Below are positions 1-64,000 of a stretch of DNA of 64,000 bases, piece after piece; the stretch's first letter is position 1, and each line of letters begins with the position of its first letter. The translations under genes and the position numbers were made by a program. The notes beneath the pieces were generated by a model. The model saw only the letters and a program-made list of their open reading frames with translations, was not told the origin of the DNA and did no database searches. This stretch comes from Candidatus Nitrospira nitrosa (lineage in GTDB: Bacteria > Nitrospirota > Nitrospiria > Nitrospirales > Nitrospiraceae), in NCBI RefSeq assembly GCF_001458735.1, contig NZ_CZQA01000008.1, positions 186,001 through 250,000 of the forward strand. Direction: 5' to 3'.

Positions 1-876
1 GCGGAAGGCATCCATTTCAATTTTAAGTCTGCAGCCCCGGAGTCCGTCGGGTATCGGGCCGCCATGGCCAACCTCAGCGATCTCGCCGCCATGGGGGCCA
101 CCCCTCGCTATTTGCTCATCTCTCTTGCCATTCCAAAGACGCTGGCGTCAGCGCACATCTTCAAGCTCTACAGCGGTCTGATGAACGCATGCCGTCGTGC
201 TCGCGTGGCGCTCATCGGTGGTGATACCTCCGCCTCCAAGGCTGGGCTTTTTCTCAGCATCACGCTCATCGGAACCACCCCCACACGGCAGGCCCTCTTT
301 CGTCACGGGGCTCAAGTCGATGACCTGATCTACGTCACCGGTACACTCGGGGATTCTCTCGCCGGTCTTCGCCTCTTGATGCCGCTCCATAAGGCTCAAC
401 GTTCAAGCAAGAGCAGGATCGCCCTCTCCGCCTTACACCAACGATTTCTGATCAACCGCCACTTCCGCCCAACAGCGAGAGTGGCCGAAGGGCAATGGCT
501 GAATCAGGAGCGGCTGGCCTCTTCCGCCATTGATATCTCCGATGGTCTATCGGGAGATCTTCGTCACTTGTGTGAAGCGAGTCAGGTCGGCGCCGAAGTA
601 GAACTCGAGAAACTCCCGATCTCGGCAGCCTGCCGGGCCTACGGCAAAGCAGCTGGCCGCTCCCCGGTTCAGCTCGCGCTCAGCGGAGGCGAGGACTATG
701 AACTGCTCTTCACCGCCGCGCCAGACTGCCGAAGTAAGATTGAACGGCAAGCCCGAGCCCGCGGCTATCGCGTCACCTGTATCGGCACGATTCGCCCGAA
801 GCGATTTAGAATGCAGATGTCATCCGGCGGACAAAGACAACCGTTACCGGTCACCAGCTACGAGCATTTTCACTGA
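1..876 (+). CDS. thiL: Thiamine-monophosphate kinase ThiL, 5' end cut off by the window
   Basis: ThiL phosphorylates thiamine monophosphate to thiamine pyrophosphate with ATP, the last step of cofactor synthesis. The reading frame is open from base 1 (AEGIHFNF...), so about the first 65-70 residues, including the start, lie outside the window. Visible family motifs are the NLSDLAAMGA segment near position 70, GGDTS near 226, the IDISDGLSGD Mg/ATP-binding motif near 530 and the LSGGEDYELLF motif near 680. The TGA stop overlaps the ATG of the next gene by one base, which suggests translational coupling. The other thiamine genes (thiS, thiG, thiE) are about 15 kb away on the opposite strand. Confidence 0.96.
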   Translation, partial: AEGIHFNFKSAAPESVGYRAAMANLSDLAAMGATPRYLLISLAIPKTLASAHIFKLYSGLMNACRRARVALIGGDTSASKAGLFLSITLIGTTPTRQALFRHGAQVDDLIYVTGTLGDSLAGLRLLMPLHKAQRSSKSRIALSALHQRFLINRHFRPTARVAEGQWLNQERLASSAIDISDGLSGDLRHLCEASQVGAEVELEKLPISAACRAYGKAAGRSPVQLALSGGEDYELLFTAAPDCRSKIERQARARGYRVTCIGTIRPKRFRMQMSSGGQRQPLPVTSYEHFH

Positions 877-1388
877 TGTCCGAACTCAACACACAGCCAG
901 TGAAAGGGGGCCGATCGTTTCGCGCACTCTTACGCCAAGTCCTTCATCTACAAGAATCCCCGCGCCGCACGGCCTTGGCCTTCGCCTTGGGGGTCTTTAT
1001 CGCGTTTTCGCCGGCGTATGGCCTGCATACGGCCATGGTGGCGCTGTGCACTTGGCTGTTCGGTCTCAACTTTGTCGCGTTGTTTGCTGGAGCGCTGATC
1101 AACAATCCCTGGACCATCATTCCGATCCTAGGCGCGACGTATTGGACCGGAGCCTTCTTGCTAGGACGAACCGATACACCGACCTTCGACTGGCACGACT
1201 TGAGCTTCAGCGGCATCTATGACCAAGTCCTCCCCTATGCCGGCCCATTTGTGCTGGGAGGCCTCATCCTCAGTGTACTCGGCACTTTGGTTTCATACCC
1301 CGCCGCGTATTTCTTTATTGCGAAATATCGGCCTGAGTCGGCCTCCGATGGGGCTAAACCATTGCCGCCCTCAAACCGGGTGGGCTAA
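876..1388 (+). CDS. DUF2062 membrane protein
   Basis: This 170-residue integral membrane protein has a DUF2062 pattern: a basic N-terminus with the ESPRRTALAFALGVFIAFSP segment, then hydrophobic stretches around residues 35-80 and 115-150 with the conserved NNPWTI(I/T)P turn near residue 82. DUF2062 proteins have no settled biochemical role; some sit beside glycosyltransferase genes. The start codon overlaps the thiL stop (TGATG), so it is almost certainly translated from the same mRNA. No catalytic motif is visible. The family call is firm, the function unknown. Confidence 0.88.
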   Translation: MSELNTQPVKGGRSFRALLRQVLHLQESPRRTALAFALGVFIAFSPAYGLHTAMVALCTWLFGLNFVALFAGALINNPWTIIPILGATYWTGAFLLGRTDTPTFDWHDLSFSGIYDQVLPYAGPFVLGGLILSVLGTLVSYPAAYFFIAKYRPESASDGAKPLPPSNRVG

Positions 1389-1402
1389 GATATTCATTAG
1401 CT

Positions 1403-2821
1403 ATGGAATCAGTAGACCGTCCTGATGCCCCCTTTGATGGTTCCGCACTCATCGCCGACCCGATTCACAAGTACGTCACCTTTACCGTTCCCTTCGCGAA
1501 CCCCGACCCACACGAACATACTGAGAAGGACCTGATCGATTCCCCTTGGGTTCAGCGACTGCGGTACATCTATCAGTTACAAAGTGCCCGATGGGTCTAT
1601 CCGTCCGCCGAACACACCAGATTCGTCCATTCCTTAGGGACGATGCATGTGGCAGGACGATTTGCCCGACACTTGTACCCCTTTCTGAAAAATACCGTCA
1701 ACGACGTGCCGTCGGCCAATTATGTTGAGGAGCTCTTGCGAATCACCGCGTTGGTGCACGACATCGGACACGGTCCGTTCTGCCATTTCTTCGACGACAA
1801 TTTCCTCCATGGATTCGGCTTGACCCATGAACGATTGGGACAAATTATCATCCGCGACCATCTCGCCCCCTTCATCAAAAAGATCCGCCGCAGTCCCTCC
1901 GGACCCTTCGCCAAAGGTGAGGAATTGGACCCGGACCAGATCGCCCATCTGATCCTCAAAGAAAAGGGCAAGGACAACTCCCGGCTCCCTCGCTGGTTGA
2001 ACATGCTCCAACCCGTCATCTCCGGAAGCTACACCGGGGACAATCTGGATTACGTTTTACGGGACTCCTATATGTGCGGCGTCGCGGTGGGACCGGTCGA
2101 TCTCACGCGGTTGATTCATTACACCATCGTGACGGAGAAGGGATTCACCATTCATAAGACCGGCCTTCCCGCGCTCCAGATGTTCCTCAACACCCGGATG
2201 TATCTTTATTCGAATGTGTATTTCCATCGCACAACCAGAGCCATCGACATTCATCTTCGCGATATTTTCGGAGACACGATGAAGCTCATCTCTCCCCGTG
2301 ATCCGCGAAAGAATATGAGTGGCTACCAAACGCTCACGGATTGGTCGCTCCTGGAAGAGGTCCGAGCATGGACACAGAGCCGCAACAAATCCCGTCGTCA
2401 TTTGGGACAGGAGTGGACGAGGATCTTCAACCGTGACGTCAAATGGAAGATGGCCTACAGTACGACCTTGAAAGAAAAGGGACAGGAGCGCGGTATGGCC
2501 TTCCCCAACCATCGACACTTTGAGCAGCAAATTATCAAGGAACTTCCGACTCGTTTGAAGCGATATCCGTTTCGGGTGGACATGGCCCTGTTGGATCCAC
2601 GGCCGGACCCGAAGGATTCACGGGGCAATCCCCTCTACGTCTATGATCCTGGCACAGGCCAGGTTTCAACTGAGCTATTGGAAGAATGCTTAGATCTACT
2701 GCCTACGAGACTGGTCCAGTTTCGGATTTACTCGACAGACCATACCCACGACGCCGCCCTCTCGCAAGCCGCCGCGACGGTGCTGAATAAAAGACCGACA
2801 AGTCTGGAGTCACACTACTGA
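1403..2821 (+). CDS. HD-domain phosphohydrolase (COG1078/SAMHD1-like)
   Basis: This 472-residue soluble protein has the metal-binding HD signature of dNTPase-like phosphohydrolases: H76 in HTRFVHSLG, H119-D120 in LVHDIGHGPFCH, and a distal aspartate around residue 213-216 in TGDNLDYVLRDS. Family members such as SAMHD1 and the COG1078 proteins hydrolyse dNTPs or related nucleotides. The actual substrate cannot be read from sequence. It starts 14 bases after the DUF2062 gene on the same strand and may belong to the same transcription unit as thiL. No membrane segment or signal peptide is seen. Confidence 0.88.
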   Translation: MESVDRPDAPFDGSALIADPIHKYVTFTVPFANPDPHEHTEKDLIDSPWVQRLRYIYQLQSARWVYPSAEHTRFVHSLGTMHVAGRFARHLYPFLKNTVNDVPSANYVEELLRITALVHDIGHGPFCHFFDDNFLHGFGLTHERLGQIIIRDHLAPFIKKIRRSPSGPFAKGEELDPDQIAHLILKEKGKDNSRLPRWLNMLQPVISGSYTGDNLDYVLRDSYMCGVAVGPVDLTRLIHYTIVTEKGFTIHKTGLPALQMFLNTRMYLYSNVYFHRTTRAIDIHLRDIFGDTMKLISPRDPRKNMSGYQTLTDWSLLEEVRAWTQSRNKSRRHLGQEWTRIFNRDVKWKMAYSTTLKEKGQERGMAFPNHRHFEQQIIKELPTRLKRYPFRVDMALLDPRPDPKDSRGNPLYVYDPGTGQVSTELLEECLDLLPTRLVQFRIYSTDHTHDAALSQAAATVLNKRPTSLESHY

Positions 2822-2897
2822 ACGCTGTTTATGGACTCGTGGGGGCTGAACGCAGGCCGCGGGGACGGAGAACGGATATGACGGGAGACACCTGTCA

Positions 2898-3665
2898 CTA
2901 GGCCGACATCTTGAGCGGGAGACTCTTCATCAAGTGGGATTTCTTGCTGGTCATGAAGTCCCGCTGAGGCTCTAATGGGAAATGCGAGCCGCGCTTCGAC
3001 CGTGGGAAGCGGCGCTCGAACTGTTCGATGACCTCAAGCGCTTCCGCCTCCTCTCCTGCCTGAAGCAAGAGTTGCACGAGCCGGAGATACGCGGGAACAA
3101 GCAGCATGAGGTGTCGCACTTCTTTCGCCTCATTGACCACATAACGATAGCCTTCGATCGAGACTTCCGGACTGCTTCGTTCAGACACCATGGCCTCGAT
3201 CAAATAGATTGATACTCGATCCGTTTCTGCGCTGATACAACGTTCCCACTGCCCGTTCACCAAAGCACGGACTTCTTCGGCGGAGAGTTGAATGCCGCCC
3301 TTCTTGACGTTCTTACGCAGGTTTTCCAACACGCCTCTGGCCTCCAGCCACGCGCCGTACAGACCGAGTAGAACTCCGTTGCAGGGTGTCGGCCTGGTAC
3401 ATTCCCCGATGAGAGGAGAAAAATGTTTCTTCGCAACGTGAGAGGGTAAGAACACACGGCCGTGCGCAGCCTCACAGACCTCGCAAACATGATCGGCATC
3501 AGGCGCAACATAGATATACATTCGAGTGCCGGAGCGATCAAAGATATCCACGGCCAGGATACGCCCGGACAGAATTTGCAGTTGATAGTACTGCCAGAGA
3601 ACCAGGAGGACAAGAATGGCCACCGCATAGATCGTCACGTCCGGAAATTCAAACCCGTCAAACAT
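2898..3665 (-). CDS. Membrane-anchored protein with CxxC motif and helical C-terminus
   Basis: I do not recognise the family. The protein has one N-terminal membrane helix (about residues 8-26, VTIYAVAILVLLVLWQ), then a small domain with a CEVC pair and further cysteines (GECTRPTPC) that could bind a metal. The rest is a helical, TPR-like region rich in Leu, Ala and Glu (about residues 170-220), ending in a basic tail. ATG at 3665 is preferred over the upstream GTG at 3671 because a GGGGAG ribosome-binding site lies seven bases before it. It is divergent from the small secreted protein at 3904 and convergent with the HD gene. Confidence 0.7.
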   Translation of the reverse strand: MFDGFEFPDVTIYAVAILVLLVLWQYYQLQILSGRILAVDIFDRSGTRMYIYVAPDADHVCEVCEAAHGRVFLPSHVAKKHFSPLIGECTRPTPCNGVLLGLYGAWLEARGVLENLRKNVKKGGIQLSAEEVRALVNGQWERCISAETDRVSIYLIEAMVSERSSPEVSIEGYRYVVNEAKEVRHLMLLVPAYLRLVQLLLQAGEEAEALEVIEQFERRFPRSKRGSHFPLEPQRDFMTSKKSHLMKSLPLKMSA

Positions 3666-3903
3666 CAGCACGCTCCCCTATTTGTTGTGTGAGACTAACG
3701 ACAACCTGGATTGTCCGATGTGGATCGCAAAAAATCCTCGTATTCTCCACACATACAAGACTGTATCGGTCACTTCGGCAGCACACTTGATCCCCTTCTG
3801 TTCCTTTGAGTCAGGGGCTTGGCCTCTGATGGACAATGGCATAGAACATGCGTAATCGCTCAGTTAACGAGGATGTACGCGCGCAAAAGAAAGGGACACC
3901 GCT

Positions 3904-4266
3904 ATGGTGGTTCCTGTGAAGCGTCTGATTGCCGTTTGGGGGCTCTCACTCTGGTTCGTCGTTCCAACCTATGCCCAGGGTCAGCAGGAAGCCGCCAAGA
4001 TCCTCCAAGGGATGTCTCCGGACATGCTGGCAAAGGTCCAATCGTTGGCCCAAATCCTCCAGCAAGGCATCAAGGAAGGACAACTCACGGACGATGAGAT
4101 CAAGCGAGACATGATGTCGGGTCAGCTGGGGGAAACGCTCAGGCAAATGAACCCGGAGGCAGGTCAGTTGCTCCACGACATCAGCGAAGGCTCGAAGGAA
4201 GGGAAAGGACCAGGTGAAGAGAGCCTCATGCCGTTGATCGGAGAATTAGGTAACTCGCCTGAATAA
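3904..4266 (+). CDS. Small secreted protein, unknown function
   Basis: This 120-residue protein has a clear Sec signal peptide (basic MVVPVKR, hydrophobic core, predicted cleavage after PTYAQG or PTYA near residue 22). The mature part is short and helical, rich in Gln, Glu and Met, with no cysteines. It resembles many small periplasmic proteins annotated only as hypothetical. An AAGGGA ribosome-binding site precedes the ATG. The next gene on the same strand, a Sel1-repeat protein, is also exported. No function can be assigned. Confidence 0.65.
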   Translation: MVVPVKRLIAVWGLSLWFVVPTYAQGQQEAAKILQGMSPDMLAKVQSLAQILQQGIKEGQLTDDEIKRDMMSGQLGETLRQMNPEAGQLLHDISEGSKEGKGPGEESLMPLIGELGNSPE

Positions 4267-4394
4267 AGAGCGCGCACAGCCATCGCCCATCAGGCAATAC
4301 AGGTTCTATCGGGGGACCGCTTGCCGATTATCCGCTGATGTTAAAGCCTCTGAGAAAGAAATGCTTTTCTTCTCTTTGATTAGGAGATTTCATT

Positions 4395-5429
4395 ATGGTT
4401 CCTCGTTCACTGTTTCACGCCGTTGTCATCATGGCAGTACTGTCCGCAGCAGACTCGATTCCTGCTCTTGCGGCAGATTCCCCACAGCAATTGAAAGCTG
4501 CGTGCGACAAAGGCAATGCGGCTGCGTGTGATTCCCTCGGATGGAGGTATTGGAAAGGGGATGGAGTAAAGCAAGATATCGCTCACGCCTCAGACCTATT
4601 CAGAAAATCCTGTGCTACAGGAGACCCGCATGGGTGTGTCAATCTTGGCGTGATGTATGGGCAGGGCACCGGTACTGGACCTGACCCCGTTCAAGCTGTG
4701 GCTTTATACAGAAAAGCCTGTGATGGCGGGGAACCCCAAGGCTGTTCTTATCTAGGCACAATGTATATGAAAGGGACCGGGGTGTTAGAAGACCACGCTC
4801 AAGCTGTGACCTTCTACAGGAAGGCGTGTGACCTCGGGGACATCAATAGTTGCGCCAGTTTGGGGTGGATGTATGCAGAGGGAATCGGTGTCGCGCAAGC
4901 CCCCTCTCAAGCTGAACCTTTCTACCGTAAAGCTTGCGAAGGTGGGGCACTGGAGACCTGTTCCAACCTCGGTACGATGTATATAACCGGAACTGGTGTT
5001 GCACAAAACCCCGGGCAAGCGGCAGGGTTCTACCGGAGAGCTTGTGATGGTGGGGAATTGGGTAGCTGTGGCAGTCTCGGTCTGATGTACGCGGACGGAA
5101 TCGGTGTCGCACAAGATCCCTCTCACGCTCTGACCCTCTACAGGAAAGCCTGCGACGGCAGGAACCCCCAAGGCTGCCTTGGCCTTGGAGTGATGTATGT
5201 GAAGGGAATTGGCATCAAACGAGATCTCAGCCACGCCGCCCATATGTTCAGAAAAGCCTGTGACGGTGGAGAAGCGCTAGGCTGTACCAGTCTTGGGATC
5301 GCATATCAGTTTGGAGAAGGTGTGAAGAAGGATCGAGCCGAAGCGCTCAGATATTACGGAAAGGCCTGTGATCTGAAGAACCAAATGGGATGTGAGCGGC
5401 TTACCCTAGTGAAAACAGGAGGTCGATGA
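4395..5429 (+). CDS. Secreted cysteine-rich Sel1-repeat protein (HcpA-like)
   Basis: A 26-residue signal peptide ending in PALA is followed by eight tandem 36-residue Sel1-like repeats and a partial ninth. Each has the form C-D-x5-x-C-x2-LG-x-MY-x3-G-x-G-V-x-D-x3-A-x2-YRKA. The two cysteines of each repeat are eight residues apart, as in the Helicobacter Hcp proteins, where they form a disulfide within each helical hairpin. The protein should fold as an exported alpha-solenoid used for protein contacts. Penicillin-binding activity has been reported for some Hcp proteins but cannot be inferred here. An AGGAG site lies eight bases before the ATG. Confidence 0.88.
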   Translation: MVPRSLFHAVVIMAVLSAADSIPALAADSPQQLKAACDKGNAAACDSLGWRYWKGDGVKQDIAHASDLFRKSCATGDPHGCVNLGVMYGQGTGTGPDPVQAVALYRKACDGGEPQGCSYLGTMYMKGTGVLEDHAQAVTFYRKACDLGDINSCASLGWMYAEGIGVAQAPSQAEPFYRKACEGGALETCSNLGTMYITGTGVAQNPGQAAGFYRRACDGGELGSCGSLGLMYADGIGVAQDPSHALTLYRKACDGRNPQGCLGLGVMYVKGIGIKRDLSHAAHMFRKACDGGEALGCTSLGIAYQFGEGVKKDRAEALRYYGKACDLKNQMGCERLTLVKTGGR

Positions 5430-5557
5430 AAGGATTGAAAAACTATGTGGCGATCAAGGCCCCTTGCATGGCTGACATTATCTGGATGATTCCAATCGAC
5501 CATTTTACCGTTGATCAGATGATTGGGTATCTGGCCGGAATAAGATACTTACATTGA
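5426..5557 (+). CDS. Possible 43-residue ORF coupled to the Sel1 gene
   Basis: An ATG overlaps the stop codon of the Sel1-repeat gene (ATGA) and opens a 43-codon frame beginning MKGLKNYVAIK and ending IRYLH. It has no recognisable motif. Only the overlap geometry and an AGGAGG eight bases upstream support it. It may be a chance frame or the remains of a longer gene, because the next 165 bases hold no frame. Confidence 0.2.
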   Translation: MKGLKNYVAIKAPCMADIIWMIPIDHFTVDQMIGYLAGIRYLH

Positions 5558-5722
5558 ACCAACCGATGAAGCCCTGCATGGCTTTATCGGAAGCATCTAT
5601 CGATACTCCATCACTCCGTTATCTCGATAAGAACCGCACACGCCCCCCTCGAAAGCGAGAATGATCGTCACTGCGAGAGTTTCCGACTGACCTCGCCGGG
5701 GCGGGAAGAGTAGAATGGAAGC

Positions 5723-6043
5723 ATGCCGGACGATTCCTCCCTCATAAGCTGTACTGAAAAGTTAGCCCTTATTACACCGTGGATCAATCCGGAAGAGCGG
5801 ATCACCGTGCAGTTTGACGATCAAGGCGATATCAACACCGTCGTAGCCGACTGCACGGAACAGCTAGTCGATCTGGAATTGGAAACGCCTGTGCCCCATA
5901 TGCGCCAGAAACTGTCCATCCCGCTTAGCGAACTTGATGTCTCTGAAGATCCCACCCACTATACGCGTGATCCCGATAAACCATTGCAATTCAAACGACT
6001 GCTGCTGATCGTCAAAGGGAAACGTCCGGCGATTGTGTATTGA
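5723..6043 (+). CDS. Hypothetical acidic protein
   Basis: This 106-residue soluble, acidic protein has no signal peptide or membrane segment. The sequence alternates short beta-like stretches (ITVQFDDQGDINTVVAD, FKRLLLIVKG) and has two cysteines. I do not recognise a family. It stands alone on the plus strand between two long spacers, with a weak GGAAG ribosome-binding site before the ATG. It is probably a real gene because codon use resembles its neighbours, but the role is unknown. Confidence 0.5.
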   Translation: MPDDSSLISCTEKLALITPWINPEERITVQFDDQGDINTVVADCTEQLVDLELETPVPHMRQKLSIPLSELDVSEDPTHYTRDPDKPLQFKRLLLIVKGKRPAIVY

Positions 6044-6239
6044 GAGAACTTTAGCGTTCCAGGACGCCGCCTGCCTGCTGAAAGCACCTCACAATAACCG
6101 TCCAGCACCAATGTTGTATGGTTAATAACGATATCCGACCACGTATATTCCCCATATAAATGCGCCACTTTCTATCCACACTATTTAAATGCGGGGCAAC
6201 AGGATGACAGACTTACATCAGAGCTCAGAGTAACGTGCA

Positions 6240-6830
6240 TCAGCTCACCAGCCTCTGAAGCTCAGTCAGAGTTTTTGTGATGTGATCACGCGCTTGGTCC
6301 GGATTCCAACTTGAGGCAATGCTCCCAGACATCGATACTCCAATTCCGTTGCTGCTCTTATGGAAACGAGCCCAACACAACCCGCGAAGCAGAACTTTCA
6401 CGCTCTCCACACGGGTCTGGTTGAAATACGACACGATGTCAGCGCTGACGTGTTCTTCGTTCGGTTTGAATATGGCATCCTCAGATACACGGGCGATCGT
6501 TCGGATCACGAATACACCACTTCGAATTGAACGAAATTCAATCTTGCCTGAACGGGTCATGCACGCGTCCAGCTCTATCAGCGATGTGGGACACAGAACG
6601 GTTAAGGATAGAGTTGTCGGGTTCGTATACGTCGCCCGAACTCTGACCGGCAACCCTCTCCAGCAACCATTGAGCAAACGGTCGCTCCAAATCCCCCAGC
6701 TCATACGTGGAGCTTCTAAACTGCTAGCCAAATACCCGATGACCCGCGTGTGGTGGCGGACCGACCAAACGATGATTCCAGCAATTACTGCAACGAACAG
6801 TCCCAAAATGATCAATACTTGGTTCGTCAT
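6240..6830 (-). CDS. Hypothetical protein with N-terminal membrane anchor
   Basis: This 196-residue protein begins MTNQVLIILGLFVAVIAG, one membrane helix of about 20 residues, followed by a basic linker and a mixed alpha/beta domain with no motif I recognise. The domain probably faces the cytoplasm or is anchored at the inner membrane. ATG at 6830 is chosen over an in-frame TTG at 6857 because an AGGG site sits nine bases before it. The gene and its flanks look more AT-rich than the rest of the window, which hints at horizontal origin. Confidence 0.5.
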   Translation of the reverse strand: MTNQVLIILGLFVAVIAGIIVWSVRHHTRVIGYLASSLEAPRMSWGIWSDRLLNGCWRGLPVRVRATYTNPTTLSLTVLCPTSLIELDACMTRSGKIEFRSIRSGVFVIRTIARVSEDAIFKPNEEHVSADIVSYFNQTRVESVKVLLRGLCWARFHKSSNGIGVSMSGSIASSWNPDQARDHITKTLTELQRLVS

Positions 6831-7314
6831 AAAAAGTGCCCTGCCACAGAATTCCAACCGTCGTCCAACGCTGGCTTATGTTACTGCCTCTTTTAACCTC
6901 TGGACAGCTTTTTGAATATTGCAAAGATTAATTCGGCAGTTTACAGAGGATTCAGCTCATTTGAGTTTAATTCGCAAAGGATATTCACGGAGGTGGCAGT
7001 CACTTAGTATTCGCATGTTCAAGCCTATCACAAGACCGGGAACACACCGGAGTAAAGTGGCCCATTCTGTCTCGGGTTTAGGTCTGAGGACAATGCAAGT
7101 TGGATGTTACAGGCTGGTCAAATTCAGTTGTCTTTGACCAGCTTAGGCAGGACAAAATCCAACAAGATCGATCAAGTATTCTGCCAATTCGAGAAGATTC
7201 TTGGGACAAGGTTAAAAGCTAGAAAGAAGAACCTGTGAAAAGTTCTTCAGACGCAAACAAGTCGGTTCATAGAGCAATACTTTCTAATTCCTACTTGTCA
7301 GATCTCACCTTCCT
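6831..7314. other. Gene-poor, AT-rich spacer
   Basis: I see no convincing gene here. Short frames at 6919-7137 (+) and 7235-7423 (+) lack a ribosome-binding site, recognisable motifs and plausible protein composition. The stretch is AT-richer than its surroundings and may be decayed sequence. Confidence 0.5.
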
Positions 7315-7578
7315 TCACGACTCCTTTCCCTGCTCCACCGATTCTTTAACGTGGTTGAACCCGGCTGCTTTCCTCTCTTCCTTCTCAGTCTTCGTGTGTG
7401 ACTTGAGATCGCGCTCGTCTTGATGGCCACCGATGAGCGCCCCGGTGATCAGCATTTGGATGCCGATGAGGAGGAAGAACAAGGCGCTCTTGTACTGCCC
7501 ACTCGCATCGACCAGTGAAAACTTATGCGCCGAGATGAGAAGGGAGACTGCCGCGCACAGGAATAAGAAAGTTCGCAT
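7315..7578 (-). CDS. Small two-helix membrane protein
   Basis: This 87-residue protein has two predicted membrane helices (about residues 2-18 and 30-50, the second YKSALFFLLIGIQMLITGAL). A highly charged C-terminal tail follows (DERDLKSHTKTEKEERK...), probably cytoplasmic. No family is recognised. It lies about 105 bases upstream of nothing on its own strand and downstream of the M23 peptidase gene, so it could be read through from the proteasome locus or transcribed alone. Confidence 0.5.
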   Translation of the reverse strand: MRTFLFLCAAVSLLISAHKFSLVDASGQYKSALFFLLIGIQMLITGALIGGHQDERDLKSHTKTEKEERKAAGFNHVKESVEQGKES

Positions 7579-7684
7579 GACGGATGGCTCATTGTGAATA
7601 ATGATGTTCCAAAGGGTATGCCCGCGGTGAGACTCCGGTCAACCGGAAATCACTCGGGGGGAAAGGACCGGAACAAGATGGAAG

Positions 7685-8680
7685 TTACGGAGATGGCGAA
7701 CCCATACCGGAAACCGGTTCAGTATTCGACACAGGGGGTTGAGTTGCAGACGGTACGGAGCCTTTGAAAGGGAGATCAAGCAGTGCGTAAGGGTTCACGC
7801 GCGCGCCGTTGAGTTTCACACCCCAATGGAGGTGCGGACCAGTCGCTCGACCACTGGCGCCGACCTTCCCCACGATCTGCCCGGCTTTCACAACCTCCCC
7901 ATCATTGACCAGCACCTCGGACAGATGGAAATACATCGAGTAGAATCCCAATCCATGATCAAGAAAGATACCCTTACCGGAGAAAAAATGATCAACAGTG
8001 AGCTTCACCACGCCATCATTTGTGGCTGCGACCGGTGTACCAAGCGGAGCCCCAATGTCTTCCCCATTATGCGGATTCCGTGGTTGGCCGTTCATGATTC
8101 GGACGCTGCCGAAAATCCCGGTGCGTTTCCCATTCACCGGCTCGACGAACCCAGGCTGCCACAATCGTGTCTGTGAATCACTCGCCAAGGCCGTCTTCAC
8201 CTGCTCTTGCTCTGTCTTCCAGCGGGCGAGGGTCTTCTCGTCCAGATCGACCTTGTCTTTGGGCAGTGTAAGATGTTCGATGTGAAACTTCTCTTTGAGA
8301 ACCGACACGTTGTAATTGAGTGTACGACTCTGTTCCCCCTGCTTCAACTCAACAATCAGGTCATGCGTTCCCGGCTCATCTTGCAGATCAATCCCGAGCA
8401 ACCCCACAAATCCTTTCGGCTCTTCACGTCGTGGATCTGGAAAGAAGCGGATGGAGCGACCAAGAAACGTTCCCTGAACTGTGGCCGATTCATCATCAGC
8501 AGGCACTTTCACGACCAGCACTTGGCCCTGTTTTCCGCTATAACGGCCCTCTGCACCATGGGCGGTCGGTAGGGAGCTTGGTAAGAGAGCACCGACAAGG
8601 TTCGTCAGGAGCCCGACCACGAGAGCGAGCAGTGCCAGCCTTATGAGCCTTGTATGAAAGAGATTAGATAAGGGTCTCAT
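7685..8680 (-). CDS. M23-family (LytM) metallopeptidase, exported
   Basis: M23 enzymes cleave peptidoglycan cross-bridges in the periplasm. This 331-residue protein has an N-terminal membrane or signal segment (about residues 12-32) and a middle beta-rich region. The C-terminal LytM domain carries the zinc ligands H and D in HNGEDIGAPLGTPV and the HLHWG motif, so it looks catalytically intact. A Pro/Ser-rich tail follows the domain. Its start overlaps the pafA stop by four bases (ATGA), so it is translationally coupled to the Pup ligase and is the last clear gene of the proteasome unit. Any functional link to protein degradation is inference. Confidence 0.9.
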   Translation of the reverse strand: MRPLSNLFHTRLIRLALLALVVGLLTNLVGALLPSSLPTAHGAEGRYSGKQGQVLVVKVPADDESATVQGTFLGRSIRFFPDPRREEPKGFVGLLGIDLQDEPGTHDLIVELKQGEQSRTLNYNVSVLKEKFHIEHLTLPKDKVDLDEKTLARWKTEQEQVKTALASDSQTRLWQPGFVEPVNGKRTGIFGSVRIMNGQPRNPHNGEDIGAPLGTPVAATNDGVVKLTVDHFFSGKGIFLDHGLGFYSMYFHLSEVLVNDGEVVKAGQIVGKVGASGRATGPHLHWGVKLNGARVNPYALLDLPFKGSVPSATQPPVSNTEPVSGMGSPSP

Positions 8681-10053
8681 CGGTAGAATCGGCCTCCGGA
8701 AACTTGGGAAATCAGTTCTTCAACTCGTCGATTTGTTGCACTAAAGGGGTCCATGCAGAGAATCGTTTCCTCCCAGTACCCATTCAGTTTCAAATAGGTC
8801 CAATCTACCGTGTAGGATCGATTCTTCGCCCGTGCGAAGCGAATGAAGTCGCCTCGCACCTTTGCCCTCGTCGTTTGCGGAGGGGTCGACATTGCCCGCT
8901 GAACGGCGTCTTCCTCCACAACTCGTTCGACCACCCCACGAGTCTCCATGAGATAGTACAACCCTCTCGTCCGCTTCACATCATGATACTGAAGATCCAG
9001 CAGCAACACACGCGGATCATCCCACCCGCAATTCTTCTTGTCGACGTAGGATTGGATCAGGTGTTTCTTCGTGACCCAATCGATCTGATGCATCAGCTGC
9101 ATCGGATCCTCCTCCAACTGCTGCAACACCGTTTCCCACTTATTGCACACATCATCAAGAACTGGCTCATGCGTTTCTTGCGCCAGATAGTCCTTCGCCC
9201 GGCTCAGATAGACCCGTTGAATCTCAATGGCGGTCATCTGTCGACCGTCATCGAGCCGCACCTTCTTTTTCAATGTGGGATCGCGGGACACCTCTCGGAT
9301 CGCCTTCACGGAGTCTTCGAGTTCCATCCCATGAACCGCATAGCCCTCTTCGATCATCGACAGGACCAGCGCGGCGGTTCCCACCTTCAGGTAGGTCGCA
9401 TACTCGGACATGTTCGAATCGCCGACGATGATATGCAGACGCCGATACCGTTCCGCATCGGAATGCGGCTCATCGCGGGTATTGATGATACTCCGAGAAG
9501 ACGTCGTCGACGACGATGTCTTCTCATGGATATGCTGCGCGCGCTGCGAGATAAAGTACTGCGGCTTCCCCGAGACCTTTAAGACTTTCCCGGCTCCGCT
9601 GAAGATCTGTCTGGTCACGAAAAACGGGATCAACTGTTCGGTGACCTTCCAAAAGTCGACATCCCGTCGCATCAGGAAGTTTTCGTGGCATCCGTACGTA
9701 TTGCCCAACGAGTCCGTATTGTTCTTGAAAATATAGATCTCCCCGGACAACCCTTCCTCACGGAGCCGCTCCTCTGCGGCAGGCAAACAGGCTTCCAGGA
9801 GTCGCTCTCCCGCCTTATCGTGCACAACAAGATCCAGGATATTGTCGCACTCCGGAGTCGAATACTCCGGATGGCAGCCAGTATCTTGGTAGAACCGAGC
9901 CCCATTGACTAAAAAGGCGTTCGACGGCCAGCTGTTCGGAATCAGTCCTTCAAAGATGTATCCCAGGACTTTTTCCATCGGCAGATAAATCCGGCCATTG
10001 GGAGAAAAAATGAGGCCGTATTCGTTCTCGAGGCCATAAATCCGTTGTTTCAT
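8677..10053 (-). CDS. pafA: Pup-protein ligase PafA
   Basis: PafA uses ATP to phosphorylate the C-terminal Glu of Pup and joins it to lysines of target proteins, marking them for the proteasome. The 458-residue product aligns along its length with mycobacterial PafA. It has the GLENEYG motif (E9, E11), YQDTGCHPEYSTPECD with the presumed catalytic base D57, the KNNTDS and YGCHENF motifs, SIINTRDEPHSDAE and the TVDWTYLKLN segment near the C-terminus. It lacks the insertion that separates Dop from PafA. ATG at 10053 is chosen over an upstream TTG at 10077 because homologues begin M-x-x-R-I-x-G. A separate promoter is visible upstream. Confidence 0.96.
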   Translation of the reverse strand: MKQRIYGLENEYGLIFSPNGRIYLPMEKVLGYIFEGLIPNSWPSNAFLVNGARFYQDTGCHPEYSTPECDNILDLVVHDKAGERLLEACLPAAEERLREEGLSGEIYIFKNNTDSLGNTYGCHENFLMRRDVDFWKVTEQLIPFFVTRQIFSGAGKVLKVSGKPQYFISQRAQHIHEKTSSSTTSSRSIINTRDEPHSDAERYRRLHIIVGDSNMSEYATYLKVGTAALVLSMIEEGYAVHGMELEDSVKAIREVSRDPTLKKKVRLDDGRQMTAIEIQRVYLSRAKDYLAQETHEPVLDDVCNKWETVLQQLEEDPMQLMHQIDWVTKKHLIQSYVDKKNCGWDDPRVLLLDLQYHDVKRTRGLYYLMETRGVVERVVEEDAVQRAMSTPPQTTRAKVRGDFIRFARAKNRSYTVDWTYLKLNGYWEETILCMDPFSATNRRVEELISQVSGGRFYR

Positions 10054-10088
10054 GGGACCCACCGTCATCATGCGCAAGCCACACTCAG

Positions 10089-10118
10089 ATTATACGCCCA
10101 GGCCGGGATCTTCAACAA
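10089..10118 (-). promoter_or_regulatory. Candidate promoter of pafA
   Basis: A perfect TATAAT -10 box (10094-10089) has a weak TTGTTG -35 match (10118-10113) 18 bases upstream. The start of transcription would fall near 10082, giving a leader of about 29 bases before the pafA ATG. It would let pafA be transcribed independently of prcA despite the 350-base spacer between them. Confidence 0.45.
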
Positions 10119-10224
10119 AGGACACCATTATGGACGGCCGAAGTTGTCAGGCTGTAGAGAAACTCAATCCGATGCCAACTGGAGAGCTGAAATATTCCAG
10201 AGGAGATGGATATCACAATACCGT

Positions 10225-10403
10225 CAGGATGCTCAAAAGGGCGTTGTTTCTCACCCACCCACCCCGTCGCGCCAAGAGTCGACTTTCACCAACCAAGGCC
10301 ACACTCCCATACCTCGTGGCAAACAAATGACGCTTCACAAGCTATGTTTCACGCATGTGAAATCAACGCGAGAATGTCGCTGTCGGTCTTTTTGAGCATC
10401 CTG
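10225..10403. repeat. Inverted-repeat-bounded element between pafA and prcA
   Basis: The segment is bounded by CAGGATGCTCAAAA at 10225-10238 and its exact reverse complement at 10390-10403, abutting the prcA stop codon. The ends match those of the palindromic repeats at 11920 and 27209 (CAGGATGTTCAAAAAG type), but the 150-base interior is different. The interior contains a TTTCAC-GTGAAA hairpin at 10347-10362. No gene is visible in the whole pafA-prcA spacer (10054-10403). It is probably a non-autonomous repeat; a role as transcription attenuator is possible. Confidence 0.6.
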
Positions 10404-11090
10404 TTATGAGGAGAGCGCCTCTCGAATGTCACTGACTGCTAGGCGACGGAACTTCCGACCGGTCCGACTGCGGTCCAGCACTGCAACCTCCAACCCCTCC
10501 GGCTGGAGCTTTTGATTGGCCGTTTGATCGAGAGCTGTCACACAGAGGCGTAAGGCCTCGTCGAGATTCGGAGCATGACTGGGGCTTTTCTCCTTCAGAA
10601 AACCCTGTACCACGTCCGCCCGTCCCCCAATCACAGCAAAGTTCTTCTCGTCGATGATGCTCCCGTCAAAGGAGATACGATAGATTTCATTCGGATGGGT
10701 GTTGGTACCGGTCTGTACCACGAGAATTTCCACCTCCAGCGGTTTCATTTCCTGGCTGAAGACGGTCCCAAGACTTTGCGAATACCCATTCGCCAATGAC
10801 CGACCGGTCACGTCTTCCCGGCTATACATGAACCCTTTGAGATCGGCGTGGCGAATGCCGGCCTTCCGAAGATTCTCGAACTCGCTATACTTGCCGGCCC
10901 CGGCAAACGCAATATTGTCGTAGATCTCAGAGACTTTATGCAGCGAGGCGCTCGGATTGTCGGCGGCCAAGAGAATCCCGTCGACGTACTCCATCGCGAT
11001 GATCGATCGGCCCTTGGCGATCCCCTTCTTGGCGTACTCCGCCTTATCCTGCATCATTTGTTCAGGAGACACGTAGTAGGGCATCGGCAT
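10404..11090 (-). CDS. prcA: Proteasome alpha subunit PrcA
   Basis: PrcA forms the outer seven-membered rings of the 20S proteasome and gates substrate entry; it has no catalytic threonine. The 228-residue protein begins MPMPYYVSPEQMMQDKAEYAKKGIAKGRS, typical of actinobacterial-type alpha subunits, with an alpha-type N-terminal gating segment, and has the GRSIIAMEYVDGILLAADN and FAGAGKYSEF segments. Two bases separate its start from the prcB stop. It is followed by an inverted-repeat element that separates it from pafA. Confidence 0.95.
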   Translation of the reverse strand: MPMPYYVSPEQMMQDKAEYAKKGIAKGRSIIAMEYVDGILLAADNPSASLHKVSEIYDNIAFAGAGKYSEFENLRKAGIRHADLKGFMYSREDVTGRSLANGYSQSLGTVFSQEMKPLEVEILVVQTGTNTHPNEIYRISFDGSIIDEKNFAVIGGRADVVQGFLKEKSPSHAPNLDEALRLCVTALDQTANQKLQPEGLEVAVLDRSRTGRKFRRLAVSDIREALSS

Positions 11091-11092
11091 AG

Positions 11093-11908
11093 TTACGTCT
11101 CCCGTGAACGGCGAGCCGCCATGACAGCGTCACAGACCGTCCGGAGTGTGTCCTCCGAGACATCCGTGATGCCTTGATCGGTCACTAGCTTCGCGGTGGG
11201 ATAAATCCCTCGCACGAGGTCGGGCCCACCAGTCCCAACATCGTCATCCGCGGCATTGTAGAGTGCTAAGACTGCCAGCTTGATCACCTCCGCCTCGGAA
11301 AGATTCCGCTGGAAGTGTTCCCGCATCGTATTGCGAGCGTCTTTTCCCCCGGACCCAATCGCATGGTAATCGGATTCTTCGTATCGCCCGCCGGTGATAT
11401 CGTACTTGAAAATACGCCCCTCCCCGCGTTTCAGATCATAGCCGACATAGAGCGGCATCACGACCAACCCCTGAAACACCATGGGCAAGTTCGCCTTCAC
11501 CATCTGGCCAAGCTTATTGGCCTTCCCTTCGCATGAAAGCGGCATACCTTCCAATTTTTCGTAATGCTCCAACTCAGTCTGGAAGAGCTTGGCCATCTCG
11601 ATACAGGGACCGGCCGCCCCCGCGATCGCCATCGCCGACCACTCATCGATCTTGAATACCTTCTCAATCCGGCGATCAGCGATCTGAAATCCTTCCGTCG
11701 CGCGACGATCCCCGGCAATGATCACTCCCTGCTGATACTTGATCGCCAACACAGTCGTCGCAGTGGGCACCGTCACGGTACCGGCGGTTCGTGCCTGATC
11801 GGAATTCGAGGCGAGCCCTGAGGCTCCGAGCGCCAGGGCCGGATAATGTTGGGACAGGAACTCCACGAAACTCGATCCATCGTGGTCAGGGAGGTGGGGT
11901 AACTTCAT
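11093..11908 (-). CDS. prcB: Proteasome beta subunit PrcB (catalytic)
   Basis: PrcB forms the inner catalytic rings of the proteasome. Self-cleavage of a propeptide exposes the nucleophilic N-terminal threonine. Here a 50-residue propeptide precedes TTVLAIKYQQGVIIAGDRRAT, so T51 is the predicted active residue, with the usual D and K further on (GDRRAT, RIEKVF). The total of 271 residues is normal for a precursor. The motif SGGKDARN is also present. Its ATG overlaps the stop of a small repeat-derived frame upstream, and an AGGG site lies six bases before it. Confidence 0.96.
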   Translation of the reverse strand: MKLPHLPDHDGSSFVEFLSQHYPALALGASGLASNSDQARTAGTVTVPTATTVLAIKYQQGVIIAGDRRATEGFQIADRRIEKVFKIDEWSAMAIAGAAGPCIEMAKLFQTELEHYEKLEGMPLSCEGKANKLGQMVKANLPMVFQGLVVMPLYVGYDLKRGEGRIFKYDITGGRYEESDYHAIGSGGKDARNTMREHFQRNLSEAEVIKLAVLALYNAADDDVGTGGPDLVRGIYPTAKLVTDQGITDVSEDTLRTVCDAVMAARRSRET

Positions 11909-12075
11909 CGTGGCCCTGACAGGAGGTTGAAAAAGTCCGCCAGCTTCGTGCTCGCGTCGTTCAGAGGCTCAACATACGGGACACCGTATGCCTCGCGGCT
12001 TCGCCCGCTGCGACCTTGCTGGACAGCCTTTTTGACCATCCCGTGAGCAATCTTCATTGATTGGCTACCTTCCAT
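11905..12075 (-). CDS. Small repeat-derived ORF between dop and prcB
   Basis: A 56-codon frame begins MEGSQSMKIAHGMVKKAVQ and ends FFNLLSGPR, with its TGA overlapping the prcB ATG (ATGA). A second start at 12057 has a better ribosome-binding site (GGAAGG). Most of it lies inside the palindromic repeat 11920-12043. It occupies the spot where pup is found in actinobacteria but has no Pup features: no DEIDDVL helix and no C-terminal GG(E/Q). It may be only a lucky open frame, or it may couple translation of prcB to dop. A functional product is doubtful. Confidence 0.3.
   Translation of the reverse strand: MEGSQSMKIAHGMVKKAVQQGRSGRSREAYGVPYVEPLNDASTKLADFFNLLSGPR
11920..12043. repeat. Dispersed palindromic repeat, copy in the dop-prcB spacer
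   Basis: This imperfect palindrome of 124 bases is closely related to the copy at 27209-27330. The outer arms contain AAAAAG and CTTTTT plus CCAGC and GCTGG. The inner hairpin is GAGGC-ATACGG-loop-CCGTAT-GCCTC. The corresponding stem in the other copy is GTAC/GTAC, so pairing is kept while the sequence changes. Confidence 0.75.
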
Positions 12076-12137
12076 GGTTTTTGTGCTTTGCGGCTACGTC
12101 GAAGTAAGTTCCGGCAGCTTACGAAAACCACCGTTCG

Positions 12138-13640
12138 TCACACCTTGAGTTTGTCGAGAAGCACATCAACCGAATCGGAAGAATCCAGTAGCGCTCCAGT
12201 CAAGGCTTGTGTCCCACGATGGGGATCCATCAGGGGAACTTTCTTGATCGTGGTATCGCCGGCATCGAATAAGACTGAGGTCCAACTGGCACCGTACAAG
12301 GATTTCGAAAACTTGCTCACACAACGGCCACGAAAATACGCTCGCGTGCCCGTCGGAGGTTGGGACTCGGCCCGTTGGATTTCTTCCTCATCAACGATCC
12401 GCTCGATCAGCTGACTCCGCTCCAGCGTATAGAAAAGCCCTTTTTCAGGACGCACGTCATGGTATTGCAGGTCCATTAATTTTACGCGTGGGTCGTCCCA
12501 TCCACAGCCTTTTCTCTCCATGTAGGACTCAATCAAGTGTCGCTTCGCCACCCAATCCAATGAATGGACCAACAAACGCGGATCCTGCTCGAGCTTGTTG
12601 AGAACCTCTTCCCAACGGAGCAGCACATCCTGAATGACGGGACCAGGTGCTTGCGAGGCATAAAATACCTTGGCCGCGTTCAAGTAGGCCCGTTGGACCG
12701 CCAGCGCCGTCGTGGGTCTTCCACCTGCCAACTTCACCGTCTGCTTGACTTCCAGGTCTCGCGATACCTGTTTGAACACCCGAACCGGCTCTTCAAGTTC
12801 CATCTGCGGCAAATCGGCACCAGCCTCCAGCAGATGCAACACAATGTCCAAGGTTCCGACCTTGAGATAGGTGGAGAGCTCCGCCATGTTGGCATCGCCC
12901 ACAATCACATGCAGCCTCCGAAACCTGGCCGCATCCGCATGCGGTTCGTCGCGCGTGTTGATGATCGGGCGCTTGACCATCGTGTTCAGATCCATGAGAC
13001 ACTCAAAAAAGTCCGCCCGCTGAGAGATCTGATACTCCGCTGGGGTGGTCTGATTTTCAGCGCCGACTTTTCCCGCCCCGGCAAAGATCGGCCTGGTCAC
13101 AAGAAACGGGGTCAGCACACGCGCAATCCGATCGAACGACACGGTCCTCGAGACTAGATAGTTCTCATGGTACCCGTAGCTGTTGCCCTTGCCGTCGGAG
13201 TTGTTCTTATAGAGGGTATAAACTTCAAAGCCTCGCGCGCGGGCCATGGTCTGCAGGCATGAAGCCAGAATACGCTCCCCTACTCGCTCAAACGCCACGA
13301 TCTCTCGTGCCTGGGAACACTCGGGCGTCGAGTACTCAGGGTGAGCCCCGTCCACATACAACCGTCCGCCGTTCGACAATACCTTGTTCAGCTGTCGGTT
13401 ATAGTCAGGGTTCGGGCGCTCACGCTCACCGTCGACCTCAAACCCACGTGCATCGACCAGGGGGTTCTCGTTTTCATAGTCCCAGATTGCGGTTGGAGCC
13501 GCCAGGTTCGGATAGTGCCCGATCACGGCAAAGGACCCGGACACCGGATCCATCGCCGAAGCATCTCTCGAGGCAATCCCGAACTCAGTTTCCGTACCAA
13601 TCACCCGGGCGGAGTTCGTGGAAGTCTGTTCGTTCATCAT
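12138..13640 (-). CDS. dop: Depupylase Dop
   Basis: Dop removes Pup from tagged proteins and, where Pup ends in Gln, deamidates it to Glu. This 500-residue protein has GTETEFG (E17, E19), a Dop-type insertion around residues 35-80 absent from PafA, YVDGAHPEYSTPECS with the catalytic-type D97, KNNSDGKGNSYG, and INTRDEPHADAARFRRLHVI. The Pup encoded at 61900 already ends in Glu, so only the depupylase activity should be needed here. It starts five bases after the arc stop. Two adjacent ATG codons (13640, 13637) are possible starts. Confidence 0.95.
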   Translation of the reverse strand: MMNEQTSTNSARVIGTETEFGIASRDASAMDPVSGSFAVIGHYPNLAAPTAIWDYENENPLVDARGFEVDGERERPNPDYNRQLNKVLSNGGRLYVDGAHPEYSTPECSQAREIVAFERVGERILASCLQTMARARGFEVYTLYKNNSDGKGNSYGYHENYLVSRTVSFDRIARVLTPFLVTRPIFAGAGKVGAENQTTPAEYQISQRADFFECLMDLNTMVKRPIINTRDEPHADAARFRRLHVIVGDANMAELSTYLKVGTLDIVLHLLEAGADLPQMELEEPVRVFKQVSRDLEVKQTVKLAGGRPTTALAVQRAYLNAAKVFYASQAPGPVIQDVLLRWEEVLNKLEQDPRLLVHSLDWVAKRHLIESYMERKGCGWDDPRVKLMDLQYHDVRPEKGLFYTLERSQLIERIVDEEEIQRAESQPPTGTRAYFRGRCVSKFSKSLYGASWTSVLFDAGDTTIKKVPLMDPHRGTQALTGALLDSSDSVDVLLDKLKV

Positions 13641-13644
13641 GTCG

Positions 13645-15414
13645 CTAGAGATAGTGGCCGGTGCTCATCGTTTCAATCTGACGATGTTCCGTCGGTCCAC
13701 CGCTGATGGTTCGTAGATGGATGATCTTCTCACCCTTCTTGCCGGCCACCTTGGCCCAATCGTCCGGATTGGTCGTATTCGGAAGATCTTCGTGCTCCTT
13801 GAACTCTTCACGGATGGCACGGATCAAGTCCTCCGATCGCAACCCGGTTCCCTCATTCGCGATCACCCGTTTCACGGCAAACTTCTTCGCCCGCGACACG
13901 ATCCCTTCAATCAACGCGCCACTGGCGAAGTCTTTGAAGTACAGCACTTCCTTTTCACCGTTGGCATAGGTCACTTCGATGAACTTATTTTCTTCGCTGG
14001 CCGCATACATAGCTTCGACAGTCATCGCGGTCAAGCGTTCGACCAGCGCGTGCCGATCCCCTGCATGCCGCGCAACGTCTTCCTCGGCAAACGGAAGCGC
14101 TGTCGAGATATACTTCGAGAAAATGTCCCGTGCGGCATCAGCATCCGGACGCCCCACCTTCACTTTGACGTCCAATCGCCCCGCACGCAGCACAGCCGGG
14201 TCAATCAAATCCTGACGATTGCTCGCTCCGATGACGATGACATTGCGCAATCGTTCGACGCCGTCGATCTCGGAGAGAAATTGGGGAACGATCGTTGATT
14301 CAATATCCGAGGACACGCCGGTCCCACGGGTTCGGAAGAGCGCATCCATTTCATCAAAAAACACGATCACCGGATGCCCATCCTCTGCCCGCTCCTTGGC
14401 CTTCTTGAACACCTCACGGACCTGACGCTCCGATTCACCGACATACTTATTGAGTAGTTCAGGGCCTTTGACATGCAGGAAGTAGCTCCGAATCTCTTTC
14501 CCGGATCGATCACCCAGCTTTTTGGCGATCGAGTTGGCTACCGCTTTAGCGATCAGGGTCTTTCCGCAACCAGGCGGCCCATAGAGCAACACCCCTTTAG
14601 GCGCACTGAGCTTATACTCCGCAAAGACTTGTGGATGCAGAAACGGGAGTTCGACGGCATCACGAACTTGTTCCAACTCTTTCTGAAGGCCGCCGATGTG
14701 CGCATAGTCCACATCCGGGACTTCTTCCAACACCAGCTCTTCCGCTTCGGACTTGGGAAGCTTTTCAATCACGTAGCCGGAACGAGCGTCGTAAAGGAGG
14801 TGATCTCCCACGCTCAGCCGTTCGGCCAACAGGGGATCGCCCAGATCGGCCACCTTCTCCTCGTCAAAGTGGAGTGTGACCAATGCCCGACCCCCTTCCA
14901 GCACATCCTTGAGTCGAACAACCTCGCCTTGACTCTCGAATTCTTTGACCTCGATCACATTGAGGGCTTCATTCAGGACGACCTCTCGTCCCTTCCGCAA
15001 CTCGGTCCGCTTGATCGAGGGATGAAGGCTCACCTTCATTTTCCGTCCGGATACATAGACATTGCCCGTTCCGTCTTCGTTCAGGCTGGAAAAAATGGCG
15101 TAGCTCGACGGAGGCGCCGTCAGCTTTTCCACCTCAGCCCGCAGGGCCTCGATCTGAGCCTTGGCCTCTTGGAGCGTCGCGACGAGTTTCTCGTTTTGTT
15201 TGGTCGCTTGGTCGAGTTGGTAGCGAGATTGATACAGTCGACGGATCTCTTCTTCCATCGACTGAATTTGGACGCGAAGTTTGTCGAGCTCTCGAGCCTG
15301 TTCACTGTTCTTGTGAATCATCTCCCCCTCCCCGTCGGACAACCGCTTTGTAATCTTCTTGACAGAATCTCGGAGGGACCGGAGCCGGTTTGGCTGACTC
15401 TTGCTATCCGCCAT
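13645..15414 (-). CDS. arc: Proteasome-associated AAA ATPase Arc/Mpa
   Basis: Arc (Mpa in mycobacteria) binds Pup through an N-terminal coiled coil, unfolds the tagged protein and feeds it to the 20S core. The 589-residue product has a coiled coil (about residues 36-100), two OB-type beta domains (about 105-215), and one AAA module with Walker A GPPGCGKT (279-286), Walker B VIVFFDEMDAL, and the second-region motifs SNRQDLIDPAVLRAGRLD. It ends in STGHYL; the penultimate-Tyr tail matches the QYL end of Mpa that docks into the alpha ring. It is the first gene of the proteasome operon, 57 or so bases after the predicted start of transcription. Confidence 0.96.
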   Translation of the reverse strand: MADSKSQPNRLRSLRDSVKKITKRLSDGEGEMIHKNSEQARELDKLRVQIQSMEEEIRRLYQSRYQLDQATKQNEKLVATLQEAKAQIEALRAEVEKLTAPPSSYAIFSSLNEDGTGNVYVSGRKMKVSLHPSIKRTELRKGREVVLNEALNVIEVKEFESQGEVVRLKDVLEGGRALVTLHFDEEKVADLGDPLLAERLSVGDHLLYDARSGYVIEKLPKSEAEELVLEEVPDVDYAHIGGLQKELEQVRDAVELPFLHPQVFAEYKLSAPKGVLLYGPPGCGKTLIAKAVANSIAKKLGDRSGKEIRSYFLHVKGPELLNKYVGESERQVREVFKKAKERAEDGHPVIVFFDEMDALFRTRGTGVSSDIESTIVPQFLSEIDGVERLRNVIVIGASNRQDLIDPAVLRAGRLDVKVKVGRPDADAARDIFSKYISTALPFAEEDVARHAGDRHALVERLTAMTVEAMYAASEENKFIEVTYANGEKEVLYFKDFASGALIEGIVSRAKKFAVKRVIANEGTGLRSEDLIRAIREEFKEHEDLPNTTNPDDWAKVAGKKGEKIIHLRTISGGPTEHRQIETMSTGHYL

Positions 15415-15476
15415 AGTGAGACGACACGATCAGCTCAACATATCGAGCCTAAGCGAGAGTACGTTAGGTGTGAGGG

Positions 15477-15505
15477 ATTCTAACACCCGACCTAGGGGTG
15501 GTCAA
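15477..15505 (-). promoter_or_regulatory. Promoter of the arc-dop-prcB-prcA operon
   Basis: TTGACC (-35, 15505-15500) and TAGAAT (-10, 15482-15477) are separated by 17 bases, a near-consensus housekeeping promoter on the minus strand. Transcription would begin near 15470, upstream of the arc ATG at 15414. It lies in the 140-base spacer after thiE. Confidence 0.65.
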
Positions 15506-15519
15506 CTCCAACGGGTGTT
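15482..15519. promoter_or_regulatory. Inverted repeat framing the arc promoter -35 box
   Basis: AACACCCG (15482-15489) and its exact reverse complement CGGGTGTT (15512-15519) flank the -35 box of the arc promoter, 22 bases apart. One arm touches the -10 box and the other lies just upstream of -35. The position is right for an operator bound by a dimeric regulator. No regulator gene is adjacent. Confidence 0.4.
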
Positions 15520-15555
15520 CTGACGCGGGATAGACTCACTCGCCGTCACATCGCA

Positions 15556-16182
15556 TCACATCTGCAACGCGTCCGTGAACTCCCGAAGCGCTTCACCGAT
15601 ATCATCACGCGTCAACAACGCCCCGATCACCGCGACTCCGTGAGCACCGGCTCGGCGAACGTCTCCCACCCGTTCGCACGTAATGCCTCCGATGGCAAAT
15701 ACCGGGACGGACGATCGACGGCAAACCTCGGTCAGTAATGCAAGCCCTAGCGGATGCCCGAATGCTCGTTTGGACGGTGTGTCAAAGATGGGGCCAAACA
15801 CGACATAATCAGCACCCTGCTGATTCGCCCGTTGGACATCTTCGGCAGAGTGGGTGGAGACTCCAATCAATCGCCGCGACCCGACTAACTCACGAACCGG
15901 CTGCGCCGGCAGGCTGTTGGATCGAAGATGCACTCCATCAAGATTGAGCGCCATCATAAGATCCACACGGTCATTGACGATCAGAGGAACGGCGCGTGGC
16001 GTCGTGATTGACTGAATTTCCTGTAACAGCGGAAGGAGCTCGCCCGTCGGAAGATCACGTTCGCGCACTTGAATAGCCGGCAGACCTGCAACGACGGCGT
16101 GATGGAGAATCTCGGGAAGGGGACGCCCGCGCGTCTGATGACGATCAGTCACGAGGAGCAAGCGAAAATCAATGGGCGGCAT
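15556..16182 (-). CDS. thiE: Thiamine-phosphate synthase ThiE
   Basis: ThiE couples the hydroxymethylpyrimidine diphosphate and thiazole phosphate halves to give thiamine monophosphate, the substrate of ThiL. The 208-residue TIM-barrel protein shows the family motifs QVRERDLP, LIVNDRVDLM, DGVHLRSN, IGVSTHSAEDV, GADYVVFGPIFDTPSK and FAIGGIT. The C-terminus is standard. It lies 118 bases after thiG on the same strand and precedes the promoter of the proteasome operon. No frame or rho-independent terminator is seen in the spacer before it. Confidence 0.95.
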   Translation of the reverse strand: MPPIDFRLLLVTDRHQTRGRPLPEILHHAVVAGLPAIQVRERDLPTGELLPLLQEIQSITTPRAVPLIVNDRVDLMMALNLDGVHLRSNSLPAQPVRELVGSRRLIGVSTHSAEDVQRANQQGADYVVFGPIFDTPSKRAFGHPLGLALLTEVCRRSSVPVFAIGGITCERVGDVRRAGAHGVAVIGALLTRDDIGEALREFTDALQM

Positions 16183-16300
16183 CAGTAAAGGAATGAGACA
16201 AAATCGATGAGCTCACAAAGGCGATCTCTCCTCTCACATTCTGGCTACTCGTCATTGTTATACAACCACACAACTCTGGCTTCAGCCCTCACGACTGTCT

Positions 16301-17074
16301 TTAGAGCATCCCTTCGATCGGACTGCTGGCCGTGGCATACAGCTTCCGAGGAATACGGCCGGCCTTGTACGCCAGTCGACCGGCATGCACCGCATACTTC
16401 ATGGCTTCCGCCATCGCAAGCGGATCTTGGGCCCCGGCAATCGCTGTGTTCATCAGCACCGCATCGGCGCCTAACTCCATCGCAAATGCGGCATCGGACG
16501 CGGTCCCCACACCGGCATCGACGATGATCGGCACCTTGATCATTTCCATAATGATTTTCAAATTATAGGGGTTGCGGATTCCAAGACCTGATCCGATCGG
16601 CGCCGCCAGCGGCATGACGGCGGGACACCCAACATCGACGAGTTTCTGCGCGACGATGGGATCGTCATTCGTGTAGGGAAGGACAATGAATCCTTCCTTA
16701 ATGAGAATCTTGGCAGCTTCGATTAAGCCCGCCGTATCCGGGAACAACGTTCGCTCGTCGCCGAGCACTTCCAACTTCACTAAATCGGACACGCCAGCAG
16801 CGCGAGCCAGTCGCGAGTATCGCACGGCATCTTCCACCGTATAACATCCGGCTGTGTTGGGCAAAATCGTATATTTTTTAGGGTCGATGTAATCGAGAAG
16901 ATTCTCCTTCGATCGATCGGTGATATTCACGCGACGGACCGCGACCGTCACGACATCGGCGCCAGACAGCTCTATCGCTTTTTTCGTTTCCGCAAAGTCT
17001 TTGTATTTTCCCGTTCCAACCCAGAGCCTGGATTTGAACTCACGTCCAGCAATTATCAGTCGATCGTCCATCAT
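16301..17074 (-). CDS. thiG: Thiazole synthase ThiG
   Basis: ThiG builds the thiazole phosphate ring of thiamine from deoxyxylulose phosphate, dehydroglycine or glycine imine, and sulfur carried as a thiocarboxylate on ThiS. The 257-residue protein has the expected ThiG features: [11 protein letters not shown], the Schiff-base lysine region around [20 protein letters not shown] and [23 protein letters not shown] site precedes the ATG, ten bases after the thiS stop. The gene order thiS-thiG-thiE matches a thiamine operon. Confidence 0.96.
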
Positions 17075-17083
17075 GCTGTCCTC

Positions 17084-17302
17084 TCAAAATGATCCGCCAC
17101 CGATGAAACTCATAATCTCCACCCGATCTCCGTCCTTGATCTGGCGCTGACCCAAAGCTGCACGATCCAGAATTTCGAGGTTCAGCTCCACCGCGACCCT
17201 TTCGGTCTTGATGTCCAACTCTGTCAATAAATCCGAGACCGTTGCCCCACTACGACAGGTCCGCGCTTCCCCGTTCACATGGATTTTAATGGCATTCTGC
17301 AT
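17084..17302 (-). CDS. thiS: Sulfur carrier protein ThiS with two extra C-terminal residues
   Basis: ThiS carries sulfur for thiazole formation as a C-terminal thiocarboxylate. The fold signature is present (KIHVNGEARTC, TVSDLLTEL, VAVELNLEILDR, GDRVEIMSFIGGG). Unlike the usual ThiS, which stops at Gly-Gly, this one reads GGGSF before the stop, so two residues would have to be removed before activation. ATG at 17302 gives a 72-residue protein and an AGGA site eight bases upstream; an ATG at 17311 is also in frame. A good -35/-10 pair places transcription start almost on the 17302 ATG. No TPP riboswitch pattern is seen upstream. Confidence 0.88.
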   Translation of the reverse strand: MQNAIKIHVNGEARTCRSGATVSDLLTELDIKTERVAVELNLEILDRAALGQRQIKDGDRVEIMSFIGGGSF

Positions 17303-17309
17303 GCCTCTC

Positions 17310-17339
17310 ATCCTATGGGACAGGAATTCACCTTGTCAA
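17310..17339 (-). promoter_or_regulatory. Candidate promoter of thiSGE
   Basis: A perfect TTGACA (-35, 17339-17334) lies 18 bases from TAGGAT (-10, 17315-17310). Transcription would start around 17302, at or next to the preferred thiS ATG, which would make the message leaderless or nearly so. If translation begins at 17311 instead, this promoter cannot be the right one. Confidence 0.4.
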
Positions 17340-17399
17340 TAAATGGGGCTTGCGCCGGTATCGGCGAAACCCGCACAATAGCCGGGTAAGAGTCTACCC

Positions 17400-17870
17400 A
17401 TGCAGGACAACAATCAGCATCTCGCGGCGATTTTTCGCTCAATGGCCGATCTGCTGTCGGCTCAGCGAGCGAACCCCTATCGCGTGCGGGCCTATCGACA
17501 TGCGGCGGAAGCGTTGCTTGCCCTTGAAGAAGATGTGGCAGTGGTGTCACAGCGCCAGGGGCTTGAAGAAATTGACGGGATCGGCACGGATTTAGCCAAA
17601 AAGATCGAGGAGTTTCTTGAGACCGGGAAGATCCGTTCCTACGAAGAGCTGAAAACTCCACTCCCCGAGGAGGTTAAGAGTTGGGCAACACTTCCGGGGC
17701 TGTCGGATTCACTCGTCTCGTACTTGTACTTCAGACTGAGTATCAAGACCTTGCCCGATCTGGCCCAACTCATCGAGTCTCACTTACTTCGAACTCTCCC
17801 GAGCTTCTCAGGATCAGAAGAAACGTTGTTACAGGCGGTCCAACAACGGATCCAAAATCCCGAGCATTAG
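17400..17870 (+). CDS. Helix-hairpin-helix protein like the PolX/Pol beta 8-kDa domain
   Basis: The 156-residue protein begins like the N-terminus of family X DNA polymerases: NQHLAAIFRSMADLLSAQRANPYRVRAYRHAAEALLAL, followed by the hairpin EEIDGIGTDLAKKIEEFLETG near residues 58-80. A second, weaker hairpin (ATLPGLSDSLV) lies near residue 100. The polymerase and PHP domains of PolX are absent, and nothing downstream restores them. It is a stand-alone DNA-binding HhH protein, possibly with lyase-type activity; the role is not known. It is convergent with ctpA and shares a hairpin terminator with it. Confidence 0.8.
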   Translation: MQDNNQHLAAIFRSMADLLSAQRANPYRVRAYRHAAEALLALEEDVAVVSQRQGLEEIDGIGTDLAKKIEEFLETGKIRSYEELKTPLPEEVKSWATLPGLSDSLVSYLYFRLSIKTLPDLAQLIESHLLRTLPSFSGSEETLLQAVQQRIQNPEH

Positions 17871-17897
17871 GAGGTTAAGACCCAGTTAAGACCCTTG

Positions 17898-17930
17898 CTG
17901 CCCTTCAACCTCCATGAGGCGGAAGGGCAG
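17898..17930. terminator. Hairpin terminator between convergent genes
   Basis: CTGCCCTTC and GAAGGGCAG form a 9-bp stem around an inner CCTC/GAGG stem. TCTTGTT follows on the plus strand. It lies between the HhH gene (+) and ctpA (-), so it probably stops transcription from both sides. Confidence 0.65.
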
Positions 17931-17947
17931 TCTTGTTACTATCCCCG

Positions 17948-19306
17948 CTATGACGCCTTGAGTTCCTTAAATACCTTCCAGCTCTTTAACAATTCTACCG
18001 CCTTCTGCAGCTGCACATCTTGATCAAGAGAAAGCTCCCCACCCGCTTCAGGCAAGGCTGGTGGAGGCGTCCCGTTCTTCGATCCTCCCTCGTCCGGAGA
18101 CTTCCCATTCTGTGGTGCGGCATCCTTCCCTGTCGGAGGCTTGACCGCTTTCGGCTCTGCTTCCTTGTCTCCAGATTTCCCTTCGGTCGCCTTGGCCACC
18201 ACTGGCCCAGACAGCTTCACCACAATATCGGGGGTAATCCCGGTCGACTGGATCGATCGACCTTTCGGCGTATAGTACTTCGCGGTCGTGAGGCGAAGTC
18301 CCGACCCATCTCCCAAAGCCAAGATGGTCTGGACCGATCCTTTTCCAAACGATGTCGTTCCCACCACGAGACCCCGGCCCCAATCTTGGAGCGCTCCAGC
18401 AACGATTTCCGATGCGCTCGCTGATCCCTCGTTCACAAGGATAATGACAGGAAGGTCCTCCAATTGATCTTTTGCCTTCGCAACCCATTCATCCTTCTTC
18501 CCTTCTCGGCTCTTGGTATAGACCACCAGCTTTCCCGTCGGCAGGAATTGCTCGGACACATCAACCGCCGCCGTCAGTAGCCCGCCTGGATTGTTCCGTA
18601 GGTCGAGGATCGCGCCCTGGACCTTCTGCTCCTTAAATTGCTTGATCGCTTTGGCCAAATCCCTCCCCGTGGCTTCTTGGAACTGGGTGAGCCGAACATA
18701 GCCGAGGTTATCGATCACCTTGGACTTTACACTTTCAATTTTGATGGTGTCCCGAACGAGGGTAAACACCAAGGGATCTGTCGCACCATCGCGTTGAATG
18801 GTCAGATTGACTTTACTCCCCTTCGGCCCCCGCATCTTCTGCACGGCATCCATCAACGTCAAATCTTTGGTCGGATCCTCATTGACCTTGGTGATGAAAT
18901 CCCCTGCCTTGATGCCGGCTCGATGAGCAGGGGTACCTTCGATCGGGGCAATCACCGCCAACCGATTATCCTTCACGCCGATTTGGATCCCGACTCCTCC
19001 AAATTCGCCTCTGGTTTCAACCTGCATCTCTTTGTACATCTCAGGCGTCATATAGGCAGAGTGCGGATCGAGCGTCGACAGCATCCCGCGAATAGCGCCT
19101 TGAATCAAATCTTTCGGTTTTGTCTCGTCGACATAGTGCTTCTGGACCTGGTTCAGCACTTCCGAGAAGGTCTTCAGCTCCTCATAGGTTTCGCTGGCAT
19201 GTCCGGTCCGCTCCCAACCCTTCCCGATGATGACGCCACCAAGCAGGGCGAGTGCAATCATCGGCCCGACCACCCAAGATTTTCGCCGCGGTTGCTGTTC
19301 CATCAT
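17948..19306 (-). CDS. ctpA: C-terminal processing peptidase CtpA (S41 family)
   Basis: CtpA-type proteases trim or degrade envelope proteins in the periplasm. The 452-residue product has a signal anchor (about residues 12-30), a PDZ domain (about 95-185, RGEFGGVGIQIG...IEGTPAHRAGIKAGD) and the S41 catalytic core. The Ser-Lys dyad is S297 in NEGSASASE and K322 in SFGKGSVQ. After the core comes a low-complexity Lys/Pro/Gly-rich linker (about residues 370-425) and a short helical end. It closes the ftsE-ftsX-envC group, 65 bases after envC, a common arrangement. Confidence 0.95.
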   Translation of the reverse strand: MMEQQPRRKSWVVGPMIALALLGGVIIGKGWERTGHASETYEELKTFSEVLNQVQKHYVDETKPKDLIQGAIRGMLSTLDPHSAYMTPEMYKEMQVETRGEFGGVGIQIGVKDNRLAVIAPIEGTPAHRAGIKAGDFITKVNEDPTKDLTLMDAVQKMRGPKGSKVNLTIQRDGATDPLVFTLVRDTIKIESVKSKVIDNLGYVRLTQFQEATGRDLAKAIKQFKEQKVQGAILDLRNNPGGLLTAAVDVSEQFLPTGKLVVYTKSREGKKDEWVAKAKDQLEDLPVIILVNEGSASASEIVAGALQDWGRGLVVGTTSFGKGSVQTILALGDGSGLRLTTAKYYTPKGRSIQSTGITPDIVVKLSGPVVAKATEGKSGDKEAEPKAVKPPTGKDAAPQNGKSPDEGGSKNGTPPPALPEAGGELSLDQDVQLQKAVELLKSWKVFKELKAS

Positions 19307-19371
19307 CTTTTCATCCCTTCTTTCTTACGCCATCGAACCATTCGGTCTGGAGGCGCGTTCACGACTTCCCT

Positions 19372-20553
19372 TTATTTCTTCGCCAGCCAGTGGAGCGGAT
19401 CGACCGGCTCAGCTCCCTCACGCAACTCAAAGTATAATGTATTTTCTCCTGTCATGCCCGTGTCTCCGGTTTCCCCAATCGACTGGCCTTCGACCACCTG
19501 CTCACCAACCTTGGCCAAAATCTTGGATGCATGGGCATACAGCGAGAAGAACCCGTTGGCATGATCCAGGATTATAACGAGTCCGTACCCTTTCAACCAG
19601 TCCGCATAAACAATGCTCCCGGGCATCACGGCATGAATCTGACTCCCCTCGGTCGTACGAATTTCGATCCCTTTGCGTTGGACATAGGTGTCAAAGGTGG
19701 GATGCTTCTGCCGCCCGAAGAACGACACCACCTGTCCTTCGGCCGGCCAGGGCAGTGCTCCTCGAACGCCACGTGGGAGCGATGCCGTCGTCGGCGGGCG
19801 CATGGCCACGGCCCGCCGACGCGATTCCAAGTCCTGCAGCAAATGATCCACCCGTGAGGCTGACCGTTCCAGCTCTTCGACCGCACGATGATAGGCATCT
19901 TTCTGATGTGTAATTTTCGTCAGATAGAGGGTTTTCTCTTTTTGAAGCACTCGAATGTCGGCAAGCTTCTTTTCGATGTTTTGCTTGAAAACCACCAGCC
20001 CATCTCGAGCGTCAGCCCGCTGGTGCTCAGCCTGCTCCATCCGTGCCATGTCGGCTCGAAAACCTCGAAGCAGCTCGTAGTCCTTCTGCGAGACAGCGGA
20101 GAGATACTGCCCGCGGCGTTGAAGATCTCCGTAGGAATCAGCGGTTAACAGCGCCTTCACATACCCGAACCGGCCTTCCATGTACTGCACGCGAAGCCGG
20201 GCCAAGATGGCCTCCCGTCGCGATTGGACACTGGTCCGCGTCACCACCAACTGTTCAGTAATCTCATTCAGCTCATGATCTTTTTGTCGCAGTTTTCTAT
20301 TGATATCCTGATGATCTTGTCGATGGTGGAGCAATCGTTCATCCAAGGATTGGAGTCCTTGTAGCACGGATTCCCTCTTTTTTTCGGCAGCTTCTTCCCG
20401 CTTCCGCTTTTCTTCAATTTTGTCTTTTAGTGCTTCAAGACGCTTTCGCTCACGCTGAATTTTTTCGGCGAGGGGATCCGTGGCTGCCTCAACGGGCATG
20501 ACCCACCCCCCGAGTGCCAGAAACCCGGCCAGCAGAAGGAGGGGGAGTCTCAT
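19372..20553 (-). CDS. envC: EnvC-like murein hydrolase activator
   Basis: EnvC binds the periplasmic loop of FtsX and switches on amidases that split septal peptidoglycan. This 393-residue protein has a signal peptide (about residues 1-23), a long coiled coil (about 25-250, rich in Lys, Glu, Arg and Gln) and a C-terminal LytM domain. The LytM zinc ligands are lost: the first motif reads KGIEIRTTEG and the HxH position reads LYFEL. It is therefore an activator rather than an enzyme, as in E. coli EnvC. It overlaps ftsX by four bases. Confidence 0.92.
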   Translation of the reverse strand: MRLPLLLLAGFLALGGWVMPVEAATDPLAEKIQRERKRLEALKDKIEEKRKREEAAEKKRESVLQGLQSLDERLLHHRQDHQDINRKLRQKDHELNEITEQLVVTRTSVQSRREAILARLRVQYMEGRFGYVKALLTADSYGDLQRRGQYLSAVSQKDYELLRGFRADMARMEQAEHQRADARDGLVVFKQNIEKKLADIRVLQKEKTLYLTKITHQKDAYHRAVEELERSASRVDHLLQDLESRRRAVAMRPPTTASLPRGVRGALPWPAEGQVVSFFGRQKHPTFDTYVQRKGIEIRTTEGSQIHAVMPGSIVYADWLKGYGLVIILDHANGFFSLYAHASKILAKVGEQVVEGQSIGETGDTGMTGENTLYFELREGAEPVDPLHWLAKK

Positions 20554-21449
20554 ACACGTCCTTCTCTAATGCGCAGTAGCGAGACCACACTGCCGGTAAA
20601 ACCCAGTGCCATTCCAGCGAGGACCAGTGCAAGACAAGCAGAGAGTGGGAAAAATGATATCAGCCCCTCCATTTCGCTGAAACGGCTGACGAACTGCACT
20701 TGTTGCCGGAACAGTTCGAACCCGACCTTGAGAATTCCCAGGGATAAGGCGCTGCCACACGCTCCCAGCACCGCCCCCTCGAGGAAGTACGGAACACGGA
20801 TGAAGGTGCCGGTGGCCCCGATCGAGCGAAGAATTTCGATCTCTTCTCGTCTGGTAAACAAAGTAAGCCTGATTGTATTCCCGATAATCGTCACCGCGGC
20901 GGCTGAGAGGAGGATCCCCACGCCGAGCGCTGCCAATTCAATATAGCCGATGAGCTCGGCCAACAGGCTGATCCATTGCTGATTATAGTCGACCTTTGCC
21001 ACTCCTCCCATGGTTTGAACTTGTTCCACCCATTCTTTAATGGCCTCGGGAGAGCGAGAGTTCTGAGCCAGCGTCACGACGAATGAGGCCGGGAGAGGAT
21101 TCTCGCCAAGCCCCTCGAGCAGATGAGAATCATCGGGGAATTGCGTACGGAACTCCGCCAAAGCCTGCTCCTTCGAGATATAGAGCACACTTCCTACCAT
21201 GTGATCGGACTTGAGCATCAGTTCAAGCTGCAGACGCCCATCTCGAGAGAGGCGGTCCTCCAAATACACCATAACCTTGACGTCTTCCTGAAGCCATCCC
21301 GCCGCATGCTGTAGATTCACATAGAGGAGGAGAAAGATTCCAACACAGGTCAACGTAAATGCCGTGGTCAAGATGGCAACGATGGTCGTCATGCGGTTCG
21401 TCCGCATGTTGGCCCAGGCCTCGCGAACCAGATAGAAGAGCCGCCTCAT
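20550..21449 (-). CDS. ftsX: Cell division ABC transporter permease FtsX
   Basis: FtsX is the membrane half of the FtsEX complex that couples ATP use in the cytoplasm to septal wall hydrolysis. The 299-residue protein has the family layout: a cytoplasmic N-terminus (FYLVREAWANMRTNR), one membrane helix (about 23-45), a periplasmic loop of about 110 residues, and three more helices (about 170-195, 220-245 and 265-290). The motif RREEIEILRSIGATGTFIR lies between helices 2 and 3. It overlaps both ftsE and envC by four bases, so the three are translated together. Confidence 0.95.
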   Translation of the reverse strand: MRRLFYLVREAWANMRTNRMTTIVAILTTAFTLTCVGIFLLLYVNLQHAAGWLQEDVKVMVYLEDRLSRDGRLQLELMLKSDHMVGSVLYISKEQALAEFRTQFPDDSHLLEGLGENPLPASFVVTLAQNSRSPEAIKEWVEQVQTMGGVAKVDYNQQWISLLAELIGYIELAALGVGILLSAAAVTIIGNTIRLTLFTRREEIEILRSIGATGTFIRVPYFLEGAVLGACGSALSLGILKVGFELFRQQVQFVSRFSEMEGLISFFPLSACLALVLAGMALGFTGSVVSLLRIREGRV

Positions 21450-22135
21450 ACGCCGACCCGGTCAGGCATCGCCCGTTCCGGGAGGACGACGCCTTGCATC
21501 AAGCTGATCACTCGGCAATTCACTTGACGCATGACATGATGATTATGCGTCGCCACAACCACCGTGGTACCCCTGGCATTGATCAGTTTAAACAGCTCGA
21601 TGATCTCACCCGTGAGTTCGGGATCAAGATTGCCCGTCGGCTCATCCGCCAACAGAACGACCGGTCCGTTCACGATCGCCCGAGCGATACACACTCGCTG
21701 TTGCTCTCCCGTGGACAGACTACTGGGGGACTGGTCACGCTTATGCTCAACGCCGACTGCTCGCAACGCTTCCGTGACCTTACGTCGAATATCTTTTTCT
21801 GAGACACCCTGCACGATTAGCGGGAGTGCCACATTGTCAAATACTGATTTCTTCGGCAGCAAGCGGAAGTCTTGAAAGACCGAGCCCACCTTCCGTCGCA
21901 GGTATGGGATCTCAGACCGTTTCAGTTTCGTGACATTCTTACCTTGAACAAAAAGCTGTCCCTCATCCGGTTGCTCCTCCCCGATCAGCATACGTAGGAT
22001 CGTCGATTTTCCCGATCCACTGGGGCCCATGAGCAGCACGAACTCTCCCTTCTCGATCTCGATCATGACGTCGGAGAGCGCGGGTCTTCGGTCGTACCAT
22101 TTCGAGACATGGATGAGCTGAATCATCGCGTCCAC
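21446..22135 (-). CDS. ftsE: Cell division ATP-binding protein FtsE
   Basis: FtsE is the ATPase of the FtsEX complex. The 229-residue ABC protein has Walker A GPSGSGKST, a Q-loop in VFQDFRLLP, the signature LSTGEQQRV, Walker B VVLLADEPTGNLD and the H-loop VVATHNHHVM. It starts with GTG at 22135, supported by GAGAGGGG five bases upstream. The gene overlaps ftsX by four bases and follows yraN by about 30 bases. Confidence 0.95.
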   Translation of the reverse strand: MDAMIQLIHVSKWYDRRPALSDVMIEIEKGEFVLLMGPSGSGKSTILRMLIGEEQPDEGQLFVQGKNVTKLKRSEIPYLRRKVGSVFQDFRLLPKKSVFDNVALPLIVQGVSEKDIRRKVTEALRAVGVEHKRDQSPSSLSTGEQQRVCIARAIVNGPVVLLADEPTGNLDPELTGEIIELFKLINARGTTVVVATHNHHVMRQVNCRVISLMQGVVLPERAMPDRVGV

Positions 22136-22165
22136 GAAGACCCCTCTCGATAGAGATGAGACCTG

Positions 22166-22546
22166 TCACAACTCGGTGACATCGAACGCATTGGAGATGT
22201 GTTCAATCTGCCCCGGGGCCGATGGCTTTCCTTGAACCAAGACAACATCGAATCGACAGAGCTTATCAGACCAGTGCCGCTGCGCCAGATACTGCGCGGC
22301 CAGCTTCGACAGTTTCGCCTGCTTACGGCGATCCACTGCCGACAGTGCGCCTCCAAACGCCTCAGTGCTCCTACCCTTGACCTCGACAAAGACGACGACC
22401 CCCTGATCATCTGCGACGAGGTCCAATTCACCGATTGAGAGCCGCACATTTCGGTCAAGGATACGATACCCCTTCGCGATCAAGAACTGCTCCGCCCTCA
22501 TCTCGCTGACCTGGCCGAACTGGTGACGCGGATCTGCAGCGTACAT
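22166..22546 (-). CDS. yraN: YraN/UPF0102 endonuclease-like protein
   Basis: UPF0102 proteins share the Holliday-junction-resolvase type nuclease fold. The core motifs are present: GQVSEMRAEQFLIAKGYRIL, the catalytic-type E and D in IGELDLVADD, and VFVEVKGRS (ExK) near residue 65. The substrate is not established. ATG at 22546 (126 residues) is preferred over an upstream start at 22606, because the longer version would overlap rnhB and lacks family support. It starts four bases after the rnhB stop, a frequent gene pair. Confidence 0.9.
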   Translation of the reverse strand: MYAADPRHQFGQVSEMRAEQFLIAKGYRILDRNVRLSIGELDLVADDQGVVVFVEVKGRSTEAFGGALSAVDRRKQAKLSKLAAQYLAQRHWSDKLCRFDVVLVQGKPSAPGQIEHISNAFDVTEL

Positions 22547-22550
22547 GGGA

Positions 22551-23213
22551 TTATGCCTCGGATAACGTGGGACCCGTCGGATGAACCTCCCCCATCTTCC
22601 TGGCACTCATGGCAAGTTTGACTGGAGCAAAACTTCGACGGTGGATGGAACAAGGGCCGTGGTGCGCAAGCCGTTCCAGGTGTTCCGCCGTCCCATACCC
22701 CTTGTGTGAGAGGAACCCGTACTCCGGGAACGTGTCATGATAGCGTGCCATCAACCGATCTCTCGTGACCTTGGCCACGATAGAGGCAGCAGCAATCGAG
22801 ATGGATAAGGAATCTCCTTTGATGATCGGCCGTGCTGGAATGCTGACACCGGGTAGGCTCACAGCATCGATGAGCACATAATCAGGTAACGGGACCAGCT
22901 GTTCGAGAGCCCGTCGCATGGCAAGCCGGGTGGCCTCAAGAATATTCAACCGGTCGATTTCTGCAACGTCGGCCCATCCGATTCCCATTCCCACCGCTTG
23001 CTCGCGGATCGTGATGTAGAACCGTTCCCGTTCACGCTCTGACAGTTGCTTCGAATCGTTCACCCCGGCAAGCCGACTGCGTACAGGAAGGATCACTGCA
23101 GCCGCCACCACGGGTCCCGCCAATGGACCACGCCCTACTTCATCAATCCCAGCGATACGGCGATATCCACAGAGTCGGGCTGCTCGTTCAAACTCATCAG
23201 TAGGTCCCATCAA
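22551..23213 (-). CDS. rnhB: Ribonuclease HII
   Basis: RNase HII cuts RNA in RNA-DNA hybrids and starts removal of single ribonucleotides from DNA. The 220-residue protein contains the first acidic pair D24-E25 in GIDEVGRGPLAGPV, the aspartate in DYVLIDAVSLPG, KGDSLSISIAAASIVAKVTRD and the late YGFLSHKGYGT motif with its active-site tyrosine region. The C-terminus has a short extension beyond HRRSFAPVK. It lies between rplS and yraN, the standard order in many bacteria. Confidence 0.95.
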   Translation of the reverse strand: MMGPTDEFERAARLCGYRRIAGIDEVGRGPLAGPVVAAAVILPVRSRLAGVNDSKQLSERERERFYITIREQAVGMGIGWADVAEIDRLNILEATRLAMRRALEQLVPLPDYVLIDAVSLPGVSIPARPIIKGDSLSISIAAASIVAKVTRDRLMARYHDTFPEYGFLSHKGYGTAEHLERLAHHGPCSIHRRSFAPVKLAMSARKMGEVHPTGPTLSEA

Positions 23214-23276
23214 TCGCTCTCTACCGACGATCCTGCCGATCGGCCAGCCATGATGGAACGCCTGCGTAGAGCTGAC

Positions 23277-23681
23277 CTACGCCGTAACCGCTCCTTCTTC
23301 GGATACCGCAGGCTGGGCAGAAGATTTGCTCTCTCCAACAAACTCCCGCTCCTCAACTTTGGCAAACCGCCCTTTCTTGCCGCGGAGATAGTACAGCTTG
23401 GCACGTCGAACGCGCCCCTGGCGCACGACATCGATCTTCGACACAATCGGAGAGTGCACGGGGAAAATCCGCTCGACACCCACGCCGTACGAGAGTTTCC
23501 TGACCGTGAACATTTCGGTGTTCAAGCTGCCCTTACGGGCGATGACCGTCCCTTCATACACCTGAATACGTTCCTTCTCGCCTTCCACGACTTTGACATG
23601 GACACGTACGGTGTCTCCTATCTCGAAGTGCGGAACCGACTTTTTCGTCAATGATCGCTGAATTCGCTCCAACTGATTCAT
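23277..23681 (-). CDS. rplS: Ribosomal protein bL19
   Basis: bL19 sits at the interface of the two ribosomal subunits. The first 110 residues match the family closely ([57 protein letters not shown]). A tail of about 20 residues rich in Ser, Ala and Glu follows. It starts four bases after the trmD stop and belongs to the rpsP-rimM-trmD-rplS operon. Confidence 0.97.
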
Positions 23682-23685
23682 GTCC

Positions 23686-24471
23686 TCAACCCTCCTCCTC
23701 GCATAATAACGGGGCCGTCAACAGGCCTTCATTCATCAACTCATCCAACAATTGTCGATCTTCTTTCGTAAACGTCCGATCCCGCAGCAAATCAGGGCGT
23801 CTGAGATACGTGCTACGCAAGGCCTGTTTGCGACGCCACAAGCGAATGGCCTCATGATGACCAGACAACAAGACCTCCGGCACCGTGATACCGTTGATCT
23901 CCGCCGGTCTCGTGTACTGTGGATACTCTAAGAGCGACTCAGAAAATGACTCATCGACGGCAGAACTTGGATCGCCCAACACGCCAGGAACGAGCCTTGT
24001 CGTGGCATCGATCAACACTAACGCCGGCAGTTCACCTCCCGTAAGCACATAATCTCCGAGTGAAATCTCTTCAGGCGCCAGAGCGAGACGGACACGCTCA
24101 TCCACACCCTCATAGTGGCCACACAGAATCACCATCCGACGAGACTCGGTCGCCAACTCTTGCGCATATAACTGTGTCAACGGGCGCCCATGAGGAGTCG
24201 GAAACAGCACCCGAATCTCTTCTCCTTGCGACTGAGCCTCTCTCCGCACTGCGGAAACCGCCTGGAGAATCGGTTCGGCTTTCATGACCATCCCCGCACC
24301 ACCTCCGTACGGCATATCGTCGACGACTTTGTGGCGATCCGCTGTAAAGTCGCGCAGATTGTGCACCCGCACGGTGAGAAGTCCCTTCTCCTGGCCACGC
24401 TTGAGCATGCTCTGCGCCAAAACCGGCGCAAACATACCTGGGAACAATGTCAGGACATCGAACCGTATCAT
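23686..24471 (-). CDS. trmD: tRNA (guanine-N1)-methyltransferase TrmD
   Basis: TrmD methylates G37 of tRNAs with S-adenosylmethionine and prevents frameshifting. The 261-residue protein has the SPOUT trefoil-knot motifs: [14 protein letters not shown] near residue 55, [12 protein letters not shown] near 112, and [20 protein letters not shown] near 135, which form the SAM pocket. The C-terminal domain is complete. It starts three bases after the rimM stop. Confidence 0.97.
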
Positions 24472-24473
24472 GG

Positions 24474-24992
24474 CTAATCACCAAGCCCGTCGATCAACCG
24501 CACCGTCATGATTCGAGCGATCAGATCAACCGCAAGCACGAATTCTTTTGCCGCCGGGATCAAGACCTCTTTACTTCCATCGCGAACAACGATCAGCGAA
24601 TTGCCTGGCAATTCCCATATCGCCTCCACCGTACCAAGCAGCTCCCCTGACTCCGTCTGGACGGCGAGCCCCACCAAATCGCACTCATAGTACTGCCCCG
24701 ATGGAAGCTCAGGGATAGCCCCGCGAACTGTCTGAATCAATCCCCCACGCCAAAGGCCTGCTTCTTCTGGTGTGGTGAAGGCGGACAAGCCAAGGATAAA
24801 GCTCGTTCCCGCTCGCCTCACATGGGTCACGCCGGTTTCCAGCGTCCGTCCGTTTGTGGCCAGAAGGCTGACATGCGTCAACCCCTCCAGTCGACCTGGG
24901 ACATCGGAGAGGGAGCGAACCTTGACCTCTCCACGAACACCAAACGGCCGCTCGATCCGTCCCACTGTGACGGTTTCCGGTTGACTCACCAT
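24474..24992 (-). CDS. rimM: Ribosome maturation factor RimM
   Basis: RimM helps assemble the 30S head by binding uS19. ATG at 24992 gives a 172-residue protein starting MVSQPETVTVGRIERPFGVRGEVKV, the family N-terminus. Longer frames running back into rpsP produce only a repetitive shadow of the S16 tail. The C-terminal PRC-barrel part is visible (GQYYECDLVGLAVQTESGELLGTV, VLIPAAKEFVLAVDL). It begins seven bases after the rpsP stop. Confidence 0.95.
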   Translation of the reverse strand: MVSQPETVTVGRIERPFGVRGEVKVRSLSDVPGRLEGLTHVSLLATNGRTLETGVTHVRRAGTSFILGLSAFTTPEEAGLWRGGLIQTVRGAIPELPSGQYYECDLVGLAVQTESGELLGTVEAIWELPGNSLIVVRDGSKEVLIPAAKEFVLAVDLIARIMTVRLIDGLGD

Positions 24993-24999
24993 CCCACGG

Positions 25000-25323
25000 T
25001 CAAGCTTTTGCTGAAGCCTTCTTCTGAGTGGACTTTTCAGCCGGAGCCTTCTCCTTTGCGGACTTTTCAGCCTCAAACTGCTTCCAGACCCCCGCACGAC
25101 GCAGCAATGTCCGCACGGTTACCGTCGGTTGAGCCCCTTGGTGAAGCCACGTCAGCACCCGCTCCTGCTTGAGTTCCGGCACGCCAGCTTCTTTCAGCGG
25201 GTCGAAAATTCCAAGAATTTCGATGAAGCGGCCATCGCGTGCTTTCCGCGAGTCTGCCGCCACCACCCGATACATCGGTCGTTTATGTCGTCCTGTGCGA
25301 GCGAGCCTTAAATGTACAGCCAC
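25000..25323 (-). CDS. rpsP: Ribosomal protein bS16
   Basis: bS16 is a 30S assembly protein. The first 85 residues match the family (VHLRLARTGRHKRPMYRVVAADSRKARDGRFIE, LGIFDPLKE). The C-terminal tail of about 25 residues is a low-complexity Lys/Ala/Glu stretch. The start is GTG with a strong AAAGGAGG site. It is the first gene of the ribosomal operon, 40 bases after ffh. Confidence 0.96.
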   Translation of the reverse strand: MAVHLRLARTGRHKRPMYRVVAADSRKARDGRFIEILGIFDPLKEAGVPELKQERVLTWLHQGAQPTVTVRTLLRRAGVWKQFEAEKSAKEKAPAEKSTQKKASAKA

Positions 25324-25363
25324 AACAATCCTCCTTTACCCTGGTTCAAGTCTTCTGAATCGA

Positions 25364-26710
25364 TTACCGTGCACGCAAGAGCTGAGCGAGTTGCCGACGC
25401 CCTCCCGCACCGGTCATTGCCTTTGCCAACTTCTTTGCAGACAGGAATTGCTTGATGAGCCGATTCACATCCTGCACCGTCGTACCACTTCCCCGCGCAA
25501 TCCTTTTTTTTCGGCTTCCATTAATGATCGTATGATCGCGACGCTCTTTCACGGTCATCGAATCAATCACAGCGACCACCCGACTGATCTCTCGCTCGGG
25601 TTTATTGCCCTCCATCGCTTCCTTGAGCTTTTGTCCACCGGGAAGCATGCCCAAAATCTGTTCAAACGAACCCATGCGATTCATTTGTCCCAACTGGGTC
25701 CGAAAATCTTCCAGCGTAAAGGTGTTACTGGTGAGCCGTTTCTGAGCGGCCTCCGCCTGTTCCCGTGTAATGCTTTCCTGTGCTTTTTCAATGAGGGACA
25801 GCACATCCCCCATCCCAAGAATACGGGAGGCCATCCGGTCCGGATGAAACGGTTCGAGCGCATCGAGTTTTTCCCCAACCCCCAAAAACTTGATCGGCTT
25901 TCCTGTGGCAGCTCGAATCGACAAGACCGCCCCCCCGCGCGCATCTCCCTCGACCTTGGTCAGGATAATGCCGGTGAGGCCGACCCGTTGATCAAACTGT
26001 CCGGCCATAGTGACAGCGTCCTGGCCGGTCATCGCATCCGCGACTAAGAGTACCTCATGAGGGGCCACGGCAGCCTTCACCGCGGTCAATTCCCCCATCA
26101 ACTCATCATCAATATGCAACCGACCGCCGGTATCCAGAATGACCAGATCAAAGCCCTGCTCTCGGCCTCGATCCACACCGGCACCGCAGATCCGGACCAC
26201 ATCGGCTTGTGAAGCTTGAGTCTGATCGGCACGATGTACTTCGACTCCAAGATCTCGCCCCAATGCACTCAACTGCTCACCCGCAGCAGGGCGACGCGGA
26301 TCAGCCGCCACCAGCAGCACTCGCTTGCCTTGAGTCTTGAAAAGACGCGCAAGCTTTCCGCTGGCCGTCGTCTTTCCTGCACCTTGCAGTCCGACCATCA
26401 TGACGATGGTCGGCGGTTGGGAGTTGAGAGCGAGTCCAACTCGATCTTGCCCCATCATCGCCCGGAGCTCATCCCAGACGACCTTGACAACCTGATGGCC
26501 TGGAGTCAGACTCTGCAGGACCTCCTGCCCAATCGCCTTTTCGCGCACACGATCGATAAACTCTTTGACGATCTTAAAATTGACGTCCGCTTCGAGGAGA
26601 GCAAATCGCACCTCCTTGAGCGCTTCAGTAATATTCTGCTCGGTAAGCACACCTTGCCCACGGAGCTTTTTCAGAACCTTTTCGAACTTCTCACTTAATG
26701 CATCAAGCAT
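25364..26710 (-). CDS. ffh: Signal recognition particle protein Ffh
   Basis: Ffh binds 4.5S RNA and signal sequences and brings ribosomes to FtsY at the membrane. ATG at 26710 gives MLDALSEKFEKVLKKLRGQG, the usual N-terminus; an in-frame GTG at 26728 is less likely. The NG domain has VGLQGAGKTTASGKLA (near residue 105), DTGGRLHID, TKVEGDARGG and the LGVGEKLDALEPFHPDR closing motif. The Met-rich M domain with the RNA-binding GSGTTVQDVNRLIKQF segment is complete. It lies directly upstream of rpsP, a common pairing. Confidence 0.96.
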   Translation of the reverse strand: MLDALSEKFEKVLKKLRGQGVLTEQNITEALKEVRFALLEADVNFKIVKEFIDRVREKAIGQEVLQSLTPGHQVVKVVWDELRAMMGQDRVGLALNSQPPTIVMMVGLQGAGKTTASGKLARLFKTQGKRVLLVAADPRRPAAGEQLSALGRDLGVEVHRADQTQASQADVVRICGAGVDRGREQGFDLVILDTGGRLHIDDELMGELTAVKAAVAPHEVLLVADAMTGQDAVTMAGQFDQRVGLTGIILTKVEGDARGGAVLSIRAATGKPIKFLGVGEKLDALEPFHPDRMASRILGMGDVLSLIEKAQESITREQAEAAQKRLTSNTFTLEDFRTQLGQMNRMGSFEQILGMLPGGQKLKEAMEGNKPEREISRVVAVIDSMTVKERRDHTIINGSRKKRIARGSGTTVQDVNRLIKQFLSAKKLAKAMTGAGGRRQLAQLLRAR

Positions 26711-26801
26711 GACACCGTACCGCCGCACAAAAAGAGGCTACCGAGGCCTTGCACCAGACCTCCGATTGCCTCGAAAATCCTAGATAAAGAGCACCGGAAA
26801 G

Positions 26802-26828
26802 TGTATAGGACCACAGAAAGCAAGTCAA
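26802..26828 (-). promoter_or_regulatory. Possible promoter of the ffh-rpsP cluster
   Basis: TTGACT (26828-26823) and TATACA (26807-26802) are 15 bases apart on the minus strand, a short spacing. Transcription would begin near 26795, about 85 bases before ffh. It is back to back with the DUF4321 promoter on the plus strand. Confidence 0.35.
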
Positions 26829-26852
26829 GGTCACCAGAAGTCAGTAGTTTTA

Positions 26853-26881
26853 TTGACATGCAGAAACCCTTCAGATATGGT
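26853..26881 (+). promoter_or_regulatory. Promoter of the DUF4321 gene
   Basis: A perfect TTGACA (26853-26858) is followed after 17 bases by TATGGT (26876-26881). The predicted start near 26888 leaves about 60 bases before the GTG start codon at 26947, which has a GAGGAG ribosome-binding site. Confidence 0.5.
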
Positions 26882-26946
26882 GCCCCTGTGAGACCGTTCG
26901 ACCTCACCACTCGCCTACAGGGAAGCCGTCAACGAGGAGAAGCCAC

Positions 26947-27207
26947 GTGCGAAAATCGCCCTGGGTCCTGATCGTGTTTGTGGTCATCGGAGGTCTACTG
27001 GGCGGGATCCTTGGCGAAATTCTCCATGTGATGGCACCTCAGGGCACCATCCAAAGTATTTTCTCAACGCATTTCATGCCCGGCATTAATCCGCCCCTGA
27101 CCGTGGATCTTGTGTTGATCAAACTCGTATTGGGGTTCAGCCTCAAAATCAACATATTGAGCATCCTCGGCATGTTTGTCGGCATCTATCTGTACAAGCA
27201 CGTCTAA
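26947..27207 (+). CDS. DUF4321 small membrane protein
   Basis: This 86-residue protein has two membrane helices (about residues 6-28 and 62-84) joined by a short polar loop, and matches the DUF4321 pattern with its GGLLGGILGE turn and C-terminal ILSILGMFVGIYLYK. No function is known for the family. The GTG start has a strong GAGGAGA site. A palindromic repeat begins two bases after the stop codon, and uvrB converges from the other side. Confidence 0.8.
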   Translation: MRKSPWVLIVFVVIGGLLGGILGEILHVMAPQGTIQSIFSTHFMPGINPPLTVDLVLIKLVLGFSLKINILSILGMFVGIYLYKHV

Positions 27208-27208
27208 G

Positions 27209-27330
27209 CAGGGTGCTAAAAAACTCCGCCAGCGGCGTTCTCACATCGCTCAGAGGCTCACCGTACCGAAGCGTACGCCTCACCTCTTCGCTCGCTGCGG
27301 CCTTGCTGGACGGCCTTTTTGAACATCCTG
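27209..27330. repeat. Dispersed palindromic repeat, copy after the DUF4321 gene
   Basis: This 122-base imperfect palindrome has arms CAGGGTGCTAAAAAACTCCGC on the left and a right arm ending TTTTTGAACATCCTG. The middle reads GAGGC...GTAC...GTAC-GCCTC. It shares most of its sequence with the copy at 11920. On the minus strand it can be read as MFKKAVQQGRSERRGEAY before a stop, and a shifted frame continues with YGEPLSDVRTPLAEFF, similar to the frame in the other copy. It may also act as the terminator of this gene. Confidence 0.75.
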
Positions 27331-27405
27331 AATTATTGTGGTCCGAGTGTTGTACGAAACGGTCTCGCTGCATTGTTGCGAATCACCAAGCTTTCCTGCA
27401 ACTTA

Positions 27406-29433
27406 TTAATCCTTCGCATCTAACGTCTGAAGTCGCAACGCCCTGATCCGATTCCGCAACTCTGCGGCTCGTTCGAAGGCCAGCTCCTTCGCAGCCGCTT
27501 TCATCTCGATCTCCAGTCGTTGAATCAGTCGATCGGTTGACTCTGCACTTCCATATTCCGCATCGGATTCCGCCGCAAGCGGTAATTGAACGTAATCAAG
27601 GTCTGTGACCGCGTACTCAAGCGACGGAATCCCTTTCGTAATACCGACCGGCGTAATGCCGTGGATGCGATTGTACTCGGCCTGAATCCCACGACGGCGA
27701 GTCGTCTCGTCAATGGCCTGCTTCATCGAATCCGTCACACCGTCGCCATAAAAAATTACCCGCCCTTCGAGATTGCGTGCTGCCCGGCCGGCCGTTTGGA
27801 TCAACGCGCGGTAGGAACGCAGGTAACCTTCCTTATCCGCATCCAGAATCGCAACGAGGCTCACCTCGGGAAGGTCCAACCCCTCTCGCAGTAAATTGAT
27901 TCCGACCAAGACATCAAACGTTCCACACCGGAGATCCCGGATAATCTCAGCTCGCTCAAGCGTTTTGATGTCGGAATGGAGATAGCGAACCTTTACGCCC
28001 AAATCGTGATAGTACTCTGTCAAATCCTCCGCCATCCGCTTCGTCAGCGTTGTCACAAGCACTCTTCCCCGCTTAGCCACCTCTGCACGAACTTGGCCGA
28101 GAAGATGGTCAACTTGCCCTTTGGCCGGTACGACTTCGATATGCGGGTCCATCAGTCCGGTCGGACGAACGATCTGCTCCACGACCTCATGACCTGCATG
28201 CGTGAGCTCGTAGGTGCCGGGTGTGGCCGACACATACACGACCTGATTGAGACACTGTTCGAACTCCACAAATTTTAACGGTCGATTATCAACAGCCGAC
28301 GGAAGTCTGAATCCGTACTCCACGAGAGTCCGTTTCCGTGAAAAATCCCCCTCATACATGCCTCCGACTTGAGGGATGGTCGCGTGAGACTCATCGACGA
28401 TCAACAGAAACTCCTTCGGAAAGTAATCCAGCAACGTGGGGGGCGCCTGGCCCGGATTTCTTCCGCTGAGATGCCGAGAATAGTTTTCAATTCCGTGGCA
28501 ATAGCCCATTGCTCGGATCATCTCAAGATCAAACTTCGTACGCTGCTCAATCCGCTGAGCCTCCAAGAGCCGTCCGGATTTTCTAAAATAGGCAACACGC
28601 TCGTCGAGTTCTTCCTCAATACCGGTAATGGCCCGCTCATAGCGATCCGGCGCAATCAGATAGTGGGTATTCGGGTAGATCGCAACCTTGGGCAGTTTTC
28701 CCAAGGACTTCCCAGTGAGCGGATCAATTTCATGAATGGCATCCACCATATCCCCGAAGAGTTCGATGCGTACGGATTTCGCTTCCGACGACGCAGGGAA
28801 AATTTCGATCACATCTCCGCGCGCCCGAAAAGTTCCACGATGAAAATCCACATCATTGCGTTCATATTGAATATCCACCAACTTCGACAAAAGCTTATCG
28901 CGCCGTGCTTCGAGACCGACCTCTAGATAAATCAGCATGTCATGGTACACCTCCGGCGACCCCAGCCCATAGATACAGGAGACGGAGGACACAATCAGAA
29001 CATCATTTCGTTGTAACAGCTCTGTCGTCGCGGAGTGACGCATCTGATCAATGGCGTCATTGATCGAGGAGTCCTTGGCAATGTAGGTATCACTCTGCGG
29101 GATATAGGCTTCCGGCTGATAATAATCGTAATAACTCACAAAATACTCGACGGCGTTATGGGGGAAAAACTGTTTGAATTCCTGGTAGAGTTGTCCGGCC
29201 AGAGTTTTGTTGTGCACGAGCACCAGCGTCGGCTTCTGGACACGTTCGACAAGATTAGCCATCGTAAATGTCTTGCCTGATCCTGTGACTCCCAACAAAA
29301 CCTGATGCTTGGTTCCTGCGTGGATTCCGGCCGTCAGCTTGTCGATGGCGGCAGGCTGATCTCCACAAGGCTTGAAGGGGGCATCCAGCTTAAAGGGCGG
29401 CACGACACCCTCCCGCGATGCGACGGATCGCAT
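27406..29433 (-). CDS. uvrB: Excinuclease ABC subunit UvrB
   Basis: UvrB is the damage-verifying helicase of nucleotide excision repair, loaded by UvrA. The protein of about 675 residues has Walker [14 protein letters not shown], the beta-hairpin region [24 protein letters not shown], helicase motifs V-VI ([26 protein letters not shown]) and the C-terminal UVR domain ending near ALRLQTLD. Starts are possible at TTG 29439, ATG 29433 and GTG 29403; the last has a GGGAGG site. The partner uvrA is at 38773 on the other strand. Confidence 0.96.
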
Positions 29434-29481
29434 ACCCAATCAACATCAAAACCCTCCCACCATAGCCCTCAAAAGTAAAAA

Positions 29482-29506
29482 GGGCTGCCGGAACCTCCGG
29501 CAGCCC
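29482..29506 (-). terminator. Rho-independent terminator of the RRM gene
   Basis: GGGCTGCCGG and CCGGCAGCCC form a perfect 10-bp stem with a 5-base loop. On the minus strand it is followed by TTTTTACTTTT. It stands 28 bases after the RRM gene stop and separates that gene from uvrB. Confidence 0.85.
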
Positions 29507-29533
29507 CTCATCGGCAACGAAACAGATCTCGGA

Positions 29534-29812
29534 TTAACCGCGGCCTCCGCCACCGGAACGTGGCTCTTGAGGACGCGCTTCATTGACTGTCAGGGTACGT
29601 CCACCGAGTTGCGTCCCGTTCAACGCGGTAACCGCCGCCTGCGCTTCAGCATCGGAGGACATTTCCACAAATCCAAACCCACGAGATTGCCCGGTAAACT
29701 TGTCCGTGATGATCCGGGCCGAGGCCACAGACCCATGCGCCGCAAACAAGTCACTCAGCTGCTGCTCGGTCGTTGAATACGGCAATCCACCGACATAAAT
29801 CTTCGCACCCAT
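29534..29812 (-). CDS. RRM-type RNA-binding protein
   Basis: The 92-residue protein is a single RNA recognition motif with RNP2 (KIYVGGLPY) and RNP1 (RGFGFVEM) intact, followed by a short Gly/Arg-rich tail. Proteins of this kind in cyanobacteria and other bacteria bind single-stranded RNA and often respond to cold. ATG at 29812 has a near-perfect AGGAGG site six bases upstream, so the in-frame start at 29833 is rejected. It is monocistronic: a strong terminator follows. I see nothing in the 265 bases upstream of it except this gene's probable leader. Confidence 0.93.
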   Translation of the reverse strand: MGAKIYVGGLPYSTTEQQLSDLFAAHGSVASARIITDKFTGQSRGFGFVEMSSDAEAQAAVTALNGTQLGGRTLTVNEARPQEPRSGGGGRG

Positions 29813-30077
29813 CAGGCTCCTCCTTTGACACAAGGATGTTGTTTTGGACTCGAGAAAGCAACGAGGAAGGAATGGGCCGAAGACGTCAACACCACGGCGG
29901 CTTAGCTCTGGCTTCCGATCAGATTCCCGGACTGGCCCAACACAACATCTATCCAGGCCTCATCACTTTCTGCGCCGAGCTTGCGCAGGCCTTTCACAAG
30001 CTGACGAGTGAATCGTACCCCAGATGCAAAGGCAAAGGCAAGTTTGAAGGCAGACTCAGGTGGCCGGTTGGCTCACA

Positions 30078-30878
30078 CTAGTAAGCTGGAGGGGAGGAAA
30101 GTGGCCGGTGCGAAAAGAGCGGAACCGCGTGGAAACTATCAAACAGCATTGTGGACTTGTCTGCCACCACAAATCCGACCTGCCCCAATCCGAACGCTTG
30201 GTCCTCAACGGATAGCACGAGCGTGCCATCCACAAATACCTCGATGAAGTCTTTACTGATGATCGTATTGCGTTGCACTCTGAGAGTATGCCAATCAACC
30301 GATTTCAGATTGACGGCCGCTTGCCCGAGAACCGTAGCGACTCCGCTGGAAAGGCGAACGAATCTGACCTGCTGAGCTGCAAGGTCCACGGTCGCACCAT
30401 AGAAATTTTTCGCATCACGTGCTCCGATCACCACTCCACCTGATCCAGCAATCCCGGGGGAGGCGTACAACCGAACGCTCACATCCGGATATTCATATTG
30501 CATCCCTTCCGCCAACAACACCTGATAACAAGACTGCCGACAACTCGACGAAGCAGCGACGACATTGGGTGGGGAGGGAGCCGTGGGATGACGTTGCACA
30601 ACCCACTCGGCAAGCGGCTCATCACGGAACACGGCCTGCACAAAACCATGAGGCAGCCCGCCGATCGGTTCTTGATCGAAAGCCCATTGCTGAAAGAGCC
30701 CACCCTTTGCCTGTTGTTTCAGATTAGTGGCCTTTTCCTCTTGCGTCTCCCGTTGAACACCGTAGCTCAGGGAAGGCCCCATCATAGTAAAAACCGCTCC
30801 GGCCACTAACAACAACCCCAGCGTCGCCAACACTCCCCTCCCGACATGTGATGCGCGAATGACCATCAGCGTTAACAC
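30078..30878 (-). CDS. Exported protein with concanavalin-like (DUF1080-type) domain
   Basis: The 266-residue protein has an N-terminal membrane or signal segment (about residues 15-35). The C-terminal beta-sandwich (about 120-255) resembles the DUF1080/LamG group: VSVRLYASPG, GGVVIGARDAKNFYGATVD, WHTLRVQRN, IEVFVDGTLVLSVED and GQVGFVVADKSTMLFDSF. Such domains usually bind or hydrolyse sugars at the cell surface, but no catalytic residues can be identified. GTG at 30878 has an AAGG site; the upstream small gene ends eight bases earlier, so they form a pair. Confidence 0.65.
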   Translation of the reverse strand: MLTLMVIRASHVGRGVLATLGLLLVAGAVFTMMGPSLSYGVQRETQEEKATNLKQQAKGGLFQQWAFDQEPIGGLPHGFVQAVFRDEPLAEWVVQRHPTAPSPPNVVAASSSCRQSCYQVLLAEGMQYEYPDVSVRLYASPGIAGSGGVVIGARDAKNFYGATVDLAAQQVRFVRLSSGVATVLGQAAVNLKSVDWHTLRVQRNTIISKDFIEVFVDGTLVLSVEDQAFGLGQVGFVVADKSTMLFDSFHAVPLFSHRPLSSPPAY

Positions 30879-30886
30879 GGCTTGCC

Positions 30887-31141
30887 TTACTTGAAGCTCT
30901 CAGATTTCTTGATTTGAAGAATGTCGCGCTGCAGCCGGTCCCGTTCAGCAAGGAGCGTTCGTCGCCGCTTCCAGCGATCCCAAGTCCACCACCGCAGTTT
31001 CTCACGGAACGTCACTATCGGAGGCGCCGCACTTCCGCCTGGAGCCTGCTGGAAGGAGTAGCCCTCGTGGGTATGACGCTCCTCAAAAAACCGCCGGTAC
31101 AAATGGTCGTACAACCCTTTCCCCTGTTCGCCCCCAGCCAT
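30887..31141 (-). CDS. Small basic hypothetical protein
   Basis: This 84-residue protein is rich in Arg, Trp and Lys (REKLRWWTWDRWKRRRTLL) and has a short C-terminal coiled segment (AERDRLQRDILQIKK). No signal peptide or known domain. It ends eight bases before the concanavalin-like gene and is probably co-transcribed with it. The function is unknown. Confidence 0.5.
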   Translation of the reverse strand: MAGGEQGKGLYDHLYRRFFEERHTHEGYSFQQAPGGSAAPPIVTFREKLRWWTWDRWKRRRTLLAERDRLQRDILQIKKSESFK

Positions 31142-31270
31142 CCCGAATCTCCATCCTCATGACATGGCCAACCATCGCCGCTGATGCTCGAATAGTACCT
31201 GGGCTCGGTAGCCCTCTGCAACCGGCTTCCCCACATGCTATGATTCGTCGGGATTCTACCGTTACACTCT

Positions 31271-32872
31271 GTGACCCACGCACCAGCCATGAATGCTATC
31301 GTAGCCTGGATGAATCGGGTACTCGCCAGAATAGTGATCTGCGCTACCGTGGCCTTCTTACTGCAACCTCAGATCACTCTCGCAGAAGCACCGGAGACGG
31401 CTTTTCAAGCTGCCCTAGAGTCACTCTCTCCAGAACGGATATTGGCCGACATCCGAACACTCAGCGGCCCCTCGTTCAACGGACGGCAAACCGGCACGAG
31501 CGCCGATCTCGAGTCTGCACGGTGGGTGGCGCAAGAGTTTCTTGCAGCAGGCCTGCGGCTCACACGGGTTCACAATGGATCGCTGATCGTACCGTTCTTC
31601 ACTGGACAGGATGGGACTTCATCCGGTGCGATGGCCACGCTGATCCCCACACCAGTGCTCACACCGGATCCAATCCTACGCGTTGGACCGACAGATCATC
31701 TGATCACCAAAGCTCTTGGCTTGGACTATCTCCCCATTTTTGATTCGCCTTCCGCAGAAATCCAAGCCCCGGTCGTCTTCGTCGGATATGGCATCGTTGA
31801 TACGACGCAACACATCGATGACTATGCCGGTGTCGACGTGAATCATTGCATCGTGCTGTTTCTACGAGGCAAGCCGGAACACTACAGGCAAACCATCAGC
31901 CACGCCGATAAGGTGCTCTACGCGCAAGAGCGTGGAGCGATTGGCTACTTGACGGCAACAGGCCCCATTCTCCATCCCTATGAAGTCCGTCGCGGCGTCA
32001 CGGGGAAGCCCAGCGCCTTCTACGGCCAACTGCCTCAGGACCAGGCGATTCCCGGCGCGTGGATCAGTACTGCGCTGGCACAGGAACTTCTCCAAGCCGC
32101 AGATGGTCCTAATGCTGATCACCTGCGTGTCCTCCAAGAACGTCTGAACCAAACGACCTCATCACAAGCAACCAAGACCGAGCAGTTCGTATCGCTTCAG
32201 TGGAGGACAACGACTGAGGATGGACTGCTCATCAATGTGCTTGGAATGATCCCGGGAACAGGGCCGGAAACCGTGATTATCGGAGCCCATCGAGATCACT
32301 TCGGTCGTCCCGGTGGGATCCTCTTTCCGGGCGCCGACGACAACGCCTCGGGAACGGCAGTCATCCTAGAGATAGGACGGGTACTCGCCAAGCTTGAGAG
32401 ACGTCCTTCCCGAACCATCCTCTTCGTCTCGTTCAGCGGAGAAGAACGCGACATGCTCGGCTCACGCCTGTATACCGCACGCCCCGCCGTACCGCTCCCG
32501 CTCACTAAAGCCATGATCAACATCGACCATGCCGGAGTCGGCAGTGGACGACTCACCGTCGGAGTAACTGGGATCGAGAAGGATATTGCCTTGGAGGCGG
32601 GTCAGTCTGCCGACCTAAAGGAGAAGCTGGATCTCTATGGGTTTTTCCCTGGTGGCGATCATGTCCCGTTTAAAGAAGCTGGCGTCCCAACCATTACTAT
32701 CGTCAGCGGCGGCGTCCATCCACACTTCCATCAACCAACCGACGCCGCTGACACCATCGATCCCAAGATCCTCAAAGCCACAGCCCGATTCGTCTTGGCC
32801 TTGACGTGGCGATTGGCCTATGGATCGAAGGACATTGGAGACGAATCTAGCACCCTAGCTCCGTTACCATAG
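31271..32872 (+). CDS. Secreted M28-family zinc aminopeptidase
   Basis: M28 peptidases remove N-terminal residues with two zinc ions. The 533-residue product has a signal peptide (hydrophobic core near residues 19-35, LAEA cut), a protease-associated-like middle part (about 150-290) and a C-terminal M28 domain. The ligands are visible: H in GAHRDHFG, D in PGADDNASG, E-E in SGEERDMLGS, D in NIDHAG and H in GVHPHFHQPTD. Starts at 31271 (GTG) or 31289 (ATG) are both possible; neither has a strong ribosome-binding site. It acts in the periplasm or outside the cell. Confidence 0.9.
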   Translation: MTHAPAMNAIVAWMNRVLARIVICATVAFLLQPQITLAEAPETAFQAALESLSPERILADIRTLSGPSFNGRQTGTSADLESARWVAQEFLAAGLRLTRVHNGSLIVPFFTGQDGTSSGAMATLIPTPVLTPDPILRVGPTDHLITKALGLDYLPIFDSPSAEIQAPVVFVGYGIVDTTQHIDDYAGVDVNHCIVLFLRGKPEHYRQTISHADKVLYAQERGAIGYLTATGPILHPYEVRRGVTGKPSAFYGQLPQDQAIPGAWISTALAQELLQAADGPNADHLRVLQERLNQTTSSQATKTEQFVSLQWRTTTEDGLLINVLGMIPGTGPETVIIGAHRDHFGRPGGILFPGADDNASGTAVILEIGRVLAKLERRPSRTILFVSFSGEERDMLGSRLYTARPAVPLPLTKAMINIDHAGVGSGRLTVGVTGIEKDIALEAGQSADLKEKLDLYGFFPGGDHVPFKEAGVPTITIVSGGVHPHFHQPTDAADTIDPKILKATARFVLALTWRLAYGSKDIGDESSTLAPLP

Positions 32873-32931
32873 CAAACGAAGTGAGGCGCCGCACACCGAT
32901 TGGCACGCACAGCTGCAACCGGGGAGCTTGC

Positions 32932-33357
32932 TCAATAAGGCAATGGTTCTAGCAACCCCGACTCAATCGGCGGTAATAAATCCGTCTGGCGTGGTGGCGG
33001 AGGTAGAACGGTGGGACTCCCGATCTGGTTCGCACCCTGGATCAGCCCAATGGACAATTGCGGACCAAACGTCATCATGGCTCCGCTCCAGGCTTGTCCC
33101 GTGGTTGGATTGCGAAAGTTGTACGATTGGAAATTTTGTCCCGGCGTGAAGAGAAATCCCTGCGTTCCCTGGTTATCAATGTAGAGACTACCATTGCCGA
33201 ACTTGAACATCGGAGAAACGCCTCCGGCGAATGACCGAACGCTCGATGCATTCTGCGCCATCGCCGTTCCCTCGTCCGAAAGGGTACTGATGCTCAGCAG
33301 CCACAACAGCCCACCTACTGACCAGAGATATCGCACGCAGTACCTCCACATATCCAT
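32932..33357 (-). CDS. Secreted hypothetical protein, Pro-rich C-terminus
   Basis: Starting at ATG 33357, the 141-residue product has a signal peptide (MDMWRYCVRYLW..., hydrophobic to about residue 28, cut near TAMAQ) and a Gly/Asn/Phe-rich mature part (FKFGNGSLYIDNQGTQGFLFTPGQ). The tail is proline-rich (PPPPRQTDLLPP). No family is recognised. It is divergent from the TolC-like gene with a 63-base spacer, so the two may share control. A longer frame upstream would overlap the TolC-like gene and is rejected. Confidence 0.55.
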   Translation of the reverse strand: MDMWRYCVRYLWSVGGLLWLLSISTLSDEGTAMAQNASSVRSFAGGVSPMFKFGNGSLYIDNQGTQGFLFTPGQNFQSYNFRNPTTGQAWSGAMMTFGPQLSIGLIQGANQIGSPTVLPPPPRQTDLLPPIESGLLEPLPY

Positions 33358-33420
33358 GACGTGAACCATCCAACCAAGTATAGTATGCTCTTCTCTCGGA
33401 CCTTGATCAAGGAGACACCT

Positions 33421-34986
33421 ATGAATAGCGCATCCTCGTTCTACCGATATCGTCTCACGATCATTGTGATCGCAGGATTGGCATGTGTCTCCTCGCCACA
33501 CAGAAGTTGGGGGTTGGATATCACTCAACCGATCCCGACGGAGCGTCGTGAAACGATCTCTCTGGCCGACGCAGCCGTCCGCGCACTGCGAAGCAACCTC
33601 GACATCAGCATCAGTCGACAGAATCGCGAAAGTCGACTGGCCGATATCATCATCGAGCAATCAAAGTTCGACCCAAACCTGAGCATCAACGGCCAATACA
33701 ACCGAACCGTGAATCCGCTCAATCGCCCCGTCTTCGGAGGAACCGTAGGAGTCCTCGACCAGATCACCACCTTCGATCAACGAAGCCATTCGCTGACGGT
33801 CGATGCACAAACCAACCTGATCACCGGCGGCAACTTCGACATCAACTATAGTCCGGCGCGAAACAGTATCAACCAAAACGTCGCACGCGGATTTCTGTTC
33901 AATCCAGCCTGGACGGGAGGGCTGGCGTTCACGTTCACCCAACCCCTACTTAGGAATGCGGGAATTGCCATCAACAAGACCTTCATCAAGGTCGCTCAAA
34001 ACAACGCGATCGTCGAACAACATGTGTTTCGAGATCGAGTCATGACCGTCATCACCTCGGTGGAACAAACCTATTGGGAAGTCGTCTTTGCGAATGAAAA
34101 TCTGAAGGTTGCCCAAGCCGCCTTGAAAGCCGCAGAGGAACTCTTGGCTGCCAACCGAGCCAAGACCAAGGCTGGGGTCATGTCGATTGTCGATGTCCTA
34201 CAGGCCGAAGCCGCAATGGCCTCGCGAGTGGAGCAGGTGTTAGTGGCCGAGAAAGCCATCCGCGACCAAGAAGATCAGCTACGGCGGCTTTTGAATCCCG
34301 GCGAGGAGGATCTGCGGCAAGACGTCCGGCTCACACCAGTTGATCCTCCCATCACCGTTCTTGAACCCCTAAGCCTCCAAGAGGCCATCGACACCGCCAT
34401 CGAACAACGGCCTGAAATTACACAGGCCAAGAAAAATGTCGAAACCGGCGAACTCAATAAACAGTTTGCGCGTAACCAGCTGCTCCCCACGCTCTCACTC
34501 CAAGGCACAGTCGGACTCGCCGGCCTGGGGGGGGACTATAGTGAATCCTTCACCAGAAACTTCAGCGGCGACTTTTACAATTATGGCGCGGGCTTGGTGC
34601 TCAGCTATCCGCTCGGGAACCGAGCCGCCGTCAACACTTATAGCAAGCGAAAGCTTGAGGCACAAAACGCTGAGGTGGCCCTCGCGAACGTGCGCCAGCA
34701 GATCATCGTCGGCATTCGTGAAGCAGTACGCCGAGTGCAGACGGATTTTAAGCGGATCGAAACCACCCGATCCGCACGCATCATGGCGGAGAAACAACTC
34801 CAGGCCGAGCAGGAACGGCTGAAAGTAGGACTCAGTACGACACGCTTCGTCCTCGAGTTCCAGCGCGATCTCGCCACCGCGCAAGGGAACGAGTTGCGTG
34901 CAGTCGTCGATTACAATAAGTCGTTGTCCAACTTGTCTCGGCACAAGGCGACCACCTTGGACCGCTATCACCTCGAACTCTCATAG
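33421..34986 (+). CDS. TolC-family outer membrane efflux protein
   Basis: TolC-like proteins form trimeric outer membrane channels for efflux pumps or type I secretion. The 521-residue product has a signal peptide (about residues 1-31), then two repeats of the outer membrane efflux domain with the typical SLADAAVRALRSNLDI start and long coiled-coil segments (VEQTYWEVVFANENLKVAQAAL; second copy LSLQEAIDTAIEQRPEI). ATG at 33421 has an AAGGAGA site; frames upstream lack it. No pump or membrane-fusion gene is next to it, but the CPBP protein follows two bases later. Confidence 0.93.
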   Translation: MNSASSFYRYRLTIIVIAGLACVSSPHRSWGLDITQPIPTERRETISLADAAVRALRSNLDISISRQNRESRLADIIIEQSKFDPNLSINGQYNRTVNPLNRPVFGGTVGVLDQITTFDQRSHSLTVDAQTNLITGGNFDINYSPARNSINQNVARGFLFNPAWTGGLAFTFTQPLLRNAGIAINKTFIKVAQNNAIVEQHVFRDRVMTVITSVEQTYWEVVFANENLKVAQAALKAAEELLAANRAKTKAGVMSIVDVLQAEAAMASRVEQVLVAEKAIRDQEDQLRRLLNPGEEDLRQDVRLTPVDPPITVLEPLSLQEAIDTAIEQRPEITQAKKNVETGELNKQFARNQLLPTLSLQGTVGLAGLGGDYSESFTRNFSGDFYNYGAGLVLSYPLGNRAAVNTYSKRKLEAQNAEVALANVRQQIIVGIREAVRRVQTDFKRIETTRSARIMAEKQLQAEQERLKVGLSTTRFVLEFQRDLATAQGNELRAVVDYNKSLSNLSRHKATTLDRYHLELS

Positions 34987-34987
34987 C

Positions 34988-35695
34988 ATGAGACCCGAGC
35001 CCCCCCGGCTCAATCATAGTCACCTAATTCAATGGGGAGCAGCACTCGCGTTGCTCCCTATCGGAGCCACCCTCGGCTATTACGCCCTTCCCGCTTCTCT
35101 CCAGACTCAGCTACTGACTCAATTCACCCCGCAGCTGCTGGCCTATCTGGCGATGGGCCTCTGGGCTTCGCGCACATCTCATATCTCAACTCATCTGGGA
35201 TTGGAACGAGCAAAAGTCATCATCGGGCTGAAGTGGGGGCTTCTGACAGGACTGACCCTAGGCTGCCTGAATACCTTCGTGATTCTGTCGATCTATCCGT
35301 CGCTCGGTTACGACATCACCTTTTTGAAACAGACACCGCACGGCCGGCTGCCTGTCTTGCTGATGGTACCCTGGTTCATCTGCGCCATCGCACTATTCGT
35401 AGAAGTAAACTTTCGCGGATTCCTCTTGGGGCGCTTGGCCGAATATGAACGGCAATGGAGAGGGGCTTACTCTGGTGAACAGCTCGCTCCCCTTGCCCTG
35501 CTGGCCACAACGCTGACGTTTACATTCGACCCCTTCATGGTGAATACCTTTCGACACCTTCATTGGATCGCCCTCTGGGATGGAATCATCTGGGGAATCC
35601 TCCGGCTCAAGACTCGCAATCTCTGGATTACAATCATCGCTCACGCTGTCGAAGTGATCGTGCTATACAGTGCCGTGAGGGCAGCGTTAGGCTAG
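34988..35695 (+). CDS. CPBP-family membrane protein with altered motif
   Basis: The 235-residue multi-helix protein resembles CPBP/Rce1-type intramembrane proteases. The family motif EExxxR is represented by VEVNFRGFLLGRL near residue 138, so the first glutamate, the catalytic one in Rce1, is valine. Later motifs remain: FRHLHWIALWDGIIWG and IIAHAVEV. It may be inactive or use another residue. It begins one base after the TolC-like stop and is probably co-translated with it. Six or seven membrane helices are visible. Confidence 0.7.
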   Translation: MRPEPPRLNHSHLIQWGAALALLPIGATLGYYALPASLQTQLLTQFTPQLLAYLAMGLWASRTSHISTHLGLERAKVIIGLKWGLLTGLTLGCLNTFVILSIYPSLGYDITFLKQTPHGRLPVLLMVPWFICAIALFVEVNFRGFLLGRLAEYERQWRGAYSGEQLAPLALLATTLTFTFDPFMVNTFRHLHWIALWDGIIWGILRLKTRNLWITIIAHAVEVIVLYSAVRAALG

Positions 35696-35785
35696 AGTAC
35701 GTTTTGCCGCGCCATACCAGACGGGGCGAAGCCTTGAAGAGGGAAACGACGAAGCCGTTTCGAGGACGTAAGGAGAAAATATTCC

Positions 35786-36124
35786 GTGAGCGATCTCATG
35801 AAGTCTGCAGTCTACTTTCTGTTGGGCGGCACGATCGTCAGCATATCCACCTATCTCGGTGCCAAAGGCAATTCTTTTCTCGCAGCCATGGCCAGCACCT
35901 TTCCCGCCATCACCGCTGCCACATTCATCCTGCTCTACATGAATAGCGGCGGCGCAACAACCGTCGATTACGCTAAGAACTTGATGTGGTTCGTCCCACC
36001 CTGGATCGTCTATGTCACCGCCATGATCATGGGCATTCCGCGCCTCGGCTTCTGGCCGGCGATGGGCGGATCGCTCGTCTTGTATCTGGGATGCGTGGGG
36101 CTTGTGAAGATCATGCTGCGGTAA
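35786..36124 (+). CDS. Small integral membrane protein (DUF3147-like)
   Basis: This 112-residue protein has four hydrophobic segments with little between them (about residues 5-25, 30-50, 63-82 and 88-110), similar to DUF3147/GlpM-type proteins. Its function is unknown. The GTG start follows an AAGGAG site. It lies 90 bases after the CPBP gene on the same strand. Confidence 0.6.
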   Translation: MSDLMKSAVYFLLGGTIVSISTYLGAKGNSFLAAMASTFPAITAATFILLYMNSGGATTVDYAKNLMWFVPPWIVYVTAMIMGIPRLGFWPAMGGSLVLYLGCVGLVKIMLR

Positions 36125-36416
36125 GCTCGCAGGCTTCGTTCACCAGAACTCCGGCTTGCCAGAGGACACCTCATTAGGTACTGGCGAACATACGATTTTG
36201 GTGGGGACTCCAGAGTTACCCTCGAATCCCAAAGCAGTACAGGCCTTCGAGAAAGATCGCAGGAGGCAAAGGCCAGGAACGTGCGGTCATTCAAAGATAG
36301 ATTAGACAAGAACCCTAAAACACAACAGGAAGCGATTGGATCGAGATCTTATTGATTGACCACCACGAGCACCACCCATACGCCCACCTTCGCTCAGTTT
36401 TGGACAGACTGCTGAA

Positions 36417-36752
36417 TCATTCCACAACCCAAACGCCGTGACGTTTGATCGCATCGTACATGGCGTCAGGGGCAAGATCAGCACCATTGGCCCATTGCAC
36501 AGTCCCCATGAAGACCTGGACTTGGGCAAAGACTTCAGGGTTACGCAACGGCTCGAATACCGTACCTTGGATAAGGAGGCCATTGAGAAAATTGCACAGA
36601 TCGACTGCCCCCGTTGTGCCATCGGCAAACGTCACATGTAAACGGTGTACAGGCTCAGCCCGCACCGACACGACACGCCACGGGGCGACGGGTTGAATAG
36701 CGGGTTCTACAGCAAGGGGTCGATTGGCTTGGGAGATTTGAGTTGGCTGCAT
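36417..36752 (-). CDS. DUF2442 protein
   Basis: The 111-residue protein contains a DUF2442 domain from about residue 27: RVVSVRAEPVHRLHVTFADGTTGAVDL, LFEPLRNPEVF-like segment and TVQWANGADLAPDAMYD. The domain is widespread beside DUF4160 genes in pairs that resemble toxin-antitoxin or regulatory modules, but its function is not established. It overlaps the end of the DUF4160 frame by 46 bases. The N-terminal 25 residues are poorly conserved and the true start may be further in. Confidence 0.85.
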   Translation of the reverse strand: MQPTQISQANRPLAVEPAIQPVAPWRVVSVRAEPVHRLHVTFADGTTGAVDLCNFLNGLLIQGTVFEPLRNPEVFAQVQVFMGTVQWANGADLAPDAMYDAIKRHGVWVVE

Positions 36753-36968
36753 AAATTCCAGTCCTCCAGAAGTTCATCACGATGCTCCGCTGCCCATTCC
36801 CGAACAAGCGCCATAGCATGACGGGGGATCGCACCACGCAGTACGTTCAGATCCCTCAGATCAAAAATGGCTTCATGCTCTCCCATACAGAGCATGGAAA
36901 TGTGGAGGGTTGTGATCCCGCCAGAACATTTGAATCACGATACCATAGAAGATGCTAATCGTCGGCAT
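36707..36968 (-). pseudogene. DUF4160 gene broken by a single-base frameshift
   Basis: From ATG 36968 the frame reads MPTISIFYGIVIQMFWRDHN then PPHFHALYG, the DUF4160 N-terminus, and soon hits a stop. Another frame carries on with GEHEAIFDLRDL and HAMALVREWAAEHRDELLEDW to a stop at 36707, the DUF4160 C-terminus. One extra base near 36890 (TATGGGAGAGCAT) separates the halves; removing it gives an 86-residue full-length protein. It could be a pseudogene, a sequencing error, or frameshifting at GGGA. It pairs with the DUF2442 gene. Confidence 0.8.
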
Positions 36969-37053
36969 GTCAGCAATTTAGCACACTACTGACTAGCAGG
37001 TGACGATATCGTCTTCATATATAGCCCATTCTACAGGGCAGCATCAGAACCTG

Positions 37054-37374
37054 CTACTCAAGCACCACCGCCGTCCCATTGGCACTGACCATCAGCATAC
37101 TGCTATTGGCACCGATCGTCTCATAGTCGATATCGATCCCGACGATCGCATTGGCACCCAGGTTTTTGGCTTGTTCCTCCATTTCCTCGAGCGCAATGGC
37201 CTTGGCCTTCCGGAGTTCTTTTTCATAACCAGCCGAGCGACCGCCGACGATATCCCGAATCGAAGCAAAGAAATCGCGAAAGACATTGGCTCCCAGAATC
37301 GCATCGCCGGAAACTAATCCTAAATACTTCACGGTCTTCCTACCCTCAATATTGTTCGTCGTCGATAAAATCAT
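37054..37374 (-). CDS. YbjQ-family (UPF0145) protein
   Basis: The 106-residue protein matches UPF0145: [33 protein letters not shown], then [27 protein letters not shown] and a closing [10 protein letters not shown]. The structure known for the family is a small oligomeric alpha/beta protein that may bind metal. No pathway is assigned. It lies 39 bases from the IS30-type element, which probably inserted upstream of it. Confidence 0.92.
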
Positions 37375-37412
37375 GAGTCCTCCTGGCTTAGTGTTTGCAA
37401 TCTTTAAGGGGC

Positions 37413-38491
37413 GATTTCAAGCTCCAAGTGCAACAGGTGAGTGATGGCGCAGTTGCGCATAGACCTCCAGTGGGGTTGCAAAGCGAAGGCATTTCCGTGG
37501 GCGTGTGTTAAGGCGCTGGCCAATGGTGTTCAACTCTTGTTGGGTGTAGACGGGCAGGTCAGTCCCCTTCGGTAAATACTGTCGTAGCAGGCCATTGGTA
37601 TTCTCGTTGGTGCCGCGTTGCCAGGGGCTATGCGGATCAACAAAGAAGACCTGGATTGAGAGGCGGGGTACAACCCGTTCGTGGTCCGCCATCTCTTTCC
37701 CACGATCGTCGGTCAGTGTTTTCCGCAGCGGGGCAGGCACATATCGGAGCTTCTTGGTGAAGCCCCGGTACGTACTGACGGCATCCGTACCGTCCTTCCA
37801 GGCCAGCCGCACGAGCCTCGTGGTCCGTTCCACCAGGATGCCCACAGCCGAGCCATTGCGGGCGCCTTTCAGTAAGTCGCCTTCCCAGTGGCCCGGCCCG
37901 GTTCGGGTGGCGTCGTCGGCCGGTCGTTCGGTGATCGGAGTCATGTTGGGAATCCGGCCCCGGAGGCCTCGGCCGCGTGCCCGTGGGTGACGGGTCTTGC
38001 GAGCCTGCCGCAGGGTGGCCAGCAATTCGCTCCGCAAGCTCCCTCGCGGCAACACGTACAATGCCGTGTAGAGGGTTTCGGTCAAAAGATTTTTCCCCAT
38101 GTCATCAGGATACGCGCGTCGAAGGCGACCCGCAATCTGCTCGGGCGAGCAGCCCTGGGCCATGGGTCAATTGTGTCGTGACATACTGCCACAACCACGG
38201 ATTGAGGAGTTTCCGGACGCGTCGTGGGTGATGGGCTCGGGCTGTCGCATGGCGCTGCACCGTGCAAGCGCGATACGGATGGTCTCGAGTCGCATTCCGA
38301 GCCACTTCGTGACTCAGGGTGCTGGGGGCCTGGCCCAAGATCCGGGCCATCGCACGGAAGGAATGGCTGTAGGCTAGGCCCAAACTCAAGGACTCACGTT
38401 CTTCCACAGTCAATGTGTCGGTACGAGCTGATGTGCATGGCAACACCCTAGTCCATCGGGACTGGTCGTGTTGCACTTGGAGTTAGAACTC
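37413..38491 (-). mobile_element. IS30-family insertion sequence
   Basis: The 1079-base element is bounded by 23-bp imperfect inverted repeats (37413-37435 and 38469-38491, 18-20 matches), whose inner 14 bases CTCCAAGTGCAACA are identical. It holds one transposase gene in two frames. I cannot identify a clear target duplication. The right end cuts into a gene fragment at 38483-38623. Confidence 0.85.
37417..38476 (-). pseudogene. IS30-family transposase, frameshifted
   Basis: The first frame (38476 to about 38105) carries the IS30 N-terminus with its helix-turn-helix part (ERESLSLGLAYSHSFRAMARIL) and ends in the wrong frame. The second (38163-37417) carries SPEQIAGRLRR and the DDE catalytic core: D in GHWEGDLLKG, D in TLTDDRGKEM and E in the PHSPWQRGTNENTNGLLRQ signature. 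IS30 transposases are normally one frame, so a one-base shift near 38160 has probably inactivated it, unless it is frameshifted in translation. The fused length of about 350 residues is normal for the family. Confidence 0.85.
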
Positions 38492-38623
38492 AAGCCTCAT
38501 ATCGCACGGAACGCTTCCGGCTCGATTCACCGCCGCAACAGCGGCATCAATACATGATCTCTTTTCAATATGCTGAGTGAATTTCGACGTGAGGCTGATG
38601 AACACTCGGAGACTTTGAGCCAT
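38483..38623 (-). pseudogene. 5' fragment of a gene truncated by the IS30 element
   Basis: From an ATG at 38623 with a GGGAG site, the frame reads MAQSLRVFISLTSKFTQHIE for 41 codons and then runs into the inverted repeat of the IS, where it stops. The start resembles beta-strand/helix openings of DUF4062- or nucleotide-binding proteins, but this is too short to assign. Nothing resembling the remainder lies beyond the element, so the rest was deleted or replaced. Confidence 0.4.
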
Positions 38624-38703
38624 CTTCACACTCCCAGCGATCGATACGTAGTGGCGCATTCTCCAGTTTCGCCCGACAAAGGCAACCCTTCGGCAAGCCT
38701 GCT

Positions 38704-38741
38704 CTGAGCTGGTCGAAGGACTCATGCTTCGACCGGCTCAG
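38704..38741. repeat. Hairpin repeat upstream of uvrA
   Basis: CTGAGCTGGTCGAAG and CTTCGACCGGCTCAG form a 15-bp stem with one mismatch and an 8-base loop, followed by CACGAACGG. Sequences of the form TTCGACnGGCTCAGnACGAAC are common as dispersed repeats in unrelated bacteria. It sits about 30 bases before the first possible uvrA start. Confidence 0.6.
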
Positions 38742-38772
38742 CACGAACGGAGATCGGAACAATTCTCTGTCG

Positions 38773-41640
38773 TTGAACCAACTCCCCACTATTGCTACCA
38801 TGCTCGGTCATTCACCACGAGGAACCCTCGCTGTGCCGACCCCCCTGCTCCCTAAACTCTCAACAGATCACCTCATCATTGAGGGCGCCAGGCAGAATAA
38901 TCTCAAGAACGTCTCGCTGCAGATTCCCCACAATCAGGTCACGGCCATTACCGGCGTGTCTGGATCCGGTAAATCGTCTCTTGCATTCGACACGATCTTT
39001 GCCGAAGGCCAATGGCGTTATGTCGAGTCGCTCTCGACTTACGCCCGTATGTTCCTCGACAAGGTGGCTCGCCCGGATGTCGATCGGCTGATCAATGTCC
39101 GCCCGGCAATTGCCATCGAACAGAAGAATCAAGTACGAACGGCCCGTTCAACGGTCGGCACGACGACGGAGATCGCCGACCTGCTGCGCCTGCTCTTCGC
39201 TAAGATCGGTAACCCGACATGCCCAGATTGCAAGCAAGAAGGCCGCTCGTTCCAGCCTGACACTGTAGCTGATGATCTGCTGACTCGATGGCCCGATGCT
39301 CGAGCCATGATTCTATTCCCTACTACCATTCCCAAACCTAAAGAAGAGGCAGCATTTGTTCAATCGCTTCTCACTCGAGGCTTCACTAGGCTCAAAACGC
39401 AAGACGATGTGATTGATCTGCATGAGGCAGAACAACCTCGACTCCACAAAGCTCTATCACTCCACGTCGTCCTCGATCGTCTCGTCATCCGAGACGACAA
39501 CCGCACCCGTCTGGTTGAAGCAATCGAAACGGCGTTTCGTGAAGGAGAGGGCCGCTGTTCCGTCGACATCATCGACCATGGACGACAGTCTTACAGCACA
39601 CAGTTTCTCTGCCAGGGTTGCGGCCGTACCTTTGAGCCTCTCCGGCCGATTCTCTTTTCATTCAACCACCCGCTCGGCGCCTGCCCGGAGTGCAAAGGGT
39701 TCGGCAACGTGCTGCGATACGACCCGGAGCTCGTCATTCCAGACCAGACCAAATCCCTTGTCGATGGAGCCGTCGAACCTTGGAGTAAACCCAGCACGGC
39801 CTGGTGGCAGAAGCAGATGCTGCAGGCGATGAAAAAGAAAGGAGTCGATAGCACGGTCCCGTTCAAGTCACTGCCCGCGGATATTCAACGATTGCTCTGG
39901 GAGGGGGAGAAATCATTCGACGGCATCGACGATTTTTTCGAGTACCTCGAAGGGAAGCGCTACAAAATGCATGTGCGCGTGTTCCTCAGCCGCTATCGCA
40001 CCCCCTTCGACTGTCCCAGCTGCCATGGCAGCCGCCTCAAGCCGGAGGCCCTCTTCGTCAAACTCGCCGGCAGCGATATTCACGAGACCACCGAGCGAAC
40101 CGTGGAGAGTCTTGCCGAATGGGTGGACTCCCTGCCCCTGCGCCAATCTGAACAGGAGATCGCGTCGGACATTCTCCGACAGCTGAAAGCCAAACTTGCA
40201 TTTCTCCAGCGCGTCGGCCTTGGGTACCTGACACTCAATCGGCAAACAAAAACCCTCTCCGGTGGGGAAGCCCAACGAGTAGCACTGGCAAATCAACTGG
40301 GTTCGCGACTGGTCGGTACGCTCTACGTGCTCGACGAACCGACGATCGGTCTCCATGCACGGGATACAGACTTGCTCGCCGGCATCCTCCACGACCTCGC
40401 AGCGAGTGGAAATACTGTCGTGGTCGTCGAGCATGACCGCCACATGATTGAGTCGGCTGATTTCCTTGTCGAGCTGGGGCCCCAGTCGGGAGAAAAAGGC
40501 GGAGAAATCGTCTGTGCAGCTCCGACGAAAGAATTCCGGCAGGACCGTCGAGCCACAACTGCCCGATACTTGCGTGGCGACGAGGAGATCCCGCAACCTC
40601 GGTCGCGACGAAACGGGAACGGCAAGATGCTGGTGCTGGCCGGGGCGAGGGAACACAACCTGAAAGACCTCTCCCTCCGCATTCCCCTCGGCATGTTGAT
40701 CTGTGTCACCGGCGTGTCTGGTTCCGGGAAAAGTACGCTGGTTGAAGAGACGCTCTATCGGGCCATAGCCCGAGCCTTTCGTGTGGCATCTCTCCCTATG
40801 GGGCAGTTCACAGCGATCAAAGGTATCGAGCACCTCAAGGGCATCCGCCTGATCGATCAACAGCCGATCGGGCGTACACCTCGCTCCAATCCGATCACCT
40901 ATCTAAAAGCGTTTGACGAGATCCGTCAGCTCTTCGCTGCGGAACGGGAAGCCCAACGGCAGGGACTCACGCCAGGACACTTTTCCTTCAATGCATCCGG
41001 TGGTCGCTGCGAACGATGCGAAGGCAGCGGGGTAGAGAAGTTAGAGATGTACTTCTTCGAGGACATCTATGCCCCCTGCGAGGTCTGCGAGGGAAAACGT
41101 TTCAAAGCAGATGTCTTAAAGATACAGTATCAAGGCAAGAACATCGCCGAAGTCCTTGCCATGACGGTGGAAGAAGCTCTCTCCTTTTTCAATGGGGCCC
41201 TGAAGCTACAAGAAAAGCTGCATCTCCTGACGTCGATCGGCCTGGGCTACTTACGGCTTGGGCAGTCCGCGACCACCCTCTCCGGCGGCGAGGCCCAGCG
41301 GCTCAAGATTGCGGCTGAACTCAAAGATGCTTCTGCCAAAGACGTGCTCTACATTATGGATGAGCCGACGACCGGCCTGCATTTCGAAGACATCAAGAAA
41401 CTGCTCACCGTCCTCCACAAACTCGTGAATGCCGGCAACACGTTGGTCGTCGTTGAACATAATCTCGATGTCATCAAATCCGCCGACTGGATCATCGACC
41501 TCGGCCCAGAAGGTGGTGCTGCGGGCGGACAGATCGTCGCCGAAGGCCGGCCGGAACAACTTGTAACAATTGAGGCATCTCATACTGGACGATTTCTGGC
41601 AGAGGCCATGAGATCACCCACTTCACACCAGAGTTCCTGA
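38773..41640 (+). CDS. uvrA: Excinuclease ABC subunit UvrA
   Basis: UvrA is the dimeric ABC-type damage sensor of nucleotide excision repair. The 955-residue product has two ATPase modules, each with Walker A (TGVSGSGKSS, TGVSGSGKST) and signature LSGGEAQR. The zinc-binding cysteines are all there: CPDC, CQGC with CPEC, CPSC, and CERC with CEVC near the C-terminal half. The length is standard. The start is unclear: TTG 38773 and ATG 38800 both lack a good ribosome-binding site, and homology begins near LIIEGARQNNLKN. It stands alone, away from uvrB. Confidence 0.95.
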   Translation: MNQLPTIATMLGHSPRGTLAVPTPLLPKLSTDHLIIEGARQNNLKNVSLQIPHNQVTAITGVSGSGKSSLAFDTIFAEGQWRYVESLSTYARMFLDKVARPDVDRLINVRPAIAIEQKNQVRTARSTVGTTTEIADLLRLLFAKIGNPTCPDCKQEGRSFQPDTVADDLLTRWPDARAMILFPTTIPKPKEEAAFVQSLLTRGFTRLKTQDDVIDLHEAEQPRLHKALSLHVVLDRLVIRDDNRTRLVEAIETAFREGEGRCSVDIIDHGRQSYSTQFLCQGCGRTFEPLRPILFSFNHPLGACPECKGFGNVLRYDPELVIPDQTKSLVDGAVEPWSKPSTAWWQKQMLQAMKKKGVDSTVPFKSLPADIQRLLWEGEKSFDGIDDFFEYLEGKRYKMHVRVFLSRYRTPFDCPSCHGSRLKPEALFVKLAGSDIHETTERTVESLAEWVDSLPLRQSEQEIASDILRQLKAKLAFLQRVGLGYLTLNRQTKTLSGGEAQRVALANQLGSRLVGTLYVLDEPTIGLHARDTDLLAGILHDLAASGNTVVVVEHDRHMIESADFLVELGPQSGEKGGEIVCAAPTKEFRQDRRATTARYLRGDEEIPQPRSRRNGNGKMLVLAGAREHNLKDLSLRIPLGMLICVTGVSGSGKSTLVEETLYRAIARAFRVASLPMGQFTAIKGIEHLKGIRLIDQQPIGRTPRSNPITYLKAFDEIRQLFAAEREAQRQGLTPGHFSFNASGGRCERCEGSGVEKLEMYFFEDIYAPCEVCEGKRFKADVLKIQYQGKNIAEVLAMTVEEALSFFNGALKLQEKLHLLTSIGLGYLRLGQSATTLSGGEAQRLKIAAELKDASAKDVLYIMDEPTTGLHFEDIKKLLTVLHKLVNAGNTLVVVEHNLDVIKSADWIIDLGPEGGAAGGQIVAEGRPEQLVTIEASHTGRFLAEAMRSPTSHQSS

Positions 41641-41821
41641 CAGCAATCGTGTCGTCAATATCAGAATAACCACTATCAGTATCCTCCCTTTTCCGCTTGG
41701 CTTTCGTATCATGTTTGAGTATCTTGACTTGAGTGACAGAGCTGCCCACTGCTGATCAAACACACCACGACATACGGAGTAATACTGAGACCATGATCCA
41801 TGACGCGATTGGAGATCTGCC

Positions 41822-44065
41822 ATGATTATCTCTATCATCAACCGTTCCCTTACGATTCCGGATCCTGCGCTGCAACGGGTCATTCGGGCGATCAACCGTC
41901 AAATCCGTGAAGATTTCGAACCCTACTGGAGCTTCGGCGCCACCCTGCGGCTGGAGGGTAAGGTCGGCAAACGCCCGAACAAGGAATCGCTCTTAGACCT
42001 TCGGGGCGATGCGATCATTTACCTTTGGGATAAGCCGAACGTTGAGGAAGCTCTCGGCTATCACGACACTAACGCGCGCGGCATTCCCTATGGTTTTGTC
42101 TTCACGGAACTCTCGAAGAAACTTGACGAACAATGGAGCGTGACCCTGTCGCATGAGGCGCTCGAGTTGTTGGCCGATGCACAGGTCAATCTACTCATCC
42201 AAGGACCACATCCCGAAAAGCCGACCCTCGAGGTCTTTCATTGGTTTGAAATGTGCGATGCCGTTCAATCTCAAACCTACCAAATCGACGGTGTTGAGGT
42301 GTCGAACTTCGTGCTCCCGCTCTATTTTACGAAAGAAGAGCAAGAAGGCGGTCGAAACGACTTTTTAGGGATGCTCACAAAAAGAAACGGGCTCGCATCG
42401 TTCGGCGTGGCGCCTGGTGGTTACATCGGCTTCTTCAACCCAAGGACCCGCACGCACGAGCAGTGGGCCCCTCCGAAGGACGCCAAAGCGAGAACACGCC
42501 TCGCGATTAAAGGCGCCGCAAAGTATGGCCGCGGCTATCTACGCAGATACACACAAGCAACGTCCAGTCGCGAACGTGCTCATCGTGAACTCCTGCACCG
42601 ACGCAAGGTGAAGACGATTCCTGCCCGTGCGACGGATGAGCGCGACCCGATCAAACATGTCGTCGTCCTGATGTTGGAGAACCGATCGTTTGACCACATG
42701 CTCGGGGGCATGACCAAAATCGATCCCATGGTCGAGGGCATCCAGCCGAACCAACCCGCAAGTAATACCGCGCCAAACGGGACCATCGTTCAGCAACAAC
42801 CCATCGCAGACTGGGTTGTCCGGCGTGATCTCAACCATGAGCTTGATGGCACACTGAAACAAATCGGCCCCCCGGCCAAACCGATGTCGGGGTTCGTTAC
42901 ATCGTATGTCGATCGCTATCAAGATGCGTCCGATGCGGAACTCGATCAGGTAATGGCCTACTTCCCATTCGGCGACGAACCGAACACTGACAGCCTTCCC
43001 GTCTTACACGGCTTGGCCCGCAATTTTGCCGTCTGCGATCACTGGTTCGCCTCGATGCCTGGACCGACTTGGCAAAACCGGTTTTTTGCGCATAGCGGAA
43101 CCTGTCTCGGCCATACGGAAATGCCATCACAAACGAATCCTTTAGCCATGCGTCTCTACTACCAAGAGACCATTTTTGACCGCCTTTCTGATTCAAACAT
43201 TGACTGGGCCATCTTCCACGATGGCATTCCGCAGAGCATCGTGCTCACTCGACTCCTCACTCGATATCTGACCTTCCGAGGCTATGACGGGATGGAGGGC
43301 TTCTTTGATGCGACTGCAGGGGATGCGGCGGAATTTCCACAATACGCGTTCATCGAACCCCGTTACTTCGGATCGACCGAGAATGACCAACATCCACCGG
43401 CTGACGTGAGGCAAGGCGAACAGCTGATTGCTGATGTCTACAATGCCATTCGTCAGAACAAGGCTTTGTGGGAGTCGACGTTGTTGATCGTGACGTATGA
43501 CGAACACGGAGGCTTCTATGACCATGTCGCACCACCTAACACGGTAGCACCGGATGATCACACCGCACACTGGACCTTCGACCGACTAGGTGTGCGTGTG
43601 CCGACCATTCTCGTCTCACCGTGGATCAAGAAAGGTGTCATCAAGACCGTCTTCGACCACACCAGCCTGTTGCGCTATCTTTGCGACAAATGGGACCTGG
43701 AGCCCTTGGGCGAACGTATGCAGGCCAGTGCCGGAAACAAACAAGCGAATACCTTTGCCGAAGAACTCCTGACACTCGACTTGCCAAGAACCGACACGCC
43801 GGAAACATTGACGGCTAAGTCACCCCCAATGGCAAGAAGCAGGAGAGTCCTTGCAGAACCGCCCATTGAGGGCTCCCGAGAGGCCCTGCTGATGTACGTG
43901 AATCAATTGCCCGAACAGGTATCGAGAACGAGCAAAGGGTCTAGGCGACCAAGTTTAGGCCGAGGCAAGGCAAAGGGAACGCGCGAGTTGCCGTCACCCC
44001 TGTCCATCGAACAGGCAGAAGCCAAACTCGAACGATTGCGGACAAAACGGAAGGCGGGTGAGTAG
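41822..44065 (+). CDS. Fusion of an HExxE-containing domain with a phospholipase C-type phosphoesterase
   Basis: The 747-residue protein has two parts. Residues 1-about 255 form a domain found alone in other bacteria, with SHEALELLAD (HExxE), HWFEMCDAVQSQTY, DGVEVSNFVLP and APGGYIGFF; the pattern suggests a metal site, but no activity is known to me. Residues from about 278 are a PF04185 phosphoesterase: HVVVLMLENRSFDHMLGG, FASMPGPTWQNRFFAHSGT, YDEHGGFYDHVAPP, RVPTILVSPWIKKG and FDHTSLLRYL. PF04185 enzymes are phospholipases C and acid phosphatases. No signal peptide is visible, odd for the family. The C-terminus is basic. Confidence 0.85.
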   Translation: MIISIINRSLTIPDPALQRVIRAINRQIREDFEPYWSFGATLRLEGKVGKRPNKESLLDLRGDAIIYLWDKPNVEEALGYHDTNARGIPYGFVFTELSKKLDEQWSVTLSHEALELLADAQVNLLIQGPHPEKPTLEVFHWFEMCDAVQSQTYQIDGVEVSNFVLPLYFTKEEQEGGRNDFLGMLTKRNGLASFGVAPGGYIGFFNPRTRTHEQWAPPKDAKARTRLAIKGAAKYGRGYLRRYTQATSSRERAHRELLHRRKVKTIPARATDERDPIKHVVVLMLENRSFDHMLGGMTKIDPMVEGIQPNQPASNTAPNGTIVQQQPIADWVVRRDLNHELDGTLKQIGPPAKPMSGFVTSYVDRYQDASDAELDQVMAYFPFGDEPNTDSLPVLHGLARNFAVCDHWFASMPGPTWQNRFFAHSGTCLGHTEMPSQTNPLAMRLYYQETIFDRLSDSNIDWAIFHDGIPQSIVLTRLLTRYLTFRGYDGMEGFFDATAGDAAEFPQYAFIEPRYFGSTENDQHPPADVRQGEQLIADVYNAIRQNKALWESTLLIVTYDEHGGFYDHVAPPNTVAPDDHTAHWTFDRLGVRVPTILVSPWIKKGVIKTVFDHTSLLRYLCDKWDLEPLGERMQASAGNKQANTFAEELLTLDLPRTDTPETLTAKSPPMARSRRVLAEPPIEGSREALLMYVNQLPEQVSRTSKGSRRPSLGRGKAKGTRELPSPLSIEQAEAKLERLRTKRKAGE

Positions 44066-44112
44066 CAACAGTCTCGCACAGGAGGTCGATCCGCACGTAC
44101 AGTCTCCCCAAA

Positions 44113-44154
44113 CATCAAGGCGATGGCGGATGTGCGATCCGCCGCGCCTCGATG
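44113..44154. terminator. Long hairpin between convergent genes
   Basis: A nested palindrome, CATC-GGCG-GGCGGAT-gtgcg-ATCCGCC-CGCC-GATG, lies between the phosphoesterase gene (+) and the beta-barrel gene (-). The inner 7-bp stem is perfect. No T-run follows on either side, so termination is plausible but unproven. Confidence 0.45.
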
Positions 44155-44178
44155 CGTTGGTTACGTGCTTCTCAGATG

Positions 44179-45162
44179 TTACGAGTAGTACGGTTTGCTC
44201 GCATCTGGATCTTTCTCTAACGTATTGATGCTGACGTGTGGCCATCTAATAAGACCAGGGCAGCAGCCTGGGAACCCGTCCCTCCGCGGAAAGAAATCCA
44301 ACATAACCACCTGCAAATATTGCAGACGGAGCTTCGGATCTCCATACTTATCCTTCTCTGCTAATTCCTGAATCCAAAATATCGACTTCATGACGGTCGC
44401 ATTAGCCTTTCTCACGACAAACGGAATGTTTGTAATGCCACCCGTTGGATTCGTCGTGTCAACAGTCAGTGTCGTTGTCCTATCAACAGCAACACCTTTG
44501 TTGGCAAGTTCAAGCAGGACATGCGTCGCCGTTGGGTCGAATCCAGGGAATCCTGGGGCGGTTACCGTTCCTTTGAACGGGCTGTCATGGAATTTCTTAT
44601 AGGGGCTCAAGTAGCGGTTACCATCGAGGTCTTGAGTGACCCCTTCCGGCAAGCTATTGATATGGGGAATGCATGATGCACCCGTGTGTTCACTGCTCTG
44701 TCCTAAGGCCAACACCGAATCGCCATGGGGAATCGTCGCGAGACGCGCGATATTCAGGCCATCGGTGATCTGGTTCTTCAGATGCAGCCACAAGCCCGGC
44801 TCATGGTGAATTGCGAGGCCAGCAAGACCTGCCAACCCGCCGCTGTCAGGGGAATCGGTAGCCGCGACTTGCTGAATCGTCTGCTGATAATCTACCGTGA
44901 CAACAAATTGATCGGTTTGGACGGTAGGGTTATTCTTCTCGACGCCGCGGTTCGGCACATTGTCATCCACCAACTTAAACTCAAGCTGTTCGTTATATTG
45001 ATTGAGCAGCAGCCGATAATCCAGGGGACTCGGCGCCGTTGCAAACGGCAGTGCGATCATGTTCCATCCACGGCCCTCGCTTTTCCATACGCCAGGCAGT
45101 AGCTTTAGCGGTCCAAGATTCGGTTCATTCTTTTTTGCCTCTGCATGATCCTGAGGTGACAT
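44179..45162 (-). CDS. Heme-binding-type beta-barrel protein (tentative)
   Basis: The 327-residue protein opens with LGPLKLLPGVWKSEGRGWNMIALPF, like the GxW motif of nitrobindin and fatty-acid-binding-type barrels, and continues in alternating beta segments with no helix-rich part. A histidine-bearing segment (AGLAIHHEPGLWLHLKNQ) follows. It has no signal peptide. The barrel assignment is moderate and heme binding is a guess. An AAGGAGATATTGCG ribosome-binding region precedes the ATG. It is convergent with the phosphoesterase gene. Confidence 0.5.
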   Translation of the reverse strand: MSPQDHAEAKKNEPNLGPLKLLPGVWKSEGRGWNMIALPFATAPSPLDYRLLLNQYNEQLEFKLVDDNVPNRGVEKNNPTVQTDQFVVTVDYQQTIQQVAATDSPDSGGLAGLAGLAIHHEPGLWLHLKNQITDGLNIARLATIPHGDSVLALGQSSEHTGASCIPHINSLPEGVTQDLDGNRYLSPYKKFHDSPFKGTVTAPGFPGFDPTATHVLLELANKGVAVDRTTTLTVDTTNPTGGITNIPFVVRKANATVMKSIFWIQELAEKDKYGDPKLRLQYLQVVMLDFFPRRDGFPGCCPGLIRWPHVSINTLEKDPDASKPYYS

Positions 45163-45683
45163 CGCAATATCTCCTTTTAAATTGATGAATTGAGCTCACG
45201 TTGCGACAACCCATATGCATCGATCCACACAGCAAGCCTCGCGAACTGCTTGATAAGGCTAAAGGCTGACCACCTCCTCCTTTCCTTGATTCCTCTATTT
45301 GCATGGCCTGCACATGAGCCCAACGGGAGTCACGAGCAACTCGACTCTTGCGTGGAGATCACATGCGCTAACAGCAAGCAAGATGCCAGTGGGATAACGA
45401 GCCGCAGCGGTACCGTGGATAGATCATTCGGATCTCTTTACTTTCAGCTGCATAGGCCTTGCGAGCTGTCATTCCCCGCCTAAGATTGGCTGCTCGGATT
45501 ACTCGGCTCTGTATCGGATATGATTCAGGAGGTGTATCGAATTGTCTAACTCGCGCCCGACTGATCATGCTTTTTGATTCGGTGATGTAGCACGATACTC
45601 ATGATGGAACGGTGAGGGTCAGCTTAAAGAGTGGAAAATCAATGAGGCGGTACTGTTCACCTTCGAGTCACTCCGACGGTGAC
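45163..45683. other. Long spacer without a gene
   Basis: Between the beta-barrel gene and the DUF3422 gene I find no supported gene, RNA or repeat. A GGAGGTG at about 45524 on the plus strand is not followed by an open frame. The upstream region of the barrel gene must hold its promoter, but I cannot point to it. Confidence 0.5.
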
Positions 45684-47063
45684 CTATTCTTCAGACTGTT
45701 GGGGTTTGTTCGCTGGCGGTTCACTCGCTAGCTTCTTGTGTAAATAGTTTTTACTGAACGTTGTCACGGCGAAGGCAAGACCGATCGCGATAGGGACGAA
45801 CACCGCCGAGGCAATATTCGCGTTCTTGAGCCAACCCATTTCCTGAAACCCTTTGAATACATATCCACAAAGTCCGGCCAGGTAATAGGCAATGACAATG
45901 ACCGACAGTCCTTCAACCGTATGCTGGAGGATCACTTGGCTCTTCGTCGTCTTGTCGACGCTCTGGAGGAGCGTCAGATTTTGCGACTCCACGATCAAGT
46001 CGATACGAGTACGAATAATCGCAATGATGCCTTCAAATCCGCCGCGAAGCGTATCGATCCGACGCAAGAGTTGTTGATACCCGTCTGCCACGCCGGTAAT
46101 ACCTCCCAACACATAGTCGGAAATGGGACGGTAGGAGGCGGTGGGTTGCTCCGCCAATGATGCTAACGTGGCATGCACGATCTTATCATACGGAATCGAG
46201 GCCGACAGTTCGAAGTGCAACTTACCGGCCATACGATTGGTTTTCAGCAAGTCTTGCGTGAGACTGTTCAACCATCGCTGCAACGTCTCAGAATTGGCGT
46301 GCCCGATATGCCCCGTAATGATTTCTCGCTGCTGGAGGTGCACCTGTTCGAATTTATAGACCTGATCGATCGCGGCAGAGAACAGCGGTTTCTGCATCAG
46401 CAGGAGATGGTAGTAGGTTTCGATCCGCACGATCGCATCCACAATATCTTTTAACCGCGAGTGGTCCCCCTGCAATGGGCCAACGCTCACCCAGTAGCGT
46501 TCTCGCCCGTGGTTGTCCGGAGTAAAACTGGTGATGACAGCAGCCTGCTCATTGAAAATTCGGCTGCCGTACAGCACAGGCCCCGGCAACTGCCCTCGCA
46601 CCTCATCCCGAGAAGGTAGAGCGCCCATTTTCAGAATGATATCCAACCGGCAGACGACAGAACCAAGGGGTGTCAACGATACGGGTGCAGCTGGGAACGT
46701 GAGTGGCCCAAACGTGAGCAGACTCGTCATGGATGAAGGCACATGCCAAAATTGGTAGTTGTAGTATTCCGTATGGGCTTGCCAGATGAGAATGAGGCGG
46801 TCTCCGTTTTCGGCCTCCTTCACTCCGTAGCCAAAATTGTCTCGCAGCTCAATCCGATCCTCAGGAACGTCGAATCGTTTCAGTAACGACTGAAATTCAG
46901 CTCGGCTGGCTGGGCGATCTGCGGGCGGATCGGACATGCGAAACGCTTCGAACTGTACATGGGCCGGCACACGAAGCCACTCGCTGATCGGCTGATGCGG
47001 TTGCTCGTGTAACTTCCGTAAGAAGGCGTCAGAACCCGATTGCACTCCGTCCGACTGACTCAC
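45684..47063 (-). CDS. DUF3422 membrane-anchored protein
   Basis: The 459-residue protein matches DUF3422: SEWLRVPAHVQFEAFRMSDPP, a central helical part (QREIITGHIGHANSETLQRW, YRPISDYVLGGITGV) and two C-terminal membrane helices (about 383-405 and 423-441). The soluble part should face the cytoplasm. The domain has no known function, although its layout resembles CorA-like transport proteins with a C-terminal membrane pair. The start is GTG with a GGGAGGGAA site. The 229 bases before the next gene hold nothing clear. Confidence 0.85.
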   Translation of the reverse strand: MSQSDGVQSGSDAFLRKLHEQPHQPISEWLRVPAHVQFEAFRMSDPPADRPASRAEFQSLLKRFDVPEDRIELRDNFGYGVKEAENGDRLILIWQAHTEYYNYQFWHVPSSMTSLLTFGPLTFPAAPVSLTPLGSVVCRLDIILKMGALPSRDEVRGQLPGPVLYGSRIFNEQAAVITSFTPDNHGRERYWVSVGPLQGDHSRLKDIVDAIVRIETYYHLLLMQKPLFSAAIDQVYKFEQVHLQQREIITGHIGHANSETLQRWLNSLTQDLLKTNRMAGKLHFELSASIPYDKIVHATLASLAEQPTASYRPISDYVLGGITGVADGYQQLLRRIDTLRGGFEGIIAIIRTRIDLIVESQNLTLLQSVDKTTKSQVILQHTVEGLSVIVIAYYLAGLCGYVFKGFQEMGWLKNANIASAVFVPIAIGLAFAVTTFSKNYLHKKLASEPPANKPQQSEE

Positions 47064-47292
47064 ATCGATTCCCTCCCCAATCCAATACTAGCCCACCACC
47101 CCACGCTTCCCATGCCACCGGCATCAGGCTACGGCAGGATTACGCTCCTGGAGAAACACCCCTGTCCCCACCCGGGTGCGGCTTGGCCAGGGAACAAGCC
47201 ACAGGCGACCAAGATCTGCATGACCCTATCATCCGGCGCTGTCACGTTCAATGATTCGGTGGTCGGTTCAGCTGGTGACGGGACGAGAGAGT

Positions 47293-47853
47293 TTAATTGC
47301 AGGATGGATCGAACGGCATCTCCGCGTATGGCTGATAGGCTTCGCCCAACGTGCACAGGATGTCTCCCCACACACGCGTCGGATCCTTTTCAAACACCGC
47401 CTGTGGGTCGGCAGGGAGAATCATCCACGAGCCGGTTTTCATCTCGCCTTCCAGCTGCCCAGGTCCCCATCCAGAATAGCCAAGATAGGCCCTGAAGAAT
47501 TCCTTGGTGCCGGTCTCAGTGAGAATGCGCTCAACCATCCCGATATCCCCACCAAGGCAAACTCCGTCAAAAACATGGTGGGCATTGTCCGGAAACTGGT
47601 CGCCCCGGTAGAGCAACATCACCTGGTTGGTTTGTACGGGGCCGCCAGCATAGAGGACATGCCCTGTACCTTCAAGAACTGGAATCTGCGGCAGGGCTTC
47701 AGAAATGGACATGGCCGTAGGCCGATTCACAATGACACCCAGTGCGCCCTCCGGTCCATGCTCGCACAACAACACCACGGTCTGGCGAAAATTTGGGTCG
47801 CGCAGCCCTGGAGCGGCGATCAGAAACATGCCCTTCCGGAGTTCCGTGCTCAT
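47293..47853 (-). CDS. YqgE/AlgH family protein (UPF0301)
   Basis: This 186-residue protein matches UPF0301: LRKGMFLIAAPGLRDPNFRQTVVLLCEHG, GALGVIVNRPT, VLYAGGPVQ and YSGWGPGQLEGE. The AlgH name comes from Pseudomonas, where it affects alginate gene expression, but the biochemical role is unknown. ATG at 47853 with a TAGGA site is preferred to the longer frame from 47889. It lies downstream of the nitrilase gene. Confidence 0.93.
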   Translation of the reverse strand: MSTELRKGMFLIAAPGLRDPNFRQTVVLLCEHGPEGALGVIVNRPTAMSISEALPQIPVLEGTGHVLYAGGPVQTNQVMLLYRGDQFPDNAHHVFDGVCLGGDIGMVERILTETGTKEFFRAYLGYSGWGPGQLEGEMKTGSWMILPADPQAVFEKDPTRVWGDILCTLGEAYQPYAEMPFDPSCN

Positions 47854-47925
47854 GAGCGAAATCCTACCCTGCGCATGCGACTTGCGCAAGCTCTAGGCTT
47901 CTCTCGGCAAAATACATGTGAGAGG

Positions 47926-48717
47926 TTATAACTTGTACAGGGATGCACGTCGGTCGCGAAGCAAATCGTTGTAGCGATTAAGACTCTTATTGCGGGCTTC
48001 AGCCGGATCGATTTCAATGATGGTCAGTTCTTCTTTGTCACGAGCCGCTCGCCGTGTGATCACGCCTTTCGGTGTGACGATTTCACTCTGGCCGATATAG
48101 GTCAATGGATCCTTCCCACCGCGCGCTTCCCGACCGATACGATTGCACGTGACGGCAAAGACTCGATTTTCAAGGCACCGAACAGGCATTGAATCCGGGC
48201 AGTTCGGCAAGACGAGGTTCGAGGGATGGCAAATAATCTCGGCACCCTGTATCGCCAATGTCCGGGCAGCCTCCGGATAGTACCAATCGAAACAAATCAT
48301 GACACCGATCTTGGCGACGCCGATATCCCACACCAGAAATCCGGAATCACCCGGTGTGAAGAACTGGGTCTCTTCGTAAAACAGATGGGTTTTTCGATAA
48401 CATCCCAGAAAGCCCGAGGGCCCCACGACCACAGCGGAGTTATAACAGACTGATCCGGATCGCTCGGGAAGTCCTGCCACAAGATGCATCTTGCGGCGTT
48501 TTGCGATATCGACCAGCCGACGAACCGTCGGGCCATCGGGGACCGGCTCGGCTAATCTCTGGGCCTCTTCGCGAGACACGAATTGATAGCCTGACGCAAA
48601 CAATTCAGGGAGCACGAGAAGGTCGGCGTCCGCCTGCTCCAGCTTTGCCGCCGCCGCATCAAGATTCGCGGCGACTTCGCCGAACTGCGGATCAAACTGG
48701 TAATACCCGACTCTCAC
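47926..48717 (-). CDS. Carbon-nitrogen hydrolase (nitrilase superfamily)
   Basis: The 263-residue protein has the Glu-Lys-Cys triad of the superfamily: E in VLPELFASGY, K in YRKTHLF and C in VMICFDWYYPEAAR. It resembles omega-amidase and N-carbamoyl amidase-type members that release ammonia from amides. The exact substrate is open. It starts 91 bases after smbP and ends 72 bases before yqgE. Confidence 0.93.
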   Translation of the reverse strand: MRVGYYQFDPQFGEVAANLDAAAAKLEQADADLLVLPELFASGYQFVSREEAQRLAEPVPDGPTVRRLVDIAKRRKMHLVAGLPERSGSVCYNSAVVVGPSGFLGCYRKTHLFYEETQFFTPGDSGFLVWDIGVAKIGVMICFDWYYPEAARTLAIQGAEIICHPSNLVLPNCPDSMPVRCLENRVFAVTCNRIGREARGGKDPLTYIGQSEIVTPKGVITRRAARDKEELTIIEIDPAEARNKSLNRYNDLLRDRRASLYKL

Positions 48718-48742
48718 AAAACGCTCCGTTTCATAGAAGAAC

Positions 48743-48759
48743 GGGCAGGGCTCCTGCCC
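48743..48759. terminator. GC-rich hairpin between smbP-like and nitrilase genes
   Basis: GGGCAGG and CCTGCCC pair around a 3-base loop. It is positioned where a terminator for the SmbP-like gene would be, with only GTTCTTCT after it on the minus strand. Confidence 0.35.
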
Positions 48760-48808
48760 TACCCGTTCCGACTCACGGTTGTCAATCGACGACGATCAAC
48801 TTTTGGAG

Positions 48809-49156
48809 TTACTTCACTTCAGCCAGATGCGTCGCGCCGCCGTCAGCATGTTCCGTGCAGGCATCCGCATGACCAGCTTTGCCATGCTTCACCGCTTCCG
48901 TCAGGTGCTTCACCCCTTCAAGTAAATGCGGGTTTTTCCCACCCGCAGCCGTCGCATGCTTCAGCGCCTCTTCTGCATGTTGCACACAGGCGTCCGCATG
49001 GCCTTCTTTGCCATGCGAGGCCGCACCCTTCGCATGTTCGACCGCTTCCGCCACATGCTTGTCACCGGCCAGCGCGAGACTATTCGACACCGGAGCCCCG
49101 AGCAACAAGCCCCCCCCAATCACCACTAATACACAACGAAGGATTCTTCTCATCAT
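48809..49156 (-). CDS. SmbP-like His-rich metal-binding protein
   Basis: The 115-residue precursor has a signal peptide (about residues 1-29, cut near LALA) and a mature helical part with many evenly spaced histidines: HVAEAVEHAKGAASHGKEGH, HAEEALKHA, HLTEAVKHGKAGH. The heptad-like H-x(2-3)-A-x-x-H pattern is that of Nitrosomonas europaea SmbP, a periplasmic copper-binding protein. Copper handling is therefore the likely role. The copper-rich physiology of nitrifiers would fit, but this is inference. Confidence 0.8.
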   Translation of the reverse strand: MMRRILRCVLVVIGGGLLLGAPVSNSLALAGDKHVAEAVEHAKGAASHGKEGHADACVQHAEEALKHATAAGGKNPHLLEGVKHLTEAVKHGKAGHADACTEHADGGATHLAEVK

Positions 49157-49242
49157 GGCTGCCTCCTTGATGGGTGAAGATTCATCATTCGCAATAATGC
49201 GACGACCTATGAATTCACCTTACACAGCGTGTCTCACGACTG

Positions 49243-50160
49243 TCAAGAATGTTGGGGGAACGAGGAAAATCCAAGAATTCTCTGCAGCGCCTGCAAATCC
49301 TTCTCGACCGGGGCGGCGAAGTCCCGACTCCACTCCCACCATGATCCTGGATAGTTGCTGACCTTTGGATACCCCACCAGCTTGAGAATAAAGTAGAGCC
49401 AGGCTGATCGTACCCCACCGGTACAGTAGCATACAACGTCTTGGTCGGGGTGGATTCCCTTGGCCAGCAACATCTCCTGAATCACGGTAACGTCCTTGAT
49501 CGTGGCATCCTTATTTAAAAATCCGTTCCACGCCAGATGAATGGCTGATGGAATATGTCCCGGTCGTGGAATCCCCGACAATTCTTTCCCTAGATATTCT
49601 TCCACACTCCGAGCATCCAGAATGGCCGTCTGAGGATGGGGCATGTCCACAATCGTTTTCAGATCGTCTTTTACCATCATCAACGCGGGCACCGGTCGCG
49701 CTGTAAAGTTACCCATTGCTGACGACACCGGCCCATGCTCAAAGGGCCGCTGCTCTGCCGTCCATTTCACCCATCCTCCATCCAGAATACGCAGCCGTTG
49801 GTGCCCCAGATACTCCAACATCCAAAACATCCGTCCTTCATCGCCCCAATTGTCGAAGGGGTTCGAGTAGATCACGACATCGCTGTCGTGATTGATTCCA
49901 AGACGACGAAGGATCTCTTCAATCTGACGAAAATCTGGATTGAGCAATCCCTTCGCCACAGCCTTGGGGTCACTGTATTCATGCCACGTCGAATGGACGG
50001 CCCCCGGGATATGGCCACCGAATTCATAGGCCGCTCGGCCCCGCACGTCGATGACGACCAAACCAGGTTTCCCCAATTGCCCTTGAAGTGTGTCGGTATC
50101 GATCAAGAATGGGTGGTTCACGATATCATTCCTCTTATAAACCAGTTGTGCTGGATTCAT
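49243..50160 (-). CDS. Tandem rhodanese sulfurtransferase (SseA-like)
   Basis: The 305-residue protein has two rhodanese domains. The first (about residues 17-135) lacks the cysteine at its loop (YSNPFDNWGDEG). The second (about 165-290) has the active loop CYCTGGVRSAW. This layout is shared with thiosulfate and 3-mercaptopyruvate sulfurtransferases; the loop CTGGVR does not decide between them. It starts where the deacetylase-fold gene ends (4-base overlap). Confidence 0.92.
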   Translation of the reverse strand: MNPAQLVYKRNDIVNHPFLIDTDTLQGQLGKPGLVVIDVRGRAAYEFGGHIPGAVHSTWHEYSDPKAVAKGLLNPDFRQIEEILRRLGINHDSDVVIYSNPFDNWGDEGRMFWMLEYLGHQRLRILDGGWVKWTAEQRPFEHGPVSSAMGNFTARPVPALMMVKDDLKTIVDMPHPQTAILDARSVEEYLGKELSGIPRPGHIPSAIHLAWNGFLNKDATIKDVTVIQEMLLAKGIHPDQDVVCYCTGGVRSAWLYFILKLVGYPKVSNYPGSWWEWSRDFAAPVEKDLQALQRILGFSSFPQHS

Positions 50161-51101
50161 GCACTCACTAAGGCTTTGATGTGGGCATCCACGGAGTAGG
50201 CCAACGCAGTGAGGTTGTAGCCGCCTTCGAGCGAAGACAGGATACGGCCCTTGGCGTGGCGCTTGGCGATCCCCACAACGATGTGTGTCAGATCGGTGTA
50301 TCCAGCCTCCGTCAGCCCCATACTGGCCAAGGGATCGTCTTTGTGAGCATCGAATCCCGCTGAGATGATCACAAACTCCGGCTTGAACTCATCGGCTACA
50401 GGCACAAGCGCTTTGAGGAAGATCGCATGGTACTCCTCGTCCCCCTCCCCGGCCTCCATCGGCACATTGATGGTGAATCCTTCCCCAGATCCCTCACCTC
50501 GCTCTGTCCCTCGACCTGTCCCGGGATAATGCGGGTACTGGTGCGTACTGAAAAAAAACACGGAGGGATCATCCTCAAAACTGTGCTGTGTCCCATTGCC
50601 ATGATGCACATCCCAATCGACGATCAGGACCCTGGTAAGCCCGTATTGTTTTTGGACATAGCGCGCCGCAATCGCAACGTTGTTGAAGAGGCAAAACCCC
50701 ATCGCTCGACCGGCTTCGGCATGGTGCCCGGGAGGCCTGACCGCACAAAAGACATGGTCCACCTGATGGGCCATAATGGCATCGACCGCCGCCAATGCAC
50801 CACCTGCCGCAAGATAAGCGGCATGCAACGAGCCCGACGACATCGATGTATCGGGATCGAGTGAGACACGTCCGTCCTTCGGCGCATGCCGATTCAGCGA
50901 CGCCACATAAGCCGGCGTATGTACCTGTGTGATCCATTCATCTTCGGCTCGTCGAGGCTCGATGCGAGTCAGTTGAGCGGCAGTCCCACTCTCCTCCAAT
51001 CGCTGCATGATCGCACGAAGCCTGTTGGGTGATTCCGGATGTCCCGGACCCATGTCATGCTCAAGATAGGCAGGATGATAAACGAGACCGGTTTTTCCCA
51101 T
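50157..51101 (-). CDS. Histone deacetylase-family (AcuC-like) amidohydrolase
   Basis: The 314-residue protein has the zinc-deacetylase core: HH dyad in RPPGHHAEAG, zinc ligands D and H in VDWDVHHGNG and D in SAGFDAHKDDP, and the late tyrosine in GGYNLTALA. Bacterial members deacetylate acetyl-CoA synthetase (AcuC), acetylpolyamines or other acetylamides; which of these applies is not decidable. ATG at 51101 (MGKTGLVYHP) is chosen over a frame from 51143. It is translationally coupled to the rhodanese gene. Confidence 0.93.
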   Translation of the reverse strand: MGKTGLVYHPAYLEHDMGPGHPESPNRLRAIMQRLEESGTAAQLTRIEPRRAEDEWITQVHTPAYVASLNRHAPKDGRVSLDPDTSMSSGSLHAAYLAAGGALAAVDAIMAHQVDHVFCAVRPPGHHAEAGRAMGFCLFNNVAIAARYVQKQYGLTRVLIVDWDVHHGNGTQHSFEDDPSVFFFSTHQYPHYPGTGRGTERGEGSGEGFTINVPMEAGEGDEEYHAIFLKALVPVADEFKPEFVIISAGFDAHKDDPLASMGLTEAGYTDLTHIVVGIAKRHAKGRILSSLEGGYNLTALAYSVDAHIKALVSA

Positions 51102-51229
51102 GACGACGTCGCAAAACGAGAGATGGAAAAGGTACAACCCCAAGCTGATATATCGTCAGATTAGCACGCAAGAAAGTTCATAGACAATGTACCAACGGCG
51201 CTGCTATCGTCCTCACACGGAGGAAGACC

Positions 51230-51541
51230 ATGCCGAATCCAAGGATTGAACCGCTCAAGAAAGTACTCGCCATCGATCCGAACGACGACGTAGCCTGGTT
51301 TGGCTTGGGGAAAGCCTATATGGACGATGGGAATTTTGAAGAAGCCGCGAAAGCCCTGCGGCAATGTGTGACTGTGAAACCCACCTATTCCGCCGCCTAC
51401 TTTGCACTGGCGCAGTCACTTCACAAGCTGAACCAGATCGACGAATGCCGAGCCGTCTGCGCCACCGGCATCGATGTCTCGACTAAGAACGGCGATGCCA
51501 TGGTGACAAAGAATTTGGAGATGCTGAGAACCTCGCTATGA
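51230..51541 (+). CDS. Small TPR protein
   Basis: The 103-residue protein consists of two to three TPR helical pairs (LAIDPNDDVAWFGLGKAYMDDGNFEEAAKAL, KPTYSAAYFALAQSLHKLNQIDECR) and no other domain. It should mediate protein contacts. A GGAGG site precedes the ATG. It overlaps the end of the convergent gene at 51536 by six bases. Confidence 0.85.
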   Translation: MPNPRIEPLKKVLAIDPNDDVAWFGLGKAYMDDGNFEEAAKALRQCVTVKPTYSAAYFALAQSLHKLNQIDECRAVCATGIDVSTKNGDAMVTKNLEMLRTSL

Positions 51542-52033
51542 CCATTGTTCAGGATTAGAGAGGTAGGTTGATATCCTTGCCTCCCACTGCTCGTTTCCAA
51601 TAGAGACCGCAACGACAGCACCGCAAGACTCAGAATAAGCGCTTGCCGGTATCGCGTTATTTAAGGCAAACCACAATGCTTCTTCAAGACTTTCGTCATC
51701 ATGCCAAGTGGTCATAATGATCGTGCTATCCGATTCCATCTGACCCAATTTGACTATAGTTTCAACTATGGTTTCATCGATCACATCATGTACGTGCTCA
51801 CAGCCTGCCCCCCATACACACACATACACAGCACCTTGATCCATGACCCAGTCCACAAGTGAAAAGAGCTTATCATCAGCAAGTGATGTCGCATCAACGG
51901 CAAGAAACAGCACGCAGTGCTGGCTATTGAATCCAAGAGTCTGAGGCAAGCGCTCTATGTGAGGAACAGCCAAAGACAGAATCTCTCTTTCCGAACTTTT
52001 TTGCCTTCCATGAGCTTGAACTCTTGAAGTCAT
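51536..52033 (-). CDS. Hypothetical acidic protein
   Basis: The 165-residue protein has an alternating strand-helix pattern with VLFLAVDATSLADDKLFSLVDW, GAVYVCVWGAGCEHVHDVID and TIIMTTWHDDESLEEALWFAL. That layout suggests a small Rossmann-like domain; I do not recognise the family. It is visibly less GC-rich than its neighbours. It is not obviously in an operon with the following minus-strand genes, which lie upstream of it. Confidence 0.5.
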   Translation of the reverse strand: MTSRVQAHGRQKSSEREILSLAVPHIERLPQTLGFNSQHCVLFLAVDATSLADDKLFSLVDWVMDQGAVYVCVWGAGCEHVHDVIDETIVETIVKLGQMESDSTIIMTTWHDDESLEEALWFALNNAIPASAYSESCGAVVAVSIGNEQWEARISTYLSNPEQWS

Positions 52034-52068
52034 TTATACTTTCTCGCGCATATTCAAGCTTGAGTGAA

Positions 52069-52914
52069 CTAAATTATTTGTCGAACAATACTCTCTTGGT
52101 ATTCGTTTAGACCAGCTAAGGCAGCCGGATTCTGAATCAACAACCGTACCCGTGGCTGGGTCTTCTGGTGCCGTGGACGCTCCACCAATTCGACATTGGC
52201 CAACCTAGTCGCCGCTTTTGACGGCAAGGACTCAACATCCCACAGTGAAATCATCACCGCGCTGATGGAACGGAGACTCATCAACAGGACCGTCACCGTG
52301 CCGGCCAACATCTTCAGGTCCAGCCAGATCGCTTCAGGCCTGGTCCCTCGGTCGCCTTGCAGATCGGCTCGCGGAATCGAGATCCCGAGAACGACGGGAT
52401 CACAGTAATCGGTAAGTTGCTTGGCCTTCTGCCTGATGCGCGCGAGAATCCGGTGCGTCAGAATCACCCCTCGATCTTCTTCCTCACCCTCGACCTCATC
52501 GAGGTGAAGCCCACGGATCGGCAACCGTTGCCGTTCCGCTGATCCCACCATGGCGGTGACTTCGACAAAAAACCAGTCACAACCAATTCTGCACTCGAGA
52601 TCCGCTGTCCGCGCACGCGATTCGGGCAAGAAGGTGACGCGGGCACCGACTCGAATCAACTGGGTGGCCAGTTCAATCTCGGCAAGTGCCGATTCCCTCA
52701 CTCCATAGTCGGCATGCGTCAAACGTCGAATGAGACGGCCCAAGCGAAGATGGCTCGATTGATCCTCACAGTGCCGATGAAGGGTCGACCACCGCTCATG
52801 GAGACTACGCGGCAGGCCTTGTTCCTCGCGCTTCCACGCGGGTACTTGCGCTGAATGCTCACCGTGAAGATGTGCAGTCAGCCTGAACGTCGTTCGTGGG
52901 CGAAATCTCGCCAT
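52069..52914 (-). CDS. Possible PD-(D/E)xK-type nuclease domain protein
   Basis: The 281-residue protein contains SALAEIELATQLIRVGARVTF, then RTADLECRIGCDWFFVEVT (about residues 107-125). The order Glu helix, D, then a strand with E-V-T resembles PD-(D/E)xK nuclease cores, with T instead of the usual lysine. The C-terminal half (ILARIRQKAKQLTD, VLGISIPRADL) is helical with strands. I do not recognise a named family and give this as a fold guess only. It begins three bases after the upstream gene ends, so the two genes form a pair. Confidence 0.5.
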   Translation of the reverse strand: MARFRPRTTFRLTAHLHGEHSAQVPAWKREEQGLPRSLHERWSTLHRHCEDQSSHLRLGRLIRRLTHADYGVRESALAEIELATQLIRVGARVTFLPESRARTADLECRIGCDWFFVEVTAMVGSAERQRLPIRGLHLDEVEGEEEDRGVILTHRILARIRQKAKQLTDYCDPVVLGISIPRADLQGDRGTRPEAIWLDLKMLAGTVTVLLMSLRSISAVMISLWDVESLPSKAATRLANVELVERPRHQKTQPRVRLLIQNPAALAGLNEYQESIVRQII

Positions 52915-52917
52915 CGC

Positions 52918-53247
52918 TCATACCGGCGCCGAGTCTTCGTCATCGTTGGTCGACAAACCGAGGGACTCCGGCCGACGCTGTGCTACCTCTTCATACAGAT
53001 CGTCCAGCCATCGTCCGGCGCAACCCAACACCTCACGGACGAGCGGTTCAGGCTGACCGGTTCGCCGGATCGTCCATTGCGACACATACTCCAAGAGCGT
53101 GTCTCGGTCAAAATGTCGACTGGACTGCGTGGCCAATGTCACAAGTTCACCTAATCCAGTATGCACGATCTCGGCGACCAGCTCTCTTCCGTACGAGGTG
53201 CTGGCCGTCACGTACTGAATCACGCGATTGATTTCTTGCTCAGTCAT
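52918..53247 (-). CDS. Hypothetical helical protein paired with the nuclease-like gene
   Basis: The 109-residue protein is acidic and helical (INRVIQYVTASTSYGRELVAEIV, REVLGCAGRWLDDLYEEVAQ) with a very acidic tail (NDDEDSAPV). No known domain. Three bases separate its stop from the start of the nuclease-like gene. Together they look like a two-gene unit. It is divergent from pepF. Confidence 0.5.
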   Translation of the reverse strand: MTEQEINRVIQYVTASTSYGRELVAEIVHTGLGELVTLATQSSRHFDRDTLLEYVSQWTIRRTGQPEPLVREVLGCAGRWLDDLYEEVAQRRPESLGLSTNDDEDSAPV

Positions 53248-53398
53248 GGCAACGACATCGAAAACCTGTCACATTCCCGGCGCCTCCGTCAATGCAGTCG
53301 GCTGCGTTCGGCCTAGCATCTCATATTTTTCTCTTCTCTCGCGTGAGCCCGATGGTATGATCGACCATTATTCTACTCATCCATTGAAGGAGTACTCC

Positions 53399-55201
53399 AT
53401 GGCCGGAACGCCCACGACACAACGTATCACCAGACGCAAACGTATGAAATTTCCTGACCGATGGGACCTGACGCAGCTGGTCAATGACCCAGCGACCGAT
53501 ATCGACGCCCAGTTGGCTGATCTGGAATCGAAGGTTGCACAAATAGAAGCCGCACGATCGACGCTGACCCCTTCTATGTCCAGCCAAGATCTTCTCACGC
53601 TGCTCCATCTCAGCGAGAAGATCGCGCAAGGTGCCTCACGGCTCGGGGCCTATGCCTATCTACGGTTTTCCGAAAACACAAAAAACGCCGAGGCACGTTC
53701 CCTCAAGACGCGGGTGGAAGAGCAACTGACAGAGCTCACAAATCGGCTGCTTTTTTTCGAACTCTGGTGGCAAAGCGTGGACGACGCCAATGCGGCACGT
53801 CTGATGGCGGACGCGGGTGACCTCCGCTATCACTTGGAAACCATCCGGCGTTTCAAGCCACATACCCTGTCCGAACCGGAAGAAAAGATCCTCAACCTCA
53901 AAAACGTCACCGGCCGAAGCGCGGTCCACACCCTCTACGACCTTGTGACCAACGGACTCACGTTCACCATGACCGTCGGCGGGAAGAAAAAGACGGTCAA
54001 TCGGGAAGAGCTGATGACCTACGTGCGAAACCCGAAGGCCCCTGTCCGTCAGGCCGCCTATCAAGAGCTCTATCGCGTTTTTGCAACCCAGCGCGACTTG
54101 TTGGGAGAGATCTACAAAACGCTCGTGAACGATCTGAAATCCGAAAACCTCGGACTTCGCAGTTTTCCTTCTCCCATTGCCAGTCGCAACCTCAGCAATG
54201 ACGTGCCAGACCAGGCCGTCGACGTCCTGCTGGCGTCCTGCGCGAAGAACGCCGACATCTTTCAGACCTATTTCAAATTGAAAGCCAAGATCTGCAAAAT
54301 TAAGTCGATGAGCCGATACCATCTGTACGCGCCGCACCGGACAGAAACCCAAAAGTACCAGTACGCTGATGCCATCACGATGGTGCTCGACGCCTATCGG
54401 GGCTTTTCGCCTCGTCTGGCTGATTTGGCCGAGCAGGTGTTCCGCGATCGACATATCGACGCCCCAACACGCCCCGGCAAACTAGGTGGGGCCTACTGTT
54501 ACAGCATCGTTCCAGGCATGACCCCCTATGTCATGCTGAACTACACAGGGGAAGCCCGAGACATCGCGACGATGGCCCATGAACTCGGCCACGCTGTCCA
54601 TGGCATGCTGGCCAAGGACCATTCCACTTTCACCTTCCATTCAACTCTCCCCTTGGCGGAAACCGCATCCGTCTTCGGGGAACGCATTCTCTCCGATGCT
54701 CTGATGTCCCAGGAACGGAACAAGGCTGTTCAACAGGGACTTCTGTTAGGCCAATTGGACGATATTTACGCCACCGTGCTGCGGCAAGCCTACTTCGTTC
54801 GATTCGAAAAGCTTGCCCATCAGATGATTGCGGACGGCGCAACGGCTGAGCAATTGGCCAAGGCCTACGGCCAAGAACTGCGGCAACAGTTTGGAAAGGC
54901 CGTAAAGGTACCGGATGAATTTCAATGGGAGTGGCTGACTATTCCTCATATTTTTGCCAGCCCGTTCTATTGTTATGCCTATAGCTTTGGAAACTTACTC
55001 GTGCTGGCACTGTACCGCATGTACAAGGAACAGGGAACCTCGTTCGTGCCCAAGTATCTGGATCTCCTGGCTACCGGGGGCTCGCAGTCACCGCAGCAGA
55101 TCCTATCCACCGTCGGCGTCGATATGACGTCAGAAGCCTTCTGGCAATCGGGGTTCGATACGATCCGGGAGATGGTGGAACAGCTGGAAGAAACGATGTG
55201 A
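53399..55201 (+). CDS. pepF: M3-family oligoendopeptidase F
   Basis: PepF is a cytoplasmic zinc peptidase that breaks down oligopeptides. The 600-residue product has the M3 motif HELGHAVHG (H394, E395, H398) followed by the downstream glutamate in LPLAETASVFGE, and the C-terminal YAYSFGNLLVLALY segment. ATG at 53399 has AAGGAG six bases upstream; a frame reaching back to 53228 is not supported. In this window it is another route for disposal of peptides, including those released by the proteasome; that link is only inference. Confidence 0.95.
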   Translation: MAGTPTTQRITRRKRMKFPDRWDLTQLVNDPATDIDAQLADLESKVAQIEAARSTLTPSMSSQDLLTLLHLSEKIAQGASRLGAYAYLRFSENTKNAEARSLKTRVEEQLTELTNRLLFFELWWQSVDDANAARLMADAGDLRYHLETIRRFKPHTLSEPEEKILNLKNVTGRSAVHTLYDLVTNGLTFTMTVGGKKKTVNREELMTYVRNPKAPVRQAAYQELYRVFATQRDLLGEIYKTLVNDLKSENLGLRSFPSPIASRNLSNDVPDQAVDVLLASCAKNADIFQTYFKLKAKICKIKSMSRYHLYAPHRTETQKYQYADAITMVLDAYRGFSPRLADLAEQVFRDRHIDAPTRPGKLGGAYCYSIVPGMTPYVMLNYTGEARDIATMAHELGHAVHGMLAKDHSTFTFHSTLPLAETASVFGERILSDALMSQERNKAVQQGLLLGQLDDIYATVLRQAYFVRFEKLAHQMIADGATAEQLAKAYGQELRQQFGKAVKVPDEFQWEWLTIPHIFASPFYCYAYSFGNLLVLALYRMYKEQGTSFVPKYLDLLATGGSQSPQQILSTVGVDMTSEAFWQSGFDTIREMVEQLEETM

Positions 55202-55231
55202 GCCGCGGGATTGGTGGTGACAGAAATGGGC

Positions 55232-55828
55232 TCATCCGTCGGGTGAGGAGGAGGAGTGACGACTGGTTAGAGTAGTTATGTCATTCTCCCGTAACACACG
55301 CCATTCACCTGAGCTGAGATTGCCGAGTCGAACCGGCCCGATAGCAATGCGCACCAACCGCAAGGTGGGATGACCGACTGCCGCCGTCATGCGACGAACC
55401 TGCCGATTCATCCCTTCGTGGATCGTAATTTCCAGCCAGGCGGTTGGAACGTTTTTCCGAAATCTGATAGGCACTGGCCGCTCGGGTAGCACTGGTTCAT
55501 TGGGCAATAGTACAACCTGTGCCGGCCTTGTTCGTTTTCCAGCAAGCACCACTCCTTGGGAGAGTTGCGTAATTGCTTGTTCAGCAGGGATCCGTTCAAC
55601 CTGCACCAAGTAGACTTTTGGTAGCTTATGCTGAGGGTCCGTAATCCGATGGGCGAGAACGCCATCCGATGTCAAAATCATCAATCCCTCGCTGTCCTGA
55701 TCGAGACGCCCCGCCGCATAGACATCAGGTATGCTGACATAGTCCGCCAACGTCGGCCTTCCTTCCGGGTCGGTGAAGCACGGCAACACCCCATAGGGTT
55801 TATTGAATGCGATGGTGCGGACAGACAT
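55232..55828 (-). CDS. RsuA/RluE-type pseudouridine synthase
   Basis: The 198-residue protein has the catalytic motif GRLDQDSEGLMILTSDG (D near residue 43), with LPKVYLVQV and the closing HEGMNRQVRRMTAAVGHPTLRLVRI. It lacks the S4 domain that RsuA and RluB carry at the N-terminus, so it is RluE-like; RluE modifies U2457 of 23S rRNA in E. coli. ATG at 55828 has a GAGG site. It is convergent with pepF. Confidence 0.9.
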   Translation of the reverse strand: MSVRTIAFNKPYGVLPCFTDPEGRPTLADYVSIPDVYAAGRLDQDSEGLMILTSDGVLAHRITDPQHKLPKVYLVQVERIPAEQAITQLSQGVVLAGKRTRPAQVVLLPNEPVLPERPVPIRFRKNVPTAWLEITIHEGMNRQVRRMTAAVGHPTLRLVRIAIGPVRLGNLSSGEWRVLRENDITTLTSRHSSSSPDG

Positions 55829-56004
55829 GCTCACCTCGAGCGCTACGCTGATCGTTTAACCCCACCTGCTATCCATTTCCAACCAGCAAGAAGCGGAAAT
55901 GGACACCAAGTAGGCCTCCAGTAGAGCGTTTTGCATGAGTTGACAGAATACCCACCATCTGGCATACTGAGAATGCTTCTCATAATCGCAGAAGGGAGAA
56001 TTCC

Positions 56005-56202
56005 ATGTACATGTGCTTGTGCAAAGGAATCACCGAGTCAGAAGTCCGAGCAGCGGGACGGGCCGGAATCGTGACGGCCAACCAGCTCAAAACCAAGTTT
56101 GACCTGAAGTGTCACGGCTGTTGCGGGCGCTGCGCCAAGAACATCCATGAATTCATCGAGGTCGCCGTTCAAGGAACTGGAGCCTCTTGCCCAAGACAAT
56201 AG
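56005..56202 (+). CDS. BFD-type [2Fe-2S] ferredoxin
   Basis: The 65-residue protein has four cysteines in the BFD arrangement: C4 and C6 in MYMCLCKG, and CHGCCGRC at residues 36-43. Bfd delivers electrons to bacterioferritin to release stored iron; other members serve nitrite reductases or sulfite reductases. No bacterioferritin gene is adjacent. The start has an AGGGAG-like site. A candidate terminator follows. Confidence 0.9.
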   Translation: MYMCLCKGITESEVRAAGRAGIVTANQLKTKFDLKCHGCCGRCAKNIHEFIEVAVQGTGASCPRQ

Positions 56203-56291
56203 CCCTGGATTTCCCCTGAATCCTCACCCAAATATTCGCGACCTCAGCGCGTAAGGCTTTCCCTTCAGGTAACTTCCCTTCCGATTGTTTG

Positions 56292-56319
56292 ACCATCGTT
56301 GTCGACGGGATGGTTTTTT
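56292..56319 (+). terminator. Rho-independent terminator after the BFD gene
   Basis: ACCATC and GATGGT pair around a short bulged inner stem, followed by a run of Ts (TTTTTT, 56314-56319) on the plus strand. It is 90 bases after the BFD stop. Confidence 0.6.
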
Positions 56320-56331
56320 ACAAGAACCAGC

Positions 56332-56997
56332 TTACTTAGAAGAGGCGCTGCGGATCAGTGTAGCTACATCTGCGACTCGCTGGCCCAGAGCCCTTGCATC
56401 GGCAAGTTCCTGCTTGTCAATCCCCGGACTGTCGCCTTCTGTCGTGGCGGATGCGCCGAATGCACCCCCACCGCTCACCACGATCATCTGATTGCCCAGC
56501 ATGGCAGCAAGAATCGTCAGCATCGTGACTTCCTTGCCACTGGAGACTTGTCCGCCGGTCGCAAACGCCGCACCGACTTTGTTTTTCATTTTGAACTCAG
56601 GAAACACCCCGAACTTGAACTGCCAATTATCGAAAAAGGTCTTGACCTCTCCTGACATGTTGGACCAGTAGACCGGTGACCCGACGATCACCGCATCGGA
56701 AGAGAACAGATCTTCCGCCGTCACCAGGCTGACACGTTTGAGGACCACCACAGTATTCGGCACAGACTGAGCCCCCACAACGACCGCCTCTGCCATCCGT
56801 TCCGTATGGCCGGAAAGAGAGTGATAGGTCACGAGAATCTTTACGACCGGAGAGGCCTCGTCCGCCCAAGACCATGAGGCGCAGCCGGTAGAGAGAGTGA
56901 AGAGCAGCAGAGCGATGGCAATGAAAGACAGAGGGGAGGCTGAAGAGGAACGTTGCGTGTAGAGTGCCGCCACGAGGTGATGGTCCAGATAGAACAA
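56332..56997 (-). CDS. Exported flavodoxin-like (WrbA-type) protein
   Basis: The 221-residue protein has a hydrophobic leader ending in LSTGCASW (C39), similar to a lipoprotein signal, and then a flavodoxin/NAD(P)H-quinone oxidoreductase domain: ILVTYHSLSGHTERMAEA (FMN phosphate loop), SPVYWSNMSGEVKTFFDNW and TGGQVSSGKE. Flavodoxins are usually cytoplasmic, so a lipid-anchored or secreted copy is unusual. The lipobox -3 residue is Ser, not typical, so an ordinary signal peptide is possible. It follows the zinc-ribbon gene by 11 bases. Confidence 0.8.
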   Translation of the reverse strand: MFYLDHHLVAALYTQRSSSASPLSFIAIALLLFTLSTGCASWSWADEASPVVKILVTYHSLSGHTERMAEAVVVGAQSVPNTVVVLKRVSLVTAEDLFSSDAVIVGSPVYWSNMSGEVKTFFDNWQFKFGVFPEFKMKNKVGAAFATGGQVSSGKEVTMLTILAAMLGNQMIVVSGGGAFGASATTEGDSPGIDKQELADARALGQRVADVATLIRSASSK

Positions 56998-57008
56998 CGG
57001 TCAGAGGG

Positions 57009-57194
57009 TCAGTGCCGGAATGTCTCTTCCTCCATATGCTCTTCCACCGACACTTCGGTCAGCGTTCCACGATAGGTACAGCGATGACATCGAATCCGCC
57101 ACTCTTCGATCCATTTCTCCTGAACATAGGACTGGCGACATCCAGGGCACACAAACACGCCTTTTTTGTACAACACCCGCCGCTTCTCTTGCAT
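57009..57194 (-). CDS. Small zinc-ribbon protein
   Basis: Starting at ATG 57194 (GAGGAACCT just upstream), the 61-residue protein has CPGC and CHRC separated by 15 residues, a zinc ribbon. The C-terminus is acidic with two histidines (EEHMEEETFRH). Its role is unknown. It begins 11 bases upstream of the exported flavodoxin gene, suggesting co-transcription. Longer frames from 57275 or 57333 lack a ribosome-binding site. Confidence 0.7.
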   Translation of the reverse strand: MQEKRRVLYKKGVFVCPGCRQSYVQEKWIEEWRIRCHRCTYRGTLTEVSVEEHMEEETFRH

Positions 57195-57324
57195 AGGTTC
57201 CTCGCTTGATTCGATTGGAGAATCGCACAAGACACGAGAAGATTGCAACATGATGGTAGCCAGTACTACGCTCACAAAAACAGCCTTCTTGACTGGAGAA
57301 GGTTGCGATCATTAGGATGCCCTG

Positions 57325-57801
57325 ATGCGCCAAAAACTCTCAGTTTGGCTTGCTCTTTCTATCGTCACCGCCGGTGGACTCCTTGTCAGTGACAGAGAGG
57401 CAGCTCGCGCCGCGGGATCCGATCTGGTTTCCATTCAAACGCCATCGGGAATCACGCTCAAGGCCGAAGTCGCCGACACGCCGTTAAAGCGCTCGGTGGG
57501 GCTGATGTATCGAGACCATCTCAAAAAAGATCACGGCATGCTGTTTTTCTTTGGCCAGCCCCAGGCCTGGAACTTCTGGATGAAGAACACCAAGATCGCG
57601 CTCGACCTCATCTGGATCGACGGGAAGAAACGTGTGACGCACATCGAGCGCAACGTGCCCATTTGCACGAAGAGTGATGACTCCTGCCCGCAGTATCGCC
57701 CGAATAGTGATGACGCGGTGTACGTCCTTGAGATTGCTGGAGGAACGGTTGACGGATATAAGATCGAAAAAGGATCAAAATTGCAGTTCGGCCAGCCCTA
57801 A
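57325..57801 (+). CDS. Secreted DUF192 protein
   Basis: The 158-residue protein has a signal peptide (cut near ARAAG, residue 30) and the DUF192 core: EVADTPLKRSVGLMYRDHLKKDHGMLFFF, WNFWMKNTKIALDLIWID and VPICTKSDDSCPQY. It should form a small exported beta-barrel, function unknown. It is convergent with the rel gene. Confidence 0.92.
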   Translation: MRQKLSVWLALSIVTAGGLLVSDREAARAAGSDLVSIQTPSGITLKAEVADTPLKRSVGLMYRDHLKKDHGMLFFFGQPQAWNFWMKNTKIALDLIWIDGKKRVTHIERNVPICTKSDDSCPQYRPNSDDAVYVLEIAGGTVDGYKIEKGSKLQFGQP

Positions 57802-57854
57802 CGCTTCGTTCAATACCAGGCTCCCATCGCCTCCTCGACACATCTTCATCAGGA

Positions 57855-60029
57855 TTAACGCTGCCACGACCGAATTCGTCGCGTCGTAATCACGCCATCA
57901 ATCCGTTCAATGGTTTTCAAAACTCGATTCAGATGAGCCGTGTCGGCAACCTCTACAATAAAATCCAACTCGGCCTTTCGGTCTTCACGCGTGATGATTT
58001 CAGCACGACTGATATTCGCTTTACATTCAGCGATCGCCGAAGAAACATTCGCCAAAACACCCGTCCTATCTTCGGCAATGACGGCGATCTTAACCGCATG
58101 AAGGCTGGGTGCAGCGGTATCCCATTCCACCTCCACCAACCGAGCTCGGTCATAGTCCAAGGCCTCCAGATTCGGACAATCCACGGAGTGGATCGTAAGC
58201 CCCCTTCCTCGAGTGATGTAGCCTAAGATTCGATCACCGGGAACCGGATTACAACAGCGGGACAACTGCATCAGCAAATCACGTCCACCCTTAACCTGAA
58301 CACCTTGCTCTCCGTCTCGGCTGCTCAATACCTTGTGGGATGTCGAGGGTTCAGGCAAAACCGGTGTGGTCTCGGATGCCGGTGTAATCAATCGATTCAC
58401 AACCTGCGCCGTCGCAATATGCCCAAATCCAATGGCGATCGTCAGTTCATCGGTCGTCTCATATCCTTCTTGCTTGGCAACCTCAACCAATTCGCTCGAC
58501 TTCAACACTTGGGCAGGAGCTAATCCATGCCGCCGGAATTCCGTCTCCAGCAAGCGCCGACCGATCTCGAGACTCCGTTTCTGCTCCTCGGCTTTAATCC
58601 AATGTTTGATTTTTGTCTTGGCTCGCGAGGTACGGACAAACTTGAGCCAATCTTTGTGCGGCGTCTGATTCGGCGACGTCAGAATTTCAATCGTGTCGCC
58701 GCTCTCCAGCTCATATTTGAGCGGCACGATCTTGCCGTTCACCTTCGCTCCTACACAATGGTCACCGACCTCAGTATGGATCGCATAGGCAAAATCGACC
58801 GGCGTCGAATCTTTCGGCAACTCTTTGACCGTTCCCTTGGGCGTGAAGACATACACGACATCATGGAACAATTCGAGTTTGACCGAATCCATGAACTGAC
58901 GATTATCCGGCAAATCGCTTTGCCATTCGATGAACTGCCTCAGCCACCCAAAGGCTTTACTGTCCTTATCCTGGACACGCCCTTGCTCCTTATACTTCCA
59001 ATGCGCCGCAATCCCGTATTCGGCGACCCGATGCATTTCTTCCGTTCGGATCTGGAATTCGACATGCTCGCCCTTGGGCCCGACCACGGTGGTGTGGAGC
59101 GATTGATATAGATTGGATTTTGGAATGGCGATATAGTCCTTAAAACGGCCTGGCAGCGGGCGCCAGAGGGAGTGAATCACTCCCAGCAGCGCATAACAGT
59201 TCATCTTCGTATCGGTAATGATCCGCAAGGCAGTGAGATCATAGACCTCTTCGAAGGAGATCGACTGCTTGTTCATTTTTTGATAGACGCCATAGAGATG
59301 CTTCGGTCGGCCATACACCGCCCCGGACAGACCATGTTCTCCCAACGCCTTTTCGACCAGCTCCCGCACCTCTTGAATGTACTGTTGACGATCTTCATCA
59401 CGCTTTGCGACACGCACCCGTAACATCTCGTACACATCCGGCTTGAGATGTTTGAGGCAGAGATCCTCCAGTTCGTTCTTCACCCATCCGACCCCGATCC
59501 GATTAGCCAAGGGGGCATAGATCTCCAGAGTCTCTTGCGCAATCTCAAGACGCTTTCCTTCGCTGAGATGCTCCAGCGTACGCATATTATGCAGTCGGTC
59601 GGCGAGCTTAATGATCACGACGCGGATATCATCCGCCATCGACAACACCATCTTACGGAAGTTTTCGGCCTGCTTTTCCTCGGAACTCTTGAACGTGATC
59701 TTCCCGATTTTCGTAACGCCATCGACAAGATGCACCACATCCTTGCCGAACTCTCGTTGCAACTCTCCGGCTGTCGCTACCGTATCTTCCAACGTATCGT
59801 GCAGCAGCCCGGCGACGATCGCCGTCACATCGGTCTTCAATGAGGTCAGCACGCCGGCTACGGCGATGGGATGTTTGACATAGGGCTCTCCGGAACGGCG
59901 TGTCTGGCCTTCATGCGCCTTCGCAGAAAACTCGTAGGCCTTTCGCACCATCTCGAGATCAGCATCAGGCTGATACGATTGCACCCGCTCGAGCAGCTGA
60001 TCGATCGTCGTGACCGTTTCGTACATCAT
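57855..60029 (-). CDS. rel: Bifunctional (p)ppGpp synthetase/hydrolase
   Basis: The 724-residue protein sets the level of the alarmone (p)ppGpp. It has an intact HD hydrolase (KHPIAVAGVL and HDTLEDT), a synthetase domain with RFKDYIAIPKSNLYQSLHT, a TGS domain (VFTPKGTVKELPKDSTPVDFAY) and a C-terminal ACT domain (KIAVIAEDRTGVLANVSSAI). The RFKD loop is typical of bifunctional Rel/SpoT rather than RelA. It starts four bases after recJ and is probably co-transcribed with it. Confidence 0.96.
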   Translation of the reverse strand: MMYETVTTIDQLLERVQSYQPDADLEMVRKAYEFSAKAHEGQTRRSGEPYVKHPIAVAGVLTSLKTDVTAIVAGLLHDTLEDTVATAGELQREFGKDVVHLVDGVTKIGKITFKSSEEKQAENFRKMVLSMADDIRVVIIKLADRLHNMRTLEHLSEGKRLEIAQETLEIYAPLANRIGVGWVKNELEDLCLKHLKPDVYEMLRVRVAKRDEDRQQYIQEVRELVEKALGEHGLSGAVYGRPKHLYGVYQKMNKQSISFEEVYDLTALRIITDTKMNCYALLGVIHSLWRPLPGRFKDYIAIPKSNLYQSLHTTVVGPKGEHVEFQIRTEEMHRVAEYGIAAHWKYKEQGRVQDKDSKAFGWLRQFIEWQSDLPDNRQFMDSVKLELFHDVVYVFTPKGTVKELPKDSTPVDFAYAIHTEVGDHCVGAKVNGKIVPLKYELESGDTIEILTSPNQTPHKDWLKFVRTSRAKTKIKHWIKAEEQKRSLEIGRRLLETEFRRHGLAPAQVLKSSELVEVAKQEGYETTDELTIAIGFGHIATAQVVNRLITPASETTPVLPEPSTSHKVLSSRDGEQGVQVKGGRDLLMQLSRCCNPVPGDRILGYITRGRGLTIHSVDCPNLEALDYDRARLVEVEWDTAAPSLHAVKIAVIAEDRTGVLANVSSAIAECKANISRAEIITREDRKAELDFIVEVADTAHLNRVLKTIERIDGVITTRRIRSWQR

Positions 60030-60032
60030 CGG

Positions 60033-61757
60033 TTACTCGATTCCCGCCGCCCGTATGTCTCGAATGCGCAATTGGATTCGGTCATGACCGTTCCAGTGAT
60101 TGAGCTCCGGCGTAAATGCGACGTCGATCGGCGTCTTGAGCGATAATCCCTGTTCTTCGAGGGACTTCATTCCGAATCCGATACTATCAAACGGCACCGA
60201 TCTTCCCTGCCGAACCGTCATCTTCAAATGTTTCTCCCCCACGACGCGAGCTTGCAGGACGTTCAATCCCCTCACGGCGAAGGTCGGCTCTGGATTGCCC
60301 GCGCCGAACGGGTGCAGTGTTCCTATTTCTCGGATCAGCTGTAGCGTGACCTCATCCAGCTGCAGTTCGGAATCCAGATGCAACATCGGAACGGTTTGCG
60401 TACTGCACATCCACGCTTCCGCCGTCGCAGCAAACCGTTCGGCGAACTCGGGCAATCGTTCTTCTTTGATCGTCACTCCTGCTGCACTGGGATGACCTCC
60501 AAACGCGATCAGCAGGTCTCGGCATCCGGCCAATGCCTGATAGAGATCAAAACCCGGCACAGTCCTCGCTGAACCTTTGCCGATACCGTCTTCATTGATC
60601 GCAATAACGATCGTTGGACGGTGAAAGCGTTCCATGATTCGGGCAGCTACGATACCGACAACCCCAAGATGCCACTCTCGCGCATAGAGCACGATGCCTC
60701 CGGGCAACTCCCGCGCCGCAACCTGCGTCAATGCCTCATCAAGTATCGTCGCCTCAAGTTCCCGGCGCCTGTGATTCAGCTGGTCCAGCTCTTCAGCCAA
60801 CTCGTGAGCTTCCTGTTCAGACTCCGTCGTTAAAAGTCTGACTCCTTTGATCGCCTCGTCCAACCGCCCTGCGGCATTCAACCGAGGCGCGAGTTTAAAC
60901 GCGATCGTATCCGCCGCGCAGTCACGAGTCACGCCGGCGACCTGTTTCAAGGCTCGTAGGCCACAGCGTGCGCCACGCGAAATCTGCGTCAGACCTTCGC
61001 GAACAAACAGCCGATTTTCGTCCTGTAGCGGAACCACATCGGCGATGGTGGCCAGCGCCACCAAGTCCAACAAGGACTCGAGCGGCACCGAACCAGAACC
61101 ATATTTCTTCTCATACGCCTGCACCACCTTGTACGCAAGACCACCGGAACAGAGCCCATGAAACGGATATCGCGCATCCGGCCGATAGGGGTTCATCACC
61201 GCTAAAGCCGGCACCATCTCCATGTCGCTCTGATGGTGATCCGTCACGATCACATCGATCCCTAGTTGACTCGCGAGAGCGATCTCACGATGCGACGTCG
61301 TCCCGCAATCAGACGTGACCAATAGCGTGATGCCTTCCTGCGCCAGGGCTCGAACCGCATGCTCATTGAGTCCGTACCCTTCACGCAGGCGATGCGGTAT
61401 GTAGGCGCGAACCTGCGCCCCAAGATCGCGGAAAAATGACACATACACACTGGTCGCGGACATGCCGTCCACATCGTAGTCACCATAAAAACAGACGCGC
61501 TCATGCCGTTGCATAGCCTGATGCAAACGGTCAACGGCCCGCTCGATATCGGGGATCAAGAAAGGATCATGGGTTTGGAGCGGGGACATCCAGGCCACGG
61601 CCTGATCCACATTCGTCACACCCCGGTTGAGCAACAATGAAGCGGTTGCGGAAGAAATGGATAAGGCCTGCGAGAGACGGCCCCGTTGGATCGGGTCAAC
61701 TTGCCGAAAGACCCAGAGTTTAGACTTCACCTCAGCCTCCTTCTCAACCTGGGCCAT
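60033..61757 (-). CDS. recJ: Single-stranded-DNA exonuclease RecJ
   Basis: RecJ degrades single-stranded DNA 5' to 3' in recombination and repair. The 574-residue product has the DHH phosphoesterase motifs: CFYGDYDVDGMSATSVYV, VTSDCGT, VTDHHQSD, PRLNAAGRLDEAI, the DHHA1 segment (VGIVAARIMERFHRPTIVI, GKGSARTVPGFDLYQ, FGGHPSAAGV) and a C-terminal OB-like part (LQARVVGEKHLKMTV). Length and architecture are normal. It precedes rel on the same strand. Confidence 0.96.
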   Translation of the reverse strand: MAQVEKEAEVKSKLWVFRQVDPIQRGRLSQALSISSATASLLLNRGVTNVDQAVAWMSPLQTHDPFLIPDIERAVDRLHQAMQRHERVCFYGDYDVDGMSATSVYVSFFRDLGAQVRAYIPHRLREGYGLNEHAVRALAQEGITLLVTSDCGTTSHREIALASQLGIDVIVTDHHQSDMEMVPALAVMNPYRPDARYPFHGLCSGGLAYKVVQAYEKKYGSGSVPLESLLDLVALATIADVVPLQDENRLFVREGLTQISRGARCGLRALKQVAGVTRDCAADTIAFKLAPRLNAAGRLDEAIKGVRLLTTESEQEAHELAEELDQLNHRRRELEATILDEALTQVAARELPGGIVLYAREWHLGVVGIVAARIMERFHRPTIVIAINEDGIGKGSARTVPGFDLYQALAGCRDLLIAFGGHPSAAGVTIKEERLPEFAERFAATAEAWMCSTQTVPMLHLDSELQLDEVTLQLIREIGTLHPFGAGNPEPTFAVRGLNVLQARVVGEKHLKMTVRQGRSVPFDSIGFGMKSLEEQGLSLKTPIDVAFTPELNHWNGHDRIQLRIRDIRAAGIE

Positions 61758-61899
61758 AGGACGATTTTGGACAAGCCACTCAGGAAAACCAGCCAGACTC
61801 TAATAAGTCACTGCTTCTTTGTCAAACAACACAGTGAGGAGAATACCGACGGGGTATCATCTAAGAGGGAATCAAAGAGATGCGAAGGGAATCAAGCGC

Positions 61900-62097
61900 T
61901 TATTCGCCTCCTTTTTGTACATAGTTCTTCACAAATTCCTCAGCGTTCTTTTCGAGCACATCGTCAATTTCATCCACCAGCTTATCGATATCTTCTTTCA
62001 GCTTCTTCCCGGTCTCCACGACCTTCGGGTTGGCTTTGACCTCTTCCTTGCTTTGTGGTTCGCGTCTCGGCTCTTGCTTTCGTTCTTGCTTTTCCAT
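61900..62097 (-). CDS. pup: Prokaryotic ubiquitin-like protein Pup
   Basis: The 65-residue protein is Pup. The C-terminal half, with LVDEIDDVLEKNAEEFV and YVQKGGE, aligns almost residue for residue with mycobacterial Pup (DEIDDVLEENAEDFVRAYVQKGGQ). The N-terminal half is charged and disordered, as expected for the part that starts unfolding in Arc. The last residue is Glu, so it is ready for PafA without deamidation. ATG at 62097 follows AGGAGGT by six bases; an in-frame ATG at 62115 would overlap that site. It lies between recJ and hppA, about 46 kb from the proteasome genes. Confidence 0.95.
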   Translation of the reverse strand: MEKQERKQEPRREPQSKEEVKANPKVVETGKKLKEDIDKLVDEIDDVLEKNAEEFVKNYVQKGGE

Positions 62098-62161
62098 TCG
62101 AGCACCTCCTGTCATCCAGGGAAATCCTCGCGGTCAGCTCGCAACTACCTGATATACATGC

Positions 62162-62191
62162 ACCTTACTCTAGGGAACGGAAACCCGTCAA
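62162..62191 (-). promoter_or_regulatory. Candidate pup promoter
   Basis: TTGACG (62191-62186) and TAAGGT (62167-62162) are 18 bases apart. Transcription would start near 62155, about 58 bases before pup. It lies just after the hppA terminator, so pup should be transcribed on its own. Confidence 0.4.
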
Positions 62192-62211
62192 GGCAAGGGC
62201 AGAAACGAAAA

Positions 62212-62239
62212 GCGCCGTTTCCCATCCGGGAAACGGCGC
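62212..62239 (-). terminator. Rho-independent terminator of hppA
   Basis: GCGCCGTTTCCC and GGGAAACGGCGC form a perfect 12-bp stem with a 4-base loop, followed on the minus strand by TTTTCGTTTCT. It is 27 bases after the hppA stop and separates it from pup. Confidence 0.9.
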
Positions 62240-62266
62240 GTCACTCACTCCATCTCGAATCTTCTA

Positions 62267-64000
62267 TCAGACGATCAACGAAATGATAAGCAGGGCCACA
62301 ATATTAATGACCTTGATCATCGGATTCACCGCCGGTCCCGCCGTATCCTTATACGGATCACCAACCGTGTCGCCGGTCACCGCCGCCTTATGGGTGTCGG
62401 TGCCCTTCAACCCCTGCTCTTCGATAAATTTCTTAGCATTGTCCCAGGCACCGCCGCCACTCGTCATGGAAATTGCAACAAACAGACCGGTCACGATGCT
62501 GCCGACCAATACCCCGCCGAGCGCCTGTGGGCCAAGCACTAAACCGACGACGACCGGTGCCGCCACGGGAATCAAACCAGGGATCATCATCTTTTGGATC
62601 GCGGCCTGAGTCACGATATCGACACAGGTGCCATACTCTGGCTTACCCGTGCCTTCCATAATGCCTGGGATCGTTCTGAATTGCCGCCGCACCTCTTCCA
62701 CAATCAGCCCGCCGGCTTCACCAACGGCCCTCATACACATGGAGCCGAAGATGAATGGCAACATGCCGCCCAGAAAGAGACCAACCAAGACTTTTGGATT
62801 CGAGAGATCGAAGGCCGCCAGCGCCGGATTATGTGCTGCGACTTCCCGCGAGTATTCGGCAAAGAGCACCACGGCCGCCAACCCGGCAGACCCGATGGCA
62901 TAGCCCTTGGTCACCGCTTTTGTTGTATTGCCCACAGCATCCAATGGATCTGTGATGTCCCGAACTTCTTTACCCAAGTGCGACATTTCAGCGATACCGC
63001 CGGCATTGTCCGTAATCGGGCCAAACGCATCGATTGCCACCACGATTCCAGCCATCGAGAGCATGGATACGGCCGCCACCGCCACACCGTACAGCCCACC
63101 GGACTCAGCACCGCCACAGACCCAGTAGCTGCCGAGGATCGCCATCGAAATCACCACGACTGGAGCCGCTGTCGACTGCATGCCCACCGCCAAACCGGCA
63201 ATGATGTTCGTCGCATGGCCGGTTTCACTGGCTTTCGAAATGTACTTCACCGGCTCATACTCCTTTGAGGTGTAGTAGTCGGTGATGAAGACAAGAGCCA
63301 AGGTGACGGCTAAGCCAAACAATGCGGCCATGTAGTAGCTGAATCCACCGACACCACCGACTCCGCCCATGATCATAAAGGTCACGGGCAAGAAAGCGAG
63401 TGCGGCAATCCCTCCGGCCACAAACAACCCCTTATACAGAGCAGGCATGATGTCGCCACCCGGAGCGACCTTGACAAAGAGAATACCGACGATCGTCGCA
63501 AAGATCGTGATGCCACCCAACGCGAGAGGATACAGAATAGGCGCCGTGGCTCCCTTGAACATGGTAAAGGCCAACACCATCGCCGCAACCGTCGTAACGG
63601 CATAGGTTTCAAAAAGATCCGCCGCCATGCCTGCGCAATCACCGACATTGTCACCCACGTTATCCGCGATGACCGCCGGGTTCCGTGGATCGTCTTCAGG
63701 AATCCCTGCCTCCACCTTGCCGACCAAGTCTGCCCCGACGTCCGCTGCCTTTGTGTAAATTCCTCCACCGACGCGCGCAAACACGGAGATCAAGCTTCCA
63801 CCGAATCCGAGACTGAGCAATGCGTGAATGGCCTTTTCCTGACCGGCCATCGATTCGGCGATCGAATAGAACCCTGTAATAGCCAACAGCCCGAGACCGA
63901 TCAATAAGAGACCCGTCACCGCGCCACCACGAAACGCCACAACCAGGGCCGCATTCAACCCATTATGAGCCGCTTGTGCCGTCCGCACATTGGCGCGAAC
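62267..64000 (-). CDS. hppA: Membrane-bound H+-translocating pyrophosphatase, 5' end outside the window
   Basis: HppA pumps protons across the inner membrane using pyrophosphate. The frame is still open at base 64000 (VRANVRTAQ), so the start and the first helices lie beyond it. Present are [38 protein letters not shown] and [10 protein letters not shown]. Lys in the GNTTKA motif marks the potassium-independent, proton-pumping subfamily. The C-terminus ([16 protein letters not shown]) is complete, with a strong terminator after it. About 15 membrane helices are expected. Confidence 0.95.

Follow-up and report, generated by a model that had tools for sequence, protein, structure and literature searches.

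The window analysed here, a stretch of 64,000 nucleotides of Candidatus Nitrospira nitrosa (G000:C8:186001-250000), contains two similar palindromes at positions 11920-12043 and 27209-27330. The question is what kind of element they are, how they reached their positions, and whether their fold rather than their sequence has been under selection. An initial annotation had proposed REP-like elements moved by a transposase encoded elsewhere, or a decayed gene family. The evidence given below makes it probable that these repeats are a MITE family of the Nitrospirales, which has IS5-type ends and a conserved hairpin fold and lands at stop codons.

The palindromes belong to a family of the Nitrospirales

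The two palindromes were found at the places annotated initially and share the outer arms and the GAGGC/GCCTC clamp described there. Their core is common as well: a degenerate core pattern matched exactly these two sites in the window and none in 100 shuffles. At least 40 copies were detected by BLAST in the 4.42-Mb genome. A first covariance model, which was trained on 31 copies, gave 96 matches at E ≤ 1e-3 in the whole genome. As a few of these represent one copy on both strands, the copy number is about 90, including the two copies of the window. The length of the palindrome differs among copies (124, 122, 123, 125 bp and so on; range 122–126 bp).

The first model also matched 38 of 39 relatives; in most members of the genus, the copies number in the tens. 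A second one was derived from the copies between purH and purD. Of 118 genomes from across the phylum, it matched 53, including every sampled member of the window's own family. Among the matches listed in a core scan of 84,980 genomes, all were Nitrospira/Nitrospirales records. The covariance models of Rfam gave no match at the gathering score in the window, and a single chance-level match (E 0.17) over six loci. The family is abundant in a major lineage of nitrifiers and occupies many junctions between genes, right at the stop codon.

The mobile unit and its target duplication

The size of about 122 bases annotated initially applies to the palindrome. The mobile unit is longer, for the copy at 27209-27330 about 27208-27405. 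An alignment of the flanks showed that homology continues for about 77 bp beyond the right side of the palindrome and then ends sharply. The complete unit of about 200 bp consists of the imperfect palindrome of 122–126 bp followed by these 77 bp, and encodes no protein. It is bordered by terminal inverted repeats of about 16 bp (type CAGGNTGNNGANAAA), the right end being an inverted copy of the left one.

In the named copy, whose parts are all given for the plus strand, the left target 4-mer CTAA (27204-27207) was identified from the sequence; its last three letters, TAA (27205-27207), form the stop codon that ends the upstream gene for a DUF4321 protein (26947-27207, plus strand; Pfam PF14209, ORF list). 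The full unit, which belongs to subfamily A and comprises palindrome and right part, was delimited by alignment of extended copies to 27208-27405, with an extra G at 27208. The palindrome (27209-27330) has an outer stem (27209-27227 / 27312-27330), the arms CCAGC (27229-27233) and GCTGG (27305-27309), and an inner GTAC pair (27263-27266 / 27273-27276). Internal loop 1 (5' side GGCGTTCTC, 27234-27242; 3' side GCTGCGGCCTT, 27294-27304) is nearly invariant across families. Internal loop 2 consists of GCTCACC (27256-27262; consensus GCTCAAC) on the 5' side and GCCTC (27277-27281) on the 3' side. The right part (27331-27405) ends in a decayed right terminal inverted repeat, and the right-end homology of the unit reads TTTCCTGCAACTTA-TTAA. 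The right target 4-mer TTAA (27406-27409) includes the uvrB stop codon (gene at 27406-29439, minus strand; Pfam UvrB domains). The element thus lies between two convergent genes.

The second copy (all parts on the plus strand) has the left 4-mer CTGA (11916-11919), which differs from CTAA by one change, the palindrome at 11920-12043, and a probable right part at 12044-12119 with a low right-end profile score, decayed beyond a clear right repeat. This copy (11916-12122) sits between the Pup ligase gene pafA (12138-13640, minus strand; Pfam PF03136), which ends to its right, and a proteasome-subunit gene (11093-11908, minus strand; Pfam PF00227), which starts 7 bp to the left of its 4-mer.

Identical 4-mers flank 55 of 102 full copies after removal of duplicates, compared to a mean of 25.1 and a maximum of 40 in 20,000 shuffles. 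The most frequent matching pairs are CTAG/CTAG (30), CTAA/CTAA (11) and TTAG/TTAG (11). For pairs that both fit YTAR, left and right 4-mer also agree in the first (Fisher p 4e-9) and in the last letter (2e-5). Full units make a 4-bp target duplication, YTAR. They show the features of a MITE: they are short and non-coding, generate the YTAR duplication, and have ends in common with an autonomous element (CAGGCTGTTGACAAA and CAGGCTGCGGAAAAA occur both in the MITE and in insertion sequences).

About half of the sampled copies have no right repeat and carry YTAR on the left side only; directly 3' of the palindrome, it was found in 5 of 113 and 0 of 40 such copies. Over the family, the 4-mer is mostly CTAG, CTAA or TTAG, with GTAG as a minority. 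A target duplication accounts for the one-sided YTAR only if the right part has been lost. Palindrome-only copies may therefore have a decayed right part, or may result from a different, one-sided mobility.

At G000:C1:1554253-1556201, two full copies of the same orientation, separated by about 1.5 kb, may form a composite unit.

Copies are enriched at stop codons

In 34 of 102 full copies (19 for the right side) and 47 of 111 palindrome-only copies, a long upstream ORF terminates in the left YTAR, compared to 10% for random YTAR. In other genera, many copies start exactly after TAG, TAA or TGA. The site between the DUF4321 gene and uvrB is occupied in three genomes, once in inverted orientation; its use was seen in contigs L260 and L426. 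At the DUF4321 stop codon, the copies of G000 and of G054, a genome of another genus, have the same orientation, whereas that of L260 belongs to a different subfamily and is inverted. Since the site is occupied by different subfamilies and orientations, the stop codon was hit more than once.

The purH-purD site is filled in most family members and additionally in G023 and G026 of another family. It is cleanly empty in G029, G035 and G037, so that G035 and G023 provide a comparison of an empty and a filled site, and G058 and G073 contain chimeric and tandem copies. As sites can be hit repeatedly, this occupancy is ambiguous: copies may have been retained for long, may have been inserted anew, or both. 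Several species of genus g3 have the gap in front of sucC filled, and the flanks are the same. Other palindromic repeats (TGTCATTGCGAGG..., CCCTCTCCC...) were seen in the purH-purD gap of G045 (L294) and in the sucC gap (L380, L381, L383, L384), as if both gaps accepted many repeat families. A diverged copy in G027 (L162) lies in a ribosomal protein operon between apparent rplW and rplB, directly after the rplW stop codon.

With respect to neighbouring genes, 53 copies are in tandem sense, 34 in tandem antisense, 39 in convergent and 15 in divergent arrangement; these counts rest on crude ORF-based gene calls, and the bias is mild. This gives little backing to a simple function within the upstream mRNA, and it may be as DNA that the folded strand matters.

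Insertion sequences with the same ends

In sister Nitrospira genomes, intact insertion sequences of about 1.3 kb with DUF772/DDE transposases were found (L347, L349, L352, L364, L367). Their ends, CTAG-CAGTCTGCTGAAAAACC, CAGGCTGCGGAAAAAC or CAGGCTGTTGACAAAC with YTAR outside (CTAT on both sides in L349), equal those of MITE subfamilies. The transposases match IS5 and IS1182 models; the protein of L347 scores above the IS5_4 cut-off, that of L367 below the cut-offs of both the IS5 and the IS1182 models. YTAR is the duplication motif of IS5 (PMC10359306). Within the genome of the window, none of the PF01797, PF05598 or PF01609 transposases has the ends of the family; nor was an intact insertion sequence found that carries them, and the single DUF772 gene is broken and lacks the ends. 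Where pairs of ends lie 0.6–3.5 kb apart in named contigs, no transposase was recognised by eye among the intervening ORFs.

Judging from the shared ends, we infer that transposases of the IS5/IS1182 (DUF772) type move the MITE in trans. Such a DDE enzyme would insert the unit at YTAR with duplication of 4 bp. As the stop codons TAA and TAG often lie within YTAR and insertion there would leave the upstream protein intact, surviving copies would accumulate on stop codons, and one stop codon may be hit repeatedly.

A further MITE-like family of about 138 bp (CTAGCAGTCTGCTGAAAAA...) occurs at G000:C8:84166-84304 and G000:C9:164486-164624; its ends are identical to those of the L347 insertion sequence.

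The hairpin fold is conserved and strand-biased

Nearly all shuffles folded less well than the two copies of the window (z of the copies -2.9 to -4.2). For 16 purH-purD copies, the alignment was scored against a structure that was specified from the sequences by the analyst. In this set, 89.9% of the cells are paired, and two-sided changes occur in 23 of 37 pairs and in all four helices. Two-sided cells number 92, compared to 32.3 in shuffles, and the covariation score is 0.418 versus 0.155 in shuffles and at most 0.10 in slid controls. Among 105 diverse copies, two-sided changes affect 31 of 37 pairs, although this alignment was fitted to the model and leans towards it. The internal loops contain the letters that vary hardly or not at all (GTTCTC, TCAAC, GCCTC, CTGCGGCCT). 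The differing inner stems that still pair, which had been noted for the two copies, are real and part of this family-wide covariation.

Selection on the hairpin fold, as proposed in the initial annotation, is consequently well supported by the comparison of sequences. Matching of the terminal repeats can explain at most the outermost helix; helices 2–4 covary in the wider set, which allows for a separation of both effects that two copies alone could not provide.

On the plus strand, A.C mismatches (179) exceed G.U pairs (84), which indicates better pairing of the minus strand. In 197 of 231 copies, this strand is the more stable one, with a mean of -58.6 compared to -52.5 kcal/mol; shuffles account for about 2 of these 6 kcal. 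By our reading, the loop 2 consensus would form a tandem G.A and two G.U pairs on the minus strand. This better-folding strand is antisense to the gene that ends at the left. We infer that the folded strand, in the form of either single-stranded DNA or RNA, is recognised by a protein or process. Should this strand have a function, the family would offer a testable case of a mobile element in which structure, not sequence, is under selection.

Alternative explanations

That the repeats are REP-like elements moved by a RAYT, i.e. a Y1 tyrosine transposase acting on a hairpin with a one-sided tetranucleotide, is improbable. Such a mechanism would be compatible with the palindrome-only copies, which have NTAR on the left only and in some cases GTAG, with the better folding of one strand, and with the RAYT-like proteins encoded in the genome (L035, L036). 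However, Y1 enzymes are not known to make a target duplication, whereas the units of about 200 bp have terminal inverted repeats and a duplication copy by copy, and their ends match IS5-type elements. Furthermore, none of the six PF01797 genes has a family copy within ±1.5 kb, and L031 has its own IS200-type hairpins. The element is also 3–6 times longer than REPs (20–40 bp, PMC3733652). For full units, a RAYT is thus disfavoured; of the transposition proposed initially, the multi-copy palindromes and a mover encoded elsewhere stand, with DUF772/IS5-type insertion sequences of the same ends in place of the RAYT. It is rather unlikely, too, that the palindrome forms a structured module in its own right, of which a folded single strand, the one antisense to the upstream gene, is read by a protein via the two invariant loops, that IS5-type ends were added to this module in some lineages, and that the one-sided form persists and spreads by its own mobility. 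That the peptide M-[VF]-KKAVQQGRS... stems from a decayed gene family, the other proposal, is hardly credible. A minus-strand frame is open through the copy at 11920-12043, and the peptide similarity is real; it results from shared DNA, however, as no frame is open in all copies. The differences in copy length are not multiples of three, a given minus-strand frame is open throughout in just 16–39% of copies, about the level of shuffles, and none of the reading frames is conserved. Predictions of short peptides within the repeats are probably spurious.

It is conceivable, albeit doubtful, that the hairpin is a cis-acting RNA of the upstream mRNA (a stability element, RNase site or terminator) which is under selection, with mobility being secondary. 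The adjacency to stop codons, the avoidance of divergent gene pairs, the fact that many genera carry a copy at purH-purD and several species of a single genus one at the sucC gap, and the precedent of ERIC and YPAL (PMC2229807) agree with such a role. It is at odds with the better-folding strand being antisense to the gene whose stop codon lies at the left end, with the only mildly biased orientation, with the copy inside the rplW-rplB pair of G027 and with the clean empty sites at purH-purD; moreover, no terminator-like match was found on the element. An integron attC was also considered on the basis of the stop-codon adjacency and the antisense-strand folding, and rejected because the attC end boxes were not seen at the ends in an informal look. 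Finally, the compensatory changes might reflect mutation instead of selection. Template switching, a known process for quasi-palindromes, copies changes from arm to arm within long palindromes; those studied here are long, and chimeric and tandem purH-purD copies exist in G058 and G073. Hairpin-templated repair or template switching could be the source of part of the covariation. As the full explanation it is unlikely: it would erase mismatched internal loops, yet the loops are the most conserved parts, and it predicts no strand bias, contrary to the observation.

Comparison with known systems

A palindromic MITE near stop codons is a kind of element already known from other bacteria. Reviews of similar elements were found in the literature (PMC2229807, PMC10969869, PMC3733652) and none on the Nitrospira family, in a search of partial coverage that gives weak evidence of absence; this MITE family and its conserved fold appear to be undescribed. 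The unusual part is the conserved, strand-biased fold with its invariant loops.

REP/RAYT repeats resemble the palindrome-only copies in having a palindrome with a tetranucleotide at one foot. They differ from the Nitrospira family, which has no linked RAYT here, in size, terminal repeats and duplication: a REP is a palindrome of 20–40 bp with a one-sided GTAG, whereas the Nitrospira palindrome comprises 122–126 bp and GTAG is a minority. YPAL (RU-2) of Yersinia is reportedly inserted just downstream of stop codons. Compared by described features, it is likewise palindromic and mobile, is comparable in size (168 bp), and has many copies, target duplications and filled and empty sites, but the duplications range between 3 and 26 bp and the inverted repeats lie inside the element (PMC2229807), whereas the Nitrospira family has a 4-bp YTAR and true terminal repeats that match IS5-type elements. 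ERIC (IRU, RU-1) of enterobacteria, also compared by description, is a palindromic intergenic repeat of about 127 bp with tens to hundreds of copies and an RNA fold (PMC2229807, PMC10969869); in contrast to the family described here, it has TA at its termini, belongs to a different phylum, and is presented in the reviews with no mover named. MITEs derived from the IS5 family share with the Nitrospira unit its non-autonomous nature, IS5-type terminal repeats and the YTAR duplication (motif in PMC10359306). Most of the Nitrospira unit, in contrast, consists of a structured palindrome which the insertion sequences lack and whose fold is conserved across families.
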